A stretch of 64,000 nt of DNA, taken from Lachnospiraceae bacterium. GTDB lineage: Bacteria; Bacillota; Clostridia; Lachnospirales; Lachnospiraceae. Position 1 is the first letter of the stretch. Every line of letters begins with the position of its first letter. A program made the position numbers and the translations under genes. Of this stretch, positions 1 through 64,000 are shown piece by piece. The notes beneath the pieces were generated by a model, which searched no databases, had not been told where the DNA came from, and saw only the letters and a program-made list of their open reading frames with translations. The stretch is from contig JAGBBP010000003.1 in NCBI GenBank assembly GCA_017938405.1, forward strand, positions 1 through 64,000, read 5' to 3'.

Positions 1-252
1 CGGTGTCGCAGTCGGTTCCGGCGTTGCGGTCGGTGCAGGCGTTGCCGTCGGTTCCGGTGTCGCCGTCGGTTCCGAAGCCTTGGTTGGAGTATTCTCTTCC
101 ACATTCTCCGGTGCCTCCGTCGCAACCGCATCCGTTACCTTTCCCGGTTCGTTACCGTTCTCTGCCGCCGCATTTACCTTTCCGCAGCATACCGTTACAA
201 AAACAAGTGTCAACACTCCTACCATTGCCCATACTTTTCTCTTTTGTCTCAC
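1..252 (-). CDS. Secreted protein with Thr-Pro-rich linker, N-terminal part only
   Basis: The visible 84 residues start at a GTG that sits 5 bases after a GGAGGGG ribosome binding site; an in-frame ATG nine codons later has no comparable site. Residues 1-30 form a signal peptide (Arg/Lys-rich start, hydrophobic core ending near VNAAA). A CC pair inside the core (VTVCCGK) could be a lipobox variant, but it does not fit the consensus well. From about residue 60 the protein becomes a TPEPTATP-type low-complexity linker that runs off the window edge. The same linker style joins membrane or signal segments to extracellular domains in three other proteins here (kinase, giant protein, DUF6273 lipoprotein), so an exported domain probably lies beyond the edge. 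Function unknown. Confidence 0.75.
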   Translation of the reverse strand, partial: MRQKRKVWAMVGVLTLVFVTVCCGKVNAAAENGNEPGKVTDAVATEAPENVEENTPTKASEPTATPEPTATPAPTATPEPTATP

Positions 253-328
253 AATATCCCCTCCGTTTATCATAAACTTTTTGAAGATTTCTTCGTCACA
301 AATTATAGCACCTTTTTCCGCATTTTTC

Positions 329-829
329 TTATGCTTCCGGCATATTTTCATTTTGCAGATACATTAAAATATCAACAATAAAGTTATACATATATCTGCT
401 GTAATTTTCCTCTACCGCATCCTCTCCGCAAAACAGTATGACATTCGAATCATCTTCCATCGTTATAATAACCGAATCCCCCTGATAGCCTACGGCCCCG
501 ATCTGCTCATAAGGGACCTCTGCCACAAATTGCTCATCTTCCAGCCAGTGATAGATTCCCTTTTCCGTAAACACAATTCCGGCTTCTCCCTCCGCGTCTT
601 CATCCAATACGCTCATCACAACGATATCGTCACGATTGAAGCGTCTTCTGCAAATCGCGGTGGCCGTCACCGCCAAGTCATCCGATATTTGGGAAAAGGT
701 CAATATACAACTTCCGAGACCGTTTTTTGCACTCTCAACCAGAAGTCTTCTCAATCCGCTTGTTCCCGTCAAATCCATTTTCGTCAGCACATTTTTTGCC
801 AATCGGTCCATCATCGTATCCATACTCAT
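329..829 (-). CDS. Hypothetical protein, possible PH-like fold
   Basis: A 166-residue soluble protein with no signal or membrane segment. It has a clear GGAGG ribosome binding site 7 bases before ATG. The first 60 residues look helical. Residues about 85-140 alternate as short beta strands (IVFTEKGIYHW, VPYEQIGAVGY, SVIITMEDDSNVILFCG), the pattern of a small bacterial PH-like domain in which a basal strand reports a turned-on state at a membrane or partner. That assignment is inference from strand pattern only. It is divergent from the WYL regulator at 1015, with which it shares a 185-base intergenic region, and follows in the same direction as nothing recognisable. Confidence 0.7.
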   Translation of the reverse strand: MSMDTMMDRLAKNVLTKMDLTGTSGLRRLLVESAKNGLGSCILTFSQISDDLAVTATAICRRRFNRDDIVVMSVLDEDAEGEAGIVFTEKGIYHWLEDEQFVAEVPYEQIGAVGYQGDSVIITMEDDSNVILFCGEDAVEENYSRYMYNFIVDILMYLQNENMPEA

Positions 830-920
830 GTTTCTACCTCCGTTTTTATGTCTGTTGTTTTCTTGTTACACCCTTATATTAGCACAGTACTACGACAGAT
901 ATTGTCTTAGTAAAAAGAAT

Positions 921-949
921 TTTACTATTTTATAAAAAGATGATATAAT
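921..949 (+). promoter_or_regulatory. Promoter of the WYL regulator
   Basis: TTTACT at 921-926 and TATAAT at 944-949 with a 17-base spacer, about 65 bases before the start of the regulator gene. Confidence 0.7.
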
Positions 950-1014
950 AACAAAAAGACGATGTGACTTCTCACAAGATAGGATTCAATTATACTATAA
1001 AAAGGAGTGATTCC

Positions 1015-1986
1015 ATGAGCACCGAATTAAAAACCGACCGGGTATTGGATTTATTTTTCCGGGCATTAAAAGGAGAATATTTGTCCGCCAAAGAACTGGC
1101 GGAGCAGTACCGGGTTTCTCCCCGGAGTATTTCAAGAGATATTACCGCCCTCAAAGTGTTTCTTGCCGAACACCGGGACTCCTTCGGGCATGCGGAACTG
1201 GTTTACAGCTCAAGCAATCATTGTTACCATTTGGAAACCGAGCACTTCCTCAGCAATAAGGAACTGCTTGCCATCACAAAAATCCTCATCGGCTGTCGTC
1301 CTTTCAGTAACACAGAACTTTTGGAACTCATCCGCAAGCTGAAACTGCACACCTCGCCGAAGGACAAAGCAACCCTGGAGACCCTGATTCGCAACGAAAT
1401 GTATCACTATACTTCCGTTCACTTTGATTGTCCGAGCGTAATCGACAACCTTTGGATATTGACGGAACACATTACATCCAGGCGTCAGATTACCGTTTCC
1501 TATATCAAAATGGACCGCACCGCCGTAAAACACACGTTAAAGCCGGTGTCCGTTGTATTCAGCGAATATTATTTTTATTTAATTGCCTATGACACAGCCT
1601 ACGATGATGTTTCGTATCCCCGCTATTACCGCATCGACCGCATCACGGACATTGTGGCTCACCGTGAACATTTTAAACTGAAAAAGGAACAAGAAATCGA
1701 CGAAGGATTATTGCGAAACCAAAGTCAGTTCATGTGGCCGGGAAAATTACGGCGAATCCGTTTTGCCTTTTCCGGGCCCTCCGTACAGGCGATTCTGGAC
1801 CGGCTTCCCTCCTCCCGTATCGTAGAAATTACCGAGAATGCCTCCATCATCGAGGCGGAAGTCTACGGCGACGGAATCAAACTGTTTTTACTCAGTCAGG
1901 GTGCCTGGGTGAAAGTCCTGGCTCCGCAGGAGCTGGTAGAAGAAATGGCGGAAGTGACAAAACAAATGTGCCGACTCTATTCGTAA
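1015..1986 (+). CDS. WYL-domain transcriptional regulator with N-terminal HTH
   Basis: A 323-residue DNA-binding regulator of the YafY/DeoR-like type. The start chosen is the ATG behind AAAGGAG at about 1001; an upstream in-frame start at 964 lacks a binding site. Residues 5-60 form a winged HTH (YLSAKELAEQYRVSPRSISRDITAL). Residues about 150-240 fit the WYL domain (ITVSYIKMDRT...KPVSVVFSEYYFYLIAYD...YYRIDRITDI), with the C-terminal WCX-like extension after it. WYL domains bind ligands, often nucleic acid or nucleotides. The nearest gene is the divergent hypothetical at 329-829, a possible target; this is inference. Confidence 0.9.
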   Translation: MSTELKTDRVLDLFFRALKGEYLSAKELAEQYRVSPRSISRDITALKVFLAEHRDSFGHAELVYSSSNHCYHLETEHFLSNKELLAITKILIGCRPFSNTELLELIRKLKLHTSPKDKATLETLIRNEMYHYTSVHFDCPSVIDNLWILTEHITSRRQITVSYIKMDRTAVKHTLKPVSVVFSEYYFYLIAYDTAYDDVSYPRYYRIDRITDIVAHREHFKLKKEQEIDEGLLRNQSQFMWPGKLRRIRFAFSGPSVQAILDRLPSSRIVEITENASIIEAEVYGDGIKLFLLSQGAWVKVLAPQELVEEMAEVTKQMCRLYS

Positions 1987-2032
1987 CTTACATCTTCATC
2001 CGTTCTCCCCATCAGACAGATATTCCCAACAA

Positions 2033-2060
2033 AAAATCAGCCCCAACAAGGGCTGATTTT
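2033..2060. terminator. Bidirectional rho-independent terminator
   Basis: Perfect 11-bp stem (AAAATCAGCCC at 2033-2043, GGGCTGATTTT at 2050-2060) with a 6-base loop and T tracts on both sides. It lies between the convergent WYL regulator and the 155-residue protein gene. Confidence 0.9.
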
Positions 2061-2072
2061 CTTATATCCTAT

Positions 2073-2540
2073 CTATTGTGTCAACGTTTCTTCTCCCGCC
2101 TGGTATAACAGCGCATTACATTCATCCACCGTCATCTTTTGTTGCAGGCAATACATGCAAATGGTATCCCGCTTGCATCTGACATACAAATCGCTGACGC
2201 CGGCGGCCCGGAACATCCGGTTGGCTTCCTCCACCGTAAGCGGAAAACCGAAGGCCAGCTGCAAAAGCTTATCCCGTCTCGGTTTTTTCCTGCCGTCAAA
2301 AATCTGATATCCGTAGGTAGTATCCATCCCGGCATCCCGGATGACTTCCTTTTTCTGTTTTTGATATTTTGTTAAAAATTGCTCCAGCAACTCCGTCAAA
2401 GAAATCGATTCCATCTCTTCTTCGTTTTCCTTCGTAAACGCAAATACATCCTCCGCCTTCTGCAACTCATTTAATAACTCTTCTGTACTCTTCTCCACGT
2501 TATCCGACACCTCATGATAATTTTGATTCATGTACGTCAT
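2073..2540 (-). CDS. Small helical HTH-like protein next to a Ser/Thr kinase
   Basis: A 155-residue soluble protein. Residues 1-70 are acidic and probably coiled. Residues about 75-150 are helical with a repeated pattern that resembles an XRE-like HTH family seen in Clostridia: a basic loop with RRDKLLQLAFGFPLTVEEA, then a CKRDTICMYCL helix, then a final helix with NALLYQAG. It starts 81 bases after the stop of the transmembrane kinase and is co-oriented, so both are likely one transcription unit ending at the terminator at 2033. It could be the kinase's substrate or an effector that binds DNA; neither is shown by the sequence. The GAGG binding site lies 10 bases before the chosen ATG. Confidence 0.75.
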   Translation of the reverse strand: MTYMNQNYHEVSDNVEKSTEELLNELQKAEDVFAFTKENEEEMESISLTELLEQFLTKYQKQKKEVIRDAGMDTTYGYQIFDGRKKPRRDKLLQLAFGFPLTVEEANRMFRAAGVSDLYVRCKRDTICMYCLQQKMTVDECNALLYQAGEETLTQ

Positions 2541-2621
2541 CTTTTCATGACCTCTCTTTCATTTTAAATGATTTCTTTCTCAAAAGTCTCATGCTGGCAG
2601 CATAATACGTGGATTTTCTGT

Positions 2622-4382
2622 CTACGGGAGTTCCGGAAGCACTTTTATCGTTACCCATTCTTTTGTCCCGTCTGATAAAACAACCAATGTCCGTAACTCA
2701 CCGTTTTCCAAAAAGTTTTCCAATAAATTCTCCGTAAATTCCACCGCTCTTCCGTCATACAAAATCTTGTACAAGGAAGTATCCATTGCTTCTCCCCACT
2801 CCCACTGTACTTCCACGATTCGCTCGGAACGATCGTTTTGCACAATGCTGTGCAACTTAACGCCCTTTTCTCCCCGGTATTCCAGGAAATTATTCTCTAT
2901 GCAGGTATCGAAGCCTCGAAATTCGTCACTCTCCGCCACATAAACATAGACGGAATGTTCCCGGATTCCCTCGTCTCCCTCGAATCTCATTTGTATCACA
3001 AGCTGATAGAATCCATCCGCCAAACCGTCCATAAACTGTCCGTCGATATGACAAATTCCATCCTGTTCCCTTGCCTCCGTATCACTTAACCGCATCCATT
3101 CACTGGTCTGGTAGGAATACATAACTACGCCGATAAAGGACTCTCTCTCATCATCCAGCACGGAAGAGCTGGTCAATAAGTCCGCTTTCTGCATACGGTC
3201 TTTAAAATAGTACTGTACATAGGCACTGCTATTGGCAATCTGCTTTTTCAAAACAGAAATCCGAAGCGGTTCCCCCTCTTCTTCCCTGCACTCCGGAAAA
3301 TCTGCGGTTTTAACCGGCCCACCGTAATCCGCATAAGTTCTCCGCACCACCGTCACTCCCAAATCCACCGGCAACAGACCCGGTGTCGCTTCCGAAGACT
3401 CCTCCGGCTCCGGTGTGGCTGTAGTAACCGGTGTAGGTGCTACGGTAGGTGTCGGCTTAGATGTCGGTGTTGCCTTAGGTGTGGGCGTCGGCTTTGGCGT
3501 CGGTGTCAGGGTCGGCGCTACCGTAGGCGTCGGGGCCGTGGTAGACGTAGGCACCGGCGTAGAGGTCAGATTTGCGTTTACTTCCTTCTCTTTTCTCCCA
3601 TTGCATGCTTTTATGACTATCCCGCCGATACAAAGCACCAACAGCACACCTAATACAATACCTATTTTCTTCCAAAGGTTTCCTTCGGCGCGCTCAATAT
3701 TTTTTAATTCCTTCTGGACTTCTTCCACCGTCTGATATCTGCTTTCCGGTGCAAACAAAGTACAGGTTTCCACAATCTTTTTCCACCGTCGATTCCTTTC
3801 CGCAGAACGAAACTTCGGAAACATCCCCAGCACCACTCCCAGGGAATAAATATCGCTTCTGCGGTCCGTCTGGGAAAAACCGTACTGCTCCGGAGCCGCA
3901 TACTTTTCGGTCCCCAACAGTCTGGTATCACTATCCGATTCCTCCTTGTACACTCTGGAGGAATCAAAATCAATTAGTTTTACCCGTCCCTGGGAATTGA
4001 TGATTACATTGGAAGGTTTCACATCCCTGTGAATCACCGGCGGAACGTGATTGTGTAACACTTTCAATGCCTCACAAAGCTGTTGCGCCACCGATACATA
4101 TTCAAACTCCGTAAGAGCCCGGTTCTGCAGATATTCGGACAATAATTCGCCTTCGATGTACTCCTCCGCAACAACCAAACCCTCGTCCGTCTCTTCCACT
4201 TCATAAATCTGCGGGATATAAGCACAGGGCATGGTTTGTAATGTCTCAAACACACTTTTATTTCCGTGTTTTAACTTCTTTACAATGACCGGGAACTCAT
4301 ACCCCGCCACCTTGGCAAGATACACGTTTCCCTTATTCGATTGTTTGATTACCGAAATAATCTCGAATTGTATCTTCGCCAT
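2622..4382 (-). CDS. Transmembrane Ser/Thr protein kinase with extracellular domain
   Basis: A 586-residue PknB-type kinase. The start is the ATG behind AGGAGA at about 4393; a longer frame to 4529 has no binding site and would read through the terminator at 4438. Kinase domain about 1-235: VIVKKL supplies the ATP-binding lysine, HRDVKPSN the catalytic loop, DFD replaces the usual DFG, and GTEKYAAPEQ is the activation-segment anchor. A single membrane helix follows (about 240-262), then a TPTPTP linker (about 275-325), then a roughly 250-residue outside domain with no PASTA repeats and no match I recognise. The N-lobe is short and the glycine loop is degenerate (KQSNKGNVYLAK). It probably senses an envelope signal; signal and substrate are unknown. 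Confidence 0.92.
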   Translation of the reverse strand: MAKIQFEIISVIKQSNKGNVYLAKVAGYEFPVIVKKLKHGNKSVFETLQTMPCAYIPQIYEVEETDEGLVVAEEYIEGELLSEYLQNRALTEFEYVSVAQQLCEALKVLHNHVPPVIHRDVKPSNVIINSQGRVKLIDFDSSRVYKEESDSDTRLLGTEKYAAPEQYGFSQTDRRSDIYSLGVVLGMFPKFRSAERNRRWKKIVETCTLFAPESRYQTVEEVQKELKNIERAEGNLWKKIGIVLGVLLVLCIGGIVIKACNGRKEKEVNANLTSTPVPTSTTAPTPTVAPTLTPTPKPTPTPKATPTSKPTPTVAPTPVTTATPEPEESSEATPGLLPVDLGVTVVRRTYADYGGPVKTADFPECREEEGEPLRISVLKKQIANSSAYVQYYFKDRMQKADLLTSSSVLDDERESFIGVVMYSYQTSEWMRLSDTEAREQDGICHIDGQFMDGLADGFYQLVIQMRFEGDEGIREHSVYVYVAESDEFRGFDTCIENNFLEYRGEKGVKLHSIVQNDRSERIVEVQWEWGEAMDTSLYKILYDGRAVEFTENLLENFLENGELRTLVVLSDGTKEWVTIKVLPELP

Positions 4383-4437
4383 AAAATTTATCTCCTGTTT
4401 ATGATACAGTTCTCTGTAATATTGCTCGGACAAACAA

Positions 4438-4471
4438 AACCTCAGCGGACCTGTTTCATTCCGCTGAGGTT
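4438..4471 (-). terminator. Rho-independent terminator of the helicase gene
   Basis: Stem AACCTCAGCGG (4438-4448) with CCGCTGAGGTT (4461-4471). Read on the minus strand it is followed by GTTTTGTTTG. It lies 70 bases past the helicase stop and before the kinase binding site. Confidence 0.8.
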
Positions 4472-4541
4472 TATTATAACACTGTTTTATGAAATAATCT
4501 ATAGAAAATATCTGTCTTTCCCTGCGCAAAACTCCTATTTT

Positions 4542-7500
4542 CTACGCAAAAAGCTTATACAACCGCAGATTCTCTTCGTTATTTCCGCCGAATAAAACAG
4601 AGTAGTCAATCCGGGATTCCTTTTCCGCGCTAATATACTGTCCGTACATTCCCACACTGCAGAAGGAGACGGTATGCTCTGCGGAAACCGCAATGCCGTA
4701 TCCTTTTTGGGAAAGCAGCAACGGCATCCGCTTTTTCTTTCCGCCGATGGAGATATAACGTGCTTTTCCGTTGACCGGCTCCAAATCCCTGTCCAGAATT
4801 CCTTTTGCAACGATTCGTTCATTCTTGGCCCATTCAAAATAAGTCCATGTTTTTAAAAGATCCGGCTCTATCTGACGAGGCTCTTTTCCGGATTCTTTGA
4901 AAAGAAGCGTTCCTTTCGTATCATAAAATGCAACCGCACCGCTCTTTTTCTCTACCCGGACCACCAGCTTTTTCGTAGCAATCTCGTATACGGTTGCGTT
5001 TTCTTTCGTGACAAACGAAACCTTCTTCTCGCCCGTATACTTTATACTTCCGTCCCCAAAAGAATCCACCTGTCCTCTGACAAACTGTACCCGTACAATT
5101 TCTTCCGCAAGCGGCGTTACCCGGAGGATTCCGTAACTGCTCACAAAATCCACAAACTGTTTTCCCTTCTTTACCCAGCGCACGCCGCAATCAATCCGAC
5201 CGTGTCCTTTCGGTGTCAGCTTCTCCTTTTCCACCACCGTATTGAACAGGTACGGAGATGTATTCATTTCCGGATTGTTTTCCGGGGCCTCTGTTCCTTT
5301 TTCCTTTGGATTATGTACCGTTTTCCCGACTGCCTGTTCTTGTGTCGGTTTTCCTGCCGCTTCCTCCGTCTTTTTCTCCTGATTCAGCCCGTACCGTTTT
5401 GTCGTCCGTTCCAATATCCGGGCCAGCTCGTCCTGCTTTTTTTCTTCTGTAATCTTCGGAACCACACGGGCCGTAGCTACCCGTAAGGTGTCTTGCTGTT
5501 TTTCTAAAGAGTGCAGTCTTTTTTCTTCCGACACAGGGGTTGCAATCAGTTCCGTCAAATCATTTTGATGCACCACCGCCAGTTCATGCAAGGCTCTGGT
5601 GGCCGCCACATACAACAGCTTTACATACTGATCCTCCGCCGGATAATTCGCCTTGGATGGGTGATACAATAATACCGCATCAAATTCCAATCCCTTCGTA
5701 TATTCCACCGGAAGAACCATGACTCCCTCGTCAAACACGGCAGTCTCCGGATTATTATCCGCAAGAGGCATCACTTTTCCTAGCATCCCGGTCACTTCCG
5801 CCGCTTCTTTTTCGTCGGCACAGATGACCGCAATGGTTCCGTGGCCTTCCTTCTTCCATCCTTCAATGATATCTACCGTCGCCCGGTTCATTTCCTCTTC
5901 CGTATCATAGGCGGACAAACTCACCGGATTGCCATGACGCAAAATCGGCTCTGCCGGATAAATGGAAAAACTGCCGTGACGCAGAATCTCCGTGGCAAAT
6001 TCCGAGATTTCCACCGTATTACGGTAACTCTTTTTCAAAATCCCGAAATTATCATAATCTCCGGTGAGAATGAGCTTACGAAGTTCCTCCCAATCGTTTA
6101 ACCCGTAACCGTAATGGATATTCTGGGAAACGTCTCCCATAATCGTATAGGTACAACCTCTGAGACAATAGGCAAGGGACGCATATGCCATCATACCGAA
6201 ATCCTGGGCCTCATCAATAATCACATGGGACGCTTCCCGAATCGGGTCGATTTCCTTCACCCTCTTGTACAAATAAGCCAGTGCCGCCAGGTCATACACA
6301 TCGTATTTTCCCGGCTCCACGAAAATATGACTGCCGGCTTTTCTCTGCTCTTTCAAAAACTTTTCGTACAAGTCGAACAAAGAACCCTTCCATTCATCCC
6401 TGCCGAAATGTACTTTACAGTTTCTTTTCAGCTCTTTTTTCTCCTCCGGCGTATAAGAAACCGACTTTCCGGTGAGTTCGTTTTCCAGTTTCCCCAACAA
6501 CCATTCGTTCAGCGCATTAATTTTTGCCTGCACGGACATCTGCGGATTACTCTTTCTGTAATTTTCGATGGACTTCTGCTCCAAAAGAACCGTTCCGTTT
6601 TTCTCAATCACCACCGATTCCGTGGGTATTATGTTTGTTTCGTACTCTTCACAAAAGGCTTCCAGCTTATGAAACCACGCATACTCGCCTTTCCGATGTG
6701 CCTCTTTGTCATTGGGATTCGTCGCCACGATTTTGTACTTTTTATCGTCCCACTCCTCATAAAGCAAGCGGGTAAACAACTGCTCCATGGTCATCTGGGA
6801 AACCCCGTATACATCCAATTCCGGCAGAACGCCGGTAATATAATTCAATAAAATCCGGTTACTTCCCACGATATAAAAATCCACCGGACGGAACTGCTCA
6901 TAATTGTACAAAATATAAGAAATCCGGTGCATTGCCACGGTGGTTTTACCGGAGCCCGCCACACCCTGCACAATCAGATTCGTCTTCGGAGACATACGGA
7001 TTATGGCATTTTGTTCTTTCTGTATGGTACCGATAATTTCTCCCAAGACAGCCTTTTTACTCTTTGCCAGATACTTTGTAAGAAGATCGTCGTTTGCCAC
7101 AATATCCGAATCAAAGAAATCAATCAGTTTGTCCTCTTCTATCTCGTAAGTACGCTTCCGAAACAAATCAATCTCATGAATTCGTGTCTCATCTTCTGTA
7201 GTATCTTTCACCTCGTACGTACAAGTACCCAGAGAATTTTCATAGTACACCGATGCAATGGGCGCTCTCCAGTCAATGACTAACGGTTCCACTCCGTCCT
7301 CCGAGATACCGACACGGCCCACGTAATAGGATTCCGGTTCCGCAAACTCCGCCGTCTTGAAATCGATTCTGCCGAAATACGGCTTCTTCCGGGCTTTCAT
7401 CCCCCGAACCAATTCCCGGTTACTTTCCTGATATAAAGCCTCCGTATTGTTCCATAATGCCTGTGCTTCTTTGTCTCTGGAGTCAAAGTTTTCCAACATT

Positions 7501-7625
7501 TCCTTCAGTTGCTCCGATAACCCCTCCTGCCGTTTCTCCGTCCGTTCCAGATTGTTCTGTGCAACTTTCAGGATTCTACTAAGCTGCTTCTCTTCTTCTT
7601 TCCTACCGGTTCCGAGTACTTTCAT
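4542..7625 (-). CDS. HelD-like UvrD-family helicase fused to a GH31 N-terminal-like domain
   Basis: A 1027-residue protein; the ATG behind AAGGAG is preferred over a TTG 23 codons upstream. Residues 1-700 match HelD (RNA-polymerase recycling, UvrD/SF1 family): N-terminal coiled coil, EPLVIDWRAPIASVYYE, Walker A GVAGSGKTT near 222, VIIDEAQDFG near 470, and VAATRALHELAVVH near 675. After a charged linker (about 705-785) comes a domain of about 240 residues with the pattern of the GH31 N-terminal galactose-mutarotase-like domain: a beta-rich start, ILDRDLEPVNG, MPLLLSQKGYGIAVSAEH, and a DYSVLFGG near the end. The GH31 catalytic barrel is absent. Nothing in the gene suggests a frameshift. The carbohydrate-type domain on a polymerase-recycling motor is odd; its role is unknown. 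Confidence 0.85.
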   Translation of the reverse strand: MKVLGTGRKEEEKQLSRILKVAQNNLERTEKRQEGLSEQLKEMLENFDSRDKEAQALWNNTEALYQESNRELVRGMKARKKPYFGRIDFKTAEFAEPESYYVGRVGISEDGVEPLVIDWRAPIASVYYENSLGTCTYEVKDTTEDETRIHEIDLFRKRTYEIEEDKLIDFFDSDIVANDDLLTKYLAKSKKAVLGEIIGTIQKEQNAIIRMSPKTNLIVQGVAGSGKTTVAMHRISYILYNYEQFRPVDFYIVGSNRILLNYITGVLPELDVYGVSQMTMEQLFTRLLYEEWDDKKYKIVATNPNDKEAHRKGEYAWFHKLEAFCEEYETNIIPTESVVIEKNGTVLLEQKSIENYRKSNPQMSVQAKINALNEWLLGKLENELTGKSVSYTPEEKKELKRNCKVHFGRDEWKGSLFDLYEKFLKEQRKAGSHIFVEPGKYDVYDLAALAYLYKRVKEIDPIREASHVIIDEAQDFGMMAYASLAYCLRGCTYTIMGDVSQNIHYGYGLNDWEELRKLILTGDYDNFGILKKSYRNTVEISEFATEILRHGSFSIYPAEPILRHGNPVSLSAYDTEEEMNRATVDIIEGWKKEGHGTIAVICADEKEAAEVTGMLGKVMPLADNNPETAVFDEGVMVLPVEYTKGLEFDAVLLYHPSKANYPAEDQYVKLLYVAATRALHELAVVHQNDLTELIATPVSEEKRLHSLEKQQDTLRVATARVVPKITEEKKQDELARILERTTKRYGLNQEKKTEEAAGKPTQEQAVGKTVHNPKEKGTEAPENNPEMNTSPYLFNTVVEKEKLTPKGHGRIDCGVRWVKKGKQFVDFVSSYGILRVTPLAEEIVRVQFVRGQVDSFGDGSIKYTGEKKVSFVTKENATVYEIATKKLVVRVEKKSGAVAFYDTKGTLLFKESGKEPRQIEPDLLKTWTYFEWAKNERIVAKGILDRDLEPVNGKARYISIGGKKKRMPLLLSQKGYGIAVSAEHTVSFCSVGMYGQYISAEKESRIDYSVLFGGNNEENLRLYKLFA

Positions 7626-7756
7626 TTGACTGTTCTCCTTCTCTTTCCGACATTTTGCACATCCCGTCACGAACATTAATTTCCCGTCGCACAATCATTC
7701 TAGCATTTTTTTGAAAAAAGGTATAGACTTGTAATAAAATTTGTTGTATAATACAC

Positions 7757-7795
7757 AATGAGGTGTGCGTAAAAATACGTACACCTCATTTTTTT
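7757..7795 (+). terminator. Hairpin with T tract just outside the rlmH remnant
   Basis: Stem AATGAGGTGT(G)CGTA at 7757-7771 with TACGTACACCTCATT at 7776-7790 (14 of 15 pairs), followed by seven T on the plus strand. It lies directly downstream of the partial rlmH 3' end at 7794-7815 when read on the minus strand, so it may be the original terminator of rlmH. The stretch 7626-8019 holds this hairpin, the att-like repeat, a second hairpin and the toxin promoter; I see no other gene in it. Confidence 0.65.
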
Positions 7796-7797
7796 AC

Positions 7798-7815
7798 TTA
7801 TGATACGGTTCGCCG
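7798..7815 (-). repeat. Left att-like copy of the rlmH 3' end
   Basis: TTATGATACGGTTCGCCG. On the minus strand the frame reads G-E-P-Y-H-K-stop, the same last six residues as RlmH at 9346, with only synonymous third-base differences (GGC/GGT, CAT/CAC, AAG/AAA) and TAA instead of TAG. The pairing matches 16 of 18 bases with 9350-9367 in the same orientation. It carries TATCATAAGTAA, which is like the core of staphylococcal SCC attachment sites (established knowledge). Confidence 0.75.
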
Positions 7816-7837
7816 TAACAGTTTTTCGGAGCAGTAA

Positions 7838-7866
7838 AACCTCAGTGGAGTATATACACTGAGGTT
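7838..7866 (-). terminator. Hairpin inside the insert
   Basis: Perfect 10-bp stem AACCTCAGTG (7838-7847) with CACTGAGGTT (7857-7866). On the minus strand it is followed by TTTTACTG, so it could stop transcription leaving the insert leftwards. It resembles the terminator at 4438 in stem and flank. Confidence 0.5.
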
Positions 7867-7925
7867 GCATGAACACATCCGCTCATTCTTTTATCGAATA
7901 TTTGTTCTGTTTATCATATTTTACC

Positions 7926-7954
7926 TTGAACTTTTGTTCTGTTTGTGCTATAAT
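7926..7954 (+). promoter_or_regulatory. Toxin promoter
   Basis: TTGAAC at 7926-7931 and TATAAT at 7949-7954, spacer 17 bases. Predicted transcription starts near 7961, giving a leader of about 60 bases before the toxin ATG. Confidence 0.8.
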
Positions 7955-7983
7955 ATTCTTAAGCAACCGTGTACAAGGTGTTA

Positions 7984-8012
7984 GCCTCCCGTACTAGAGA
8001 TAGAAGGGAGGT
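7984..8012 (+). promoter_or_regulatory. Leader hairpin that hides the toxin ribosome binding site
   Basis: GCCTCCC at 7984-7990 can pair with GGGAGGT at 8006-8012, which is the ribosome binding site of the toxin. Sequestering the binding site in the full-length mRNA is a known property of type I toxin mRNAs. Confidence 0.65.
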
Positions 8013-8019
8013 GGTGCCA

Positions 8020-8118
8020 ATGATGACTGCATACGAAACGCTTTCTCTAATGATTGCATTCGCCATGATGCTCATTGCACTGCTTGCCTACATAGATAGG
8101 AACAACAAGCAAAAATAA
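8020..8118 (+). CDS. Putative holin-like type I toxin peptide
   Basis: A 32-residue peptide with a hydrophobic membrane segment (residues about 8-24, LSLMIAFAMMLIALLAY) and a charged tail (IDRNNKQK). The shape, the TAYETLSLMIAF start and the YID-plus-basic tail fit the Hol_Tox family of Gram-positive small toxins, which insert in the cell membrane. The binding site GGGAGGT lies 8 bases before ATG. The gene ends in a hairpin (8119-8160) that is covered by an antisense transcript from the opposite strand, as in TxpA/RatA-like modules. The gene is far shorter than usual annotation cut-offs and easy to miss. Confidence 0.8.
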   Translation: MMTAYETLSLMIAFAMMLIALLAYIDRNNKQK

Positions 8119-8215
8119 ATAACCTCACCTATGTACTTAGCCCGTCGTAGGTGAGGTTATCATTAACCAAACATTCGAGAGGTTAACCACCTTGTGTGGC
8201 GGTTGCTCTCTTTAT
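8113..8215 (-). ncRNA. Antisense antitoxin RNA of the holin-like toxin
   Basis: A consensus minus-strand promoter (8222-8250) should start an RNA near 8215. It runs through a hairpin (GAGAG...CTCTC, about 8177-8211) and ends at the stem 8148-8160/8119-8131, followed on this strand by TTATTTATTTTTG. The RNA of roughly 100 bases is complementary to the 3' end of the toxin mRNA, including the last codons. This is the layout of RatA-type antitoxins; the exact ends are inferred. Confidence 0.7.
8119..8160. terminator. Shared terminator of toxin mRNA and antisense RNA
   Basis: Perfect 13-bp stem ATAACCTCACCTA (8119-8131) with TAGGTGAGGTTAT (8148-8160), starting at the toxin stop codon. Confidence 0.8.
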
Positions 8216-8221
8216 ATTTTG

Positions 8222-8250
8222 ATTATAACACATGTTTTAGCTTTTTTCAA
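8222..8250 (-). promoter_or_regulatory. Antitoxin RNA promoter
   Basis: On the minus strand TTGAAA (8250-8245) and TATAAT (8227-8222) are separated by exactly 17 bases. No open frame follows it, which supports an RNA product. Confidence 0.8.
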
Positions 8251-8360
8251 TGACTTTTTCTATAACGATACAATTCACTCCACAACTAAGCATTACATTT
8301 CCTATGTTGCTAAAACCATATTTTGATACATTGTTTCATGAGATTCCGTATGGGTAGTAA

Positions 8361-8389
8361 TTGTTTTTGTTACCATAACCTTGTATAAT
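8361..8389 (+). promoter_or_regulatory. Promoter of the DUF2971 gene
   Basis: TTGTTT at 8361-8366 and TATAAT at 8384-8389, 17-base spacer, 34 bases before the likely start codon. Confidence 0.7.
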
Positions 8390-8423
8390 ATAGACAAATC
8401 AGCAGGTAGTGAGGTGTCTTAAT

Positions 8424-9233
8424 TTGAAGATAGATTTTTATGATGATTATTTTTCTATTGAGCCTTTTTCAAAAAATAACGATGGAAATCAATTTAAAGA
8501 CAATTATATCCGTTCCAAAATGAAATACGGAAAAATATATAAATTTGTAGCCTTCACTGAAAACGAAAATTTAAATTCCAGAAAACTTGATATGCTTATT
8601 AAAAATCAATTTTGGGCAAGTTGCTATGATTATTTTAATGATGATAGGGAAGTTTTACGCCCTTACAACCAATTCGTAGTATGCAGAAAAACAAAAAAGA
8701 CAAAACAAGACTTAAATATTTTCTTTTCTACAGTCAATGAAATGAATGATATTTCCTGCTTTACCTATGAACCATCTGATTTTATGTGGCAAGAATATGC
8801 AAACAATGGAAATGGATTTTGTATGGAATTTGAACTATTTGACAGCGATAAGTTTTTCCCAATTGTTTACTTGGATAAGGACAAATTAGATTATACCGAT
8901 GATATAATTAAACTATTTACTTCTCCCAAAACAGACTTTAAAACATTAAGCAAATTGACCATTTTACCATGGGTGACAAAAGACCCTATATATCAGACAG
9001 AAAACGAATTGAGATTCTTATGTGGTGATGTTTACGACAATGAAGATGACCCAATGGGAGGTAGAATTGCTCCTGGTAAGAAAAAAATATTAAACTATAA
9101 AGGATTTGAGTATTCTTTTGAATATGCAGGGATTATTCTCAAAAAAGTATATATAGGTTCAAACTGCACAAAAGACAAAGAACTACAAAGCATTTGCAGC
9201 AATATGAATATTACAGCAGAAAGAGTCCGATAG
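8424..9233 (+). CDS. DUF2971 family protein
   Basis: A 269-residue soluble protein. The TTG start is preferred because GAGGTG lies 7 bases upstream; a GTG at 8409 overlaps that binding site. The family signature is visible in the middle: DISCFTYEPSDFMWQEYA followed by NGNGFCMEFE (pattern CFS...MW..YA..G.GFC..F). The N-terminal half has KIYKFVAFTENE, usual for the family. Biochemical role unknown; DUF2971 genes are often found in mobile and defence regions (general knowledge). Base composition is far more AT-rich than the flanking genes, and it sits inside the rlmH insert behind the toxin module, both signs of transfer. Confidence 0.85.
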   Translation: MKIDFYDDYFSIEPFSKNNDGNQFKDNYIRSKMKYGKIYKFVAFTENENLNSRKLDMLIKNQFWASCYDYFNDDREVLRPYNQFVVCRKTKKTKQDLNIFFSTVNEMNDISCFTYEPSDFMWQEYANNGNGFCMEFELFDSDKFFPIVYLDKDKLDYTDDIIKLFTSPKTDFKTLSKLTILPWVTKDPIYQTENELRFLCGDVYDNEDDPMGGRIAPGKKKILNYKGFEYSFEYAGIILKKVYIGSNCTKDKELQSICSNMNITAERVR

Positions 9234-9284
9234 ATTATTTCGCCCCAGTAGACTATCGACTTGCCAAGTGACTTATAAATATTA

Positions 9285-9310
9285 AAAGGATGGCACAATT
9301 ACCATCCTTT
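9285..9310 (+). terminator. Terminator of the DUF2971 gene
   Basis: AAAGGATGG (9285-9293) pairs with CCATCCTTT (9302-9310), 50 bases past the stop codon and still inside the insert. Confidence 0.75.
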
Positions 9311-9345
9311 CAATACCTATCTTAACTTCTGTTTTACCCTATCCC

Positions 9346-9825
9346 CTATTTGTGATACGGTTCACCGCTGATAATCCGGTACGCCCGGTATAACTGTTCC
9401 AGGAGTACCACCCGCATCAGCTGGTGCGGAAAGGTCATCTTGGAAAAGCTGAGCAAGTAATCTGCCCGGGCAAGTACTTCTTTGGAAAGTCCCAGGGAGC
9501 CGCCGATAATTAGCACAATATGACTGGTGCCGCCTACCCCCAGCCGGTCCACAAAGGACGCCAGTTCCTCACTGGAAAGCTGCTTTCCTTCAATGGCAAG
9601 AGCCACCACATAGGCGCCTTCCGGGATTGCCTTTAAAATCCGCTCGCCTTCCTTTTTCTTAATTTGTTCTTCCAACGCCTCCGACGCTCCGTCCGGGGTC
9701 TTCTCATCCGACAGCTCCGTCATGGACAGCTTACAATAGCGGCTCAGACGCTTCTCGTATTCTTTGATAGCATCCGTGAAAAACTTCTCCTTTATCTTTC
9801 CGACGCAAATGACCGTAACTCTCAT
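9346..9825 (-). CDS. rlmH: 23S rRNA (pseudouridine1915-N3)-methyltransferase RlmH
   Basis: A full-length 159-residue SPOUT methyltransferase that methylates pseudouridine 1915 in helix 69 of 23S rRNA in the assembled ribosome. Family marks: MRVTVICVGKIKEKFF start, LAIEGKQLSSEELA, the SAM-binding knot IIGGSLGLS near 107, MTFPHQLMRVVLLEQLYRAYRI, and the C-terminal GEPYHK. It is the last gene of an operon with a histidine phosphatase 27 bases upstream and a ThrE-type exporter before that. Its 3' end is the right att-like boundary of the insert at 7798-9367, so its native terminator has been displaced. Confidence 0.97.
   Translation of the reverse strand: MRVTVICVGKIKEKFFTDAIKEYEKRLSRYCKLSMTELSDEKTPDGASEALEEQIKKKEGERILKAIPEGAYVVALAIEGKQLSSEELASFVDRLGVGGTSHIVLIIGGSLGLSKEVLARADYLLSFSKMTFPHQLMRVVLLEQLYRAYRIISGEPYHK
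9350..9367 (-). repeat. Right att-like copy, 3' end of rlmH
   Basis: TTGTGATACGGTTCACCG, inside the last codons of rlmH; 16 of 18 bases match 7798-7815 in direct orientation. Confidence 0.75.
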
Positions 9826-9852
9826 CCGTATTTTCCTACCTTTCCGGCGTTT

Positions 9853-10458
9853 TTATTGCACGGCGTTCTCTTTCGTAGAACAGTCCTTTTCTTTCTTCTT
9901 CATCTTCTCAAAAAATGCCGGACGCATTCCTACGTACTGATACAAAAATCCGTTTTTCACCCGGCGCAATTTTGTGCCGTGAAATCCCAGACGAAACAGC
10001 TCCAGACAAATATTAAACATCATGAAGCCGTGACAAACAATCAATATATTTTCCTGGGACCAGTCGATGGACCGCAAAAAAGCACGAATCCGCTTTCTGG
10101 TACCGATAATGCTTTCCGGCTGGCTTTTGGACTTAAAATACCAGGCAAGTCGTCCGCAAATATGCCACACTTCAAAAGGCAGACGCAAACGCTCCGTATG
10201 AATAAACGGTGCATTGTCCACCTCACGAAGCAGCTTGTCCACGCGGATATTTCCGCTGTATACTTCCTTGGCGGTAGCCACTGCCCGGGGAATATCGCTG
10301 GAATAGCAAATATCCCATTGAATTCCGTACATTTCCACATGCTTTTTTATAATACCGGAATGCTCGTACTTCTCCGACCATTCCCGGAATTCTTTCGAAG
10401 TCATCATTTTCTTGTGAGGACAATCCACTTTAAAATGACGCAATAATCCAATCCGCAT
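9853..10458 (-). CDS. Histidine phosphatase superfamily protein
   Basis: A 201-residue cytoplasmic protein of the phosphoglycerate-mutase-like superfamily. The nucleophile motif is LLRHFKVDC (RHF in place of the usual RHG). YSSDIPRAVATA supplies the second conserved Arg/Ser region, REVDN the acid region, and ILIVCHGFMM the second catalytic histidine. Substrate cannot be told; the central part is diverged from mutases, so a small-molecule phosphatase is most likely. It is in the middle of an operon with exporter genes (8 bases upstream) and rlmH (27 bases downstream). Confidence 0.88.
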   Translation of the reverse strand: MRIGLLRHFKVDCPHKKMMTSKEFREWSEKYEHSGIIKKHVEMYGIQWDICYSSDIPRAVATAKEVYSGNIRVDKLLREVDNAPFIHTERLRLPFEVWHICGRLAWYFKSKSQPESIIGTRKRIRAFLRSIDWSQENILIVCHGFMMFNICLELFRLGFHGTKLRRVKNGFLYQYVGMRPAFFEKMKKKEKDCSTKENAVQ

Positions 10459-10466
10459 ACTGCCTC

Positions 10467-10907
10467 CTAATGCTTCTTCCGATACAAGATTCGAAAAAAC
10501 GAATCTACTACAAAAATGCCCAGTGCTATCATCCCTGCCACCTGTAGGGTGTAGGACAAATAATAGGACGTTTGTGCCGTATCATTTTGCAACAAATAAT
10601 ATACCGTCCGGTACATGCCCACACCGGGTACCAACGGCAAAATACCGGTTACCAGATAAATAGTCACCGGAGCTTTGGAAATCCGGGCAAAAATCTGGGA
10701 CATAATCGCCACCGCAAAGGCCGCCAAGAAAGAAGCAAAGACCGCATTTCCACTCACTTTCATCCCAATCAGATACACCGTCCAGCCTCCCGCTCCCGTA
10801 AGCCCGGTTAAAACAAGACGGTTTTTCGGCACCTGAAATACGATAGCCACCGCAAGAACGCCAACGAAGGCACTGATTACCTGTACCACTGCTTCCCACA
10901 AACTCAT
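10467..10907 (-). CDS. Threonine/serine exporter family, small subunit (ThrE_2/DUF3815)
   Basis: A 146-residue integral membrane protein with about four hydrophobic helices. ITGILPLVPGVGMYRTVYYLL-like core (residues about 85-110) is the signature of the ThrE_2 half of split ThrE exporters. It starts within the stop of the larger subunit (ATGA overlap at 10904-10907), so translation is coupled and the two halves should form one exporter for threonine, serine or related small molecules. The longer open frame upstream of this ATG overlaps the partner gene and is not used. Confidence 0.9.
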   Translation of the reverse strand: MSLWEAVVQVISAFVGVLAVAIVFQVPKNRLVLTGLTGAGGWTVYLIGMKVSGNAVFASFLAAFAVAIMSQIFARISKAPVTIYLVTGILPLVPGVGMYRTVYYLLQNDTAQTSYYLSYTLQVAGMIALGIFVVDSFFRILYRKKH

Positions 10908-11677
10908 AGCACACCTCCCGTCACCAGACTGCCGAAATACAACCCGATTGCAATCCCCACCGCACAGGAGATGGCACGCACAAAAGCTTCCATTACACGG
11001 GCCGCACCGGAAATGTAATCTCCGTATAACGTATCCCGGATGGCATTGGTAATTGCTACGCCCGGAAGGGACGGCATGGCCGTACCGGCCACAATAAGTT
11101 CCAGATTGCATCCCGCATGGAAGGTGGTCTGAAGCACCGTCGCGGCAAAGGTAGCAAAGGCAAGGGCAATCATATGATACATAAACCGGTTCAATCTGCT
11201 TTTTGAAAAAAACATCTGACAAAGCACCAAAACAAGACCGGAACCGCAGGAAATCAGTGCATCCCAACCGTCACCGCCCAAAAGCAGGGTAAACATCACC
11301 ACAGTAAGAAACGTCCCCAAATATAAAAGCCCCGCCGGATACCGCGGAGTCTCCCGAAGCACCTTTAACTCTGCATACAACTCCTCTAACGTCAATGCTC
11401 CCGAACAATATTGTCTGGACAAACTGTTTACGGTATAAAGATTACCGAGATTGGTCTCCCGGGTGGTAATCCGCTGCATCTTTGTAATCGCAGAAAACCC
11501 CGGATCGTCCAACGTTAACATAAGCGCCGTAGAAAGCACCAAAACCTCCGTAGTCTCCGCACCCGACGTATCCAAAATCCGTTGCATGGTATCCTCTACG
11601 CGGTATGTCTCCGCACCGGCCTGCAACATAATTGTCCCTGCCAACATGGCAGCATCTGCCAATTGCCTGTAATCCAT
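10904..11677 (-). CDS. Threonine/serine exporter family, large subunit (ThrE_1/DUF1212)
   Basis: A 257-residue membrane protein. Residues 1-110 are the soluble cap typical of the family (AGAETYRVEDTMQRIL, then LSTALMLTLDD), which contains the conserved G-A-E-x-x-R-x-E motif. Five hydrophobic helices follow, ending with LVAGTAMPSLPGVAITNAIRD-like sequence that matches the P-G pattern of the small subunit. First gene of the operon behind a strong promoter. Substrate by family is Thr/Ser efflux; some relatives carry other acids. Confidence 0.9.
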   Translation of the reverse strand: MDYRQLADAAMLAGTIMLQAGAETYRVEDTMQRILDTSGAETTEVLVLSTALMLTLDDPGFSAITKMQRITTRETNLGNLYTVNSLSRQYCSGALTLEELYAELKVLRETPRYPAGLLYLGTFLTVVMFTLLLGGDGWDALISCGSGLVLVLCQMFFSKSRLNRFMYHMIALAFATFAATVLQTTFHAGCNLELIVAGTAMPSLPGVAITNAIRDTLYGDYISGAARVMEAFVRAISCAVGIAIGLYFGSLVTGGVL

Positions 11678-11769
11678 AACTGCCCTTTCCGTAATCCAAA
11701 TGTATTACATCCAAACAGATTCTTCTTTGCCTATCTCTCTTATCATTATCTTAACATTCCATCTATTTT

Positions 11770-11798
11770 ATTATACTTTTTTCCCGACCTGATTGCAA
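11770..11798 (-). promoter_or_regulatory. Promoter of the exporter-phosphatase-rlmH operon
   Basis: TTGCAA (11798-11793) and TATAAT (11775-11770) with a 17-base spacer on the minus strand. The rest of the 377-base gap 11678-12054 is AT-rich and holds only the terminator at 11967 and an imperfect inverted repeat near 11935-11965. Confidence 0.75.
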
Positions 11799-11966
11799 GA
11801 ACAAGAAGGAAATATTCCGTTTTTTCCTCGTTCATAATTTGTTTACAATTTATACATTTTTTATTCACAACAGCATGTTATATTAATTCTCGGATAGTGA
11901 TAAAACACTTTCTACTCCCACCCTATTATACGTTGAGTGATATGTTCCTCATAGCATATCATTCGG

Positions 11967-11995
11967 AAAAAGAGGCTGTTCCCCAGCCTCTTTTT
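11967..11995. terminator. Terminator of the giant surface protein gene
   Basis: Perfect 12-bp stem AAAAAGAGGCTG / CAGCCTCTTTTT (11967-11978, 11984-11995), 5-base loop, T tract in both directions, 60 bases past the stop of the 1980-residue protein. Confidence 0.92.
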
Positions 11996-12054
11996 CTTTT
12001 GTAATTTTCATATTTTCCTTGCTTGATGTACCACTTTACCACGTTAACAGTTTG

Positions 12055-15000
12055 TTAATAAATTCCATTTGTTACATACCCTTTTTCTGATAAATCTCCC
12101 GGATAAATCACCGCCACTTCACCGCCCTGTATCTCGTAGCGGTTTCCCTGATTATCATAACGATACTCTTCTATTGCTTCTTTTTTCCAAATATTATTTA
12201 CAATTCCCTCCGGAAGCATCCCGTAATATAAAATCTCACCTTGGGTGTTCCGAATGGTTAAAGCAAAACGTAACATCCAAATGGCATCTTTCCTCCAAAA
12301 AGACTCCGAAAAGTTCAACCCATACTGCTTATGATAATCGATTACATCGGTTCCGGTCTCTGCGATATAAAGATTATCCGGCAAAGAGAAACTTCCCTGC
12401 CATTCCCTTACAGCATATTCTGTTGTCGATGCAAGTTCAAGCCTACAACTCTGCTCATCCGGAATCCAGCGCCGCAGAGTTCGTCCCTGACCGGATTCTT
12501 CCTGGTAATATACATCCGCCTCCTCATATCCGGCTTCCGTCACCACAGTCAGATGCGGAACAAGTTTACACATCGCTCCCTCCCCAAACAGGCTGCCGAT
12601 ACTTTTTACACGAAAATCGATATATCCGCCCATGGCAAGACCGCCCACATTGCGATACTTCGGATGCACTCCGGTACGAAGCGGTAACATTTCCCATTCC
12701 GATCCGTTCTCCTCTCTTTTTCCTACCGTAAAAAACAATTCTTCCTCCACCTCATCCCATGGAAGCGAACCGCCTACTTCTACCACTGCAAAATCATACA
12801 ACCGCCCAGTGATATGTACTTTCTTTGTTCCGGTGGCCACATAATTTTCTGTCCGGGAATTCCTCGTTTTCTCCGTCTTATCCTCCGCTCCGACTCCGTT
12901 TATCGCAACAGACCGAAACCTTATCTCATGAATTCCTTCCCTGGTATCCACCGGCAGATAAAATCGTTGCGCTTCCGTTCCCAACCGATACCATTCTCCC
13001 GAATCAATTATCACATCATTGGACTTTTCCTTGTCATTCCCCAAATCCAGCCATATCGCAAAAGGAAAACAAACTTCATTCCGTACTTTTCCCTCTTCCT
13101 TCGCCAGATATTCTGCATAATCCCGTTCCCCGTATCCTTTCTTCTCACTGTGGTATCCGGAATTCATAACCTGAAGCACAAAATCCGAATGTATCCCTTC
13201 TTCATCCAGTACCAGCACCGTACAATCTTCCGCTATTGTTTCACACTGATACATATTCCCATGGGAGGACGTAATATTTGGAATACACACCACCGGCGTA
13301 TGCACGTTAATCTCGTTTGCCTTGCCTGCCGGTATCTGTATCTCTGTTACCGGTCCTACATTCGCCTCGGAAGCTTTGTAGGTTATGGTTGTTGCAGTTT
13401 CATAACGTCCGTTTGCCGTGGTAGTAAGGAGCGGTATTCCGCTCATATATGTTTGCGTATACACGGTTTCCTCAATCTTACTTCTTAATTGCGCGATTGC
13501 GGAAAGACTCGGCACATGACCTTCGCCCGTTGCGTTCGGTGCATCGGATAGCACTGTTACGCCGGCTACGGTTACACGGTCACTCTTTACCGAAAACTTG
13601 GAACCGTCCGCCCATGCCGCGTTATGACATACATTGGTTAAGTGTTCTGTCACATCCGGAGCTACGCCCGGTATGTCGGAAATGATATACTCCTCATTCG
13701 TCAGTGTAATGGTAAGACTTGGGGTACCGTCCGGGTCATAGGTCGGCCATACGAGATGTTCTTTCGCATCCCCGTATGCCGTCAACTGATACGTCGGCTT
13801 TGTTGCGGCATCCGGACCGCTCCAGTCAACCGGAAGGGTTACCGTTCCCGCAGACATGGCAGCATTTTCAACTGTTACCTTTGTCGGGAAGTAAATACCA
13901 CCCTCATCCAAGGTCCAGTAAGCCCATGCCTTCGGTACCATGAAATCATAAGTCCTTGTCTGTCTGCCACTGATATTTAAGGTTTCATCATCCGGATTCT
14001 CGTACTGTGTCCGGTACGGTACCGTCACATGCATCCGTACATACTCCTGTCCGCTGATCCGTTTCAAATTACCGGAGAACATCCATGCACCCATCTTGGC
14101 CCGGATAGCCACGGATTCCGTGGACGGGATAGCTCCTTCTGCCTCCGGTTCTCCATCGATTATGATATCCGATACCTGGTACGGTTGTTTATCCGTCAAT
14201 GCTCCCGTGGAAGCATTATGATCGTCCGCATAGATATGCACCACGGAGGTATCCAGTGCCACCTCAACAGGAAGATTATCTTCCGGCAATACATTCGGAA
14301 GATTTTCATCGTCCGCTCCCGGAACATATACTTCATCCTGGGTCCAGTAGGTATACAGTACGTCCGTATGGGTTTCCGTCCACACGGCTGTCGCGGTTCC
14401 GTCCGCATCATAATACTGCTTTCCGCTTCCTCTTGTTCCCGTATAGTACCCATGGAAGGTATATCCGGTCTTTTTCGGGGGGATGATGTTTGCTCCTTTT
14501 TGGTCAAATACAACCATGGTAGCTGTCTGTTCCTGTTCCGTAGCGCCTCTTCCGTCTAACGTAAGCACATACGCCTTTGCCTGATAATACGCATACAGCG
14601 TTTCGCTCTTCTTCGGCTGATACTGCATGCCGCTACCGTTAGGCGCCATTATCAGAACACCTTTCTCAATGGCTTCGTATAACGCATCCTCCGTATCAAA
14701 ATAATCCGGCGGGTAAGCCCGTCCCGTGGTAAAGCCCATCAGGTCGTAACCGGTACAGGTTGCTTCCGGAAGGGTGATGTAGGATGCGGTACCGCCCCAA
14801 TACGGGAACAGCACAAGCGTCGCTTCGTCTGTGGCAGTAAGGTTCACTGTTACATCTCCCGGCACATACGGGTCCAGATACTTGAAACTACCATCCGGAA
14901 GTTCCTCGTACAGTCTCCAACCACAAAAAGCAAGGGATGCTGAATCACTTGTCTTTGATAAGGAAACCGTGTTTGCTGTACTCATTACCGGATTTGCATT

Positions 15001-17997
15001 CTTATCAAAAGTAACAGTATATGCCTTGTCTGCCAAGGCTGCCGGAATGGTATAGTTTTGATTATACTTGAGCGTCTCCGTAGCAGAAAAGCTGGCCGGA
15101 ACACGGATATCGTCTTTTGCCACTTTTACCGTATAAGAAATCGGGGTCCATTGTGCATACAGAACCGTTTCACCTAATATTCCGTCAAAGGATGCACAAT
15201 TTCCGTAAGCGGTACCGCTTCCGTCCGCCTTTGTATTCCATCCGGCAAACTTGTACCCCGTTCTCGTAAAAACATTGCCCTTTAACGTAACAGGGAGCTG
15301 AGACGGCCTGTATATGCTCGGTTCCATAAGACCGATTCCACCGTTTCCTTCGTAGTAGATGAAATTATCACCTTCTTCCCAACGGGCATATACCTTCAGG
15401 TTTCCCGGATACTTCCAAGAACCGCCTTCCCAGTAGGTTCCGGTTATCCATCTTCCGGTCTCATCATACACCTGTTCTCCGCCTGCCTTTGCTGTCCAGA
15501 GTCCACGGTAAACATAACCGGTACGTGTAACCTGCAAATCGACAACGTTATTGTACTTTTCCCCATACATTACATCAATGTATTCTATCTCACAGGTACC
15601 ACCATTAGCATCCAAGGTAATTCTGTACGTATTCGCTATCCATTCCGCAACAAGGGTATGGTTTTTCCATGCATCCACAACGGTTGTCTCCGTAACCCTT
15701 TGGTCACCGTACCACCATCCGTCGAAGGTATAACCGGTACGGGTCGGTGTCGGCAACGTGCCGTAGGCTTTCCCGAATGTAACCGTTTTCGATGTCGGGG
15801 ATACCGTACCACCGTTTGCATCAAAGGTAACGGTCTGTGTAATCGGGGTCCATGCCGCGGTTAACGTGTGACTCGTGGCTGTGGCCACTATACTGTCCTC
15901 CAGAATATGGGCGCCGTCATAGGTCCATCCATAGAATGCATAATCTTCTCTTGTCGGTGTCGGCAAAGTTCCGTAGGTCTTTCCGTATGTAACCGTTTTC
16001 GATGTCGGGGATACCGTACCGCCGTTTGCATCAAAACTAACGGTAATATCTCCCGCAATATACACTTCCATCGTGGTGGTGGTTGCCTTTTTGTTCTTTG
16101 CGGAATTCGCATAGGTACCGTAAGACAGGGTCACGGTCTGCCATTTGTTGTAAAGGGATGCGTCAAATCCGGTTATGCTGCATGTTACGGTTTTGACCGG
16201 ATAATCCTTATGGTTTCCTGTAGACGACATGAAAGTAGCATACGCTGACACATTCGGAGATTTCCCCATCTGAAGCGTCTGCTTCGGATACAACGGGGTC
16301 AGGTCTGTGACTATCTGGTCGCAGATTGGGTCACACTGAGTTCCGTTGTAATAATAATAACCACTCGATTTGCCACATGACTTATAGTAGTGCTCAATGT
16401 AAGAAGTTGTTTTACCACATACTAAAAATTCACCATATTGAGGCACTTTTCCATAACCCTCACATGTGGAACATGTTATATAACCATGATTATCTTTATC
16501 CGGCCATCCACCAAGCCATTTTTCGTCACAGTGGGCACAGTGAACAACATTCATGGCTATGCTTGTTGCACCGCATTTTGTACATTCCATCAGTAGCTTT
16601 TTTCCTGTTGTTGTTTTGCCTGCATGCGTTGTGCATTCGAAATCAATTATCTCCAAGACAGAGCTGTAATAAGTTCTCCCTGATACTGGACACGGAAAAT
16701 ATCCGTTACCACCACACGAACCGCATGTTACCTCATCCACAATGGAAGTTTGATAACAACTACTTGTATGCGAATGGTAGGATATTGTATAACATGTACT
16801 CTCGCTACACGTATGCAAAGTTCCGGTATGACAGACATCTTCATGAATACCGTCCGTATGCCCTATCTTAGGTGTAGGAACCGGAGCTGCCGGCGGAACA
16901 TAAATCGGCCCGGAAATCTTAAACGGCCTTGGTATTGGCGTTGGTTTCGGTCTTGGCGGAATCGTCGGCAACGGGATTCTGTTTACCTTCGGTGTCGGCG
17001 TCGGCGTCGGTGTTGGGGTCGGTGTCGGCCCCGGGGTCGAACCCACTTCCGGTGTTGGTGTTGGGGTCGGTGTCGGTGTCGGCGTTGGCGTTGGCGTCGG
17101 CGTGGCAATCGACGTAAAGTTTGCCGTAAGAACAACATCGCTTTCCTTCATTTTAAACGTGGTGTTACTGCCTTTTTCGGTGCCCTTCACATCTGCAATA
17201 GTGACTCCGCCACTGTTTACAGTCCAACCGTCAAAGGTATAATCCTTCGCCGGGATGGCGTGAATTCCCACCTCATTTCCGCGAAAGGCCTTTGTCATAT
17301 CAGCGCTGACATTTCCACCTTCCGGCGGGTTCGCCTGCACTGTGACATCGTACGTTGCAGGGTTAAGAGAGATTTTAATGTCGTATCCGGCACGGATATC
17401 TTTTTTTACATTAACACCCCAGTTCCACTTCTCACACCATGGCAACATTTCCTCATAAGAAGCGGCTCGTCCTACAATACTCCATTCATCGCTTCCTTTT
17501 GCACGCTGTCTCAGTGCATATCCGGAACCGATATAAACGGTCTTTGCGCCCGTTGTTAGGGCATTGACTCCATACAGCTTTATGAGCATGGATTCCAAGA
17601 AACTTCGTGGAATCCGAAAGGTATCAATAGATAAATTATCATCGTACGATACGTCATGATGATACACGTAATAGCTATCGTAATTTTTTGTTTTAGGTGC
17701 AGTGGTGGATTCCGCTGTAAAATACCACCACTCCGTCCAGTAGCTTTTTAAAATCACTCCGGTTGAAGTATAACTTCTTGTTTCTACAACAAGGTCTCCG
17801 CTATCGGGGTTCAGAAACATGTTCGTTGCTCCGTCGCTCCAAAGTATCTCCACGTATCCGTATCCATCCATGTATTGCGTTCCAAGGGATGTATCATCTG
17901 CTGCGCTTGCTTCCTCCGGTACAACGTTCGCCACCGGAAACAGTGTCACAAACATGGCAATCAACACAAGAATTGCCAGTTTTCTTTTTCCTTTCAT
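12055..17997 (-). CDS. Giant secreted surface protein with InlB-type repeats and cysteine-rich module
   Basis: A 1980-residue exported protein. Signal peptide 1-33 (KGKRK, hydrophobic core, ASA cleavage site). A divergent InlB-like domain lies at about 215-297, a TPTPTP linker at 299-355, and a cysteine/histidine-rich module at about 380-560 with paired CxxC motifs including CGSCGGNGYFPC and CSTCEGYG, like DnaJ zinc-finger repeats. At least four InlB B-type (Listeria-Bacteroides) repeats follow at about 650-945 (VTFDANGGTVSPTSKTV ... GYTFDGWW ... AEW), with another near 1140-1225. The last 700 residues are beta-rich and unassigned. No LPXTG motif, membrane tail, or S-layer motif is seen at the C terminus. 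The gene has its own leader and terminator, just downstream of the pilus locus, so an adhesin or pilus-linked cell-surface role is plausible. The start is behind AAGGAG. Confidence 0.88.
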   Translation of the reverse strand: MKGKRKLAILVLIAMFVTLFPVANVVPEEASAADDTSLGTQYMDGYGYVEILWSDGATNMFLNPDSGDLVVETRSYTSTGVILKSYWTEWWYFTAESTTAPKTKNYDSYYVYHHDVSYDDNLSIDTFRIPRSFLESMLIKLYGVNALTTGAKTVYIGSGYALRQRAKGSDEWSIVGRAASYEEMLPWCEKWNWGVNVKKDIRAGYDIKISLNPATYDVTVQANPPEGGNVSADMTKAFRGNEVGIHAIPAKDYTFDGWTVNSGGVTIADVKGTEKGSNTTFKMKESDVVLTANFTSIATPTPTPTPTPTPTPTPTPEVGSTPGPTPTPTPTPTPTPKVNRIPLPTIPPRPKPTPIPRPFKISGPIYVPPAAPVPTPKIGHTDGIHEDVCHTGTLHTCSESTCYTISYHSHTSSCYQTSIVDEVTCGSCGGNGYFPCPVSGRTYYSSVLEIIDFECTTHAGKTTTGKKLLMECTKCGATSIAMNVVHCAHCDEKWLGGWPDKDNHGYITCSTCEGYGKVPQYGEFLVCGKTTSYIEHYYKSCGKSSGYYYYNGTQCDPICDQIVTDLTPLYPKQTLQMGKSPNVSAYATFMSSTGNHKDYPVKTVTCSITGFDASLYNKWQTVTLSYGTYANSAKNKKATTTTMEVYIAGDITVSFDANGGTVSPTSKTVTYGKTYGTLPTPTREDYAFYGWTYDGAHILEDSIVATATSHTLTAAWTPITQTVTFDANGGTVSPTSKTVTFGKAYGTLPTPTRTGYTFDGWWYGDQRVTETTVVDAWKNHTLVAEWIANTYRITLDANGGTCEIEYIDVMYGEKYNNVVDLQVTRTGYVYRGLWTAKAGGEQVYDETGRWITGTYWEGGSWKYPGNLKVYARWEEGDNFIYYEGNGGIGLMEPSIYRPSQLPVTLKGNVFTRTGYKFAGWNTKADGSGTAYGNCASFDGILGETVLYAQWTPISYTVKVAKDDIRVPASFSATETLKYNQNYTIPAALADKAYTVTFDKNANPVMSTANTVSLSKTSDSASLAFCGWRLYEELPDGSFKYLDPYVPGDVTVNLTATDEATLVLFPYWGGTASYITLPEATCTGYDLMGFTTGRAYPPDYFDTEDALYEAIEKGVLIMAPNGSGMQYQPKKSETLYAYYQAKAYVLTLDGRGATEQEQTATMVVFDQKGANIIPPKKTGYTFHGYYTGTRGSGKQYYDADGTATAVWTETHTDVLYTYWTQDEVYVPGADDENLPNVLPEDNLPVEVALDTSVVHIYADDHNASTGALTDKQPYQVSDIIIDGEPEAEGAIPSTESVAIRAKMGAWMFSGNLKRISGQEYVRMHVTVPYRTQYENPDDETLNISGRQTRTYDFMVPKAWAYWTLDEGGIYFPTKVTVENAAMSAGTVTLPVDWSGPDAATKPTYQLTAYGDAKEHLVWPTYDPDGTPSLTITLTNEEYIISDIPGVAPDVTEHLTNVCHNAAWADGSKFSVKSDRVTVAGVTVLSDAPNATGEGHVPSLSAIAQLRSKIEETVYTQTYMSGIPLLTTTANGRYETATTITYKASEANVGPVTEIQIPAGKANEINVHTPVVCIPNITSSHGNMYQCETIAEDCTVLVLDEEGIHSDFVLQVMNSGYHSEKKGYGERDYAEYLAKEEGKVRNEVCFPFAIWLDLGNDKEKSNDVIIDSGEWYRLGTEAQRFYLPVDTREGIHEIRFRSVAINGVGAEDKTEKTRNSRTENYVATGTKKVHITGRLYDFAVVEVGGSLPWDEVEEELFFTVGKREENGSEWEMLPLRTGVHPKYRNVGGLAMGGYIDFRVKSIGSLFGEGAMCKLVPHLTVVTEAGYEEADVYYQEESGQGRTLRRWIPDEQSCRLELASTTEYAVREWQGSFSLPDNLYIAETGTDVIDYHKQYGLNFSESFWRKDAIWMLRFALTIRNTQGEILYYGMLPEGIVNNIWKKEAIEEYRYDNQGNRYEIQGGEVAVIYPGDLSEKGYVTNGIY
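15743..16035. repeat. Tandem DNA repeat within the giant gene
   Basis: Two 83-base copies (15743-15825 and 15953-16035), near-identical and exactly 210 bases (70 codons) apart, encode the start of consecutive InlB-type repeats. An in-frame gain or loss of 70 codons by recombination is possible. Confidence 0.8.
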
Positions 17998-18035
17998 AGG
18001 TCTTTTCTCCTTTCCTTCGTATTTGTGTTATCTAT

Positions 18036-18075
18036 GGTTAAGGGAAATGTTTCTCTAAAAAATAATTTCCCAACC
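18036..18075. promoter_or_regulatory. Inverted repeat in the leader of the giant gene
   Basis: GGTTAAGGGAAA (18036-18047) pairs with TTTCCCAACC (18066-18075) with a small mismatch. It is 39 bases before the start codon, ahead of the binding site. It might be an operator or an mRNA stability hairpin; it is not followed by a T tract. I did not find a convincing promoter between it and the lipoprotein terminator. Confidence 0.45.
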
Positions 18076-18138
18076 ATGCATACTTGATTTATATATAAAC
18101 TTAGATAATTTTCTGTTTAATATTTTGTGTAAAAAAAC

Positions 18139-18162
18139 TCCACTACCCGACCGGATAGTGGA
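18139..18162 (-). terminator. Terminator of the lipoprotein operon
   Basis: TCCACTA (18139-18145) pairs with TAGTGGA (18156-18162); followed by GTTTTTTT on the minus strand, 24 bases past the lipoprotein stop. Confidence 0.88.
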
Positions 18163-18186
18163 ATCTTTTCACGTTACATATTCTGT

Positions 18187-19689
18187 TTACTGTACTTTTT
18201 CTACTTCTGCGCCTTCAAGGTCAATCCACATGCAGGTACGAACACCAAGAGCCTTATCCATGCCGTATTTGTCATCATCAATCGTTCCATACTCACAAAT
18301 TACTAGGGTACATGTGTCCCAAACTCCGTTCGTTCGCAAAGAATAAGGCTTCTTTGTTTCTGTCCACACATCGTATGGATTATACCCCTTACTCATATTG
18401 TACTTTTGCCAAAGAAATTCTGTCGGAATGCCGAGTTGTATAGTCTGGTCGGGGCATATGTTTGTATCGAAGAGTGTGGACCACAAATCTGAGTCTAAAT
18501 CGCAATATTGCTCTCCAAAATACTTTAATGCCTCTTTTTCACTTAACAGGTAAAGCTTGTCCTGCGTATCCGGTCCGGAAGACGTATTGTTAAATGAATA
18601 CGGCTCGTTTTTTACCTCGGACAAAAGGATACTTTTCTGCTCTTCTTCTGTGAATACGGCATTCATAAATTCTCCGTTCAGCCAGGGCCGAATTGTGCTG
18701 TCTGCCCAACATCCGTCAAAGACAAATGGCCTGCCCGCATGGATTGCGTCAGATTCGTCTTTAAAATTATAACGACTGTCATAGCACTGCATCTCTAATA
18801 AGTATTTACTTAACACAAAGGCTTTACCATCCTTTATCTCCAAGACTAACCATTCGACAGGCTCCGGAGTGAAATAGCCAAGGGCTTCCTCTTTGTAATA
18901 ATCCTCATATACCTGATAGTACTCTTTTCCGTCAATCGTTGCCTTTAGAAGCTGAAGATGCCATCCGGTTTCTTCCACATATTCATATTCCGCATTCTTT
19001 ATCTCATCCGTAAGTTCGTTTTCTGTAAGCAAATTCTGCGGGTAATTACCGAAAAGGATGTAATCTCCTGCCTTAATGCCGTTCACTTCCGGTACCGGCG
19101 TAGGAGTCGGTATAGGTGTCGGCGTTGCGGTCGGCTTCGGAGTAGCTGTAGGCTTAGGAGTTGCCGTAGGAAGCGGGGGCGGTGTTGCCGTAGGCAACGG
19201 AGTCGGTGTCACCGTAGGTGCCGGACTCGGTGTCGGTGTACTCGTCGGAACCGGAGTAGGCGTACTCGTCGGAGCAACCGTAGGTGTCGGCTCCTCGGTA
19301 GGTACAACCGCTTCGGTCGGTACCGGAGTACCCGTCGCTGTTACCTCCCCGGTCGGTTCCTCGGTCGGAATCGGCTCTGCGGTAGGTTCAGCAACCGGAG
19401 CTTCCGTAATCTCAGGTGTATCCGTAATCATCGGTGTCTCCGTCGGTGTCGCAACAGGCTCTACAGTAGGAGCAATCGTCGGCTCAACCTTTTCTGTAGG
19501 CGTAGGCGTTACTTCCTTTGTAGGTACTGCATCCTGCGTCGGTACCGCAGTTGCTGTTGGGGCTAAGGTAATCCCCGGTACGTCTACGGATACGTTACAT
19601 CCCGCACAACCGGCACAGCCTCCAAGATTCGTCAGTAACAATGCCAGCATTGCTGCAAAAAGCAGCGGTTTCTTGATTTTTTTGTTCAT
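18187..19689 (-). CDS. Lipoprotein with Thr-Pro linker and DUF6273-like domain
   Basis: A 500-residue lipoprotein. The signal peptide ends in the lipobox LGGC (residue about 25) and is followed by further cysteines (CAGCAGC). A long TPTPTP/EPT linker spans about 38-205. The C-terminal part (about 207-500) is a folded domain with GDYILFGNYPQN, PVEWLVLEIKDGKAFVLSKYLL and STIRPWLNGEFMNAVFTEEEQ, the pattern of the DUF6273 domain found on the outside of Clostridia. Domain function unknown. It is the second gene of a two-gene unit with the 59-residue protein 27 bases upstream. Confidence 0.88.
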   Translation of the reverse strand: MNKKIKKPLLFAAMLALLLTNLGGCAGCAGCNVSVDVPGITLAPTATAVPTQDAVPTKEVTPTPTEKVEPTIAPTVEPVATPTETPMITDTPEITEAPVAEPTAEPIPTEEPTGEVTATGTPVPTEAVVPTEEPTPTVAPTSTPTPVPTSTPTPSPAPTVTPTPLPTATPPPLPTATPKPTATPKPTATPTPIPTPTPVPEVNGIKAGDYILFGNYPQNLLTENELTDEIKNAEYEYVEETGWHLQLLKATIDGKEYYQVYEDYYKEEALGYFTPEPVEWLVLEIKDGKAFVLSKYLLEMQCYDSRYNFKDESDAIHAGRPFVFDGCWADSTIRPWLNGEFMNAVFTEEEQKSILLSEVKNEPYSFNNTSSGPDTQDKLYLLSEKEALKYFGEQYCDLDSDLWSTLFDTNICPDQTIQLGIPTEFLWQKYNMSKGYNPYDVWTETKKPYSLRTNGVWDTCTLVICEYGTIDDDKYGMDKALGVRTCMWIDLEGAEVEKVQ

Positions 19690-19716
19690 GTACTTAGTTT
19701 TCCTTTGTCAAAATAT

Positions 19717-19896
19717 TTACGCATTTATTTCTAAATCTTCTGTCGCTATTTTCAAAGACTGCATTCTTGCCCGCAGTACCCTTTCCTGATAAGCAATCTC
19801 AGCATCTCTGTCCGCTGCAGATTTCAATCTTTGCAAATTAACAAATTCCTTTATGATCTGATCTTTTAATACGCTTTCATTCATTTCGTCCTCCAT
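19717..19896 (-). CDS. Small helical hypothetical protein (59 residues)
   Basis: A short frame with a perfect AAAGGAG site 7 bases before ATG and a good promoter 37 bases upstream. The product is entirely charged and helical (NESVLKDQIIKEFVNLQRLK ... EIAYQERVLRARMQSLKI), likely a small coiled coil, without signal or membrane segment. The gene is 27 bases before the lipoprotein start and must be co-transcribed. No family recognised. Confidence 0.75.
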   Translation of the reverse strand: MEDEMNESVLKDQIIKEFVNLQRLKSAADRDAEIAYQERVLRARMQSLKIATEDLEINA

Positions 19897-19932
19897 TCTA
19901 TCACTCCTTTCATATTAATCTTTACTCCCTAT

Positions 19933-19961
19933 ATTATAAACAGGTAAGACTAATATGTAAA
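19933..19961 (-). promoter_or_regulatory. Promoter of the 59-residue gene and lipoprotein
   Basis: TTTACA (19961-19956) and TATAAT (19938-19933), spacer 17 on the minus strand. It separates this unit from the pilus operon upstream. Confidence 0.75.
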
Positions 19962-20020
19962 GCATAAATCTGATATAAATAGACCCTTTCTGTGCATTTT
20001 CAATTTTCAAGGTACATCTT

Positions 20021-20776
20021 CTATTTCATACAAATCGCACACGGCATTGCCCCGTCTTCCGCACTCTCTTTTTGCGTGGCATACCATGCCACCACGTTTC
20101 CGGTTTTACACTTCTCGCAATAGGGCACATGACAATAATTGTCCTCCGTAACCAGATATGATGTCGCTGTTTGTCCGGATGCCGCATACAAAAATCTGCC
20201 GTCTGCTTCCGCCCTGTATAGATTCTCCTGTGCATATACCGCAAACACGCAGGGCGGTGTCAGACTTTGTTCCCACACACCTTTCCCTGCCGATTCCATG
20301 CGATAGTTCCCGACAATTTTACTGTTTTCGCTGTGATACCGCTTTAGTAATTTCTCCGTTTCAGAAAAAAACACTTCCGGAATCTGCCCGTCCTCATAAG
20401 GGTAGAGTTCAGACCAGCCGTACCCTCTTTCCGGTGTCCTGCAATAGAGATAATAACCCCTCTCCTCAAACACGGCCAGACAGGGAACTTGTGCTCTTTT
20501 GGCTTCCCACGCACCTCTGTCTGTGGCACCTTCCTGCAATACCGCCATAGTTTGGAAAAACACTTTCTCTCCATAGGAAAGGCGTTCTTCGGTTACCATA
20601 TTTTCCCCTCCGGCAAACACTGCATCCACTGTTGCATCCACCGCTGCCACCAGCGTGTCATACTCCGTTTTTTCCCGTTCTACATAACTTTGTTTTTCCA
20701 CATATCGAACCTGCATTGTCACAAAAAATCCCATTGCAATCACTGCAAAAATCAAACCGAAATGATATAACTTCAT
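20021..20776 (-). CDS. Single-span membrane protein with Cys-rich C-terminus, last pilus-operon gene
   Basis: A 251-residue protein with an N-terminal membrane helix (residues about 5-22, HFGLIFAVIAMGFFVTMQV) and an outside domain. The C-terminal 35 residues carry CHVPYCEKCKTGN ... PCAICMK, a histidine/cysteine pattern like small zinc sites where a His-Cys pair and a CxxC pair hold one metal. The gene overlaps the previous one by 4 bases. Its position as the last of a string of single-span proteins suggests a minor pilin or tip protein. No family name can be given. Confidence 0.78.
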   Translation of the reverse strand: MKLYHFGLIFAVIAMGFFVTMQVRYVEKQSYVEREKTEYDTLVAAVDATVDAVFAGGENMVTEERLSYGEKVFFQTMAVLQEGATDRGAWEAKRAQVPCLAVFEERGYYLYCRTPERGYGWSELYPYEDGQIPEVFFSETEKLLKRYHSENSKIVGNYRMESAGKGVWEQSLTPPCVFAVYAQENLYRAEADGRFLYAASGQTATSYLVTEDNYCHVPYCEKCKTGNVVAWYATQKESAEDGAMPCAICMK

Positions 20777-21210
20777 CCACCGGCCGCCCCCGTTCGTACA
20801 CTTTCGTAATACACCGTCGGCATACTGCCTCTATACAAAACCAATCGCATCCGGTCATCCTTTTGTAACAAGCATCTCCCTTGTTCTGCCAGGCACATCT
20901 CTATCTCTTCCTTCGTCATACAATACATCCGCTCCCATACCGTTCCGTTCTCTGCCGGTTCATACAACTTTCGTTCCCGTTCCAACACAATTTCCGTACA
21001 ACCGTAATGCTTCAATTCCCGCTCCAACTCGTTCCACACCGGAACTGTAATTTCTCCTGCGGTGCTGATTCGTTTCAGAAAGCTTTTCCCAATCTGACCT
21101 GCCATTACCGTCTCGGCCACCTGATTTCTGCTTCCGTAATACAAAATCGGCAGCAAAAACATCAGAATTGTAACCGTTATAACATCTACAATTTTCTCCA
21201 AAGCATTCAC
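20773..21210 (-). CDS. Pilin-like single-span membrane protein
   Basis: A 145-residue protein whose first 30 residues hold one hydrophobic helix (IVDVITVTILMFLLPILYYG), followed by a short outside domain. Shape and location fit the minor pseudopilins (TadE/TadF type) of Tad systems, which anchor or prime the pilus; sequence similarity is not strong enough to name it. It overlaps its neighbours by 4 bases on both sides. Confidence 0.75.
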   Translation of the reverse strand: MNALEKIVDVITVTILMFLLPILYYGSRNQVAETVMAGQIGKSFLKRISTAGEITVPVWNELERELKHYGCTEIVLERERKLYEPAENGTVWERMYCMTKEEIEMCLAEQGRCLLQKDDRMRLVLYRGSMPTVYYESVRTGAAGG

Positions 21211-21635
21211 TCTATACGTCCTCCTGCATATACCGTACAGCCGGCTCCGCGGAAGAATGCCGACACTTTCGTTTTTGTCTCTTCCGTTACCGTAAGTCTT
21301 ACATAGCTTCCCCGCAACAGCTGTACATCCTCCCTGATTTCCCTTTTCACCGTAAACAAAAACGCATCCTCTGATTCTCCTTTATAACTTCTTTGTTCGT
21401 AAACAGTCAATTCTGCCCGATAGTCCCCGATTCTGCTTAGTTGTTCTTGAAATAAGGTCCATTCTTTTTGCGACATCTCTTTTTCCGCCAATATCTCCCG
21501 GACATATGCATGACTTAAACTGCGTACGGTCTCATTTTTTTGCACCGTAATCGGTGTTACCTTATAAAAAACCGCAAAGAATACAAGTCCGATCAGACTT
21601 AACAGTATCGAAAACCCGCGTCCCAGTGCATCCAT
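21207..21635 (-). CDS. Pilin-like single-span membrane protein
   Basis: A 142-residue protein with one N-terminal hydrophobic helix (FSILLSLIGLVFFAVFY) and a helical then beta-rich outside domain. It has the architecture of a TadE-like minor pilin. The stop overlaps the next gene's start, and the start is 2 bases after the stop of the 54-residue membrane peptide gene. Confidence 0.75.
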   Translation of the reverse strand: MDALGRGFSILLSLIGLVFFAVFYKVTPITVQKNETVRSLSHAYVREILAEKEMSQKEWTLFQEQLSRIGDYRAELTVYEQRSYKGESEDAFLFTVKREIREDVQLLRGSYVRLTVTEETKTKVSAFFRGAGCTVYAGGRIE

Positions 21636-21637
21636 AC

Positions 21638-21802
21638 TTACACCCTATCCTGTTCCAATAAAATCAAACGCTCCGGTTCTTTTCCGAATACCTGCAATTG
21701 TCCGTCCGCTGCCCTATGGAACCATAGCAACAACAAAAGCGCCGTCCCGAACAGAATTCCTCCGACAATATGCTCAAATGCCTGCTCCATTCCGTCTGTC
21801 AT
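21638..21802 (-). CDS. Small membrane protein (54 residues), possible Flp-type pilin-like subunit
   Basis: A short frame in the pilus operon with GGAGCGG before ATG. The N-terminal half is EQAFEHIVGGILFGTALLLL: an acidic residue, then GG and a hydrophobic helix, followed by a polar 25-residue tail. Length and layout match Flp major pilins (50-70 residues with a short acidic segment before a hydrophobic helix), but the prepilin peptidase site is not clear. Gap to the next gene is 2 bases. Confidence 0.7.
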   Translation of the reverse strand: MTDGMEQAFEHIVGGILFGTALLLLLWFHRAADGQLQVFGKEPERLILLEQDRV

Positions 21803-21822
21803 GGACTTCCGCTCCTCTCTTT

Positions 21823-22278
21823 CTATTGTTGTTCAAACTCAATCTGTACAATAATCCCGTTTTCGTCCTTTAGGATTTTTCCTAAAAACACAGCCCGGGA
21901 ATTAATATAACCATCGCTTCCTTTGTCATCAGAGGGCAGTTCCTTGCTTTCTTTTCCCAGCTTCATTGTTTCCGCATCAATATTTTCATACACATAGCCC
22001 CGCTCCGTTCCGTCACCGGTTTTTACTTTTATCTGCACGTATTCTTTTGACGCAATACAATTTTCGATTAGCCTGCGCACTTCCGCTCCCGATACTAACA
22101 GCCCATCATACATGGATTTCCCTAAGTCCTGATACTCACTCATAGTCGTATTAAACTGTGCGAACGCACTGCTTGCCTGTGCCTTTCCTTCTCTTGTATT
22201 CTGAAACGCCAGCCCTGCCACAATACAGGTAATAATAATCCCTGCCGCAATTAATAGTGCCTTTAATCCGTTATTCAT
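21823..22278 (-). CDS. Pilin-like membrane protein, paralogue of the next gene
   Basis: A 151-residue protein with MNNGLKALLIAAGIIITCIV at the start: one membrane helix, then an outside domain that ends in FLGKILKDENGIIVQIEFEQQ. It is about 40% alike by eye to the gene at 22275 (NHGLKALLLAAS..., FVGEVKRNENGVIVQVIFKK), which points to local duplication. Helix-first architecture is that of a type IV/Tad pilin-like subunit. Overlaps the paralogue by 4 bases. Confidence 0.78.
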   Translation of the reverse strand: MNNGLKALLIAAGIIITCIVAGLAFQNTREGKAQASSAFAQFNTTMSEYQDLGKSMYDGLLVSGAEVRRLIENCIASKEYVQIKVKTGDGTERGYVYENIDAETMKLGKESKELPSDDKGSDGYINSRAVFLGKILKDENGIIVQIEFEQQ

Positions 22279-22715
22279 ATCTGTTCATCCTCCCGGTCTT
22301 TCTTCTTAAAAATCACTTGTACAATTACTCCGTTTTCATTTCTTTTTACTTCTCCCACAAACTCCGCTGCCGGTATAATATATTGCTCCCTGTCCGGTTC
22401 TTGTGCTTTCCTGATATCTTCCCGTACCTCATAGAAATAACTTATTTTTCCGTCAGATACAACAACCGAAAATCCGTTTTCCGTATCCGTAAGCTCCTGT
22501 TTCATCAGATTCACTACATCCGTTCCGTAAACCGTTGCACCGTCATACTTCATCAGATCCTGTTCTTCGATTGCCGTCCGGTACCGGTACATATCCTCTA
22601 TCACATAATTTCCCAGCCGCTTTGCCTCTTCCGCCATTTGAAATCCCAGCCCCACAACAATACAAGTAATAATGGTAGAGGCCGCCAGCAAAAGTGCCTT
22701 TAATCCATGATTCAT
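22275..22715 (-). CDS. Pilin-like membrane protein, paralogue of the previous gene
   Basis: A 146-residue protein with N-terminal MNHGLKALLLAASTIITCIV helix and an outside domain. Tandem paralogue of 21823. The gene is 27 bases downstream of the inner membrane assembly protein gene. Probably the main or a minor shaft subunit of the structure built by this locus; which one cannot be told. Confidence 0.78.
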   Translation of the reverse strand: MNHGLKALLLAASTIITCIVVGLGFQMAEEAKRLGNYVIEDMYRYRTAIEEQDLMKYDGATVYGTDVVNLMKQELTDTENGFSVVVSDGKISYFYEVREDIRKAQEPDREQYIIPAAEFVGEVKRNENGVIVQVIFKKKDREDEQI

Positions 22716-22742
22716 TTTTTCACCCTTTCATAGCCACCGTCC

Positions 22743-24044
22743 TTAAAAATACCGAATCTGTTCCATCTCATAAAAGATATCCCGCATTTCCATGAAACTC
22801 ACCCATAAAAACGGTACAATCAAATAGGCAAACAACAGAAACAGCATCGGCAAAAGCGTAATAATCTGTGCATTGGCCACTTTTTTCTTTCGTTCCTGCT
22901 CCATATCCAACTGCATTTGTTCCCTAAAAAAATGCCGGTCGGAAGCGATTTCGGAAAATGCTGCCCGAAGCCCGATTCGTTCACTTGCCAAAAGCCGGTC
23001 TGCCAGTTGTGAAAATGCCGGAAAAGACGTTTCCGCGCTCATTCGTTCCAATGCTGCCACATCCTCGGATGCATATACATTTGCGCATTGGAGTAACGGT
23101 TTTTGAAACAATTCCGCACAATCACCCAAAACATCCAGAAGCTTCGTAAGCGTAATATTGGGAACTTCTATCAGTAATAAAATCACTGCCTGGAGATTTA
23201 GTACCTCACTGCCCATTCCGAGCTTCCGTAAATATTCTACGTAGCGTTTACACCCCATCGCCAAAACAGTTCCCATAACAACACCACATCCCACCACTGC
23301 TATCATTTGCGGAATTGTTCCGCCCCGTATCATATACCGTGCAATACCTCCTCCCAACAATCCCATAACGATGCAAAATGCCCGATAATTTTCTCTCGTA
23401 ATCTCCTTTTTCGTTTTCCATACCCTCCGGTCCGTTTGCCGGGCCATGTAAAAAAGAAAATAGCATCCGGCCGTAAGCATTCCGAAAAGACCTTCCACCA
23501 GTTTCCCGGCATATCCGTCGTAAAATGATCTCAATTCTTCCATCATCGTGTTTCCGAACTGCCGGACAAGAGGCAAAAACAAAATCGGCAACACCGCCAC
23601 AATTCCCATTCCCGCAAATCCGTGCATGGACTGGGCTCTCTGATAACATTCATTTTGAACATCTCTGCGAAGCTCTGTCATATTTTTGATAAATACCGAT
23701 TCTGTGCCGGTTTCTCCGCTTCCGTACTGTATCGCACTACGACATTGTATATAAAACAGTCGCAGGTACTTCAGATGCCCCGGAAACTCCTCCGCCAAAA
23801 AATCCCCGCTTGCATCCTCTTCCAACCGGAAACATATTCCCTCCAACCTTTTCCTCAGATTACCGGGTACCCCTTCGGCTGCCCGGTAAATAGACTCTGT
23901 AATACTTTTACAGAAAAAGAAATGATTCTTTAGATTTGACAAAAACTCCGCAAAGTGTTCCAACTCCCGATATTCTTTCGCTCTGTTGCGAAAGCCCCTA
24001 TACTCTATTACTAATACTGCAACCATGCACAGCATCGGTATCAC
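22743..24044 (-). CDS. TadB/TadC-like pilus assembly membrane protein (T2SSF)
   Basis: A 433-residue integral membrane protein with hydrophobic segments near the start (MIPMLCMVAVLVI), at about 165-215 and 240-275, and a terminal pair (about 400-425). The cytoplasmic loops are alpha-helical and repeat the F-domain pattern of type II secretion/Tad proteins: about 30-150 (FAEFLSNLKNHFFFCKSITESIYRAA) and about 285-390 (LNLQAVILLLIEVPNITLTKLLDVL). A single gene replaces the usual tadB plus tadC pair. It works with the ATPase encoded 31 bases upstream. Confidence 0.85.
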   Translation of the reverse strand: MIPMLCMVAVLVIEYRGFRNRAKEYRELEHFAEFLSNLKNHFFFCKSITESIYRAAEGVPGNLRKRLEGICFRLEEDASGDFLAEEFPGHLKYLRLFYIQCRSAIQYGSGETGTESVFIKNMTELRRDVQNECYQRAQSMHGFAGMGIVAVLPILFLPLVRQFGNTMMEELRSFYDGYAGKLVEGLFGMLTAGCYFLFYMARQTDRRVWKTKKEITRENYRAFCIVMGLLGGGIARYMIRGGTIPQMIAVVGCGVVMGTVLAMGCKRYVEYLRKLGMGSEVLNLQAVILLLIEVPNITLTKLLDVLGDCAELFQKPLLQCANVYASEDVAALERMSAETSFPAFSQLADRLLASERIGLRAAFSEIASDRHFFREQMQLDMEQERKKKVANAQIITLLPMLFLLFAYLIVPFLWVSFMEMRDIFYEMEQIRYF

Positions 24045-24075
24045 ATATCTGTTGATTTCTCACACCCCCGCAAAA

Positions 24076-25689
24076 CTATCCGTAACTATCGCTTCTTTTT
24101 CCCGTGCGCTCCGCAAGTTTATCCGCCAACAATTTCGTCGGTTTATTTTTCCTTTCATATCGTCCGTCTGTGTAACGGTACAACACATGCATCCCGCCTC
24201 CGGAAATAATTTCCGTGATTTCTTTTATGTATCGCTTTCCTTTCAAATCCCTTTCGCATAAAACATGAATATCCAAGGCTTCTGCCACCTGATTCTGCGC
24301 CATACGTTCATCGGAATAGGTCCCCGTACGAAGTAATGCATTCCGGAAATATCCTAACAGTTTTTCCGTAGACATGGCGTGATGGGTAAATAATTGCTGT
24401 TCCGATACCTGACTCAGCTCAATCATTAACGCTGCCGCCTGAATATTCCCTACTTCTCCCATCATAAGACAGTTTCCGTCGGTCTTTCGAAACGCATCCA
24501 GTCCTTCTGTGGAATTCACACTTTCCGTCTCCCGAAAGGTTAAAATATTTCTGTACGGAAATTCCTTCCGCATCCAAAGTTCAAACACCGACTCTTCGAT
24601 TCGCAAATTATATTTGGGATTGATATAACGTACCAGAGCCTTTAAAAGTGTAGTCTTCCCACTCCCCTGGGAACCGGTAATCGCAACATGCAATCCTCCT
24701 CCTACAAATACTTTCAGGGCTTCGATTATTTCTTCCGCACCTTCCCCTACAATCAAATCCTCCGGCCTTTTCTCTTCGATTGAGTCAAACTTTCGTATGA
24801 AAAACGCCCAGGATTCCGAAAACGGGGGCCGACAGGCAAACACCCTGCTTCCGTCTTTCATATCATTAACCATGTAAGGATTGTAATAGGACAATTCCCC
24901 CAACGCCTCATACCGTAACAAAGACTTGGTTACCCTGCGCAATTCTTCTTCACATGCAAAGCTTAAAAAGGACAACCGTACCGTATTTCCGCGAAACATG
25001 ACAAAGATGCTGTCATATGCATGATTTCCTGCAAACGTTTCATAAAGCTCGTCTTCGTATCGAAAAAATTGTTCCGGCATTCCGGAAACCCCACCGGAAA
25101 TCCCCTCCAATCTGCAATCCCGTAACCGGTCAATCACTCCGTGACCGAAACCCTCATAGACTTCATCGCATATCAGTTCCATCACTTCTCTGTCTGTCAG
25201 CACCGGTGCTTCTCCCTCATACATCCGGTGCACGTCCTCTGCGGTTATCTCAAAATAGGTACCGTCGGAACGCTCCACCTGTCCCGGTAGATTCCAAACG
25301 GTGCACAAACGCAAAAACCCTTCTGTTCCGTAGCGTTTCATGTAGAAATACAGCAGGATATCAAACTTTTGCTTCGGCGTAAGACGCTCTGTGGCATTTA
25401 TGGGCAACAGCCGTTCCCTTTCCGCCAAAGTCAGGCCAAGCGCTATCAGTTCCCGCATAATAAAATATTTTACATAGGCTTTTTCTCCTCCTTCTCCGTA
25501 AACACACGCCCGTAACGCCTGCCTTAACTTCTGCACCTGCACCGCATACTTTTTCTTTTGCCTCTGAGGTAGTCCAAAAGGAATTTCACCTTCGGAATAT
25601 TTTCTTATGACCGATTTCATGTATTCCCGCAACTGTTCCATCGTTTCAACTTCCGGTCGCTTTTCCTTTCTCCCTGCCTTCCAAATCAT
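24076..25689 (-). CDS. TadA/CpaF-type pilus assembly ATPase
   Basis: A 537-residue hexameric secretion ATPase. The start is the ATG behind GGGAG; in-frame starts at 25737 and 25641 are also possible, and the former overlaps the upstream gene by 92 bases. Residues 1-330 form a long N-terminal region; Walker A is GSQGSGKTTLLKALV near 340, the Walker B equivalent is CLMMGEVGNIQAAALM (family form is IIVGEVRG), and LFTHHA is the histidine box. The catalytic core is therefore intact. Energises assembly of the pilin-like proteins downstream. Confidence 0.9.
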   Translation of the reverse strand: MIWKAGRKEKRPEVETMEQLREYMKSVIRKYSEGEIPFGLPQRQKKKYAVQVQKLRQALRACVYGEGGEKAYVKYFIMRELIALGLTLAERERLLPINATERLTPKQKFDILLYFYMKRYGTEGFLRLCTVWNLPGQVERSDGTYFEITAEDVHRMYEGEAPVLTDREVMELICDEVYEGFGHGVIDRLRDCRLEGISGGVSGMPEQFFRYEDELYETFAGNHAYDSIFVMFRGNTVRLSFLSFACEEELRRVTKSLLRYEALGELSYYNPYMVNDMKDGSRVFACRPPFSESWAFFIRKFDSIEEKRPEDLIVGEGAEEIIEALKVFVGGGLHVAITGSQGSGKTTLLKALVRYINPKYNLRIEESVFELWMRKEFPYRNILTFRETESVNSTEGLDAFRKTDGNCLMMGEVGNIQAAALMIELSQVSEQQLFTHHAMSTEKLLGYFRNALLRTGTYSDERMAQNQVAEALDIHVLCERDLKGKRYIKEITEIISGGGMHVLYRYTDGRYERKNKPTKLLADKLAERTGKRSDSYG

Positions 25690-26461
25690 CTGTGTTTTCT
25701 CCCTCTTTCCGTTTTTCGTCCCGCTCCGGCATTTCACAAAACAACGCAGGAAGCCTCATTTCCTTTTCCGTCTCCCGCAATAAAAACGCTTCGGCTTCCC
25801 CTGCACAACAGGCTGCCGCCAATGCGGAACGATACGGAATCATACCGCATTTCCCCCGCAAAAAAGGGTATAGCAATTGCAAATTATGTAATGTATAAAT
25901 ATTCCGCTGTTCATATGCACCAATCATATAAAACACATTCTTACATCCGAATCCCGGGTCCAGCTTTGCAATTTCACTGGGGCTTTGCGCAAAATTCACA
26001 ATCATGCAATCCACTTCGGAACCGATTTTCTCTACCAGACCGCTCCTCCCTGCCGGCAGTTCAATCCATACATTTTGAAACAGCTTGTCCGCCCAGCGGA
26101 GCACGCCACACAGTTCCTTTGCGGCACTCTCGCTGTCTTCATAAAATGCTTTGTGTCCGGCCGGCAAAACATGCAATCGTTCTTCCGCAAAAGAGTATGA
26201 AGTATTTACTATCATTTCCCTTGTAACCCGTTCACAACGCATCAACTTACACAAAAGCTCTACCCCGAATTCCTTCTTTTTCATCATGCGGGTTCTATGC
26301 CCTCCCGAGAGCAAGAAATGCTCCGGTCCGCTTCCGAACGGGTCTGCGTGCAAAATCAACTGCTCTCTTCCTTCCTCTTTCAACGCCTGTACGGCAAGAA
26401 AAAGCAGATTTACCGTTTTCCTCCCCGCAAAAGGCGTGGGACTCCATACCGCAATTTTCAT
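25646..26461 (-). CDS. ParA/CpaE-like protein with altered P-loop (1 of 3)
   Basis: A 271-residue protein. It begins MKIAVWSPTPFAGRKTVNLL, a deviant Walker A of the ParA/MinD class in which the second lysine is kept (GRKT) but the first lysine position is proline or alanine. The middle has DCMIVNFAQSPSEIAKLDPGF, like the switch 2 region (VNFAQ instead of DTPP). The basic C-terminal tail is unstructured. Two other genes of the locus have the same fold pattern, 26458 and 27890. Probably a TadZ/CpaE-type localisation factor for the pilus. The stop overlaps the TadA start. Confidence 0.72.
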   Translation of the reverse strand: MKIAVWSPTPFAGRKTVNLLFLAVQALKEEGREQLILHADPFGSGPEHFLLSGGHRTRMMKKKEFGVELLCKLMRCERVTREMIVNTSYSFAEERLHVLPAGHKAFYEDSESAAKELCGVLRWADKLFQNVWIELPAGRSGLVEKIGSEVDCMIVNFAQSPSEIAKLDPGFGCKNVFYMIGAYEQRNIYTLHNLQLLYPFLRGKCGMIPYRSALAAACCAGEAEAFLLRETEKEMRLPALFCEMPERDEKRKEGENTDDLEGREKGKATGS

Positions 26462-27123
26462 CGATACTTCCTCCTTTCCCTGTTTCGGATCATTTGTCTG
26501 ATTTCTTTTTCCTCATATCCCGGACAAAGCATTGCCGCCACCTGTAGAATTGCTTCCTGTAACTCCGAAGAAGCACGTTTCATGCTATATTCATTCATCG
26601 TCTCACAAACATAGCGATTTTTCATATCCTTAAAATCCGGCGGTAAAAAGAATTCTTTCCGGTTCGGAAACGCCTTTAAAAAATCACCTACCGCCTTCTC
26701 TCTTTTCCCCGGGGATTCCATTGTATCCCGGATAATGCATGCCCGGACACGTTCTCCCGGTATCTCCGTTTTTATCAACGTATGAATATGATGCAACAAC
26801 ATATCCGTTACCACAATCAACTCCGTACACCCCATTGCGTTTTCCTTCTTAAACTCCATCCCAAAATCAATGATTTCCACATCGTACAACGCTCTTTCTT
26901 CCATCGTACTTTCCGTTTCACCGTAAAATATCCCATCATATTCGACTTTAACTTTTTCCGCATCAATCCCTTCCGGTACCGGAACAGAGGCCCGCAAGGT
27001 ATGCCGTTTGCTTTTGTCTACCAACAACACCTTTTTCCCCACGCAACTCAGTACCTTCGCCAACAGTAAAATCACATCATGACTGTAACAACCTACAAAC
27101 CCGACTCTTCGTTCCACACCCAT
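26458..27123 (-). CDS. ParA/CpaE-like protein without a P-loop (2 of 3)
   Basis: A 221-residue protein starting VGFVGCYSHDVILLLAKVLSCVGKKVLLVDKSKR, which follows the ParA beta1-P-loop-helix1-beta2 pattern (KVLLVDKSKR matches VLLIDxD). The P-loop residues are replaced (GCYSHDVI), so ATP binding is unlikely. YDVEIIDFGMEF and ELIVVTDMLLHHIHTLIKTEI fit the later core strands. Overlaps 25646 by 4 bases and is 6 bases downstream of the CpaB-like gene. Role as a pilus positioning partner is inferred from place and fold. Confidence 0.68.
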   Translation of the reverse strand: MGVERRVGFVGCYSHDVILLLAKVLSCVGKKVLLVDKSKRHTLRASVPVPEGIDAEKVKVEYDGIFYGETESTMEERALYDVEIIDFGMEFKKENAMGCTELIVVTDMLLHHIHTLIKTEIPGERVRACIIRDTMESPGKREKAVGDFLKAFPNRKEFFLPPDFKDMKNRYVCETMNEYSMKRASSELQEAILQVAAMLCPGYEEKEIRQMIRNRERRKYR

Positions 27124-27128
27124 CCTCC

Positions 27129-27929
27129 TTACAGTAAACCGCTTTTTTTCTTTTTGATATACTCCGCCAACCGTTCCTCCAATGCCACACGTTGCTCCCT
27201 CATTTGCTCCAAGGATTTATCGTACGCCTCATCCCGATTCCTCAACTGCATCAATATTTGCGCCGGAGGAAGATATTCGTTGCATGCCTCCGATTGAATT
27301 CGCGCCTCTCTGAACCCAACTATATACAACTCCGTCCCATCGTAAGCCTGCACATCATACTGCGCCGCACTAAGTAACAATTGCTCCTCCTCCGTAAGAT
27401 AAAAGCAACAACTCTCACTTTCCTCTTCCTTTTTTCCTATCCGCTCTTTCTTTAAAACACAATAATTTTCTCCGTTCTCATACCGGATACGCAACTCCAC
27501 AATCGCACCGTCAGTAAAGTATTCCGTATTCCGGATATTCCGTAACACACATTCCCTCTCCGTCGCATGCACCTCTTGTGCACAGCAAAGGGCCTTCGTC
27601 ACAATACTTCCTTCCGGTAAATCCGCACAGGCAACCTTTCCTATCACCTCTGTTTCCAGCCCTTCCGGATTTTGTTCCGAAAGCAGCGTTTTTCGTTCCG
27701 TATTCTCCTCCGTAAACCGTTCCCCGGCCTTCACACAGGTGCGGGTAAGAAAAACCGTTCTTTCTGCCTGCTTCATAACCGCATTCTTCTCTTCCAACAA
27801 TGCGGTATACTTCCGAACCGTTGCATACCGTATCGTCCCATATTCCAAAAATAGTACGCCGCATTGCACGAGACAAAACACAATCCCAATCATCCATCTG
27901 CGTTTGATACTTTTCCGCATTCTCCACAT
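27129..27929 (-). CDS. CpaB-like SAF-domain pilus protein
   Basis: A 266-residue protein with an N-terminal membrane helix (residues about 12-30) and a coiled segment, then a SAF-type beta-clip core: TVFLTRTCVKAGERFTEENTERKTL, VIGKVACADLPEGSIVTKALC, the pattern seen in CpaB/RcpC proteins of Tad systems. The rest (about 130-210) is beta-rich and the C terminus coils. In Gram-negatives CpaB works with the secretin; here there is none, so it would be the outside anchor. GGAGGG lies 8 bases before the chosen ATG; the gene overlaps 27890 by 40 bases. Confidence 0.75.
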   Translation of the reverse strand: MWRMRKSIKRRWMIGIVFCLVQCGVLFLEYGTIRYATVRKYTALLEEKNAVMKQAERTVFLTRTCVKAGERFTEENTERKTLLSEQNPEGLETEVIGKVACADLPEGSIVTKALCCAQEVHATERECVLRNIRNTEYFTDGAIVELRIRYENGENYCVLKKERIGKKEEESESCCFYLTEEEQLLLSAAQYDVQAYDGTELYIVGFREARIQSEACNEYLPPAQILMQLRNRDEAYDKSLEQMREQRVALEERLAEYIKKKKSGLL

Positions 27930-28705
27930 TGTACATCCCTCCTATAAATTACATACTTTCTGAGGTTCTTTACCGTTTCCTTCGCGCACTGAAAAAACCA
28001 ATACTCTTTACTCCGCCTGGAACAACGCATATTCTGCGCAATATAAGCAATGGTACTGCCATCCTGCATTGCCTGTTCAAAGCCGAAATTGTACGGGATT
28101 ACCCCAATACGTTCCAACGGAACATGGTACCGCTTACTTAAATATACCGGCCGGCAGGACACTTCCGAACGATAATTTCCCACAATAAAAAAGTAGTCCT
28201 CCCACGACGCTGTATCAGACTGAAAGAATGCATCAATAGAATCCCGGTCCGGCGGAAACAGGATTACCTTAATCTCCGCATCTTCCACTATCTTTTGTGA
28301 ACACAAGGTATAACCGCAAGCCGTATCTATCAACCGAATTTCCTGCTCTTCCACACACTTTCTTTCGTCCTGTAGTCCCACCGGAGCAAAAAGTTTCCCG
28401 GCTTCTCCTTCCATAGGGATATACCGTAAGTTTTCATTTAACCAAACGGTCTTTTTCATATTTCCGCTGTATAACATACGAAAATACTCCGGTTCTCCGA
28501 GCATATAATGATATGCCTTTTTGGCAATTTTTTCTTCATATTCACAACCGCCGCACAGGCGCTTTACCAATCCTTTGGTACAGATATGATTGGAAGTCAC
28601 CGTGATTTCTTCTACAAAAAGTTCAGTCCATAATACACTCATCAAAGCCACACAGGACGTAACACCGCTTTGATGTCTGACATTGCTCCAAAATGCAATA
28701 TTCAT
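27890..28705 (-). CDS. ParA/CpaE-like protein with altered P-loop (3 of 3)
   Basis: A 271-residue protein; the start is ATG behind AAGGAG, not the longer frame to 28789. It begins MNIAFWSNVRHQSGVTSCVA, again a deviant Walker A (QSGVTS) where the key lysine is absent. IRLIDTACGY and SCCF-like strands follow; YFFIVGNYRSEVSCRP and IGVIPYNFGF fit the switch region and the last strand pair. First gene of the pilus operon behind the promoter at 28785. Same general family as 25646 and 26458. Confidence 0.7.
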   Translation of the reverse strand: MNIAFWSNVRHQSGVTSCVALMSVLWTELFVEEITVTSNHICTKGLVKRLCGGCEYEEKIAKKAYHYMLGEPEYFRMLYSGNMKKTVWLNENLRYIPMEGEAGKLFAPVGLQDERKCVEEQEIRLIDTACGYTLCSQKIVEDAEIKVILFPPDRDSIDAFFQSDTASWEDYFFIVGNYRSEVSCRPVYLSKRYHVPLERIGVIPYNFGFEQAMQDGSTIAYIAQNMRCSRRSKEYWFFQCAKETVKNLRKYVIYRRDVQCGECGKVSNADG

Positions 28706-28784
28706 ACGTCTCCTTCTCTTATGTTTGTAAGCGGAATTTTTTGGGATACCCAACTGAAAACAGATTCTTTTCTCAGATAAGAAA

Positions 28785-28813
28785 ATCATACTATGATTTT
28801 TAGACTTTGTAAA
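28785..28813 (-). promoter_or_regulatory. Promoter of the Tad-like pilus operon
   Basis: TTTACA (28813-28808) and TATGAT (28790-28785), spacer 17 on the minus strand, about 80 bases upstream of the first gene. Confidence 0.7.
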
Positions 28814-28970
28814 TATCGGGAATTTTCACAGATTTTCTCTCGTTTTTTGTATATGTTTCACAATAAATTTCCCCTTTAAAAACCGCCTCAAACCCTTATA
28901 AACAAAGGCTTTGTCATACTTTTCCCCCTTGTGACATATACTTTTTTGATTTTACTTTTAGGAGTCCTTT

Positions 28971-31631
28971 ATGAAGCTTCACACTCTTTCTGTCACAGAG
29001 GCTCTGCGTGCGTTACAGAGTAAAGAAGACGGGCTGTCGGAGAAGGAAGCCGGACAACGGATTTTGCGTTACGGTTACAACGAGTTGTCCGCAAAAAAAC
29101 CCCGCAGTCTCCTTTCCCGTTTCGTAGAGCAGTTTCAGGACTTTATGATTCTGATTCTTTTAGGCGCCGCCCTGGTTTCCTTTCTGTCTTCCGTCTTGGA
29201 GGGAAAGCCGGATTTTGTGGAACCTGCCATTATCCTAATCATTGTAGTGGTCAATGCCATCTTAGGCGTGGTACAGGAGGCAAAGGCGGAGCATTCCCTT
29301 GCCATGTTGAAGAAGCTCACCACGCCGGAGGCCCAGGTATTGCGGGACGGTTGCCGCAGACCGGTTCCTACAAGGGAGCTGGTACCGGGAGATATTATCT
29401 TTTTATCTGCCGGGTCCATGGTGCCGGCGGATGCCAGACTTCTACATACCGACGGCCTTACGGTGGACGAATCCTCCCTTACGGGAGAGTCGGAGCCGGT
29501 AAAAAAGAACGCGGATTGTAAGCTTAAGGAAGACACCGCCATCGGAGACCTTATCAACATGGTATGCTCCGGGTCCGTGGTACTTTCCGGTCATGCCACT
29601 GCTATGGTGACCCATACCGGTATGGAGACCCGTGTAGGGAAAATCGCCGATTTGATTCAACAGGATACCGCCCCGGATACCCCTCTAAAAAAACAGCTTG
29701 CTCATACAGGAAAGGTACTGGGCATAACGGTTTTGGCCATTTGTTTCCTTGTATTTTTACTGGGAGCCATGCAGGGCCGTCCTCTCTTTACCATGTTTAT
29801 GACTGCCGTCAGCTTAGGCGTTGCCGCCATTCCGGAGGGGTTGCCTGCCATCGTAACCATCGTGCTTTCCCTCGGCGTACAGCGGATGGCAAAGAAGAAA
29901 GCCATTATAAGACATCTGCCTGCGGTGGAGACCTTGGGCAGTGCCACTTTTATCTGTTCCGATAAGACCGGTACCCTGACCCAAAACCGCATGACGGTAA
30001 CGGAGATTTCCGACGGCAGAACCTCCCTGTCCCCGGACGCACCTTCTGCCAAATCCGTTCTTCTTTGCGCTGCCCTTTGTAACAACGCTTTTTTCGAAGA
30101 AAACGGAGCCGGCAACGGCGAACCGACGGAGCTGGCACTTTTGCAGGCCGCAAAGGACGTTTCCCTTTGTTCCCCTATGCCGGATACCCGGTATAAACGT
30201 CTGGCGGAGTACCCTTTTGATTCCGCAAAAAAACGGATGTCTACCATTCATTTACTGGAGGGAGCCGCAATTGCTCCCCTCCCTTCCATGCCGGCGGACA
30301 CCTTTGGATTTCTTGTATGCAAAGGAGCTCCGGAGGTGGTATTATCCCGCTGTACCGCCTTGTATGACGGCGGAAAGCTGACGGCCTTAACCACGCCTCT
30401 GCGCCGTTCCATTACCGAGTATTGCAACCGGTGTGCCGAAGGTGCCCTCCGGGTACTGGCAGTAGCCTATCGTCCTCTTACGGACCCGCTGTACCGCATG
30501 ATAAAAGGGGCCGACGACCCGCAGGCCGAAGGGGAAAAGGACTTGATTCTCCTCGGTTTTCTGGGGCTGATGGACCCGCCGCGGCCGGAAGTCCGAGAAT
30601 GTGTACAGCTTTGTAAACGGGCCGGGATTACACCGGTGATGATTACCGGCGACCATGCCCTGACCGCCCGTGCCATTGCAGCAGATTTAGGGATTTGTTC
30701 CAAAAAAGACCGGGTGGTTACCGGCCCGGAACTTTCTGCTATGTCGGAAGCGGAACTGACGGAATGTGTGGGCACCTGCCGGGTATTTGCCCGGGTTGCA
30801 CCGGAACATAAGGTTGCCATTGTCCGGGCCCTGCAGGCCAGAGGCGAAGTAGTTGCCATGACCGGTGACGGAATTAACGATGCTCCTGCCTTAAAGGCGG
30901 CGGATATCGGCTGTGCCATGGGAAAAAGCGGTACGGATGTGGCAAAGGAAGCCTCCGATATGATACTGATGGATGATAATTTTTCCACCATTGTGGCCGC
31001 CGTAAAAGAAGGCCGCGGCATCTACGCCAATATCAGACGTTGTGTTCACTTCCTGTTGTCCTGTAACATCGGAGAAATTATCACGATTCTGTTTGCCCTG
31101 CTCTTCGGCCTTCCGTCCCCGCTTTTGGCGGTACAGCTTCTGTGGGTAAACTTAATCACCGACTCCCTGCCTGCCGCTGCCCTTGGGGTAGAACCGGCGG
31201 AAAAGGATGTGATGGATCGACCTCCGGTGAAGCCGGGAAAGAGTTTGTTTGCGGACGGTCTGGGCTTTAAAATTGCTTTCGAGGGTGCCATGATCGGCGG
31301 AATTGCCCTTTTGGCCTATGTCATCGGAAACCGCTACTTTAGCGCCGGTTCCACCATGACCTTTGCGGTACTGAGCCTGTCCCAGCTGGTGCATTCCTTC
31401 CATATGCGCAGTGACCATCCGCTAGCGGACATCGGCTTTTTTACCAATCCGAAACTGCTTTTCTCCTTCGTTATTTGCGCCTTTTTGCAGATTAGCGTAA
31501 TTACGATTCCCTTTGCCGCAAAGATATTTTCCGTCACCCCGCTTTCCGTAGGAGCATGGTGCGTGGTTGCCATTCTCTCCCTTATGCCGTTACCGGTTGT
31601 GGAGTTGCAAAAGCGAATCCGGAAAGCATAA
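28971..31631 (+). CDS. Calcium-type P-type ATPase
   Basis: An 886-residue P2A cation pump. The cation-ATPase N-terminus (SVTEALRALQSKEDGLSEKEA) is followed by actuator motif TGES (about 170), the membrane site IPEGLPAIV (about 288), phosphorylation site DKTGTLT (about 329), the nucleotide domain, hinge GDGINDAPALKAADIG (about 630), and a NLITDSLPAAALG membrane motif that completes the calcium site. All catalytic parts are present at normal length. It likely exports Ca2+ or Mn2+ from the cytoplasm. It starts a monocistronic unit; the next gene has its own promoter. Confidence 0.95.
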   Translation: MKLHTLSVTEALRALQSKEDGLSEKEAGQRILRYGYNELSAKKPRSLLSRFVEQFQDFMILILLGAALVSFLSSVLEGKPDFVEPAIILIIVVVNAILGVVQEAKAEHSLAMLKKLTTPEAQVLRDGCRRPVPTRELVPGDIIFLSAGSMVPADARLLHTDGLTVDESSLTGESEPVKKNADCKLKEDTAIGDLINMVCSGSVVLSGHATAMVTHTGMETRVGKIADLIQQDTAPDTPLKKQLAHTGKVLGITVLAICFLVFLLGAMQGRPLFTMFMTAVSLGVAAIPEGLPAIVTIVLSLGVQRMAKKKAIIRHLPAVETLGSATFICSDKTGTLTQNRMTVTEISDGRTSLSPDAPSAKSVLLCAALCNNAFFEENGAGNGEPTELALLQAAKDVSLCSPMPDTRYKRLAEYPFDSAKKRMSTIHLLEGAAIAPLPSMPADTFGFLVCKGAPEVVLSRCTALYDGGKLTALTTPLRRSITEYCNRCAEGALRVLAVAYRPLTDPLYRMIKGADDPQAEGEKDLILLGFLGLMDPPRPEVRECVQLCKRAGITPVMITGDHALTARAIAADLGICSKKDRVVTGPELSAMSEAELTECVGTCRVFARVAPEHKVAIVRALQARGEVVAMTGDGINDAPALKAADIGCAMGKSGTDVAKEASDMILMDDNFSTIVAAVKEGRGIYANIRRCVHFLLSCNIGEIITILFALLFGLPSPLLAVQLLWVNLITDSLPAAALGVEPAEKDVMDRPPVKPGKSLFADGLGFKIAFEGAMIGGIALLAYVIGNRYFSAGSTMTFAVLSLSQLVHSFHMRSDHPLADIGFFTNPKLLFSFVICAFLQISVITIPFAAKIFSVTPLSVGAWCVVAILSLMPLPVVELQKRIRKA

Positions 31632-31636
31632 TTTCC

Positions 31637-31665
31637 TTGCGTTCTCATGCTTTCCGTGCTATACT
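31637..31665 (+). promoter_or_regulatory. Promoter of the 64-residue gene
   Basis: TTGCGT (31637-31642) and TATACT (31660-31665) with a 17-base spacer, beginning 6 bases past the P-ATPase stop. Confidence 0.7.
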
Positions 31666-31689
31666 TAAAAAAGAAGGAGGTAGCGGATT

Positions 31690-31884
31690 ATGAGCGAAAA
31701 ATCATATACCCCTCTGTTGCCCTTTGACGGCACAGTGGCAGAGAATTTTGTGATATACTATCCGACCCCGTATGTGCGGGATATTAATTTAATCCCTCCG
31801 GAGAAGATCGCCATGGAGAGTGGAAACGTAGTAAAGTATTACTCGTATCAGTTGGCTGAGCCGACTCCCATCGGTGGCAAATAA
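31690..31884 (+). CDS. Small conserved-looking hypothetical protein (64 residues)
   Basis: A short protein with an ideal GGAGG site, its own promoter and a terminator. The sequence is polar with many tyrosines and prolines (TPLLPFDGTVAENFVIYYPTPYV, then YSYQLAEPTP); no membrane helix or signal. No family recognised. It is convergent with enolase. Confidence 0.8.
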   Translation: MSEKSYTPLLPFDGTVAENFVIYYPTPYVRDINLIPPEKIAMESGNVVKYYSYQLAEPTPIGGK

Positions 31885-31899
31885 ACACGTATAAACAAA

Positions 31900-31949
31900 G
31901 CCTCCCGAAGACGGACCTTTTGTCCAACCTCCGGGAGGTTCGTTTTTTT
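31900..31949. terminator. Terminator between the small gene and enolase
   Basis: CCTCCCG (31901-31907) pairs with CGGGAGG (31932-31938), enclosing a smaller GGAC/GTCC hairpin, and is followed by GTTTTTTT. Shared by converging transcripts. Confidence 0.82.
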
Positions 31950-31950
31950 A

Positions 31951-33222
31951 TTACTTCATTCCCCGCAACTCCGCCTCGATTTGTAACAGACGATTATATT
32001 TTGCGGTCCGCTCCCCGCGGCACGGTGCACCGGTCTTAATAAATCCGGTATTGAGTCCTACCGCCAAATCCGCAATGGTGGTATCCTCCGTTTCTCCGCT
32101 CCGGTGGGACATAATGGCGCGATAGCCGTTTTCCTTTGCAATGCGGATTGCTTCCATGGTTTCCGACAAAGAACCGATCTGATTCGGCTTAATGAGGATG
32201 GCATTGGCCGCCTCGTTCTTGATTCCATACTGCAGACGCTTCGGATTGGTCACAAACAAGTCGTCTCCCACTAACATCACACGATTTCCGATTCTCCGGG
32301 TCAACTCTCTCCAACCGTCCCAATCCTCTTCGTCAAGCGGGTCTTCCAAAGAATAAATCGGATACTTCTTTGTCAGGGTATCCCAATGCTCCATCAGACC
32401 TTCTGAGGTAAATACCTCATTCTTTTTCGGCAAACGATAGGAAAACTGTCCGCCGCTTTTCTTTTCTTCCTTCCACTCCGAAGCCGCCACATCTAAGGAA
32501 ATCATAAAATCCTTTCCTGCACCGGCCTTATACCCCGCACGTTCGATTGCCTGCAAAATCAGTTCGATTGCTTCTTCCTCACTGTTTAAATCCGGTGCAA
32601 AGCCGCCCTCATCCCCGATTCCGCAGGACAGTCCCTTTTCCTTTAAAATGCTTTCCAATGCATGATATACCTCACAGCACTGACGAAGCCCCACGCAGAA
32701 GCGTTCCGCTCCCACCGGGAGAATCATAAACTCCTGCACGTCCAGATTGTTGCCGGCATGGCGTCCGCCGTTTAAAATATTCATCATCGGAAGCGGAAGC
32801 ACACTTCCGTTGATTCCTCCGATGTAACGGTACAACGGAAGTCCCATGCCGTCGGCTTCTGCCTTTGCCAAAGCTAAGGATACCGCCAGAATGGCATTGG
32901 CTCCCAATCTGCTTTTGTTCTCCGTACCGTCTAAAACCAGCATGGCCTCATCCCACTGATTCTGATAACAGCCGTCTTTTCCTACCAGCAATTTCGCAAT
33001 ATCCTCATTTATATGAGACACTGCGGTTCTTACGCCTTTTCCGCCGTAACGTTCCTTATCGTCATCCCTGAGTTCTACCGCCTCAAAGGCACCGGTAGAT
33101 GCACCGGAGGGTACCGCTGCCGTTCCACATCCGCCGTTTTCCTGCACAACCGTTGCTTCTACCGTCGGATTTGCCCGGGAATCCAAAATTTCTCTTCCGG
33201 TAATTCGCATAATCTTACTCAT
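31951..33222 (-). CDS. eno: Enolase
   Basis: A 423-residue phosphopyruvate hydratase, the glycolytic step from 2-phosphoglycerate to phosphoenolpyruvate. The start behind AGGAGG (33222) fits the family N-terminus [54 protein letters not shown], the Mg2+ ligand regions [10 protein letters not shown], and catalytic IKPNQIGS and [20 protein letters not shown] are all present, so it should be active. Monocistronic; located near divergent carboxypeptidase M32. Confidence 0.97.
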
Positions 33223-33329
33223 GATTTCTTCCTCCTTGTCATTTCCATTGTTCCCCAGTGCCGCATAATCTATTCCTTTTTGCGGCATACTGAAACTTCG
33301 GAAGAATCATTTTATTTTTCCCGATTTTA

Positions 33330-33358
33330 TTGTCATAACGGGTAAAAGGTGATATAAT
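33330..33358 (+). promoter_or_regulatory. Promoter of the M32 carboxypeptidase gene
   Basis: TTGTCA (33330-33335) and TATAAT (33353-33358) with a 17-base spacer. The enolase promoter on the opposite strand may overlap it (a weak ATGACA/TAAAAT pair). Confidence 0.78.
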
Positions 33359-33433
33359 GTCCGCAAGTCCTAAAATTTTGTCTTTCTTTATTTTACGTGG
33401 CGGACAACGAATCACCCCACAGAAAGGACGTTT

Positions 33434-34939
33434 ATGAATCAGTACTATGAACAATTGCTTCCTTACTTGGAACGCAACCATGCTTATCAGGCTGCTTTGG
33501 CACTGTTTTCCTGGGATTCGGAGACGTTGGCTCCCCTTTCCGCCGCCGAGCAGACCGCAACCTATGTAGGTATTCTTTCCGAAGAAGCCTACCATGTATT
33601 AACCTGTGACGAAATACAGCACTTACTGAAAAAACTCTCTTCTCCGAAGGAGCAGGATTCCCTTACCGTTTCCGAAAAAGCGGTGGTACGTCTCCTTGTT
33701 AAGGAATACGAAAAGCTTTCCTGCATTCCGGCGAAAGAATACCGGGAGTTTTCCGAACTTTGTGCCGCTGCCCATCCGATTTATTGTCGGGCAAAGCAGT
33801 GCGGGACCTTTGAAGATTTTGCCCCGACCTTAGAGAAGTTAATTGATTATACCCGCCGTTTTGCTTCCTATCGTGCAAAGAAAGGCGAAGATTTATATAA
33901 CATTTTATTAAATGATTACGAAGAAGGGTTTACCACCGACGTTTTGGACGATTTCTTCACCAAAGTCCGGGATGCTCTGGTTCCTCTGATTAAAAAGGTT
34001 ACCGCAAAAAACGATACCATTAACAAAGACTATAACACCGGTTATTATCCGCCGGAGATTCAAAGCGGTTTTTGCCGTTTTCTTGCCGGCTATCTGGGAT
34101 TTGATTTTAACAAGGGCGTGATTGCAGAAAGCGAGCATCCGTTTACGACTTCTTTGCACAATCACGATGTCCGCATTACCAATCACTTTTACGACGACAA
34201 TCTGGAAAGCGCCATGTTTTCTTTGATTCACGAAACCGGACACGCCCTTTATGAAATGGGTGTAGAGGACGCGATATCCGGCACTCCGGCCGGTAGCAGT
34301 ATGTCCATGGGCATGCATGAATCCCAATCCAGATTTTACGAAAACATGATCGGACGTAGCAAAGAGTTTTGGGAACCGCTGTTTCCGAAGTTAAAAGATA
34401 CCTATCCGGACGAACTGGCACATGTTTCTCTGGACGACTTTATTGCCGGGATTAACAAGGCGGAACCGGGACCGATTCGTACGGAAGCCGACGAGCTTAC
34501 CTATCCGCTTCACATCTTAATTCGCTACGAACTGGAAAAAGAAATTTTTGCCGGGAACTGCAAAGTTTCGGATTTGCCGGATCTTTGGGCAAAGAAGTAT
34601 GAAGAGTATTTAGGAATTACTCCGAAGGATGCTTCCGAAGGCGTCTTGCAGGACATTCACTGGGCAATGGGAAACTTCGGTTATTTCCCTTCCTACGCCA
34701 TCGGTTCCGCAATTGCTGCCCAGCTTTACGATTACCTTACGGGACGTATGCCACTGTCCGACTATTTGAAGGAAGGAAATCTGGTTCCGATTCGGGAGTA
34801 TTTAAGAGATCATATTCACAAATACGGTGCGGTATATCCGACCAACGAATTGTTAAAGCAGGTCACCGGAGAAGATTTTAATCCGGACTACTATATCCGC
34901 TATTTAACGGACAAATATACCAAATTATACCATCTATAG
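33434..34939 (+). CDS. M32 family metallocarboxypeptidase
   Basis: A 501-residue zinc carboxypeptidase of the Taq/Pfu type that trims C-terminal residues from peptides in the cytoplasm. The zinc site HETGHALYEMG (about residue 262), the SMSMGMHESQSRFYENMIGRS helix with the third ligand glutamate, and EADELTYPLHILIRYELEKEI are conserved. Family length is 490-510, so it is full. The next gene starts 14 bases later and is probably co-transcribed. Confidence 0.95.
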   Translation: MNQYYEQLLPYLERNHAYQAALALFSWDSETLAPLSAAEQTATYVGILSEEAYHVLTCDEIQHLLKKLSSPKEQDSLTVSEKAVVRLLVKEYEKLSCIPAKEYREFSELCAAAHPIYCRAKQCGTFEDFAPTLEKLIDYTRRFASYRAKKGEDLYNILLNDYEEGFTTDVLDDFFTKVRDALVPLIKKVTAKNDTINKDYNTGYYPPEIQSGFCRFLAGYLGFDFNKGVIAESEHPFTTSLHNHDVRITNHFYDDNLESAMFSLIHETGHALYEMGVEDAISGTPAGSSMSMGMHESQSRFYENMIGRSKEFWEPLFPKLKDTYPDELAHVSLDDFIAGINKAEPGPIRTEADELTYPLHILIRYELEKEIFAGNCKVSDLPDLWAKKYEEYLGITPKDASEGVLQDIHWAMGNFGYFPSYAIGSAIAAQLYDYLTGRMPLSDYLKEGNLVPIREYLRDHIHKYGAVYPTNELLKQVTGEDFNPDYYIRYLTDKYTKLYHL

Positions 34940-34953
34940 AAAGGCTGTTACCA

Positions 34954-35772
34954 ATGAATCACAAAATACTTGTACTGGATATTGACGGTACTTTAACCAA
35001 CTCCAAAAAAGAAATTACCGCCTCTACCAAAACCGCGCTTCATGCCATGCAGGCAGCGGGCTATACGTTAGCAATTGCTACCGGCAGACCGACCGCCGGT
35101 ACCGAGCCCCTTGCAAAGGAGTGTAAACTGGATGTATACGGCGGATATGTAATCTCCTATAACGGTGCACGCATCGTTCGTTTCTCCACCGGAGAAATCT
35201 TGTACAACAATACTCTGCCGCAACGCTTTATTCCGCAGATTTATGAAATTGCAAAAGAACGAGGCGTGGGTATGGTTACCTATGATCCGGATGATAACCT
35301 GATTACCGGTACCCCTACGGATCAGTATATGGAGTTGGAAGCACGTATTAACCGTCGTGTCATTCATCAGGTAGACGACTTTATAGGCGCCATTCAGTTT
35401 CCGGTAAACAAATGCTTAATCAGCGGTGAACCGGAAGTCCTTGCTCCGCTTACGGAAGAATTGCAAAAGCGTTATTACGGTGTATTAAATATCTACCGTT
35501 CCGAACCGTTTTTCCTTGAAATCATGCCTCCCTTGGTGGATAAGGCACATGCACTGGAACGTCTGTTACCGTCCCTCGGTATCAGCAGAGAGGAATGCAT
35601 CTGTTGCGGTGACGGGTACAACGATATTACCATGTTGCAGTACGCGGGTCTCGGCGTGGCGATGGCAAATGCACAGACCGAGGTAAAAGAAGCCGCTGAT
35701 ATCATCACGCTTTCCAACGATGACGACGGTCTGGTTCCTGTTATTTGCACTTACTTTTTGGATAAGGAATAG
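34954..35772 (+). CDS. Cof-type HAD-IIB phosphatase
   Basis: A 272-residue HAD-superfamily hydrolase. Motif I is LDIDGTLTNS (two catalytic aspartates), motif II IATGRPTA, and motif III/IV CCGDGYNDITMLQYAGLGVAM. The IIB cap is inserted in the middle. Such enzymes hydrolyse sugar phosphates, FMN or other small phosphates; substrate cannot be read. It follows the M32 gene and ends at a strong terminator. Confidence 0.94.
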   Translation: MNHKILVLDIDGTLTNSKKEITASTKTALHAMQAAGYTLAIATGRPTAGTEPLAKECKLDVYGGYVISYNGARIVRFSTGEILYNNTLPQRFIPQIYEIAKERGVGMVTYDPDDNLITGTPTDQYMELEARINRRVIHQVDDFIGAIQFPVNKCLISGEPEVLAPLTEELQKRYYGVLNIYRSEPFFLEIMPPLVDKAHALERLLPSLGISREECICCGDGYNDITMLQYAGLGVAMANAQTEVKEAADIITLSNDDDGLVPVICTYFLDKE

Positions 35773-35800
35773 TTTTCAATAGATTTCAAGCATATTTTTA

Positions 35801-35832
35801 GGGCATCTCCCGTATGGAAGATGCCCTTTTTA
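35801..35832 (+). terminator. Terminator of the M32-HAD operon
   Basis: GGGCATCT (35801-35808) pairs with AGATGCCC (35819-35826), followed by TTTTT. It is 29 bases past the HAD stop and also serves the converging gene. Confidence 0.92.
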
Positions 35833-35867
35833 CGCCTTATAACGGCTTCTTATTTATTTCTCTATTC

Positions 35868-37469
35868 TTACCGGTCCCACTTATCGCACAGCATGTTAAT
35901 CTGATCCGCAAACTTTGCCAAATCCTTATTGGCTCCGCCTTCGTTTCTCTTAATCACACTAAGCAACCGCTGCCCTGCCGCAAGAAGACGTTCGAATACT
36001 TCCACCTTGCGCTTCTTTGCCTTTTCCTTCTTCTTGGCAAATACCGGCTCCGTCTGTTCTACCCAGCATCCGTTTAACAAGTCGAAGCAGTACCCGGAAA
36101 ACGGTGCTTCCGCATCCAGACCGTATTCGTTTCTCAAGCAAGCGGCAAAGGCATCGCACACCGTATCTTCACCGTGTACCACAAATACCTTTTGCGGGTC
36201 CTCAATCTGCGTTACCCAGTTAATTAAGCCTTCCTTATCCGCATGTCCGCTGATACCGTCTAACTTACAAATCTCCGCCTGTACTTCCACCGGCTCTCCG
36301 AACAATTTCACATCCGTCGCACCGTCAAGCAACGTTCTTCCAAGGGTTCCTACCGCCTGATATCCCACAAATACAACCGTACTTTGCGGGCGCCACAAAT
36401 TGTGCTTCAAATGGTGACGGATACGTCCCGCCTCACACATACCGGAAGCAGAAATGATTACCTTCGGGTCGGTGTTAAAATTAATCATTTTGGATTCCTC
36501 ACTGGTAATGGCGGTCTTAAGACCCGGAAATGCAATGGGATTCACACCCTGACGAACCAGTTCCATTGCTTCCTCGTCAAAGTACCCGTATACGTTTTTA
36601 TGAAAAATCGTGGTTGCTTCGATTGCAAGAGGACTATCGATATACACCGGAAAACCGTCATGTCCCGTTACCAATCCATCCTTCTTAATTTTACGGATAA
36701 AATATAACAATTCCTGGGTTCTTCCCACCGCAAAGGACGGTATTACCACATTTCCTCCACGGTCCAGGGTCCGCTGGATAATTGCCGCCAAATCTCCAAC
36801 ATAATCCACCTTCTCCATTCCGTGGGAACGATCACCGTAGGTAGACTCCATAATCACATAATCCGCCCGGTCCGTAGCAATCGGGTCTCTTAAAATCGGC
36901 TGATGCTTATTTCCGATATCACCGGAAAATACCAGTTTTACCTGCTTTCCTTCCTCCTCGGCCCAAACCTCGATACTGGAAGAGCCCAGCAAATGTCCCA
37001 CATCGGTAAAACGAATCTGAATGCCATCATCTACCGGGATTTTCTCTCCGTATTCGCAGGGAACAAACAGCTTCATGACTCCATATGCATCTTCCATGGT
37101 ATAGAGCGGTTCCACCGCAGGCAGGCCGGAACGTTTTGCCTTCCGGTTTTTCCACTCCGCTTCAAACATCTGAATATGGGCGGAATCCCGAAGCATAATA
37201 TCACAAAGTTCCTTTGTGGCACCAGTGGAATAAATCCGTCCCCGGAATCCTCTCGCATACATTAACGGAACCAGTCCCGTATGGTCAATGTGTGCGTGGG
37301 TAATGAAAATATAATCCACCTCTCCCGGATTCACCGGAAGTTCCTGATTCTCGTACACATCCATTCCCTGCTCCATACCGCAGTCCACTAAAATACGCTT
37401 TCCCGCAATCTGAAGAAAATGACAACTTCCCGTCACCTCATGTGCGGCACCGATAAACTCCAAAAACAT
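35868..37469 (-). CDS. Metallo-beta-lactamase beta-CASP RNA-processing nuclease
   Basis: A 533-residue protein of the YtiS/YlmG-like beta-CASP family related to CPSF-73. The beta-lactamase core is complete: THAHIDHTGLVP (HxHxDH), the histidine in VGHLLGSSSIEVW, FSGDIGN for the bridging aspartate, and the late HGEDTVCDAF. The beta-CASP cap has ISASGMCEAGRIRHHL. It probably acts on RNA 3' ends or as an exonuclease in the cytoplasm. The start at 37469 is preferred to a GTG 3 codons earlier. Monocistronic with a good promoter. Confidence 0.94.
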   Translation of the reverse strand: MFLEFIGAAHEVTGSCHFLQIAGKRILVDCGMEQGMDVYENQELPVNPGEVDYIFITHAHIDHTGLVPLMYARGFRGRIYSTGATKELCDIMLRDSAHIQMFEAEWKNRKAKRSGLPAVEPLYTMEDAYGVMKLFVPCEYGEKIPVDDGIQIRFTDVGHLLGSSSIEVWAEEEGKQVKLVFSGDIGNKHQPILRDPIATDRADYVIMESTYGDRSHGMEKVDYVGDLAAIIQRTLDRGGNVVIPSFAVGRTQELLYFIRKIKKDGLVTGHDGFPVYIDSPLAIEATTIFHKNVYGYFDEEAMELVRQGVNPIAFPGLKTAITSEESKMINFNTDPKVIISASGMCEAGRIRHHLKHNLWRPQSTVVFVGYQAVGTLGRTLLDGATDVKLFGEPVEVQAEICKLDGISGHADKEGLINWVTQIEDPQKVFVVHGEDTVCDAFAACLRNEYGLDAEAPFSGYCFDLLNGCWVEQTEPVFAKKKEKAKKRKVEVFERLLAAGQRLLSVIKRNEGGANKDLAKFADQINMLCDKWDR

Positions 37470-37519
37470 ACTGAACACCCCTTCCCGTTTTTACACAAAT
37501 TGTGCGTTTTCTTAAGGAT

Positions 37520-37548
37520 ATTATACTCTTTTTTTTGAAAATAAGCAA
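37520..37548 (-). promoter_or_regulatory. Promoter of the beta-CASP gene
   Basis: TTGCTT (37548-37543) and TATAAT (37525-37520), 17-base spacer on the minus strand. Confidence 0.8.
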
Positions 37549-37620
37549 CTCCATTTCGATTCACATCTCTTTTATTATATCCATTCTGTCCCATCCTAAC
37601 AATTCTTCTTCCTCTGTCCC

Positions 37621-37649
37621 TTGTTTTTCTTTTTTTCCTATAGTATAAT
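37621..37649 (+). promoter_or_regulatory. Promoter of the ABC-F gene
   Basis: TTGTTT (37621-37626) and TATAAT (37644-37649), 17-base spacer, 27 bases before the ATG. Confidence 0.78.
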
Positions 37650-37675
37650 TTCTTTATGATTAGGAGGATATTACT

Positions 37676-39625
37676 ATGTTACTTGCCTGTAATAACATCA
37701 CGAAAAGCTTCGGTGATGTGACGATTTTAAATCAGGTTTCTTTTCATATTAACGAGCGGGAAAAAATGGCCATTGTGGGTATTAACGGTGCCGGAAAATC
37801 CACTCTTTTAAAGGTAATTATGCAGGAGTTGTCCGCAGATTCCGGTGAAGTCATTACCGCCAAAGGAGCCACCGTCGGCTATCTTTCCCAGCACCAGGAC
37901 CTGGCCTCGGACCGTACGGTTTATGAAGAAATGCTTTCCGTAAAAGCGGACTTATTATGGACCGAATCCCGCATCCGGGAAGTGGAGCTTCTCATGAAAG
38001 GACAGGAAGGCGATGCTCTGGATGCTTTACTCAAAGAGTACACTTCTCTTACCCACTCCTTCGAAGCCCAAAACGGTTATGCTTATAAGAGCGAGGTTGT
38101 GGGCGTATTAAAGGGGCTCGGTTTCTCTGAGGAAGATTTTAATAAGCAGATACAAACCCTTTCCGGCGGTCAAAAGACCCGTATTGCTTTGGGTCGTTTG
38201 CTCCTTACCAATCCGGATTTAATTATGCTTGACGAGCCCACCAACCACCTGGACATGGCTTCAATTGCCTGGTTGGAAACTTATTTAATCAACTATCCGG
38301 GAGCGGTACTTATCGTTGCCCACGACCGGTATTTTTTGGACCGTGTAGTTACAAAGGTGGTGGAGCTGGACGCCGGAAAGGCCCAAACCTTTACCGGAAA
38401 CTATTCGGACTACGCCGTAAAAAAGGAACAGCAACGCGAGATTTTAATCCAGCACTACCTGAATCAGCAAAAGGAAATCAAGCATCAGGAAGAAGTCATT
38501 GCAAAGCTTCGCTCCTTTAACCGTGAAAAATCCATTAAGCGTGCGGAAAGCCGTGAAAAAATGCTGGATAAAATCGAACGCATCGAGAAGCCGACGGAAG
38601 TTCGCAGCAAAATGAAGATTCGCCTCACGCCCCACATTATGAGCGGAAACGATGTCCTGACCGTTACCGGGCTTTCCAAGTCCTTCGGAAACCAAAAGCT
38701 GTTTTCGGATTTAAACTTCGAGATTAAGCGGGGAGAAAAAGTGGCCATCATCGGAAAGAACGGTACCGGAAAGACCACGATTTTAAAGATTATTAACGAT
38801 TTGCTTCCGGCGGATGCCGGTGAAATAAGGCCGGGTGCCAAGGTACAGATTGCTTACTACGATCAGGAACATCAGGTACTTCATCCGGAAAAGACCTTGT
38901 TTGATGAATTGCAGGACACTTATCCATATATGGATAACACCGAAGTTCGTAACGTTTTGGCAGCGTTTTTGTTTACCGGAGATGACGTATTTAAGCGTAT
39001 CAGTGAAATCAGCGGTGGCGAACGGGGCCGCGTTTCTCTGGCTAAGCTGATGCTGTCCGATGCAAACCTGCTCATCCTCGACGAGCCGACGAACCACTTA
39101 GATATTGTTTCCAAGGAAATCTTAGAGGATGCCATTAACGCTTACGAGGGAACGGTACTGTACGTGTCCCACGACCGTTACTTTATCAACAAAACCGCCA
39201 CACGTATCCTTAATTTAACGGAGCAGACACTTCTCAACTATCCGGGAAATTATGACTATTATCTGGAGAAAAAGGAAGCCACCGAACGGCTGTATTTGGA
39301 GGGTGTCGGGTACGGTATGGAAGGGAAAACAGCTTCCGCATCTTCTACTCCTGCTCCATCCGGCACAGCTGCGGCAGATACCAAGCTGGACTGGCAACAA
39401 CAAAAAGAAGAACAGGCCCGCCAGAGAAAACGCCAGAACGACCTTAAGAAAACCGAGGAAGAAATCGAGCGTGTGGAAACCCGCATAGCAGAACTTGACA
39501 CTGCCCTTGCCGATCCGGCGATTGCTTCCGACCATACGAAGCTTACCGAACTGAGTATGGAACGGGAAGCGCTGGAAGGAAAGCTGGAAACGCTTATGGA
39601 ACAGTGGGAAGAGTTAGCGGAGTAA
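37676..39625 (+). CDS. ABC-F family ATPase (YdiF-like ribosome factor)
   Basis: A 649-residue soluble protein with two ABC domains and no membrane segment. Domain 1: Walker A VGINGAGKSTL, signature LSGGQKTR, Walker B IMLDEPTNHLD. Domain 2: Walker A IGKNGTGKTT, signature ISGGERGR, Walker B LILDEPTNHLD. The 75-residue linker (KRAESREKMLDKI...) is the P-site tRNA interaction arm and the final 100 residues form a coiled coil. This is the layout of ABC-F ribosome factors such as YdiF/Uup. Resistance proteins of this family have altered linkers; nothing here suggests resistance. Confidence 0.95.
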   Translation: MLLACNNITKSFGDVTILNQVSFHINEREKMAIVGINGAGKSTLLKVIMQELSADSGEVITAKGATVGYLSQHQDLASDRTVYEEMLSVKADLLWTESRIREVELLMKGQEGDALDALLKEYTSLTHSFEAQNGYAYKSEVVGVLKGLGFSEEDFNKQIQTLSGGQKTRIALGRLLLTNPDLIMLDEPTNHLDMASIAWLETYLINYPGAVLIVAHDRYFLDRVVTKVVELDAGKAQTFTGNYSDYAVKKEQQREILIQHYLNQQKEIKHQEEVIAKLRSFNREKSIKRAESREKMLDKIERIEKPTEVRSKMKIRLTPHIMSGNDVLTVTGLSKSFGNQKLFSDLNFEIKRGEKVAIIGKNGTGKTTILKIINDLLPADAGEIRPGAKVQIAYYDQEHQVLHPEKTLFDELQDTYPYMDNTEVRNVLAAFLFTGDDVFKRISEISGGERGRVSLAKLMLSDANLLILDEPTNHLDIVSKEILEDAINAYEGTVLYVSHDRYFINKTATRILNLTEQTLLNYPGNYDYYLEKKEATERLYLEGVGYGMEGKTASASSTPAPSGTAAADTKLDWQQQKEEQARQRKRQNDLKKTEEEIERVETRIAELDTALADPAIASDHTKLTELSMEREALEGKLETLMEQWEELAE

Positions 39626-39675
39626 ACCGCACATTGCGAAAATTTGAAAAATTTATACCAGATTAACTTACAAAT

Positions 39676-39709
39676 ATACCCCTGAAAAACCTCAATTTTT
39701 CAGGGGTAT
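39676..39709. terminator. Bidirectional terminator
   Basis: ATACCCCTGAAAAA (39676-39689) pairs with TTTTTCAGGGGTAT (39696-39709). Serves the ABC-F gene and the converging DUF2442 gene. Confidence 0.88.
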
Positions 39710-39713
39710 GTCT

Positions 39714-40013
39714 TTACACACTATCCATGTACAATGCATCTTTGCATAAATCAATCCTATTGTTCCAATGCACAGAACTATCTACTGCATCATCAATATC
39801 CCATGCAACATTTCCAAACTCATCTACGAAAACCTTTTGAAACTTTTCCTGATTCTGAAGAATGGAAAACACTCCTTGCAACTTGTCCGACATACTGTAA
39901 CACTTGATTTCTCCATTATCAAATGTCAGTCGTAGCCTATAGTTTTCCAAAGGCTCTACTGCAACAATTTTTCTTGGATTACTAAAATATTCTTTCACTC
40001 TCGGTTCAAGCAT
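39714..40013 (-). CDS. DUF2442 protein
   Basis: A 99-residue protein. ATG at 40013 has AGGTGAG 5 bases before it; a GTG at 40022 immediately follows the previous stop. LRLTFDNGEIKCYSMSDKL and VFVDEFGNVAWD are the marks of the DUF2442 fold, a nucleic-acid-related small domain usually paired with a DUF4160 partner in a putative toxin-antitoxin unit. Here the partner is truncated. AT-richer than the neighbours. Confidence 0.85.
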   Translation of the reverse strand: MLEPRVKEYFSNPRKIVAVEPLENYRLRLTFDNGEIKCYSMSDKLQGVFSILQNQEKFQKVFVDEFGNVAWDIDDAVDSSVHWNNRIDLCKDALYMDSV

Positions 40014-40022
40014 ATGACTCAC

Positions 40023-40139
40023 CTACCTTAAAGGATCACAGCATTCATACTCACCATAGTATGCATGGAAGTGTGGCGGCATGTGATCATTGTAATTGAT
40101 TGTAATTTTTATACCACGAAACATACAAATAATCGGCAT
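40023..40139 (-). pseudogene. Truncated DUF4160 gene
   Basis: A 38-residue frame that keeps only the N-terminal half of DUF4160: MPIICMFRGIKI, NDHMPPHFHAYYGEYE, then diverges after GEYE and stops at CDPLR. The full family is about 80 residues. The stop abuts the DUF2442 start, so the 3' half of the gene was lost in a deletion. It still has GGAGGG before its ATG and a possible promoter upstream (TTGCCA/TATACT, spacer 18), so it may be expressed. Confidence 0.75.
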
Positions 40140-40356
40140 TGTCATTTCCCTCCTTATTATACCTTTTCTTAACTATAGTATATCAGCCCAAATGTCTTTT
40201 TGGCAATATGTTTATACAATTTTTCTTTCAAACTAATATAATGTTCCATTTTTCCTTGACAATTCGATAGCATGAATCATTTCAAACTACTCCGAATCTT
40301 GCTACGCTGTTAAAGTTGTTCCGGGTATTGGGATTGAAAATCTCTGTTACGAAATA

Positions 40357-40386
40357 AAGAAGGACAGGATAAAACCTGCCCTTCTT
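40357..40386 (-). terminator. Terminator of the DeoR-XRE operon
   Basis: AAGAAGGACAGG (40357-40368) pairs with CCTGCCCTTCTT (40375-40386), one mismatch. On the minus strand it is followed by TTTATTTC, 29 bases past the XRE stop. The 275-base stretch 40140-40414 holds this and the DUF4160 promoter; I see no gene. Confidence 0.85.
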
Positions 40387-40414
40387 GCTATCGTATCTTA
40401 TACACTATTGACAC

Positions 40415-40615
40415 TTACACTTCCTCACAAAACTCCAAAGGATCTAAATCCAGCTTCTTACAAATCTTTACAACCACATCAAACGAAGCTCCACCTATAT
40501 CCCTTGATAACAACGTCATAAGCGTACTATAGGGAATATCCGCCTCCAACGCAAACTGTCTGAGGCTTTTATAACGATCTAATATCAAATTGCGAAGTCT
40601 TTGCTCTCTCGTCAT
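40415..40615 (-). CDS. Small XRE-type HTH regulator
   Basis: A 66-residue protein, just one HTH domain: LRNLILDRYKSLRQFALEAD, then IPYSTLMTLLSRDI as the recognition helix and VVVKICKKLDLDPLEF. The start ATGA overlaps the DeoR-like stop by 4 bases (40612-40615) and its binding site GAGGAAG sits inside the upstream gene, so translation is coupled. The two regulators should be made in fixed ratio. Target unknown. Confidence 0.9.
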   Translation of the reverse strand: MTREQRLRNLILDRYKSLRQFALEADIPYSTLMTLLSRDIGGASFDVVVKICKKLDLDPLEFCEEV

Positions 40616-41388
40616 TTTACTTCCTCGACTACTGTAACCGTAACGCCCTTTTCTTCCAAGGCTGCAACCTGCTCTTCCACACACTCCCAATCGGTTACAG
40701 CTTCATCAAATACTTCCGCATCACATACCTTTACAAAAGAATCCACGCCGATTTTTGCCCCCGGAAGCAAAAGATAACGCCTACGGCTATTCTTAATCAC
40801 TGTACGTTGAAAGGTTGCCGTCTCATCCGTACCGTTCGACAATCCGAATTCCGCTGTCAATCCGCCTCCTGTGATAAAACAAACATCAAAATGCAAACGA
40901 CTGACAAAATCATTGGCAAAACTGTCCACAACCGACCCACTCTGTCGCATCTTTCCTCCTACGATGTACACATCAATGTTTTCAAATGCACGAAGTTCCT
41001 TCGCAATATCCACCGAGTTCACCACCACCGTATAACGGATGTCCTTCGGCAAAAAGGAAACCATAATATATCCAAAAGAACCACCGGTCAAATAGACAAT
41101 ATCATTTTCTTTCACCTTCGTAACCGCCCGTCGTGCAATCTCCCGGTAATTGGCAAACACCGGCATCTTTTCAAAATCCCGGTTTACCGGCGGTCTGACA
41201 CTTACCTGCGAAAGTAAAATTGCCCCACCGTGGGTTCTCTTGCAAAGTCCTTTCTGTTCCAACAGACGCAAATCTCTTCTGGCCGACTCGTCCGATATGC
41301 CATATTTTTCCGTAATTTCCGCCGTAGTAATTTTACCGTTTGTTTGGATTATTTCTGCTATCTCCTGCTGTCGTTCTTCCATAAACAT
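40612..41388 (-). CDS. DeoR family transcriptional repressor
   Basis: A 258-residue protein. The start has GGAGGTG 5 bases before ATG. Residues 1-55 form the DeoR HTH (RQQEIAEIIQTNGKITTAEI, GISDESARRDLRLLEQKG). Residues about 75-250 form the phosphosugar-binding DeoRC domain (VYLTGGSFGYIMV, VVVNSVDIAKEL, VYIVGGKMR, VCFITGGGL, plus a final aspartate-rich helix). The divergent or flanking sugar genes it would control are not in view. A palindrome at its own transcription start suggests autoregulation. Confidence 0.93.
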   Translation of the reverse strand: MFMEERQQEIAEIIQTNGKITTAEITEKYGISDESARRDLRLLEQKGLCKRTHGGAILLSQVSVRPPVNRDFEKMPVFANYREIARRAVTKVKENDIVYLTGGSFGYIMVSFLPKDIRYTVVVNSVDIAKELRAFENIDVYIVGGKMRQSGSVVDSFANDFVSRLHFDVCFITGGGLTAEFGLSNGTDETATFQRTVIKNSRRRYLLLPGAKIGVDSFVKVCDAEVFDEAVTDWECVEEQVAALEEKGVTVTVVEEVK

Positions 41389-41423
41389 AATAACACCTCC
41401 GATTAGATTAGATTTGTTCGTTC

Positions 41424-41437
41424 TATCGAATTCGATA
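41424..41437. promoter_or_regulatory. Perfect palindrome, likely DeoR operator
   Basis: TATCGAATTCGATA, a 14-base perfect palindrome just downstream of the DeoR -10 box, near the expected transcription start. Confidence 0.6.
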
Positions 41438-41442
41438 TTGTT

Positions 41443-41471
41443 ATTATACATCACATTCGGTATCAAATCAA
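41443..41471 (-). promoter_or_regulatory. Promoter of the DeoR-XRE operon
   Basis: TTGATT (41471-41466) and TATAAT (41448-41443), spacer 17 on the minus strand. Confidence 0.78.
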
Positions 41472-41505
41472 CATTTTCGGTAATCGGATTTGCGTATATT
41501 TACAA

Positions 41506-41546
41506 ACTCCCCTGCCTTGCGCACCGACACGCAAGAACAGGGGAGT
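41506..41546 (-). terminator. Terminator of purL
   Basis: ACTCCCCTG (41506-41514) pairs with CAGGGGAGT (41538-41546), with an inner CTTGCG/CGCAAG stem, 45 bases past the purL stop. The T run after it is weak (AGTTTGTAAAT). Confidence 0.7.
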
Positions 41547-41590
41547 CTTACATTACTTATTCACTTACTCTATCTATCTTTTCCCAGATC

Positions 41591-44500
41591 TTACTTAAAG
41601 TACTTCACACCGGAAGCGAAGATTCTCTGATCCTGGTCACCGTAGATGTTCACTGCTACGGAGTTACCGCGACGCTCGGAATGAGCCATCTTACCGAGAA
41701 CACGACCGTCCGGGCTGGTGATACCTTCGATTGCGAAGTAGGAGCCGTTCGGGTTGAAGTCTTCGTCCATGGTCGGGTTGCCGTTCAGGTCAACGTACTG
41801 GGTTGCAATCTGTCCGTTTGCCGCAAGCTTTTCGATCCATTCCTTGCTTGCTACGAAACGTCCTTCACCGTGGGAAGCCGGGATTGCGTAAACGCCGCCA
41901 AGCTCTGCCTCCATGAGCCACGGGGACTTGTTGGTTACAACCTTGGTGTATACGGACTTGGAAATATGACGTCCGATGCTGTTCATGGTAAGGGTCGGGC
42001 TATCCTCCTTCTGCGGAGTAACTTCACCGTACGGTACAAGGCCAAGCTTGATAATTGCCTGGAAACCGTTACAAATACCGAGAACCAAACCGTCGCGCTG
42101 CTTTAACATATCATTTACCGCATCGGTAATCTTTGCGTTACGGAATGCGGTTGCGATGAACTTACCGGAACCGTCCGGCTCATCACCTGCGGAGAATCCG
42201 CCCGGGAACATGAGAATCTGTGCATTACGGATTTCTTTCTCGAATGCGTCTACGGACTCTCTGATGTCCTGCTCGTTGCGGTTACGGAATACCACGGTGC
42301 TTACCTCTGCGCCCGCATCACGGAAGGAACGCATGGTATCGTACTCACAGTTGGTACCCGGGAATACCGGAATAAATACACGCGGCTTTGCCACCTTATT
42401 CTTTGCTACATATACGGTCTTTGCATCAAATAACGGATGCTCAATCTTCTCTTCCTTTACACCGGATCTGGTCGGGAATACCTTCTCTAAGGTATTGGTC
42501 CAGGCATCCAGTGCCTCTTCGATGGTTACAGTCTCGTTGCCGTATACGAACATCGGAGCTTCGGTTACGGTACCTACAGTCTTGTATTCTAAGCCGCTCT
42601 CGTTTAATGCATCCAGACAATCCTTGGAAATTTCCGCAAGGATATCACCGTATGCCGGAGCAAACAATTCCTGAGCACTTACTGCGTCGGAGATAACCGC
42701 ACCGAGACGGTTACCGAATGCCATCTTGGAAACCGCTTCTGCGATACCCTTTGCACCAAGAGCGTACATGGAAGCAATCTTGCCATTCTGCGCCAGCTTT
42801 GTAATCTTGCTCATCTGCTCGGCAAATGCTGCGTAATCCGGAAGCTCGTAGGAATCCTTCTTCATTTCGAACTTCACTAATACGTTACCGGACTTCTTGA
42901 ATTCACCGGTTACTACATCGGAGGTCTTTGCCATATCTACAGCAAAGGATACCAGTGTCGGCGGAACATCAATATCCTGGAAGGAGCCGGACATACTGTC
43001 CTTACCGCCGATGGACGGAAGACCGAGCTGTACCTGAGCCTCGAATGCACCGAGAAGTGCAGCTAACGGCTCACCCCAACGCTTCGGATCGGTTCCTAAG
43101 CGACGGAAGAATTCCTGGAAGGTAAAACGAATCTTTGTATGGTCACCGCCTGCTGCCACAATCTTTGCAACAGAGGAAATTACTGCATAAACCGCACCAT
43201 GGTACGGGCTCCAGGAAGAAAGATACGGGTCGAAACCGTAACTCATCATGGAAACCGCCTCACTGTCACCGTCAAGTACCGGAACCTTTGCAATCATGGT
43301 CTGTACCGGAGTCATCTGGTACTTACCGCCGTACGGCATGGTTACGGTATTGGCACCGATGGAGCTGTCGAACATCTCCACTAAGCCCTTCTTGGAACAG
43401 GTATTTAAATCCGCAAGCATGGAAAGCCACTGACCCTTAAGTCCGGTCTTACCGGAAAGTACGGTCTCTCCCTTTGCGGTTTTTCTCGTAATACGGGATG
43501 CGGTGTAGGAAGCACCCTTCTTAAAGTAGCTGTCTTCCTTCTTCGGCATGGTAACCTCAGCGGTTGCTTCCTGATGCGCACCGTTGGTATCAAGGAAGGA
43601 ACGCTTAAGATTTACGATTTCCTTGCCTCTCCATACAAGTACAAGACGCGGGTCCTCGGTAACTACAGCTACCGGAACAGCCTCTAAGTTCTCTTCTGCC
43701 GCGAAAGCAAGCATCTTGTCTACGTCCTTGGCATCAACAACAATTGCCATACGCTCCTGGGACTCGGAGATTGCAAGCTCGGTACCGTCAAGGCCCGCAT
43801 ACTTCTTCGGAACCTTGTCAAGCTCTACACGAAGACCGTCTGCAAGCTCACCGATTGCTACGGATACACCGCCTGCACCGAAGTCGTTACACTTCTTAAT
43901 GATGCTTGCCACTTCTTCTCTACGGAACAATCTCTGAAGCTTACGCTCGGTCGGAGCATTACCCTTCTGCACCTCTGCACCGCAGGTATGGATGGACTCG
44001 GTGGTATGTGCCTTGGAAGAACCGGTTGCACCGCCGCAACCGTCACGTCCGGTTCTGCCACCCATAAGGATGATGATATCGCCCGGATCGGAATTTTCAC
44101 GGATAACATTCTTTCTCGGAGCAGCGCCCATAACCGCACCGATTTCAAGACGCTTTGCTACATAATTCGGATGATAAATTTCATCTACCAAACCGGTTGC
44201 AAGACCGATCTGGTTACCGTAGGAACTGTAACCGGAAGCTGCACCGGTTACAATCTTACGCTGTGCCAGCTTACCCTCTAAGGTTTCCGCAATCGGAAGG
44301 GTCGGGTCAGCCGCACCGGTTACACGCATTGCATGATATACATAGCCACGACCGGACAACGGGTCACGGATTGCACCGCCGAGACAGGTTGCCGCACCAC
44401 CGAACGGCTCGATTTCCGTCGGGTGGTTGTGGGTCTCATTCTTAAAGAAAATGAGCCATTCTTCGGTTTCCTTCTTACCGTCCGGTCTGGTAATCTCAAT

Positions 44501-45427
44501 CGGAACGATAATGGAGCAGGCATTGATTTCATCGGATACTTCCATATCTTCCAGCTTACCGTCGGCACGAAGCTTCTTCATACCAACCAAAGCAAGGTCC
44601 ATGAGGGAGATGAACTTATCGTCTCTGCCCTTATATAAAATCTCACGCTCAGCTACATACTTGTCGTAGGAAGCACGAATCGGAGCAGTGTAGTCGCCCT
44701 CTTCGAACTTAACATCCGTAAGCTCGGTAAGGAAGGTGGTGTGACGGCAGTGGTCGGACCAGTAGGTATCCAACACGCGGATTTCGGTCATGGACGGGTC
44801 ACGCTTCTCATCGTCACGGAAGTAGTTCTGAATGTGCAAAAAGTCACGGAAGGTCATAGCAAGATTTAAGGAGGAATAAAGCTCCTTTAACTGTGCCTCC
44901 GGCATATCCTTGAAGCCATCGAAGATAATAACATCTGCCGGATCTTCAAATACTGCCTCTAAGGTCTCCGGCTTCTCCTCTGCTGCTTCTCTGGAATCTA
45001 CCGGGTTAATGCAATATGCCTTGATTGCTTCCACTTCCTGCGGCTCTAAAATACCGGAAAGAACATAGGTGGTAGCGGAACGAATCACCGGCTCTTCGGT
45101 CTCATTTAAGAGCTTCACACACTGCTCAGCGGAGTCTGCTCTCTGGTCAAACTGACCCGGCAAATACTCAACGGAGAAAACGGTATCTTCCGGACAAATC
45201 GGGAAGGTTTCCTCATATACAAAGTCTACCGGCGGCTCGGAAAATACGGTACCGAGTGCACGGGAGAGGTTCTCGTCACTTACATTTTCAACATCATAAC
45301 GGATTAAAACACGTACTGCGGTTACATGCTGAATGTTCAAATACTCTTTGATTTCATTCATCAGCTCGCCGGCCTTAACTGCATATTCCGGCTTCTTTTC
45401 GGAATAAATTCTTCTAACTTTACTCAT
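41591..45427 (-). CDS. purL: Phosphoribosylformylglycinamidine synthase, single-chain
   Basis: A 1278-residue enzyme that converts FGAR plus glutamine and ATP to FGAM in purine synthesis. The start ATGAGTAAAG is behind AAAGGA. It holds, in one chain, the PurS-like N-terminus, two AIRS-type synthase halves (HNHPTEIEPFGGAATCLGG, GGRTGRDGCGGATGSSKAH, SIGGKDSMSG) and the class I glutaminase (FPGTNCEYD, MFPGGFSAGDEPDGSG, catalytic Cys in GICNGFQ near 1114, and SHGEGRF with the His). No partner purQ or purS is needed. Monocistronic here with its own promoter. Confidence 0.97.
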   Translation of the reverse strand: MSKVRRIYSEKKPEYAVKAGELMNEIKEYLNIQHVTAVRVLIRYDVENVSDENLSRALGTVFSEPPVDFVYEETFPICPEDTVFSVEYLPGQFDQRADSAEQCVKLLNETEEPVIRSATTYVLSGILEPQEVEAIKAYCINPVDSREAAEEKPETLEAVFEDPADVIIFDGFKDMPEAQLKELYSSLNLAMTFRDFLHIQNYFRDDEKRDPSMTEIRVLDTYWSDHCRHTTFLTELTDVKFEEGDYTAPIRASYDKYVAEREILYKGRDDKFISLMDLALVGMKKLRADGKLEDMEVSDEINACSIIVPIEITRPDGKKETEEWLIFFKNETHNHPTEIEPFGGAATCLGGAIRDPLSGRGYVYHAMRVTGAADPTLPIAETLEGKLAQRKIVTGAASGYSSYGNQIGLATGLVDEIYHPNYVAKRLEIGAVMGAAPRKNVIRENSDPGDIIILMGGRTGRDGCGGATGSSKAHTTESIHTCGAEVQKGNAPTERKLQRLFRREEVASIIKKCNDFGAGGVSVAIGELADGLRVELDKVPKKYAGLDGTELAISESQERMAIVVDAKDVDKMLAFAAEENLEAVPVAVVTEDPRLVLVWRGKEIVNLKRSFLDTNGAHQEATAEVTMPKKEDSYFKKGASYTASRITRKTAKGETVLSGKTGLKGQWLSMLADLNTCSKKGLVEMFDSSIGANTVTMPYGGKYQMTPVQTMIAKVPVLDGDSEAVSMMSYGFDPYLSSWSPYHGAVYAVISSVAKIVAAGGDHTKIRFTFQEFFRRLGTDPKRWGEPLAALLGAFEAQVQLGLPSIGGKDSMSGSFQDIDVPPTLVSFAVDMAKTSDVVTGEFKKSGNVLVKFEMKKDSYELPDYAAFAEQMSKITKLAQNGKIASMYALGAKGIAEAVSKMAFGNRLGAVISDAVSAQELFAPAYGDILAEISKDCLDALNESGLEYKTVGTVTEAPMFVYGNETVTIEEALDAWTNTLEKVFPTRSGVKEEKIEHPLFDAKTVYVAKNKVAKPRVFIPVFPGTNCEYDTMRSFRDAGAEVSTVVFRNRNEQDIRESVDAFEKEIRNAQILMFPGGFSAGDEPDGSGKFIATAFRNAKITDAVNDMLKQRDGLVLGICNGFQAIIKLGLVPYGEVTPQKEDSPTLTMNSIGRHISKSVYTKVVTNKSPWLMEAELGGVYAIPASHGEGRFVASKEWIEKLAANGQIATQYVDLNGNPTMDEDFNPNGSYFAIEGITSPDGRVLGKMAHSERRGNSVAVNIYGDQDQRIFASGVKYFK

Positions 45428-45481
45428 CTTATCCATCCTTTCCGATGTCCGTGGAACATCCACTGCCTCATTGTTGCTTTC

Positions 45482-45509
45482 AGTATACCATTTTTCTGTT
45501 TATAAATAA
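45482..45509 (-). promoter_or_regulatory. Promoter of purL
   Basis: TTATTT (45509-45504) and TATACT (45487-45482), spacer 16, 55 bases before the purL ATG on the minus strand. The leader is too short for a riboswitch. Confidence 0.55.
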
Positions 45510-45555
45510 AATTAATATATATTAAATGTTTTATTAGAATTCCTTATGAAATAAG

Positions 45556-45584
45556 TTGCGTTCCGAAACTTCTTCTGCTATACT
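45556..45584 (+). promoter_or_regulatory. Promoter of the LysR gene
   Basis: TTGCGT (45556-45561) and TATACT (45579-45584), 17-base spacer, about 100 bases before the ATG. Between this promoter and the divergent purL promoter lie about 50 bases, so a shared operator is possible. Confidence 0.7.
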
Positions 45585-45683
45585 GAATTTATCGATTATC
45601 TACTGTTTGATCCACCGTAATGTTTCGGTACAAATTCCGGCAACATACGGTTTTCAGGTGTTACCTGCCGGAAAGGAGTTTCC

Positions 45684-46577
45684 ATGGACGTTAATTACGA
45701 ATTATACAAGGTATTTTACTATGTAGCCAAGACCCTCAGTTTTTCCGAAGCTGCCTCCGCATTGTTTATTTCCCAATCTGCGGTCAGTCAGTCCGTCAAA
45801 GTACTGGAGCGGCGTCTCGGTCAAATTTTGTTTACCAGAAGTACAAAACGAGTTACCTTAACCAAAGAAGGCGAAATGCTGTTTAAACACATCGAGCCTG
45901 CCATCAATCTGATTACTAAGGGGGAAAACCAGCTGGTGAATTCCAAAAATTCCGGCGGAATGCAGCTTCGTATCGCAGCCAGCGACACCATCTGCCGTTA
46001 TTATCTGGTGCCGTACTTAAATCAGTTTCACCAGACGTTCCCTGAGGTACATCTGCGGGTAATGAACGCCACTTCCTTACAGTGTGCGGAGCTGTTAGCC
46101 GAAAACGCTGTGGATTTTATTGTAGCAAATTCCCCGAATCCGGTCTTAAACAACTCCATGCAAATCGAAACCCTCAGAGAGTTTTCCGATGTATTTATCG
46201 CCAACAAATCCTCTTACGATTACTCCGACAGGGCGCTCTCCTTTGCGGAACTTTCCACACTGCCGATTCTAATGCTGTCCAAGCGTTCCACCACCAGCGA
46301 ATTTTTGCACGAACAGTTTTTATCCCATTCCGTGGAACTGGCTCCGGCCATTGAAATCAGCAGTAATGATTTGTTAATCGACCTTGCCAAAATCGGTCTC
46401 GGCATTGCCTTTGTGCCGGACTTCTGCGTGGAAGGAAAAACCGACGACGAATTATACATTATAAAAACAAAAGACAAGCTGCCGAAGCGTAAGCTTGTCC
46501 TTGCCTATGATAATGCGTTGCCGGTTTCGGAACCGACGAAGTATTTTATGCAGTTGCTGAAAGGTATCGTCGAATAA
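45684..46577 (+). CDS. LysR family transcriptional regulator
   Basis: A 297-residue regulator. Residues 1-60 are the LysR HTH (VFYYVAKTLSFSEAASALFISQSAVSQSVKVLERRLGQILFTRS). The rest is the type 2 periplasmic-binding fold effector domain (LRIAASDTICRYYLVPYLNQF). Binding site GGAGTTT. It lies divergent to purL with one shared promoter region; because LysR genes often regulate a divergent gene, purL is a possible target, but a purine link would be unusual for this family. Confidence 0.94.
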   Translation: MDVNYELYKVFYYVAKTLSFSEAASALFISQSAVSQSVKVLERRLGQILFTRSTKRVTLTKEGEMLFKHIEPAINLITKGENQLVNSKNSGGMQLRIAASDTICRYYLVPYLNQFHQTFPEVHLRVMNATSLQCAELLAENAVDFIVANSPNPVLNNSMQIETLREFSDVFIANKSSYDYSDRALSFAELSTLPILMLSKRSTTSEFLHEQFLSHSVELAPAIEISSNDLLIDLAKIGLGIAFVPDFCVEGKTDDELYIIKTKDKLPKRKLVLAYDNALPVSEPTKYFMQLLKGIVE

Positions 46578-46615
46578 CCTCCTCTTACAGCCCTTTCTGT
46601 TACAGAAACATTCAC

Positions 46616-46645
46616 AAAATGCGCCGGACTACGCCGACGCATTTT
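46616..46645. terminator. Terminator between lysR and the foldase gene
   Basis: AAAATGCG (46616-46623) pairs with CGCATTTT (46638-46645), followed by T-rich sequence; bidirectional between converging genes. Confidence 0.85.
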
Positions 46646-46652
46646 CTGTTTA

Positions 46653-47828
46653 TTATTCCAAAATACTTACGGTCGCACCGAGCAAAATCTCACCCCATGC
46701 TTCTTCATTTATCTTCACTTCATACTTTTCTCTTAACACTTCATAAGCTGCCTGGAAAGCCTCGCTGCATTTTAACTCATACTCCGCTTCCACCGTTGCC
46801 TCATAGGTCTTGGTGCATGCATCATCTATCATCCGAATCAGATACACCCCGTATTCTGTTTGCACCGGCCCACACACTTCGCCTTCCGCAAGCTTCATAG
46901 CCGCTTCCATATACTCCGGCTCCGCCTGCTCACTGCCGACCAAAAAGGTTCTTCTGTTATGCACCAGAGAGTCATCCACAGCCGCTAACTTTTCAAACAA
47001 AACGCCGTCTTCTACCTGCTCGAAATATTCCAGCATACTCGCTTTCTTTTCTTTTTTTACCTCATCGCTTTCCTGGCAAACGTTATATTCTTCGTCATAA
47101 TAAGTGGTAGAAAGATAAAGATATTCCGTATCATACTCTTTATAGTCTTCCTTGTTTATGGTCTCCCGTACGCTCTCCTTTGTAATCCCCAAATTATCCG
47201 TCATCTGCTTATAATATTTCTCCGCCAACATCATCCACGCACTGGTTTCCCGCAGATTCTCCGTTGTAAAGCCGCCTCGTTCCGCTTCTTCTGCCGTAAG
47301 CAGCTTTTTCATTTTCTCCACCAACGCATTATTTTCCTGATGCTCCGCCTCGGTCAAACCCATTCCGCTCTCAAGCGCACAGGCATTTAAAATCGCATAT
47401 TGAATGATGGTTTCCATGGTATCTTCTTTAAACACCTCTCTGACTGTACGACCTTCTTCATCATACACCATTTCCCAATAATCCGTTCCGTATTGAGATT
47501 CGTAATAATCCGCATAGCTATTGCCCTGTACCTCCATGGTATAAATCAAAAGCATTGCTTTTTCCATGGAAATCTCCATATCGCCTACAGTTACCGCTAC
47601 GGTTTCTCTATTCTTTTTTGCCTGTGCTGCTACCAGTTCCGGATTAGCATCCGCAAATCCGTTTGCCGTCACCTGCTTCGTCGGACTTCCCGTGGCTTTT
47701 CCTTCTCCTTCCGACGTTTTCTTTTTACATGCCGCAAGAGAAACCAACATACAACAAAGCAACAGAAACGCAACTGCTTTTCTCTGTTTCACTCTCAGTT
47801 CAACCTTCTTCTTTTCTGTATTTCCCAT
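46653..47828 (-). CDS. PrsA/SurA-like peptidyl-prolyl isomerase lipoprotein
   Basis: A 391-residue lipoprotein. The lipobox is LAAC (residue about 34, LLCCMLVSLAAC) after a basic N-terminus. An N-terminal SurA-type helical domain (VTVGDMEISMEKAMLLIY, residues about 75-220) precedes a parvulin-type domain (residues about 265-350; SLVHNRRTFLVGSEQAEPEYMEAA, GEVCGPVQTEYGVYLIRM). It should help fold exported proteins outside the membrane. It is the last gene of a three-gene operon with Mrp-NifX and RACo-like proteins. Confidence 0.88.
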   Translation of the reverse strand: MGNTEKKKVELRVKQRKAVAFLLLCCMLVSLAACKKKTSEGEGKATGSPTKQVTANGFADANPELVAAQAKKNRETVAVTVGDMEISMEKAMLLIYTMEVQGNSYADYYESQYGTDYWEMVYDEEGRTVREVFKEDTMETIIQYAILNACALESGMGLTEAEHQENNALVEKMKKLLTAEEAERGGFTTENLRETSAWMMLAEKYYKQMTDNLGITKESVRETINKEDYKEYDTEYLYLSTTYYDEEYNVCQESDEVKKEKKASMLEYFEQVEDGVLFEKLAAVDDSLVHNRRTFLVGSEQAEPEYMEAAMKLAEGEVCGPVQTEYGVYLIRMIDDACTKTYEATVEAEYELKCSEAFQAAYEVLREKYEVKINEEAWGEILLGATVSILE

Positions 47829-47842
47829 ATCCGGACTCCCTC

Positions 47843-49159
47843 CTATCCTTCTGTCTCTCCGGTTCTTTCAAAATTCATACACCGGTAAAACTGTTCTTCA
47901 AATTCCGGCTCTTCTGCCAGATTAAATAGTTCTGTCTCCCAGTATACCATAGATTCCCCTTTTTTCAAATAACGTAATTGTCCTCCCAGACAACTGTTTC
48001 CCACCACTTCTGTTTTTCCGTAAAACGCCCGGGGTAAAAGCTCCGCATCAAACAAGTCTTCCGTGTTACAATACCGGCCCAATCCGCCTGCCACATACAC
48101 CTGCTCTACCTCGGAAGGAGAAATACCGCTCCGCCTGCACAAAAGGTCAATTCCCGCACGCAATGCTCCCTTTGCCAACTGAAACTCTCTTATTTCCTCC
48201 TGATACAGTCCGTGAAATCCTTCCGTAAAATACGGCTCCGCTAAAAGACCGGTTTCATCCAGCACTCCCTGTTTTCTAGCCTCTGCCACCAAACGAAACA
48301 AATCTGAAGCATAGGCAAATGCTCCTCCTTCAAAAGCGCTTCCCATGGCCGCTGCCGTTCCGTACAATTTTCCCTTTACAGAAAGAAGCAACTCTCCGTT
48401 GGTTCCCAAATCCAGCAAAAGGGCACAATTCTGCTTTTTTTCTCCTACCTTCTCCGTTTGCCCGAACAACGCGTACGCACCTGCCACCGCATCCCCGCCC
48501 ACAAAAGCCGATAAGCACGGAAATATCGTAACCGCTCCCTCTTTTAACAAATCCGGAAGTTCATCATACCCGGTGCAGCCCGAAAAAAGCGTTGAAAAAG
48601 GCAGCTTCACAAGTTCAGTAGCGTAAGGCGTAAACGGCGCCTTTGCCAGTCCCTTCACCGGATACCCCAACAGTAAATGTTCCATGACCGTATTCCCGGC
48701 CACGGACATTCCCACAGTCAACTTATCCGGATATATCCCTTTCCGTTCTATTTCATCGATTCCCTTTTTTAACACAAAAAGGAAGCCCTTTACCAAGGCT
48801 TCCTTTATTTCGTTTGTTAATCTGTCGTATTGTCCGCGAAGGGCCGCATCAACTCTTCCGATGACATCGGCCGCCACGTTTCGTTGCGGATTTTCCGTTC
48901 CGTAGGAAGCAAGTACCTCCCCCGTCTCATCTCCGCAAACAAATGCCAGCGTGGTGGTCCCCAAATCCGCCGCAAGAAAAAGTTCCTTCGCTATACCGTA
49001 TTGCCGTTCCTTCTCTGCTCCTTCACAAAAAACAGACATTTCCTGTACGTTTTCCTTCGCAAAAAACTCGGTATATCCGGTATATTCTACCGCATTTACA
49101 GTCTTCTTACAATCCCCGCAACCGCGTTCTCCCGCACAGGCCCCGCAATACGTTCTCAT
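47843..49159 (-). CDS. RACo-like ASKHA ATPase (DUF4445) with short Cys-rich N-terminus
   Basis: A 438-residue protein. The C-terminal three quarters match the DUF4445/RACo fold: FLAADLGTTTLAFVC for phosphate 1, LLLDLGTNGELLL for phosphate 2, and VYVAGGLGRYC. The N-terminus has a compact cysteine cluster (MRTYCGACAGERGCGDCKK), like a small iron-sulfur site, in place of the ferredoxin domain of true RACo. RACo-type enzymes use ATP to reduce the corrinoid cofactor of methyl-transfer proteins. No corrinoid protein or methyltransferase is in view. The start is behind GGAGGAG; a TTG at 49174 is also open. Second gene of the operon, 18 bases after Mrp-NifX. Confidence 0.85.
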   Translation of the reverse strand: MRTYCGACAGERGCGDCKKTVNAVEYTGYTEFFAKENVQEMSVFCEGAEKERQYGIAKELFLAADLGTTTLAFVCGDETGEVLASYGTENPQRNVAADVIGRVDAALRGQYDRLTNEIKEALVKGFLFVLKKGIDEIERKGIYPDKLTVGMSVAGNTVMEHLLLGYPVKGLAKAPFTPYATELVKLPFSTLFSGCTGYDELPDLLKEGAVTIFPCLSAFVGGDAVAGAYALFGQTEKVGEKKQNCALLLDLGTNGELLLSVKGKLYGTAAAMGSAFEGGAFAYASDLFRLVAEARKQGVLDETGLLAEPYFTEGFHGLYQEEIREFQLAKGALRAGIDLLCRRSGISPSEVEQVYVAGGLGRYCNTEDLFDAELLPRAFYGKTEVVGNSCLGGQLRYLKKGESMVYWETELFNLAEEPEFEEQFYRCMNFERTGETEG

Positions 49160-49177
49160 TTTTATCTCCTCCAAGGA

Positions 49178-50452
49178 TTAGTGACAACATCCGCCGCATC
49201 CACCGGTGCTGCAATCGCAGTCTCCCGACTCATGGGAGTGACAATTTGCTTCGGTACTGGTTCCCAGTACACCATCCAAATATCCTGCCACTGCCACTTC
49301 AATATCACCGGTCAGTCCCGGTACTACTAAAATATCTGCCTGCATCAACGCCTGCATTGCGCCCATACCGATGCCTCCGCAAAGAAGTACCTTTACGCCG
49401 CGTTCCGCAAGAACACCTGCCATTGCCTCATGGCCGTTTCCGTCTGTCTCAAGCACGGTCTTAGCCATCAAAATACCGTCACTGAAGGTGTATAAAGTAA
49501 ACTTCTCGCAATGACCGAAATGCTGGAATACATTATTATTCTCATCGGTGGTCACCGCCAGGGTATAATTGCCCTGCTCTGCCGCAGTCTTTGCCGCCGG
49601 GAGAAATTCCTTTAATACCAGCGTAACGTCCTCCAGCCAGTCTCCCTGTAAGCTCTCAATATCACCGGCATCCACTGCCTTTGCAATATTCGGGTTCAGC
49701 GGAAGTCTGCCAAGCACCGGAAGGTTAAACTTCCGTGCGGTATCCTCGATATGGCTCTCGCCGAATACATACATCTTCTCACCGCAGCATCCGCATTCTA
49801 CGTAGCTGTAGTTCTCTACCAAACCAAATACCGGAATATCCATCTCTCTTGCCATATTCACAGCCTTTGCCACCACCATGGATACCAAATCCTGCGGGCT
49901 GGTAACAATTACAATACCGTCTACCGGAAGAGACTGGAACACCGTAAGCGGAACATCACCGGTTCCCGGAGGCATATCCACAAACATGTAATCTACATCG
50001 CCCCAAACAACCTGGGACCAGAACTGCTTCACCGTTCCTGCGATAACCGGACCTCTCCAAACTACCGGAACTTCCTCGTTCTCTAACAAAAGGTTCACGG
50101 ACATAATTGCCGTACCGTTCTTTGTATACTCCGGTAAAATACCCAGTTCATTGCCCTGTGCCTTCTTGTGTACACCGAACGCCATCGGGATAGACGGACC
50201 GGTTACATCCGCATCCAAAACCGCGGTCTTATAGCCCATACGCTGCATCAATACCGCAAGATAAGAAGTCACAAAAGACTTACCTACACCGCCCTTACCG
50301 CTGACAACGCCGATTACCTTCTTTACATTGCTGTACTGGTTCATCGGCTCCGCAAACTGGGACTTGTCCGGCTTTCTGGAACTGCAGTTAGAAGAACAAC
50401 TGCTGCAATCATGGGAACAATTTAATTCCTGCTCGTAAATTTCTTCACTCAT
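49178..50452 (-). CDS. Mrp/NBP35-type Fe-S carrier ATPase with C-terminal NifX/NifB-type domain
   Basis: A 424-residue fusion. Residues 1-40 have cysteines (CSHDCSSCSSNCSS). The Mrp ATPase core follows: SGKGGVGKSFVTSYLA (P-loop with the ParA-type second lysine), VLDADVTGPSIP, FVDMPPGTGD, and CGCCGEKMYVFG with the Fe-S bridging CxxC pair. Residues about 290-400 form a dinitrogenase-cofactor-type domain (NYTLAVTTDENNNVFQHFGHCEKFTLY, GVLAERGVKVLLCGGIG). The C-terminal tail is cysteine-rich (CDCSTGGCGGCC). It should bind and deliver an Fe-S cluster to client proteins. First gene of the operon with a TTGACA/TATAAT promoter. Confidence 0.93.
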   Translation of the reverse strand: MSEEIYEQELNCSHDCSSCSSNCSSRKPDKSQFAEPMNQYSNVKKVIGVVSGKGGVGKSFVTSYLAVLMQRMGYKTAVLDADVTGPSIPMAFGVHKKAQGNELGILPEYTKNGTAIMSVNLLLENEEVPVVWRGPVIAGTVKQFWSQVVWGDVDYMFVDMPPGTGDVPLTVFQSLPVDGIVIVTSPQDLVSMVVAKAVNMAREMDIPVFGLVENYSYVECGCCGEKMYVFGESHIEDTARKFNLPVLGRLPLNPNIAKAVDAGDIESLQGDWLEDVTLVLKEFLPAAKTAAEQGNYTLAVTTDENNNVFQHFGHCEKFTLYTFSDGILMAKTVLETDGNGHEAMAGVLAERGVKVLLCGGIGMGAMQALMQADILVVPGLTGDIEVAVAGYLDGVLGTSTEANCHSHESGDCDCSTGGCGGCCH

Positions 50453-50505
50453 CACTCAAACCTCTTTCTCATTACTATCTTGTTAAAAATCTAACGCTAC
50501 TCTCC

Positions 50506-50533
50506 ATTATACCCCTTAGAATTTTTTTGTCAA
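50506..50533 (-). promoter_or_regulatory. Promoter of the Mrp-RACo-foldase operon
   Basis: TTGACA (50533-50528) and TATAAT (50511-50506), spacer 16 on the minus strand, the only consensus -35 hexamer I found here. Confidence 0.85.
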
Positions 50534-50561
50534 GCGATCCTGCGTTCTCCCCGCAATCCCC

Positions 50562-50864
50562 TTACACCTCATAATCCATACAAAGCCGCACTTCCGTAAA
50601 CGGTCTCACATACGTATTTGCTACCGCCACATGATCCGGATGGGACTGATAGCCCTTCAAAGCATCTTCACTTTCTAATGTACTGTCCAACATCACATCC
50701 GCATTGGAAGATGCTAACGGCTTTGTTACAATCGAAAGATTTAACAGTCCCGGCACCTTTTCCACCAAAGCTTCTAAATTTTCCTTCATTTCACGCAACA
50801 CCTTTTCCTTTGCCTCTCCGGTTACGTCCTCTTTTAATTTCCACAAAATTACATGCTTAACCAT
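50562..50864 (-). CDS. Dabb (stress-responsive A/B barrel) family protein
   Basis: A 100-residue protein of the alpha-beta barrel (Dabb) family: MVKHVILWKLKED at the start, then LEALVEKVPGLLNLSI and ALKGYQSHPDHVAVANTYVRPF with the conserved YQxHPxH. Probably dimeric; role in cells unknown. Its start is 8 bases inside the end of the HD-GYP gene, so it is coupled to it. Confidence 0.92.
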   Translation of the reverse strand: MVKHVILWKLKEDVTGEAKEKVLREMKENLEALVEKVPGLLNLSIVTKPLASSNADVMLDSTLESEDALKGYQSHPDHVAVANTYVRPFTEVRLCMDYEV

Positions 50865-52164
50865 TGATTTCCTCCTGAAATTGATAAAATACTGCTTCCA
50901 CTTTATCCCTTAACTGCAAAAAAACGTTTGCAATTAACGGGTCAAACTGCGTCCCGGCTCCCTGCTCGATAATAGCAAAGGATTCATCTAAAGACATGGC
51001 ATCCCGGTAGCACCGGTCCTGGGATACGGCATCAAACACATCCGCCACCGCTACCACTCTGGCACACAACGGAATCTCTTCTCCCCGTAAACCGTCGGGA
51101 TAGCCGGAACCATCCCAGCGTTCATGGTGATGCCTTGCCACCTGCCAGGCAATGGTAATATAACCCGGTTCCTCCAAGGACGCAAGGCTGGCCTTTATCA
51201 TATCCGCACCTCTTACGGTATGCGTTTTCATTACTTCATATTCATCCGAGGTCAAACGTCCCGGCTTTTGCAATACCGTATCCGTCACCGCAATTTTACC
51301 GAAATCATGCATCGGCGCCGCCCGCATTAAAAAGTCAAGATATTCATTATCCAAACGATCCGCATAGATGCCGTTTTCTCTTAATGCATCTACAATTAAC
51401 TCAACGTACGCCACCGTACGCTTTACATGTTCTCCCGTACTGCCGTCACGACCTTCGATCACATCCGCAAAGGCATAAATCACTTCTTCATGATACTGTA
51501 TCAGTTCACTGGAAGCCGCATTTTCCATGGCACAATATGCCACCAGAATAATAGCGGTAATTGCCAGGGAAGTAATGAGAGCATCCGGTACAAACAGCTG
51601 AATCAAAATGGAGCCCATAAAAACCGGCACACAAATCAAAAAATTTACGCGGGAACGTTTCGGCAAATTATCCCTGTATTTTTTCCAGGCATACCAAGCC
51701 ATCCCCAGATAATACAGCACCAATACATAACAAACAGTTACCGAGATTCCCATAGAATAATTGGAAATCTCCCCTTCTACGTACCGTATCCACGGAATAC
51801 CCAAAAGCATAATCAGACTTCCGATGTAATGCGGAAGAAACACAACCCGCTTCCACCGTTTTTCCGTAATCGGAACCTCCAGCATGGTAGCCACATACAA
51901 AAATACATCCAACAAACAACGGTCAATCACCCACAAATACAGCAGATGCAAAATATTATTCACAAGCACCGGCACCGTATCCAAATGGTTGACCGTGTAC
52001 ACCGTTACCATGTCCATAACAAAGTAAAGCAACGAAAAGAGAAGCAAACGTTCAAAACACATCATACGCTTTACATTCTTCTGCTCGTGACGTTCTCTGA
52101 AATACAACACAAGAACAAGCAACACAATCACCATACAACCGAGTTGTAATTTATAGTGAAGCAT
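50857..52164 (-). CDS. Membrane HD-GYP cyclic-di-GMP phosphodiesterase
   Basis: A 435-residue protein with about six membrane helices (residues 1-225, MFKLQLGC to AYCAMENAA) followed by an HD-GYP domain. The motif is intact: GEHVKRTVAYVELIVDAL, MHDFGKIAV (near 283, HD), a late RHHHERWDGSGYPDGLRG (HHExxxGxGYP) and VVAVADVFDA. It should hydrolyse c-di-GMP, so it may link an outside or membrane signal to lifestyle switching, such as the pilus locus in this window; no c-di-GMP riboswitch is in view. Overlaps the Dabb gene. Confidence 0.94.
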   Translation of the reverse strand: MLHYKLQLGCMVIVLLVLVLYFRERHEQKNVKRMMCFERLLLFSLLYFVMDMVTVYTVNHLDTVPVLVNNILHLLYLWVIDRCLLDVFLYVATMLEVPITEKRWKRVVFLPHYIGSLIMLLGIPWIRYVEGEISNYSMGISVTVCYVLVLYYLGMAWYAWKKYRDNLPKRSRVNFLICVPVFMGSILIQLFVPDALITSLAITAIILVAYCAMENAASSELIQYHEEVIYAFADVIEGRDGSTGEHVKRTVAYVELIVDALRENGIYADRLDNEYLDFLMRAAPMHDFGKIAVTDTVLQKPGRLTSDEYEVMKTHTVRGADMIKASLASLEEPGYITIAWQVARHHHERWDGSGYPDGLRGEEIPLCARVVAVADVFDAVSQDRCYRDAMSLDESFAIIEQGAGTQFDPLIANVFLQLRDKVEAVFYQFQEEING

Positions 52165-52272
52165 ACGATCTCACCTCCTATAGTTACATTCTACCACTTT
52201 TTTCAACATTTTTCTATAACCATATTACCGATTCTCCATCGCTTTCCCAATCTCGTCCGACACTCTCCGCAG

Positions 52273-52599
52273 CTAAAATATCATTTGTACCAATACCATA
52301 TAACATACCGTCCCGCCTGCAATGGAAAGTAACATGTTCCGTTTCCATAGATGTAACAACACTACCAATGCAATCGCAATCAGTTCCGGCAGTCCGTGAC
52401 TTCCTGTAAATACATTTACATTCTTCAAACAATACACCACCAGCATCCCGAAAATTGCTGCCGGAAGCGCCTTTCCTAAATATAATATATACTTTGGTGT
52501 CGGTTTATCGGCCCGGAATACAAAGAAGGGAAAAAAGCGGGTGGCCATGGTCGCCAGTGCACAAAGAGCAACGGTGATTATCTCCTGTAGTAACGTCAT
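52273..52599 (-). CDS. azlD: AzlD family branched-chain amino-acid export subunit
   Basis: A 108-residue membrane protein with about four helices ([37 protein letters not shown]), the standard AzlD layout. Acts with AzlC to export branched-chain amino acids. Starts in the stop of azlC (4-base overlap). Confidence 0.92.
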
Positions 52600-53327
52600 G
52601 ATAATCCACCTGCCTTCTCAATCGGTTTCCGAAACACCGTCAGGAAACACAAAATACAAACCATGGTCGGAATCAAAAAAGAATCTGCTCCGAACACAAG
52701 AAGACACACCGCAGATGCAAGCACTCCGATTAATGCGGTATAGTGTTTTTTCTCCTTCAGCCACTGCTCCAAGAAAATCACCACAAACATAGCGGTCATA
52801 ACAAAATCCAGACCTTCCGTATCGAATTTAATAAAAGACCCCAAAACGCCACCGGCAGTTGCCCCCAGTACCCAATAGGACTGATTTAAAATCGTCACAA
52901 AAAAATAAAACCAGCCTTTATCCACACCTTCCGGCACTTCTGTGGAACAGTTTATGGAAAAGCTTTCGTCACACAGCCCGAAAATCAAGTAAGCTTTCTT
53001 CCACCCGGTTCCCTTATACTTTTCCAAAAGTGCAATTCCGTAAAATAAGTGTCTTGCCTGTATCATAAGCGCCATCAAAAAGGTCTGTAGCGGTGCAAAG
53101 CTTCCAAGAAGCATGGTTACCGCCACAAATTCCAAGGACCCTCCGAAAATCACGATACTCATACAAAGGGGGTACAAAAAAGAAAAACCAGAAACCTTCA
53201 TATAAATCCCGTAGGACATCCCTAAAAACAAAAATCCCATCATAATCGGAATGGTTTTCGGAAATGCACACAAAAAAGCTTGTCTGATTTTCCCCTGTCT
53301 TTTCTCTCCCGTTTCCTTTCCCGACAT
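52596..53327 (-). CDS. azlC: AzlC family branched-chain amino-acid exporter
   Basis: A 243-residue membrane protein with eight hydrophobic stretches. [28 protein letters not shown] and [20 protein letters not shown] are the AzlC pattern, with [12 protein letters not shown] later. Exporter of branched-chain amino acids by family. The GGAGG site is 8 bases before the ATG, and only 12 bases after a terminator hairpin, with no clear promoter between: expression may depend on readthrough. Confidence 0.93.
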
Positions 53328-53344
53328 ACTGCTTCCTCCAAAAA

Positions 53345-53375
53345 TGCCACTGTACTCCCGCGGAATACAGTGGCA
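53345..53375 (-). terminator. Terminator between the SDR gene and azlC
   Basis: TGCCACTGTA (53345-53354) pairs with TACAGTGGCA (53366-53375), perfect 10-bp stem followed by TTTTT on the minus strand. It sits 13 bases past the SDR stop and immediately before the azlC binding site. Confidence 0.9.
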
Positions 53376-53388
53376 GAATTTATTTTTG

Positions 53389-54405
53389 TTACTTCCGGAG
53401 CTTTGCTTTTGCTTCTTCCTGTACTTCGATTACCTTATCGCACCATGCATCGAATTCCGGGTCTTCTGTCTGCAGTTCCGGATGTGCCAACACATGCTCG
53501 ATTACCTTACGTACACCTTCCTCGAAACGTACCGTCGGCACAAAATCCGGCACCGCACGTTTCACCTTGGTATTATCAAATACAACGGAACATGCCTTAT
53601 CTCCCAACAGACTTCCCGTAAAATCGTACGGTCCGGCCTCTGCCAAAAACGCAGAAGACACATAATACGGTTTTAAGGTCACTCCCAACACATCCGCAAT
53701 GGTCTGATAAATCTGATTCCAGGTCAGGGTCTCATCAGACGTAATCTGGAACACTTCGCCGATGGCATGGGGATTTCCCATTAAGCCGATAAACGCTTTC
53801 GCAAAGTCACTGTTGTGGGTCATGGTCCAAAGGGAGGTTCCGTCTCCGTGAATAATGACCGGTTTCCCGGCAAGCATACGCTTTACCACCTGCCAACTGC
53901 CCTTATCTCCGTGTACACCTAACGGAATGGAACGTTCGTCATAGGTATGACTCGGTCTTATAATCGTAACCGGGAACCCGTTTTCCCGATACATCTGCAA
54001 CAGATACTCTTCACATACAATCTTATTTCTGGAATACTCCCAGTACGGATTCGCCAAAGACGTACCTTCCGTAATGATGTAAGACTTGCACGGTTTGTGA
54101 TAAGCGGATGCCGAGCTGATATACATATACTGCTTTGTCTTTCCGGCAAACAGGCGGTAATCCCGCTCTACCTGACCCTTTCCGAAACCGATAAAATCAC
54201 AAACCACATCAAAGGTGTAATCCTTTAATAACTCCGCTGCTTCTGCCTCATTATTAATATCCCCTTTTATAATGTGAATATTTTCAGGTAATGCTTCATT
54301 TCTCGAACCGCGGTTAAATAAATACAACTCACAATCCGTTTCCGCCAGTTTCTTCGTAATCGCCATGCTGATTGTGCCTGTTCCGCCGATAAAAAGAACT
54401 TTCAT
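53389..54405 (-). CDS. NAD-dependent epimerase/dehydratase family protein (extended SDR)
   Basis: A 338-residue protein; the ATG behind GGAGGC is preferred to a longer frame up to 54507. The N-terminus VLFIGGTGTISMAI is the Rossmann dinucleotide site, YLFNRGS supplies the next strand, and SSASAYHK holds the active-site Ser/Tyr with a lysine nearby (residues about 110-130). IRPSHTYDE and the HGDGTSLWTMTHNSDFAKAFIGLMG part are typical of atypical SDR relatives of RNA-binding or sugar-modifying epimerases. Substrate unknown. Same strand and downstream of a LacI regulator (92-base gap). Confidence 0.88.
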   Translation of the reverse strand: MKVLFIGGTGTISMAITKKLAETDCELYLFNRGSRNEALPENIHIIKGDINNEAEAAELLKDYTFDVVCDFIGFGKGQVERDYRLFAGKTKQYMYISSASAYHKPCKSYIITEGTSLANPYWEYSRNKIVCEEYLLQMYRENGFPVTIIRPSHTYDERSIPLGVHGDKGSWQVVKRMLAGKPVIIHGDGTSLWTMTHNSDFAKAFIGLMGNPHAIGEVFQITSDETLTWNQIYQTIADVLGVTLKPYYVSSAFLAEAGPYDFTGSLLGDKACSVVFDNTKVKRAVPDFVPTVRFEEGVRKVIEHVLAHPELQTEDPEFDAWCDKVIEVQEEAKAKLRK

Positions 54406-54497
54406 AAATAACGCCTCCTCTGTTGTTTCTGTAAAAAATGAAAAGCTGTTCATGTTCATATTACAATGATACTCTATTTTCACCCGCTTGTCGATAC

Positions 54498-55511
54498 TTA
54501 TTTGCAATTCTTTACGGTTTTTCCTTCGTATACTTCACCACCGATTACCACTTGTTCCATAATGGTTGTTTTCGGTTTTTCGATTAAATCAATCAGTTTT
54601 TTCGCTGCTTCCTTTCCGATTGCTTCCGTATTTTGCCAAAGAGTGGTAAGCTTCGGTTCGATATGTCTTCCGATTCGAAGGCCGTCGTAACCAGCAACGG
54701 AAATATCCTCCGGAATCCGCAATCCCTTTTCCCTGATCACATTCATCCCGCCGAAACAGGAAAAATCATCCGGATATAAAATGCAGGTAGGCGGATTTTG
54801 TAATTCCAGTAATTCCTTTGTAGCTTCTCCCGCTGCCCTTGTACTGCGGTACGCCGCTTCTTTTATATATTCGTCCGGTATGGTAAGCCCCAACTCTTCT
54901 GCCGTCTTATAAAAAGAAGACACCCTGCTTTTGGTAACCGCCGAATCCGCTCCGTGAATATAAGCAACCTTTTTGTGGCCCTGCTTTACGACATAGGTTA
55001 AAAGTTCCCGCATTCCGGTTACATTATCGGAAATCACCGCTGCACGGCCGTAAAAACTATGGTCAATGGTAACTAAGGGGATATCGCTCTTTACCAGTTC
55101 CTCCACTTCCGGATTATCAAAATCCACACAGGCGATAACCACACCGTCAAACCCCCGGTAGCGGCATCGTTCCAAATAGGTCATACGGTTTTCTCCGTCA
55201 CTTCCCGCACTGATGAAAGTAATATCATATCCTTTTTCTTCCGCCACCTGCTTAAAACTATTCAACACATGAGCAAAGTAGTCATGGGTCAAACCGCTCT
55301 GTGCCTCATCCACAAATAACACACCAAGATTATAGGTACGCTTCGTCTTTAAGGCTCTGGCAGAAGAATTCGGAAAATATCCCAGTTCTTTTGCCGCCTG
55401 TCTTACACGGGTTTTGGTTTCTTCTCCGATGTCGCTTTGGTCATTTAAGGCTTTACTTACCGTCGCAATGCTGACGCCGCATCGTGCAGAAATATCTTTC
55501 ATGGATGCCAT
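54498..55511 (-). CDS. LacI family transcriptional regulator
   Basis: A 337-residue repressor. The start has GAGGAG in its leader. Residues 1-50 form the LacI HTH and hinge (MKDISARCGVSIATVSKALN, GYFPNSSARALKT). The rest is the periplasmic-binding sugar domain (LGVLFVDEAQSGLTHDYFAHVL, GFDGVVIACVDFD, CILYPDDFSCFGGMNVIREKG). Two matching operator sites in its own leader and in front of the divergent cellobiose phosphorylase say that it represses both; inducer is therefore expected to be cellobiose or a related product. Confidence 0.93.
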   Translation of the reverse strand: MASMKDISARCGVSIATVSKALNDQSDIGEETKTRVRQAAKELGYFPNSSARALKTKRTYNLGVLFVDEAQSGLTHDYFAHVLNSFKQVAEEKGYDITFISAGSDGENRMTYLERCRYRGFDGVVIACVDFDNPEVEELVKSDIPLVTIDHSFYGRAAVISDNVTGMRELLTYVVKQGHKKVAYIHGADSAVTKSRVSSFYKTAEELGLTIPDEYIKEAAYRSTRAAGEATKELLELQNPPTCILYPDDFSCFGGMNVIREKGLRIPEDISVAGYDGLRIGRHIEPKLTTLWQNTEAIGKEAAKKLIDLIEKPKTTIMEQVVIGGEVYEGKTVKNCK

Positions 55512-55531
55512 TTCGGTCGCTCCTCTCTTAC

Positions 55532-55543
55532 TTAAACGTTTTC
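55532..55543. promoter_or_regulatory. LacI-type operator at the lacI promoter
   Basis: TTAAACGTTTTC, 10 of 12 bases like the perfect TTAAACGTTTAA at 55721. It lies about 10 bases downstream of the regulator's -10 box, over the transcription start. Confidence 0.65.
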
Positions 55544-55551
55544 GTAACCAT

Positions 55552-55580
55552 ATCTTACCCTATTTCCCCTGAATTTGCAA
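55552..55580 (-). promoter_or_regulatory. Promoter of the LacI gene
   Basis: TTGCAA (55580-55575) and TAAGAT (55557-55552), spacer 17 on the minus strand. Confidence 0.7.
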
Positions 55581-55652
55581 GACCATTTCCGTCTCTTTTC
55601 ACAATTTTCTTGCCAAACATATCATATTTTTGTCGCTATATTTTATTGGCGG

Positions 55653-55681
55653 TTGCTTTTTTGCATCGGATTGTGTATAAT
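55653..55681 (+). promoter_or_regulatory. Promoter of the cellobiose phosphorylase gene
   Basis: TTGCTT (55653-55658) and TATAAT (55676-55681) with a 17-base spacer. Confidence 0.78.
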
Positions 55682-55720
55682 GCAGATAACGGCACGAGAG
55701 AATTTTGTGTTTTTGCTAGC

Positions 55721-55732
55721 TTAAACGTTTAA
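55721..55732. promoter_or_regulatory. LacI-type operator before the GH94 gene
   Basis: TTAAACGTTTAA, a perfect 12-base palindrome with central CG, as LacI-family proteins prefer. It sits about 35 bases downstream of the transcription start, a roadblock position. Confidence 0.75.
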
Positions 55733-55778
55733 CTAAGCACCTCTCGCAAGTCAAAAAAAGATAAAGGAGAGACTTACT

Positions 55779-58214
55779 ATGAAATTCGGTTTTTTTGATG
55801 ACGCAAACAAAGAGTATGTAATCACTACTCCGAAAACTCCGCTTCCGTGGATTAACTACTTAGGCTGCAATGATTTCTTCAGCCTGATTTCCAACACCTG
55901 CGGCGGATATACTTTCTATAAGGATGCAAAGCTCCTTCGTCTGACCAGATATCGTTACAACGACATTCCGGCAGATACCAACGGAAAATATCTCTACATA
56001 AAGGACGGCGACACCGTTTGGAATCCGGGTTGGCAGCCGACCAAGACCGAGCTTGACGCTTACGAGTGCAGACACGGTATCGGCTACAGCCGCTTTACCG
56101 GTAAGAAAAACGACGTAGAAGCTTCCGTTCTTACTTTCGTTCCGATGAACGATACCTGTGAAGTAAGTCAGCTTACCCTTACCAATACTTCCGCAGCAAA
56201 AAAGGACTTACAGCTCTTCTCTTATGTTGAGTGGTGTCTTTGGAATGCGGATGACGATATGAAGAATTTCCAGAGAAACTTAAGCACCGGTGAGGTTGAA
56301 GTAGTTGGTTCTACCATTTTCCACAAGACCGAGTACAGAGAGCGTCGTAACCACTATGCCGTTTACTCCGTAAATACCGCTGTGGATGCTTTCGATACCA
56401 GCCGTGATGCTTTCCTCGGTGCCTATCGTTCCGCAGCTAATCCGGAAGCCATCGAAAACGGTGCCTGCACCAATTCCATGGCCAGCGGTTGGTCTCCGAT
56501 TGCTTCCCACCAGATTAATGTTTCCTTAAATCCGGGTGAGACCAAAACCTTCATCTTCGTACTGGGTTACATTGAGAATCCGCAGGATGAAAAGTGGGAG
56601 TCCCACAACATCATCAACAAGAAGCCGGCAAACGCTATGCTTGCCCGCTATCAGACCGATGCGGATGTTGAAAAGGCATTTGCAGAGCTTAAGGCATACT
56701 GGGAGAAGCTTCTTTCCAAGTATACCGTTTCTTCCGACAACGACAAAGTAAACCGTATGGTAAATATCTGGAACCAGTATCAGTGTATGGTTACCTTTAA
56801 TATGTCCCGTTCCGCTTCTTATTACGAATCCGGTATCGGCCGTGGTATGGGCTTCCGTGACTCCTGTCAGGACCTCCTCGGTTTCGTACACTTGATTCCG
56901 GACCGTGCAAGAGAGCGTATCATCGATATCGCTTCCACCCAGTTCCAGGACGGTAGTGCATATCATCAGTATCAGCCGCTGACCAAGAAGGGTAACGCGG
57001 ACATCGGCAGCGGTTTCAACGATGACCCGTTATGGCTCATTGCAGGTACCTCCGCTTATGTCAGAGAGACCGGCGATATCTCCATCTTAAATGAGACCGT
57101 ACCGTACGACAACGACATGTCCGTAGCAACGTCCTTAATGGAACACTTAAAGCGTTCCTTAGACTATATTATCAATCATAAGGGTCCGCACAACTTACCG
57201 TTAATCGGTCGCGCGGACTGGAACGACTGTCTTAACTTAAACTGCTTCTCCGAGCATCCGGGTGAGTCCTTCCAGACCTTCGGTCCGAGTGAAGGCCCGG
57301 TAGCAGAGTCCGTATTTATTGCAGGTATGTTTGTAAAGTACGGCGAAGAATATGCACAGCTGGCTGAGCTCTTAGGTGATACCGCGGAAGCAGAGCGTGC
57401 ACGCAAAGAAGTTGCAGTAATGTATGACGCCATCTTAAAGGACGGCTGGGACGGCGAATGGTTCGTACGTGCTTACGACGCTTACAGCAACAAGGTTGGT
57501 TCCAAGGAATGTGAAGAAGGCCAGATTTTCATTGAGCCGCAGGGCTTCTGTGTACTTGCAGGCGTCGGTGTAGAAGAAGGGCTTGCAAAGAAAGCTTTGG
57601 ATTCCGTAAAGGAGCGCCTCGATACCAAGTACGGCGTTATGATTTTACAGCCGGCTTACACCAAGTATCACTTAGAGCTTGGTGAAATCACCTCCTATCC
57701 GCCGGGATACAAGGAAAACGCAGGTATTTTCTGCCACAACAATCCGTGGGTATCCATCGCGGAAACCGTTATCGGCAGAGGTGATCGTGCTTTCGAGATT
57801 TACCAGAAGACTTGTCCGGCTTATGTGGAAGAAATCAGTGAGATTCATCGTACCGAGCCGTATGTATATTCCCAGATGGTAGCGGGCCGCGACGCAAAGT
57901 TCCACGGCGAGGCAAAGAACAGCTGGCTCACCGGTACCGCAGCATGGACCTTCGTAAACATCTCCCAGTACATTTTAGGTGTTTACCCGACCCACAACGG
58001 ACTTTCCATCAATCCGTGTGTACCGAAGGGCTTCGGCGATTTCACTTTAACCAGAGCATTCCGCGAGGGTGTTTACAACATTACCGTAAAGAATCCGCAG
58101 AATGTAGAAAAGGGTGTTGTTTCCCTTGAAGTAGACGGTGCAAAGGTAGACGGTTGCGTCATCCCGTATGTAAAAGGAAAGACCGAATACAACGTTACCG
58201 TAACCATGGGCTAA
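55779..58214 (+). CDS. cbp: Cellobiose phosphorylase (GH94)
   Basis: An 811-residue cytoplasmic inverting phosphorylase that splits cellobiose with phosphate to glucose-1-phosphate and glucose. The family N-terminus is clear ([49 protein letters not shown]). [15 protein letters not shown] and [11 protein letters not shown] form the (alpha/alpha)6 catalytic barrel; the general acid Asp is expected in the WNDCLN segment (family knowledge). The length is as expected for the family (about 810). There is no transporter or cellulase next to it. Repressed by LacI next door in all likelihood. Ends at a perfect terminator. Confidence 0.95.
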
Positions 58215-58272
58215 TCCCCATTTTGAATGACGTAACTTCCAATTTATTTGTATAATCATTCCTTTCTTTCTC

Positions 58273-58305
58273 AAAAGGGCCTCCGGAACTTCCGGAGGCC
58301 CTTTT
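58273..58305 (+). terminator. Terminator of the cellobiose phosphorylase gene
   Basis: AAAAGGGCCTCCGG with CCGGAGGCCCTTTT, a perfect stem (58273-58305), 59 bases past the stop codon. Confidence 0.95.
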
Positions 58306-58318
58306 ACTCCTATTCTCC

Positions 58319-58564
58319 GCTCTTGCGATTCAAGGCCCCCTAAAAAATAGCAAAGAGAATATGATTTGTTTTTTTCAAAGCGCAACGCTTCGTCAAACTT
58401 CCTCTAACCGGTTCTACACGTCTCTCGGGAGCGACCTCGAGACTTAGAACCGGTAAGAGGCGATTTCGACTCAGCTAAAAACGCGGTCCTTCGGACAAAT
58501 TCAAAAAACTAAATCATATTCTCTTCGCTATTTTATTCTACTGTACCACTTACATCGCAAGAGC
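58319..58564. mobile_element. 246-bp MITE-like nested palindromic element
   Basis: Ends are perfect 11-base inverted repeats GCTCTTGCGAT (58319-58329) and ATCGCAAGAGC (58554-58564). TCTCC lies directly outside both ends (58314-58318 and 58565-58569), as a 5-base target duplication would. Inside, a second stem of 24 bases (58344-58367 with 58511-58534, one mismatch) encloses three hairpins: AAGCG/CGCTT (58378-58390), a 16-base stem (58401-58416 with 58445-58460, one mismatch), and GTCC/GGAC with a UUCG-like loop near 58485-58496. There is no coding frame. It could be a non-autonomous transposable element, a structured RNA, or both. Confidence 0.7.
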
Positions 58565-58617
58565 TCTCCACACCCAAAGCCTCTGAATGTACTTTCTCAG
58601 AGCAATCCATACACGCT

Positions 58618-59058
58618 TTAATTTAACACACAGCCTTTTTGCAAAATCACGTTCGCGTACTGGCTTGTCTCAGAGGTTGCAATGACCGCGTAAGCCTTCT
58701 TTGCTTCCTCGTAGAACGCAAAGCGTTCCAACTTCTGAATCACTTCCGTGCCCCGTTCTTCTGCCTTGGAAACCATTGCCTCGTAGGTCTTCCAAATAGA
58801 TACGTCTGCGTTATCACCAGGCACACGCTCCATTAAACTTACCGGTTTTTCCACATACTGATCCAGTGGGAATACCTGTAGAATCGCTTCTAATATCTCC
58901 GGCACACCGTGTCCGTCCATCCGGATGACAATGCCGTTCTTTCCCATGGTTTCTGCCGGAAAGTTTCCGTCGGCAATCACAATCGTATCACTGTGCCCCA
59001 TCTCACAAAGTACCTTTAATAACAGCGGGGACAACAGCGGGGATATTCCTTTTAACAT
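58618..59058 (-). CDS. fucU: RbsD/FucU-type sugar mutarotase
   Basis: A 146-residue pyranose mutarotase. MLKGISPLLSPLLLKVLCEMGHSDTIVIADGNFP is the family pattern: GH and AD carry the catalytic His and Asp. IRMDGHGVPEILEAIL, TYEAMVSKA (FucU-like) and a C-terminal Tyr (ETSQYANVILQKG) support the FucU branch that interconverts L-fucose anomers; L-galactose differs only at C6. Start at 59058 behind GGAGAA. Last gene of the sugar operon. Confidence 0.88.
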   Translation of the reverse strand: MLKGISPLLSPLLLKVLCEMGHSDTIVIADGNFPAETMGKNGIVIRMDGHGVPEILEAILQVFPLDQYVEKPVSLMERVPGDNADVSIWKTYEAMVSKAEERGTEVIQKLERFAFYEEAKKAYAVIATSETSQYANVILQKGCVLN

Positions 59059-59130
59059 ACACATTTCTCCTTTTCTATAACTTCTCTCTTACGTTTTTTA
59101 CATCTACGCGCCATACGGCGACACGGATTT

Positions 59131-60012
59131 CTACAGCATGTTTGGGATTTCACACATCACCGGAAGCTTTTCAAATCCGTAAAACCTTACTGCATTTTCA
59201 CCCAAAAAAGCTCTCTTCTCTTCTTCGGAAAACTTCTCTGACTCTGCGATAAACCGCACCGCCATGGTGTAGGTGATATCCGTCATGGTGCGCGGATAAT
59301 CACTTCCCCACATGAGTTTCTCCATACCGCAGATATCTCTTGCTTCTAAAATCGCATCGATTGCCGACGGATACGGGTAAAACTCCTTATGAAACAGCCA
59401 GGTCAGACCGCCGCTCTCGATATACACATTTTTGTGCTTTGCCAGCGCAATCTGCTTCTGCCAGCCTTCCGTCGTTACCATACCGAAATGACCGATGGCA
59501 ATTTTAAGCTCCGGGCACTGTGCAATCAGATATTCCATATCTTCTACCTGGGCATCTCCGTCCACCAAATCAATGGAAATAAACTTTCCGGCACGTTCTA
59601 CTTTCTGAAATACCGGGAGAAGCTTCTTCAAATCCGGGTCTGCCAAACGTCCGGCACAGATTTTCACACCATCCACGCCATCCAGCAAAAAATCATCGTT
59701 TTCTTCATAAAGAGAACAAATCTTTATCCGGTCCGGATACTTTTTCTTTGCCGACAGCAGATAGGCATCCTGATTTCCGTCGATATACTCCTGGGTTACC
59801 ACACAGCCCGCCACACAGGCATAATCCATGTTTGCAATCAGGCGTTCTACCGTATTTTTATCGTCTTCCATGTAAGGTGGCATCATCTGACGCACTTCTC
59901 CGCCGAAATCACTCTTACCGTTTCCCACACCGATCACAGGCCTGCCGTTTACCCGGCCGTTTTGTTTTTCCCAAAGATGCAAATGGGCATCCACCACCGT
60001 ATACTTACTCAT
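59131..60012 (-). CDS. Amidohydrolase-type sugar lactonase
   Basis: A 293-residue TIM-barrel amidohydrolase (amidohydrolase_2 family). VVDAHLHLWE is the HxH metal site, IGHFGMV the later histidine, and MWGSDYPRT the catalytic aspartate. This family includes L-fuconolactonase and L-rhamnono-lactonase, which open sugar-acid lactones. Its neighbours (two dehydrogenases and UxaA/UxaB) need exactly such a step. Its start overlaps the UxaA stop by 4 bases. Confidence 0.88.
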   Translation of the reverse strand: MSKYTVVDAHLHLWEKQNGRVNGRPVIGVGNGKSDFGGEVRQMMPPYMEDDKNTVERLIANMDYACVAGCVVTQEYIDGNQDAYLLSAKKKYPDRIKICSLYEENDDFLLDGVDGVKICAGRLADPDLKKLLPVFQKVERAGKFISIDLVDGDAQVEDMEYLIAQCPELKIAIGHFGMVTTEGWQKQIALAKHKNVYIESGGLTWLFHKEFYPYPSAIDAILEARDICGMEKLMWGSDYPRTMTDITYTMAVRFIAESEKFSEEEKRAFLGENAVRFYGFEKLPVMCEIPNML

Positions 60013-61385
60013 AGGGTCACACCGTCCTTAAAAATCGCAATTTCACGATAACCGTTTCGTTCGTTACAAGTTTCTTCTCCGTTTGCCACCCGGATAATAT
60101 ACTGCATAAACTCCTCTGCCAGATCCTTCCCCGCAAGCATCGGCCCTGCGTTAAAATCAATCCAGTTTCCCTTCTTCTCAGCCAGCATATCATTGGTCGC
60201 AATCTTAACCGTAGGAACCGGGCCACCCAGCGGCGTTCCCCTTCCTGTGGAAAACAGCACCATATGGCAGCCTGCCGCCACCAGATTGGTTACCGCCACC
60301 ATATCATTTCCCGGGCCGGTAAGTAAATTAAGACCGTTCTTAGTCACACGATCACCGTAAGTCAGCACATCCACCACCGGTGCCCTGCCGCCCTTTTGGG
60401 TACAACCGAGAGACTTTTCTTCAAGAGTCGTAATGCCTCCCGCTTTATTTCCCGGAGAAGGATTTTCATAAATCTCCTGGCCATGGCGGATATAATAATC
60501 CTTAAAATCATTGACGAGACAAACCGTCTTTTCAAACACCGCTTCATCCACACAACGATCCATTAAAATCGTTTCCGCTCCGAACATTTCCGGCACCTCC
60601 GTCAGCACCGTACTGCCTCCCGCAGCAATCAGCATATCCGAAAACTGTCCGATTAACGGATTGGCCGTAATGCCGGAAAATCCGTCGGAACCTCCGCATT
60701 TTAAGCCCGCCTTTAACTTGGAAACAGGCACCGGCTGACGGGTAAAAGAAACCGCATAAGCCTTCAACTCTTCGATAAGCCGTACACCTTCCCCGATTTC
60801 ATCCTCGAAATCCTGGGCATTCAAAAACTTCACACGACGCTCGTCCACTTCGCCCAAAACTTCTTTGAAAGACGCAATATTGTTATTCTCACAGCCCAGA
60901 CCGAGGACCAGCACACCGCCCGCATTGGGATGCTGTACCAGCCCCTTTAAAATTTTCTGCGTTACCCCGTGGTCGTCTCCCAACTGGGAACAGCCGTAAG
61001 GATGAGGGAATGACAACGCTCCCGTAAGAGCACTTAGCTTCTCCCCAATCTTATTGACACAGCCTACCGTATTCACAATCCAGATATCGTTTCGTATACC
61101 GATTTCACCGTTATTCCGCACGTAAGCATTGATGGTATACTCTGGCACATCCGGCAGTTCGAAGATTCTCGGGTGATAGATATAGGTCAGCTTATCCTTT
61201 AAATTGGTCTTAAGGTTGTCCGTATGTACCCGTTCTCCTTCTCCGATATCCTTTGTAGCATGCCCGATAGGAAAACCATACTTAATTACATTCTCTCCTG
61301 TCTTAATGTCGCAAAGAGCTACCTTGTGACCGTTGGCAACCTCCACCGCCACATTGTCGGAAGGATGTATTCTCAGCTGCTTCAT
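60009..61385 (-). CDS. uxaA: Altronate dehydratase (UxaA)
   Basis: A 458-residue enzyme, D-altronate to 2-keto-3-deoxy-D-gluconate. The start overlaps the uxaB stop by 4 bases (ATGA). An N-terminal SAF domain (residues about 1-75, IHPSDNVAVEVANGHKVALCD) is followed by the large subunit-like part with YPHPYGCSQLGDDH-like motif (HPYGCSQLGDD), LGCENNNI, GGSDGFSGITANPLIG, and FSTGRGTPLGGPVPTVKIATN, as in UxaA/GarD. Likely iron-dependent. Confidence 0.95.
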   Translation of the reverse strand: MKQLRIHPSDNVAVEVANGHKVALCDIKTGENVIKYGFPIGHATKDIGEGERVHTDNLKTNLKDKLTYIYHPRIFELPDVPEYTINAYVRNNGEIGIRNDIWIVNTVGCVNKIGEKLSALTGALSFPHPYGCSQLGDDHGVTQKILKGLVQHPNAGGVLVLGLGCENNNIASFKEVLGEVDERRVKFLNAQDFEDEIGEGVRLIEELKAYAVSFTRQPVPVSKLKAGLKCGGSDGFSGITANPLIGQFSDMLIAAGGSTVLTEVPEMFGAETILMDRCVDEAVFEKTVCLVNDFKDYYIRHGQEIYENPSPGNKAGGITTLEEKSLGCTQKGGRAPVVDVLTYGDRVTKNGLNLLTGPGNDMVAVTNLVAAGCHMVLFSTGRGTPLGGPVPTVKIATNDMLAEKKGNWIDFNAGPMLAGKDLAEEFMQYIIRVANGEETCNERNGYREIAIFKDGVTL

Positions 61386-62707
61386 GCAAGCACCTCCGCA
61401 TATGCCTGTTCCATTCCCTGTGTGGTCATAATCTCGTAATAATGCGTAACTTCCGTAAGCATAAAGGACAAATCTCTGCCCCAATACTGCTCCTTCTTTA
61501 AAATATCCGCTACAGAAGCCATCTTCATAAACTCCATAATCTCTTCACCGTCATTGGCCTCGTCGGTACGATAAAAAGCAATCAATGCCGCCAGAGAGAA
61601 GGTCATACACTTCGGCAATACGCCCCGTTCTTCATAATACTCCAACAGCGTCGGAAGCACTCTTGCTTTAAACTTGCTGACGGAATTCAGGGCAATGCTT
61701 AAAAGCTGATGCTTTACAAAGGGGTTCGCAAAGCGGTCTAACACTGCCTTCCCGAAGGTAATATCCTCCCCGGTACTTCCGAGGGTCGGAATGATTTCTT
61801 CCGATAACGTCTTATTCAAGAATGCACGCACCGTGGTATTATCCAAGCATTCCTTTACCGTAGAAAGTCCGTATAAACGCGCTGCCAGCACCATAGAGGT
61901 ATGGGCTCCGTTTAAAATACGCACCTTTCTCTTTTTATACGGCTTCACATCCGGCGTCCAGATAACATTCACGCCCGCTGCCTTAAGAGGAAACTCCTTT
62001 TCAAAGTCTCCTTCGATGACCCACAAATGGAAAATCTCCGCAGTGTTCATAAGCTTATCTTCTTCTCCGAGAAACGCCGTCAACTCCTCCGCTTCGTCCT
62101 TCGGATAGCCGGTGCAAATCCGGTCTACCAGCGTGTTGCAGAAATGATTCTCCGTCTGTACCCACTGTACAAACGTTTCCGGCAACTTCCAAAGCTTCGC
62201 ATACTTTAACACACAATCCAGAAGCTCTTTTCCGTTATTATCAATTAATTCACAGGACAGAATAATAAAACCCGGCAGTCCCGCATCAAAACGTTCGTAT
62301 AACAGCCTTGTGAGCTTCGCAGGGAAGGACTTCGGCGGTGCATCGGTAAAATGTTCCGTACCGAGATACTCAATCCCCGCCTCCGTGGTATTGGAAATAA
62401 TCACCCGCATATCCGGATTGTGGGCCAGCTTCAAATATTCCCAGAAGTCTGTATAAGGGTCCACCCCTCTCGATATGGAGGTTACCTTGATACACTCGTT
62501 TACCACTTCTCCGTTTTCAATTCCCCGTAAAAACTGATGATACACGCCCTTCTGTTCGTTGATTACTGTAATCAAGCCCTTTGCAATGGGCTGTACCACA
62601 ACCACCTTACCATCATACAACCCCTGCTCGTTCATTTTATGTACAAACACATCGGCAAAGCTTCTTAAAAAGCCCCCTTCGCCGAACTGAATTATGGTTT
62701 CCTTCAT
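61382..62707 (-). CDS. uxaB: Tagaturonate reductase (UxaB)
   Basis: A 441-residue member of the mannitol dehydrogenase family. GEGGFLRSF is the NAD site, and KFKARVLPTLLEYYEERG with HLWVIEGDF-like active-site stretch (residues about 205-240, EIFHLWVIEGDFE) fits UxaB more than the mannonate enzyme UxuB. It reduces D-tagaturonate to D-altronate for UxaA. Start behind AAGGAGG; 22 bases after the upstream dehydrogenase. Confidence 0.9.
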   Translation of the reverse strand: MKETIIQFGEGGFLRSFADVFVHKMNEQGLYDGKVVVVQPIAKGLITVINEQKGVYHQFLRGIENGEVVNECIKVTSISRGVDPYTDFWEYLKLAHNPDMRVIISNTTEAGIEYLGTEHFTDAPPKSFPAKLTRLLYERFDAGLPGFIILSCELIDNNGKELLDCVLKYAKLWKLPETFVQWVQTENHFCNTLVDRICTGYPKDEAEELTAFLGEEDKLMNTAEIFHLWVIEGDFEKEFPLKAAGVNVIWTPDVKPYKKRKVRILNGAHTSMVLAARLYGLSTVKECLDNTTVRAFLNKTLSEEIIPTLGSTGEDITFGKAVLDRFANPFVKHQLLSIALNSVSKFKARVLPTLLEYYEERGVLPKCMTFSLAALIAFYRTDEANDGEEIMEFMKMASVADILKKEQYWGRDLSFMLTEVTHYYEIMTTQGMEQAYAEVLA

Positions 62708-62729
62708 AGCGTCCTCCTTTTCGTCAGAA

Positions 62730-63743
62730 CTACATCTCAATCAATACCTTAGACAAGCTGCCGTCATTTTCCGCCAATGCCTTAAATGCCTCGTCCGCAC
62801 GCCCCATCGGATATACGGCACTGACCATATCCAGAACATTTACCTCTCCGCTTGCAATCAGGTCAATCACCGCCTTAAAATCGCTTGCATAGGAGTTTCT
62901 GCTACCGAACACATTCAGCTCCTTTTTAAGCAAAATGGAGTGTAAGAAGGTCGTCTCCTTCTTGCCGTTTCCGATTAGAATGATGTTTGCCGCAAAAGCC
63001 GCACACTCGATACAGGAAAGGAAGGTCACGGAAAGACCGCAAGCCTCCACGCATACATCGAAGCCATTGCCGTTTGTAATCTTCATGGCCTCTTCCTTAA
63101 TGTCGCTTGTACCGGAATTGATCACGCCGGTTGCACCGAAGTGCATTGCCTTTTCTAATCTGCCTTCCAATACATCTGCCACATACACCTCAGCCCCTTG
63201 TGCCTTTGCCGCAATGAGGGCAAACAAACCGATGGGGCCGGCACCTACCACCAATACCTTATCTCCCGGCTTTACCGGTGCTCTGTGGAGTGCATGATAG
63301 CTGATGGTAAACGGCTCCACCAGTGCCAGTTCCTTTGCGGACAAGCCCTTGCCGTCATAAATACGCTCCACCGGCATTACGATATACTCCCGGAAGCTGC
63401 CGTCTCTCTGCACTCCCATAGTCTGATTATCGGTACAGCAGTTTACAAATCCACGCTGACAGGAATAGCAGGTACCGCAGTTAAAGTACGGATTGGCGGT
63501 CACAATATCCCCCGGCTTTAAGCCTCTGTCGTTTTCCGGTACGGACACGATTTCCGCACTGAACTCATGTCCCGGAATACGCGGATAGGTCGTAAACGGC
63601 TGATTACCCGTATAGCTTGCCACATCCGCACCGCACACACCGCAATACAACACCTTTAACAGTGCTTCTCCCTCCTTCGGTACCGGCATCTCTGTGTCGG
63701 TTACCGCAATTTCAAACGGCTTTTCTATTAATACTGTCTTCAT
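62730..63743 (-). CDS. Zinc-type medium-chain dehydrogenase, L-galactonate-5-dehydrogenase-like
   Basis: A 337-residue MDR protein. CGVCGADVASY and GHEFSAEIV hold the catalytic zinc ligands, CGTCYSCQRGFVNCC the structural zinc, and VVGAGPIGLFALIAAKAQG the NAD site. Close relatives in context are LgoD/YjjN (L-galactonate to D-tagaturonate) and threonine dehydrogenases. Placed directly before uxaB, whose substrate is D-tagaturonate, so the L-galactonate assignment is an inference from context. Confidence 0.85.
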   Translation of the reverse strand: MKTVLIEKPFEIAVTDTEMPVPKEGEALLKVLYCGVCGADVASYTGNQPFTTYPRIPGHEFSAEIVSVPENDRGLKPGDIVTANPYFNCGTCYSCQRGFVNCCTDNQTMGVQRDGSFREYIVMPVERIYDGKGLSAKELALVEPFTISYHALHRAPVKPGDKVLVVGAGPIGLFALIAAKAQGAEVYVADVLEGRLEKAMHFGATGVINSGTSDIKEEAMKITNGNGFDVCVEACGLSVTFLSCIECAAFAANIILIGNGKKETTFLHSILLKKELNVFGSRNSYASDFKAVIDLIASGEVNVLDMVSAVYPMGRADEAFKALAENDGSLSKVLIEM

Positions 63744-63761
63744 AGTGTTTATCTCCTTTTC

Positions 63762-64000
63762 TTATTCTGCTTCCACGTAGTTTTTATTCCAAATCACCGC
63801 CGTCTTCATCGGTGCATTCTTACTGTAAATCTTATCCTTATATGCTCCCATCGGGTCCTTTGTAAACTCCTCCCGGTCAATCAGCTCCACAATTTCGTCA
63901 TAACGGCTCTTCGCAAGAAGCTCGATTGCCTGCTCCATGTGATCCTGACGGAAGTTAATGGAACCGAAAATCAAATGATTCTCAAAGCCGAACGGCATGG
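63762..64000 (-). CDS. Second zinc-type dehydrogenase, C-terminal part only
   Basis: The last 79 residues of a protein that runs off the window edge. FGSINFRQDHMEQAIELLAKSRY, ELIDREEF and the tail APMKTAVIWNKN fit the C terminus of MDR aldose (glucose-type) dehydrogenases, which oxidise sugar C1 to a lactone. It ends 18 bases before the LgoD-like start, in the same operon. It could provide the lactone for the lactonase at 59131. Confidence 0.65.
   Translation of the reverse strand, partial: MPFGFENHLIFGSINFRQDHMEQAIELLAKSRYDEIVELIDREEFTKDPMGAYKDKIYSKNAPMKTAVIWNKNYVEAE

Follow-up and report, generated by a model that had tools for sequence, protein, structure and literature searches.

The nested palindrome in the window (the whole 64,000-nucleotide stretch of Lachnospiraceae DNA that was analysed) is probably an old copy of a MITE-like family of non-coding, intergenic nested palindromes that has spread in Lachnospiraceae and is maintained at the level of DNA. 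This family of small mobile hairpins from gut Lachnospiraceae is apparently undescribed; a search of the literature on such repeats in Lachnospiraceae found no description of it. According to the mechanism that we favour, a transposase encoded elsewhere would have recognised the ends of the element and moved the copies. Following insertion the arms would drift and yet stay matched, either by polymerase template switching between them or by mutual conversion, and the cores would be homogenised among copies. Any action of the fold would be that of folded DNA rather than that of a selected RNA, and no host function would be needed to explain the element.

Anatomy of the window copy

An earlier note, made from the letters of the window alone, had described 11-base outer arms flanked on both sides by TCTCC, a 24-base stem with one mismatch, and further inner hairpins; all of these features are present (Table 1). 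The 24-base run is part of the inner stem, and smaller hairpins also lie within the element. For the 256-nt stretch the minimum free energy was -94.3 kcal/mol, compared with -48.5 +/- 4.1 kcal/mol for shuffled sequences (z = -11.3; matched by 0 of 200 shuffles). The palindromes of the window element are real and far beyond chance. The covariance model matched the core with a score of 154.8 bits on the + strand versus 24.1 bits on the - strand.

Table 1. Features of the window copy and its upstream neighbour (positions are those of the window)
Feature	Position	Strand	Remarks
Terminator of the upstream gene	58273-58305	+	intrinsic terminator of a cellobiose-phosphorylase-like gene; perfect 16-bp hairpin followed by a T-run
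Left TCTCC	58314-58318	+	counterpart of TTCCC in the family; not a target duplication
Left outer arm, GCTCTTGCGAT	58319-58329	+	11 bases; an inner stem of the family, role as transposon end undemonstrated
Left inner arm	58344-58378	+	35 nt, 89% complementary to 58500-58534; sequence specific to this copy
Conserved core	58381-58496	+	about 116 bp; matched by the covariance model over 58370-58509
P4 core hairpin, type A	58401-58460	+	arms 58401-58416 and 58445-58460, 16 nt, 94%
Right inner arm	58500-58534	+	complement of the left inner arm (58344-58378)
Right outer arm, ATCGCAAGAGC	58554-58564	+	11 bases; inverted partner of GCTCTTGCGAT
Right conserved motif, TCTCCACACCCAAAGCC	58565-58581	+	diverged form of the motif of other copies; includes the right TCTCC (58565-58569)

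The left outer arm has a counterpart in the family, the motif (C/A)TCTTRC, which was found in 47 copies. Conserved family sequence extends beyond the ends that the earlier note had assigned to the element, since TCTCCACACCCAAAGCC corresponds to TCGCCACGCCCGAGCC of other copies. The ends of the window copy are too diverged to define, no target duplication is recognisable around it, and the ends of the family vary by lineage. Comparison with other copies refuted the proposal that the two TCTCC sequences are a transposition footprint: among the 46 copies that have a corresponding outer stem, the left flank is mostly TTCCC-like and the right flank mostly TCGCC or CCGCC, and the single copy with five equal flanking bases is the window copy itself. 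Moreover, sister species without the element carry TTCCC or ATCCC at the position of the left TCTCC. The intrinsic terminator listed in Table 1 belongs to the neighbouring gene, lies outside the element, and recurs in sister species from which the element is missing.

A dispersed family with a conserved core and copy-specific arms

Searches with the covariance model, for which E-values are rough, identified 21 matches in the 2.9-Mb genome that contains the window and between 2 and 75+ copies in eight sister species, most of which hold 13-35. Over the 61 genomes searched, matches were found in nine of the ten genomes of the same genus and in one other genus. A search of the GTDB species genomes with a strict two-part pattern gave at least 108 stretches, which came essentially all from Lachnospiraceae. 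One stretch from Alteromonadaceae (L122) was rejected as a chance match to the pattern, its arms being unpaired. The compared genomes are for the most part metagenome assemblies, in which repeats cause breaks. The strict pattern had no match in viral contigs, and a longer version of the element had no relative in phage and plasmid collections; the family is without an Rfam, phage, plasmid or viral-contig match despite tens of copies in many Lachnospiraceae.

Folded DNA with conserved mismatches recalls the attC recombination sites of integrons, which are marked by R boxes, an integrase and a cassette array; the fetched copies are dispersed and not arranged in arrays. They share an architecture in which a core of about 116 bp (CGCAACGCT...ACTTCCT, the P4 hairpin, then GATTTCGACT..GCTAA) is closed by a near-perfect stem. 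The core is conserved between copies, whereas the closing stem, although near-perfect, has a different sequence in each copy. Accordingly, the pairing score of a copy's own arms averaged 20.8, compared with 5.8 when arms were swapped among copies. Within the genome that contains the window, the arms had no other good match besides the partner arm, L034 apart, and the idea that arms are guide-like or spacer-like copies of other genomic sequence was rejected on this search. In L034 (G000:C15:107365-107504) the adjacent right arm is unpaired and the sequence that would pair is found close to the end of a different contig (G000:C9:140-170), indicating that the assembly was probably mis-joined at the repeat.

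Variant forms were seen in a genome of another genus (G035). Here, L053 and L061 have the same core inside near-perfect arms of much greater length (about 40 to 70 bp), and L070 contains two inverted cores (1131-1228 on the + strand and 1509-1606 on the - strand) that are less than 500 bp apart. In L061 the flank that precedes the left GGACGC (GGCGAATGCGGTAAAATAAGAAGG) is similar to the left arm (GGCGAACGCGGTAAAACAAGATGG), a possible hint that neighbouring sequence serves as the source of arms.

Evidence for mobility

The earlier note had taken the feature for a mobile element, and at the level of the family this is supported by copy number, by absence from the same site in sister species, and by terminal repeats and target duplications in young relatives. 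At the window locus the same two flanking genes are found without the element in four genomes (G005, G006, G007 and G009), and at several further loci one species has the element where another does not. Three sister species retain a piece of the left motif at the empty window site, so that the difference at this locus may be a loss rather than a gain, and the window copy may stem from an old insertion that was kept and not from a recent one. The outcome that the earlier note had named as a refutation (a single copy, the same flanks in all relatives, and no conserved pairing) was contradicted in each of its parts: many copies, empty sites and conserved pairing were all found.

The family is young in one genome (G002), where one terminal motif gave 149 matches. 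Copies in this genome have common terminal inverted repeats (CTTGAGTTTCCGCATTTT...AAAATGCGGAAACTC) and perfect target duplications of 8-9 bp (ATTAAATTA at L317 and TATAATCA at L316). They range from 75 to 265 bp overall and fall into a full-length class of about 245 bp and shorter classes of 185, 117 and 75-92 bp. The stretches fetched from this genome (HAN040; L304-L317) form a size ladder with identical ends, from simple hairpins of 75 bp up to copies of 265 bp with a full core.

The earlier note had proposed a search for a transposase with matching ends. None was found in L311, L320 and L321, a subset of the end matches from fragmented assemblies, and these stretches held no ORF-bearing or autonomous element with the same ends. 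The Y1 transposase domain (PF01797) was absent from the genome that contains the window (G000), from G002 and from G009, with single matches in G003 and G008 only.

Arms and core covary without a preference for G.U pairs

The suggestion that the structure is maintained was borne out by co-evolving arms and by core pairs that covary across genera. When arms at the same locus were compared between species, 51 compensated pair changes were observed, 22 of them of the transversion type, compared with 4.6 expected under independent change; the orthologue sets were chosen by flank similarity, only alignable arms were counted, and several of the comparisons share species, so that these counts do not represent independent events. 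The related claim that single changes keep pairing failed for the 24-base stem, in which the sole mismatch is A.C on the + strand (and G.T only on the - strand), so that pairing would be lost in RNA read from the + strand.

In stems selected as RNA, G.U mismatches are expected to be tolerated over A.C mismatches. Among isolated arm mismatches there were 42 G.U and 52 A.C, and core mismatches in other genera comprised 12 G.U and 16 A.C. Two groups of genera counted apart gave G.U:A.C ratios of 14:18 and 33:39. One-sided differences between orthologues (n = 75) consisted of 15 G.U, 17 A.C and 43 others, whereas in RNA genes G.U is involved in 78.5% of two-step compensations (PMC8794818). This benchmark was taken from the literature because SRP RNA, used as a G.U control, was uninformative with a simple two-halves alignment. 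The finding that G.U is no commoner than A.C argues for maintenance as DNA, through template switching from arm to arm, and against a selected RNA. Template switching is an established source of perfect hairpins and also a means of their upkeep (PMC8794818), and we infer that DNA-level copying, be it template switching or arm-to-arm conversion, keeps the two arms matched.

The earlier note had also raised a structured RNA, for which the data gave no support: a G.U preference was lacking on either strand, in arms as in core, and no Rfam family reached its gathering score over the element, a relaxed threshold giving sub-gathering matches only. A structured non-coding RNA present in many copies, or a mobile element that bears such an RNA, with the core as the functional RNA tip and the arms as a selected basal helix, would fit the strong fold (z = -11.3), the covariation of core pairs across genera, the conservation of named core bases, and the tandem gene contexts, in which 45 cores are oriented with transcription and 18 against it (gene contexts here and below being approximated by long ORFs). 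However, the absence of a wobble preference and of an Rfam family, together with the free loss of copies in sister species, makes this explanation unlikely. Covariation without a check of G.U would have led to the family being labelled a structured RNA, which serves as a warning.

The P4 hairpin and residual constraint on the core

Several types of P4 hairpin swap between copies in which the arms are unchanged (L039/L102, L056/L096 and L073/L095), suggesting that cores are homogenised among copies. P4 contains conserved A.A mismatches, and in other genera the spacing between GACG and the core is mostly 37-40 nt, meaning that arm length is nearly constant. Both observations point to some remaining constraint, possibly folded DNA that is recognised by a protein, and they imply a constraint that would be superfluous for a purely selfish, decaying repeat.

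The separate histories of core and arms, as seen in the P4 swaps, raise the alternative that the core alone is mobile as folded (single-stranded or cruciform) DNA that is set on the tip of another hairpin or of a terminator, in which case the arms would come either from a host hairpin that was opened or from inverted copying of the flank during insertion. Coreless hairpins at orthologous sites (L268 and L264), a second repeat family nested in two P4 loops (L044 and L267), and loci where the empty site has one terminator hairpin and the filled site two (L259, L269 and L270) are consistent with such an event. However, copies in G002 have not just the core but also arms and ends in common, indicating that the whole element moved there; core deletion and gene conversion would explain both the coreless forms and the P4 swaps without a new mechanism; and the Y1 transposase is missing from the three genomes named above. 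We therefore regard mobility of the core alone as improbable. There is similarly little likelihood that a folded-DNA module is at work in which a hairpin-recognising enzyme sets the core on hairpin or terminator tips and the near-fixed length of the arms arises by inverted copying of the flank. To our knowledge, insertion at hairpin tips with arms made from inverted flanks is not an established mode of mobility for bacterial repeats.

Genomic setting

None of the 124 cores lies inside an ORF. Copies between convergent genes account for 49 of the 124, the window copy among them, and 11 cores lie between divergent genes. The sense of the core is that of the left-hand gene in 94 of 123 cases, a bias that could reflect either an RNA role or an insertion preference. 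The outer parts often include terminator-like hairpins. A solo terminator hairpin with the GGGCTGTCGCA motif was sought on both strands of the genome that contains the window and had one perfect site, so that a common terminator does not by itself account for the outer motif there. The simplest account is a selfish element that is tolerated behind genes, mainly downstream of them. While the convergent settings and the many copies with terminator-like outer hairpins would suit a bidirectional terminator or barrier that serves the host and was elaborated from an ordinary terminator hairpin, this is very improbable, as a separate terminator already serves the upstream gene, sister species do without the element, and neither the conserved core nor the target duplications of relatives would be needed for termination.

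Relation to known repeat systems

Bacterial MITEs (PMC10969869) resemble the family in being short, non-coding, intergenic and multicopy and in lacking a transposase of their own, and they resemble its young copies in having terminal inverted repeats and target duplications of 8-9 bp. The family differs from MITEs in its nested palindromes, its conserved multi-hairpin core, and its copy-specific yet paired arms; also, no partner insertion sequence was found. We know of no counterpart among MITEs for nested palindromes combined with a conserved core and copy-specific arms.

REP elements are one-tenth the length of the element described here. REP/REPIN sequences with their RAYT transposases (PMC3116915) are, like the family, palindromic, intergenic and dispersed. 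The family is unlike the REPIN/RAYT system by the one feature tested, the absence of PF01797 from its own genome and from G002 and G009, in both of which copy number is high.

The stem-loop repeat families of bacterial genomes (PMC2267715) likewise consist of repeated intergenic sequences with a common predicted fold; in the present case, however, the orthologues argue for maintenance at the DNA and not the RNA level, and the family is not one of those checked by sequence. Finally, template-switch hairpins (PMC8794818) have in common with the family long stems that are kept perfect by multi-base compensatory changes. Those stems belong to RNA genes, whereas here they belong to a dispersed repeat with no RNA signature. 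The locus-specific arms of sister species constitute a natural data set on the upkeep of long, perfect DNA palindromes without RNA selection.

Other repeats in the same genomes

A second family of palindromic MITEs, about 195 bp long with the ends GTAACAGTTCAGCC...GGCTGAACTGTTAC, was observed in three genomes (L284-L303; G009, G001 and G008), with more than 25 copies in G009. It is flanked by 8-bp target duplications (CTGTTTAT at L296 and TATCTCAT at L302), and it has an apical motif similar to the one in the first family. Copies of this second family are nested in the P4 loop of the first, where they form the extra domain of L044 (also L273) and of L267. A third small repeat (CGCGCCCGCGACnGAGCGACnnnGTCGCGAGGCGCG) is dispersed in all of these genomes (e.g. 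G003:C9:45136-45362 and G000:C4:71376-71418); it occurs as three units 90 bp apart in G003 and is also found inside L042, L043, L087 and L116.
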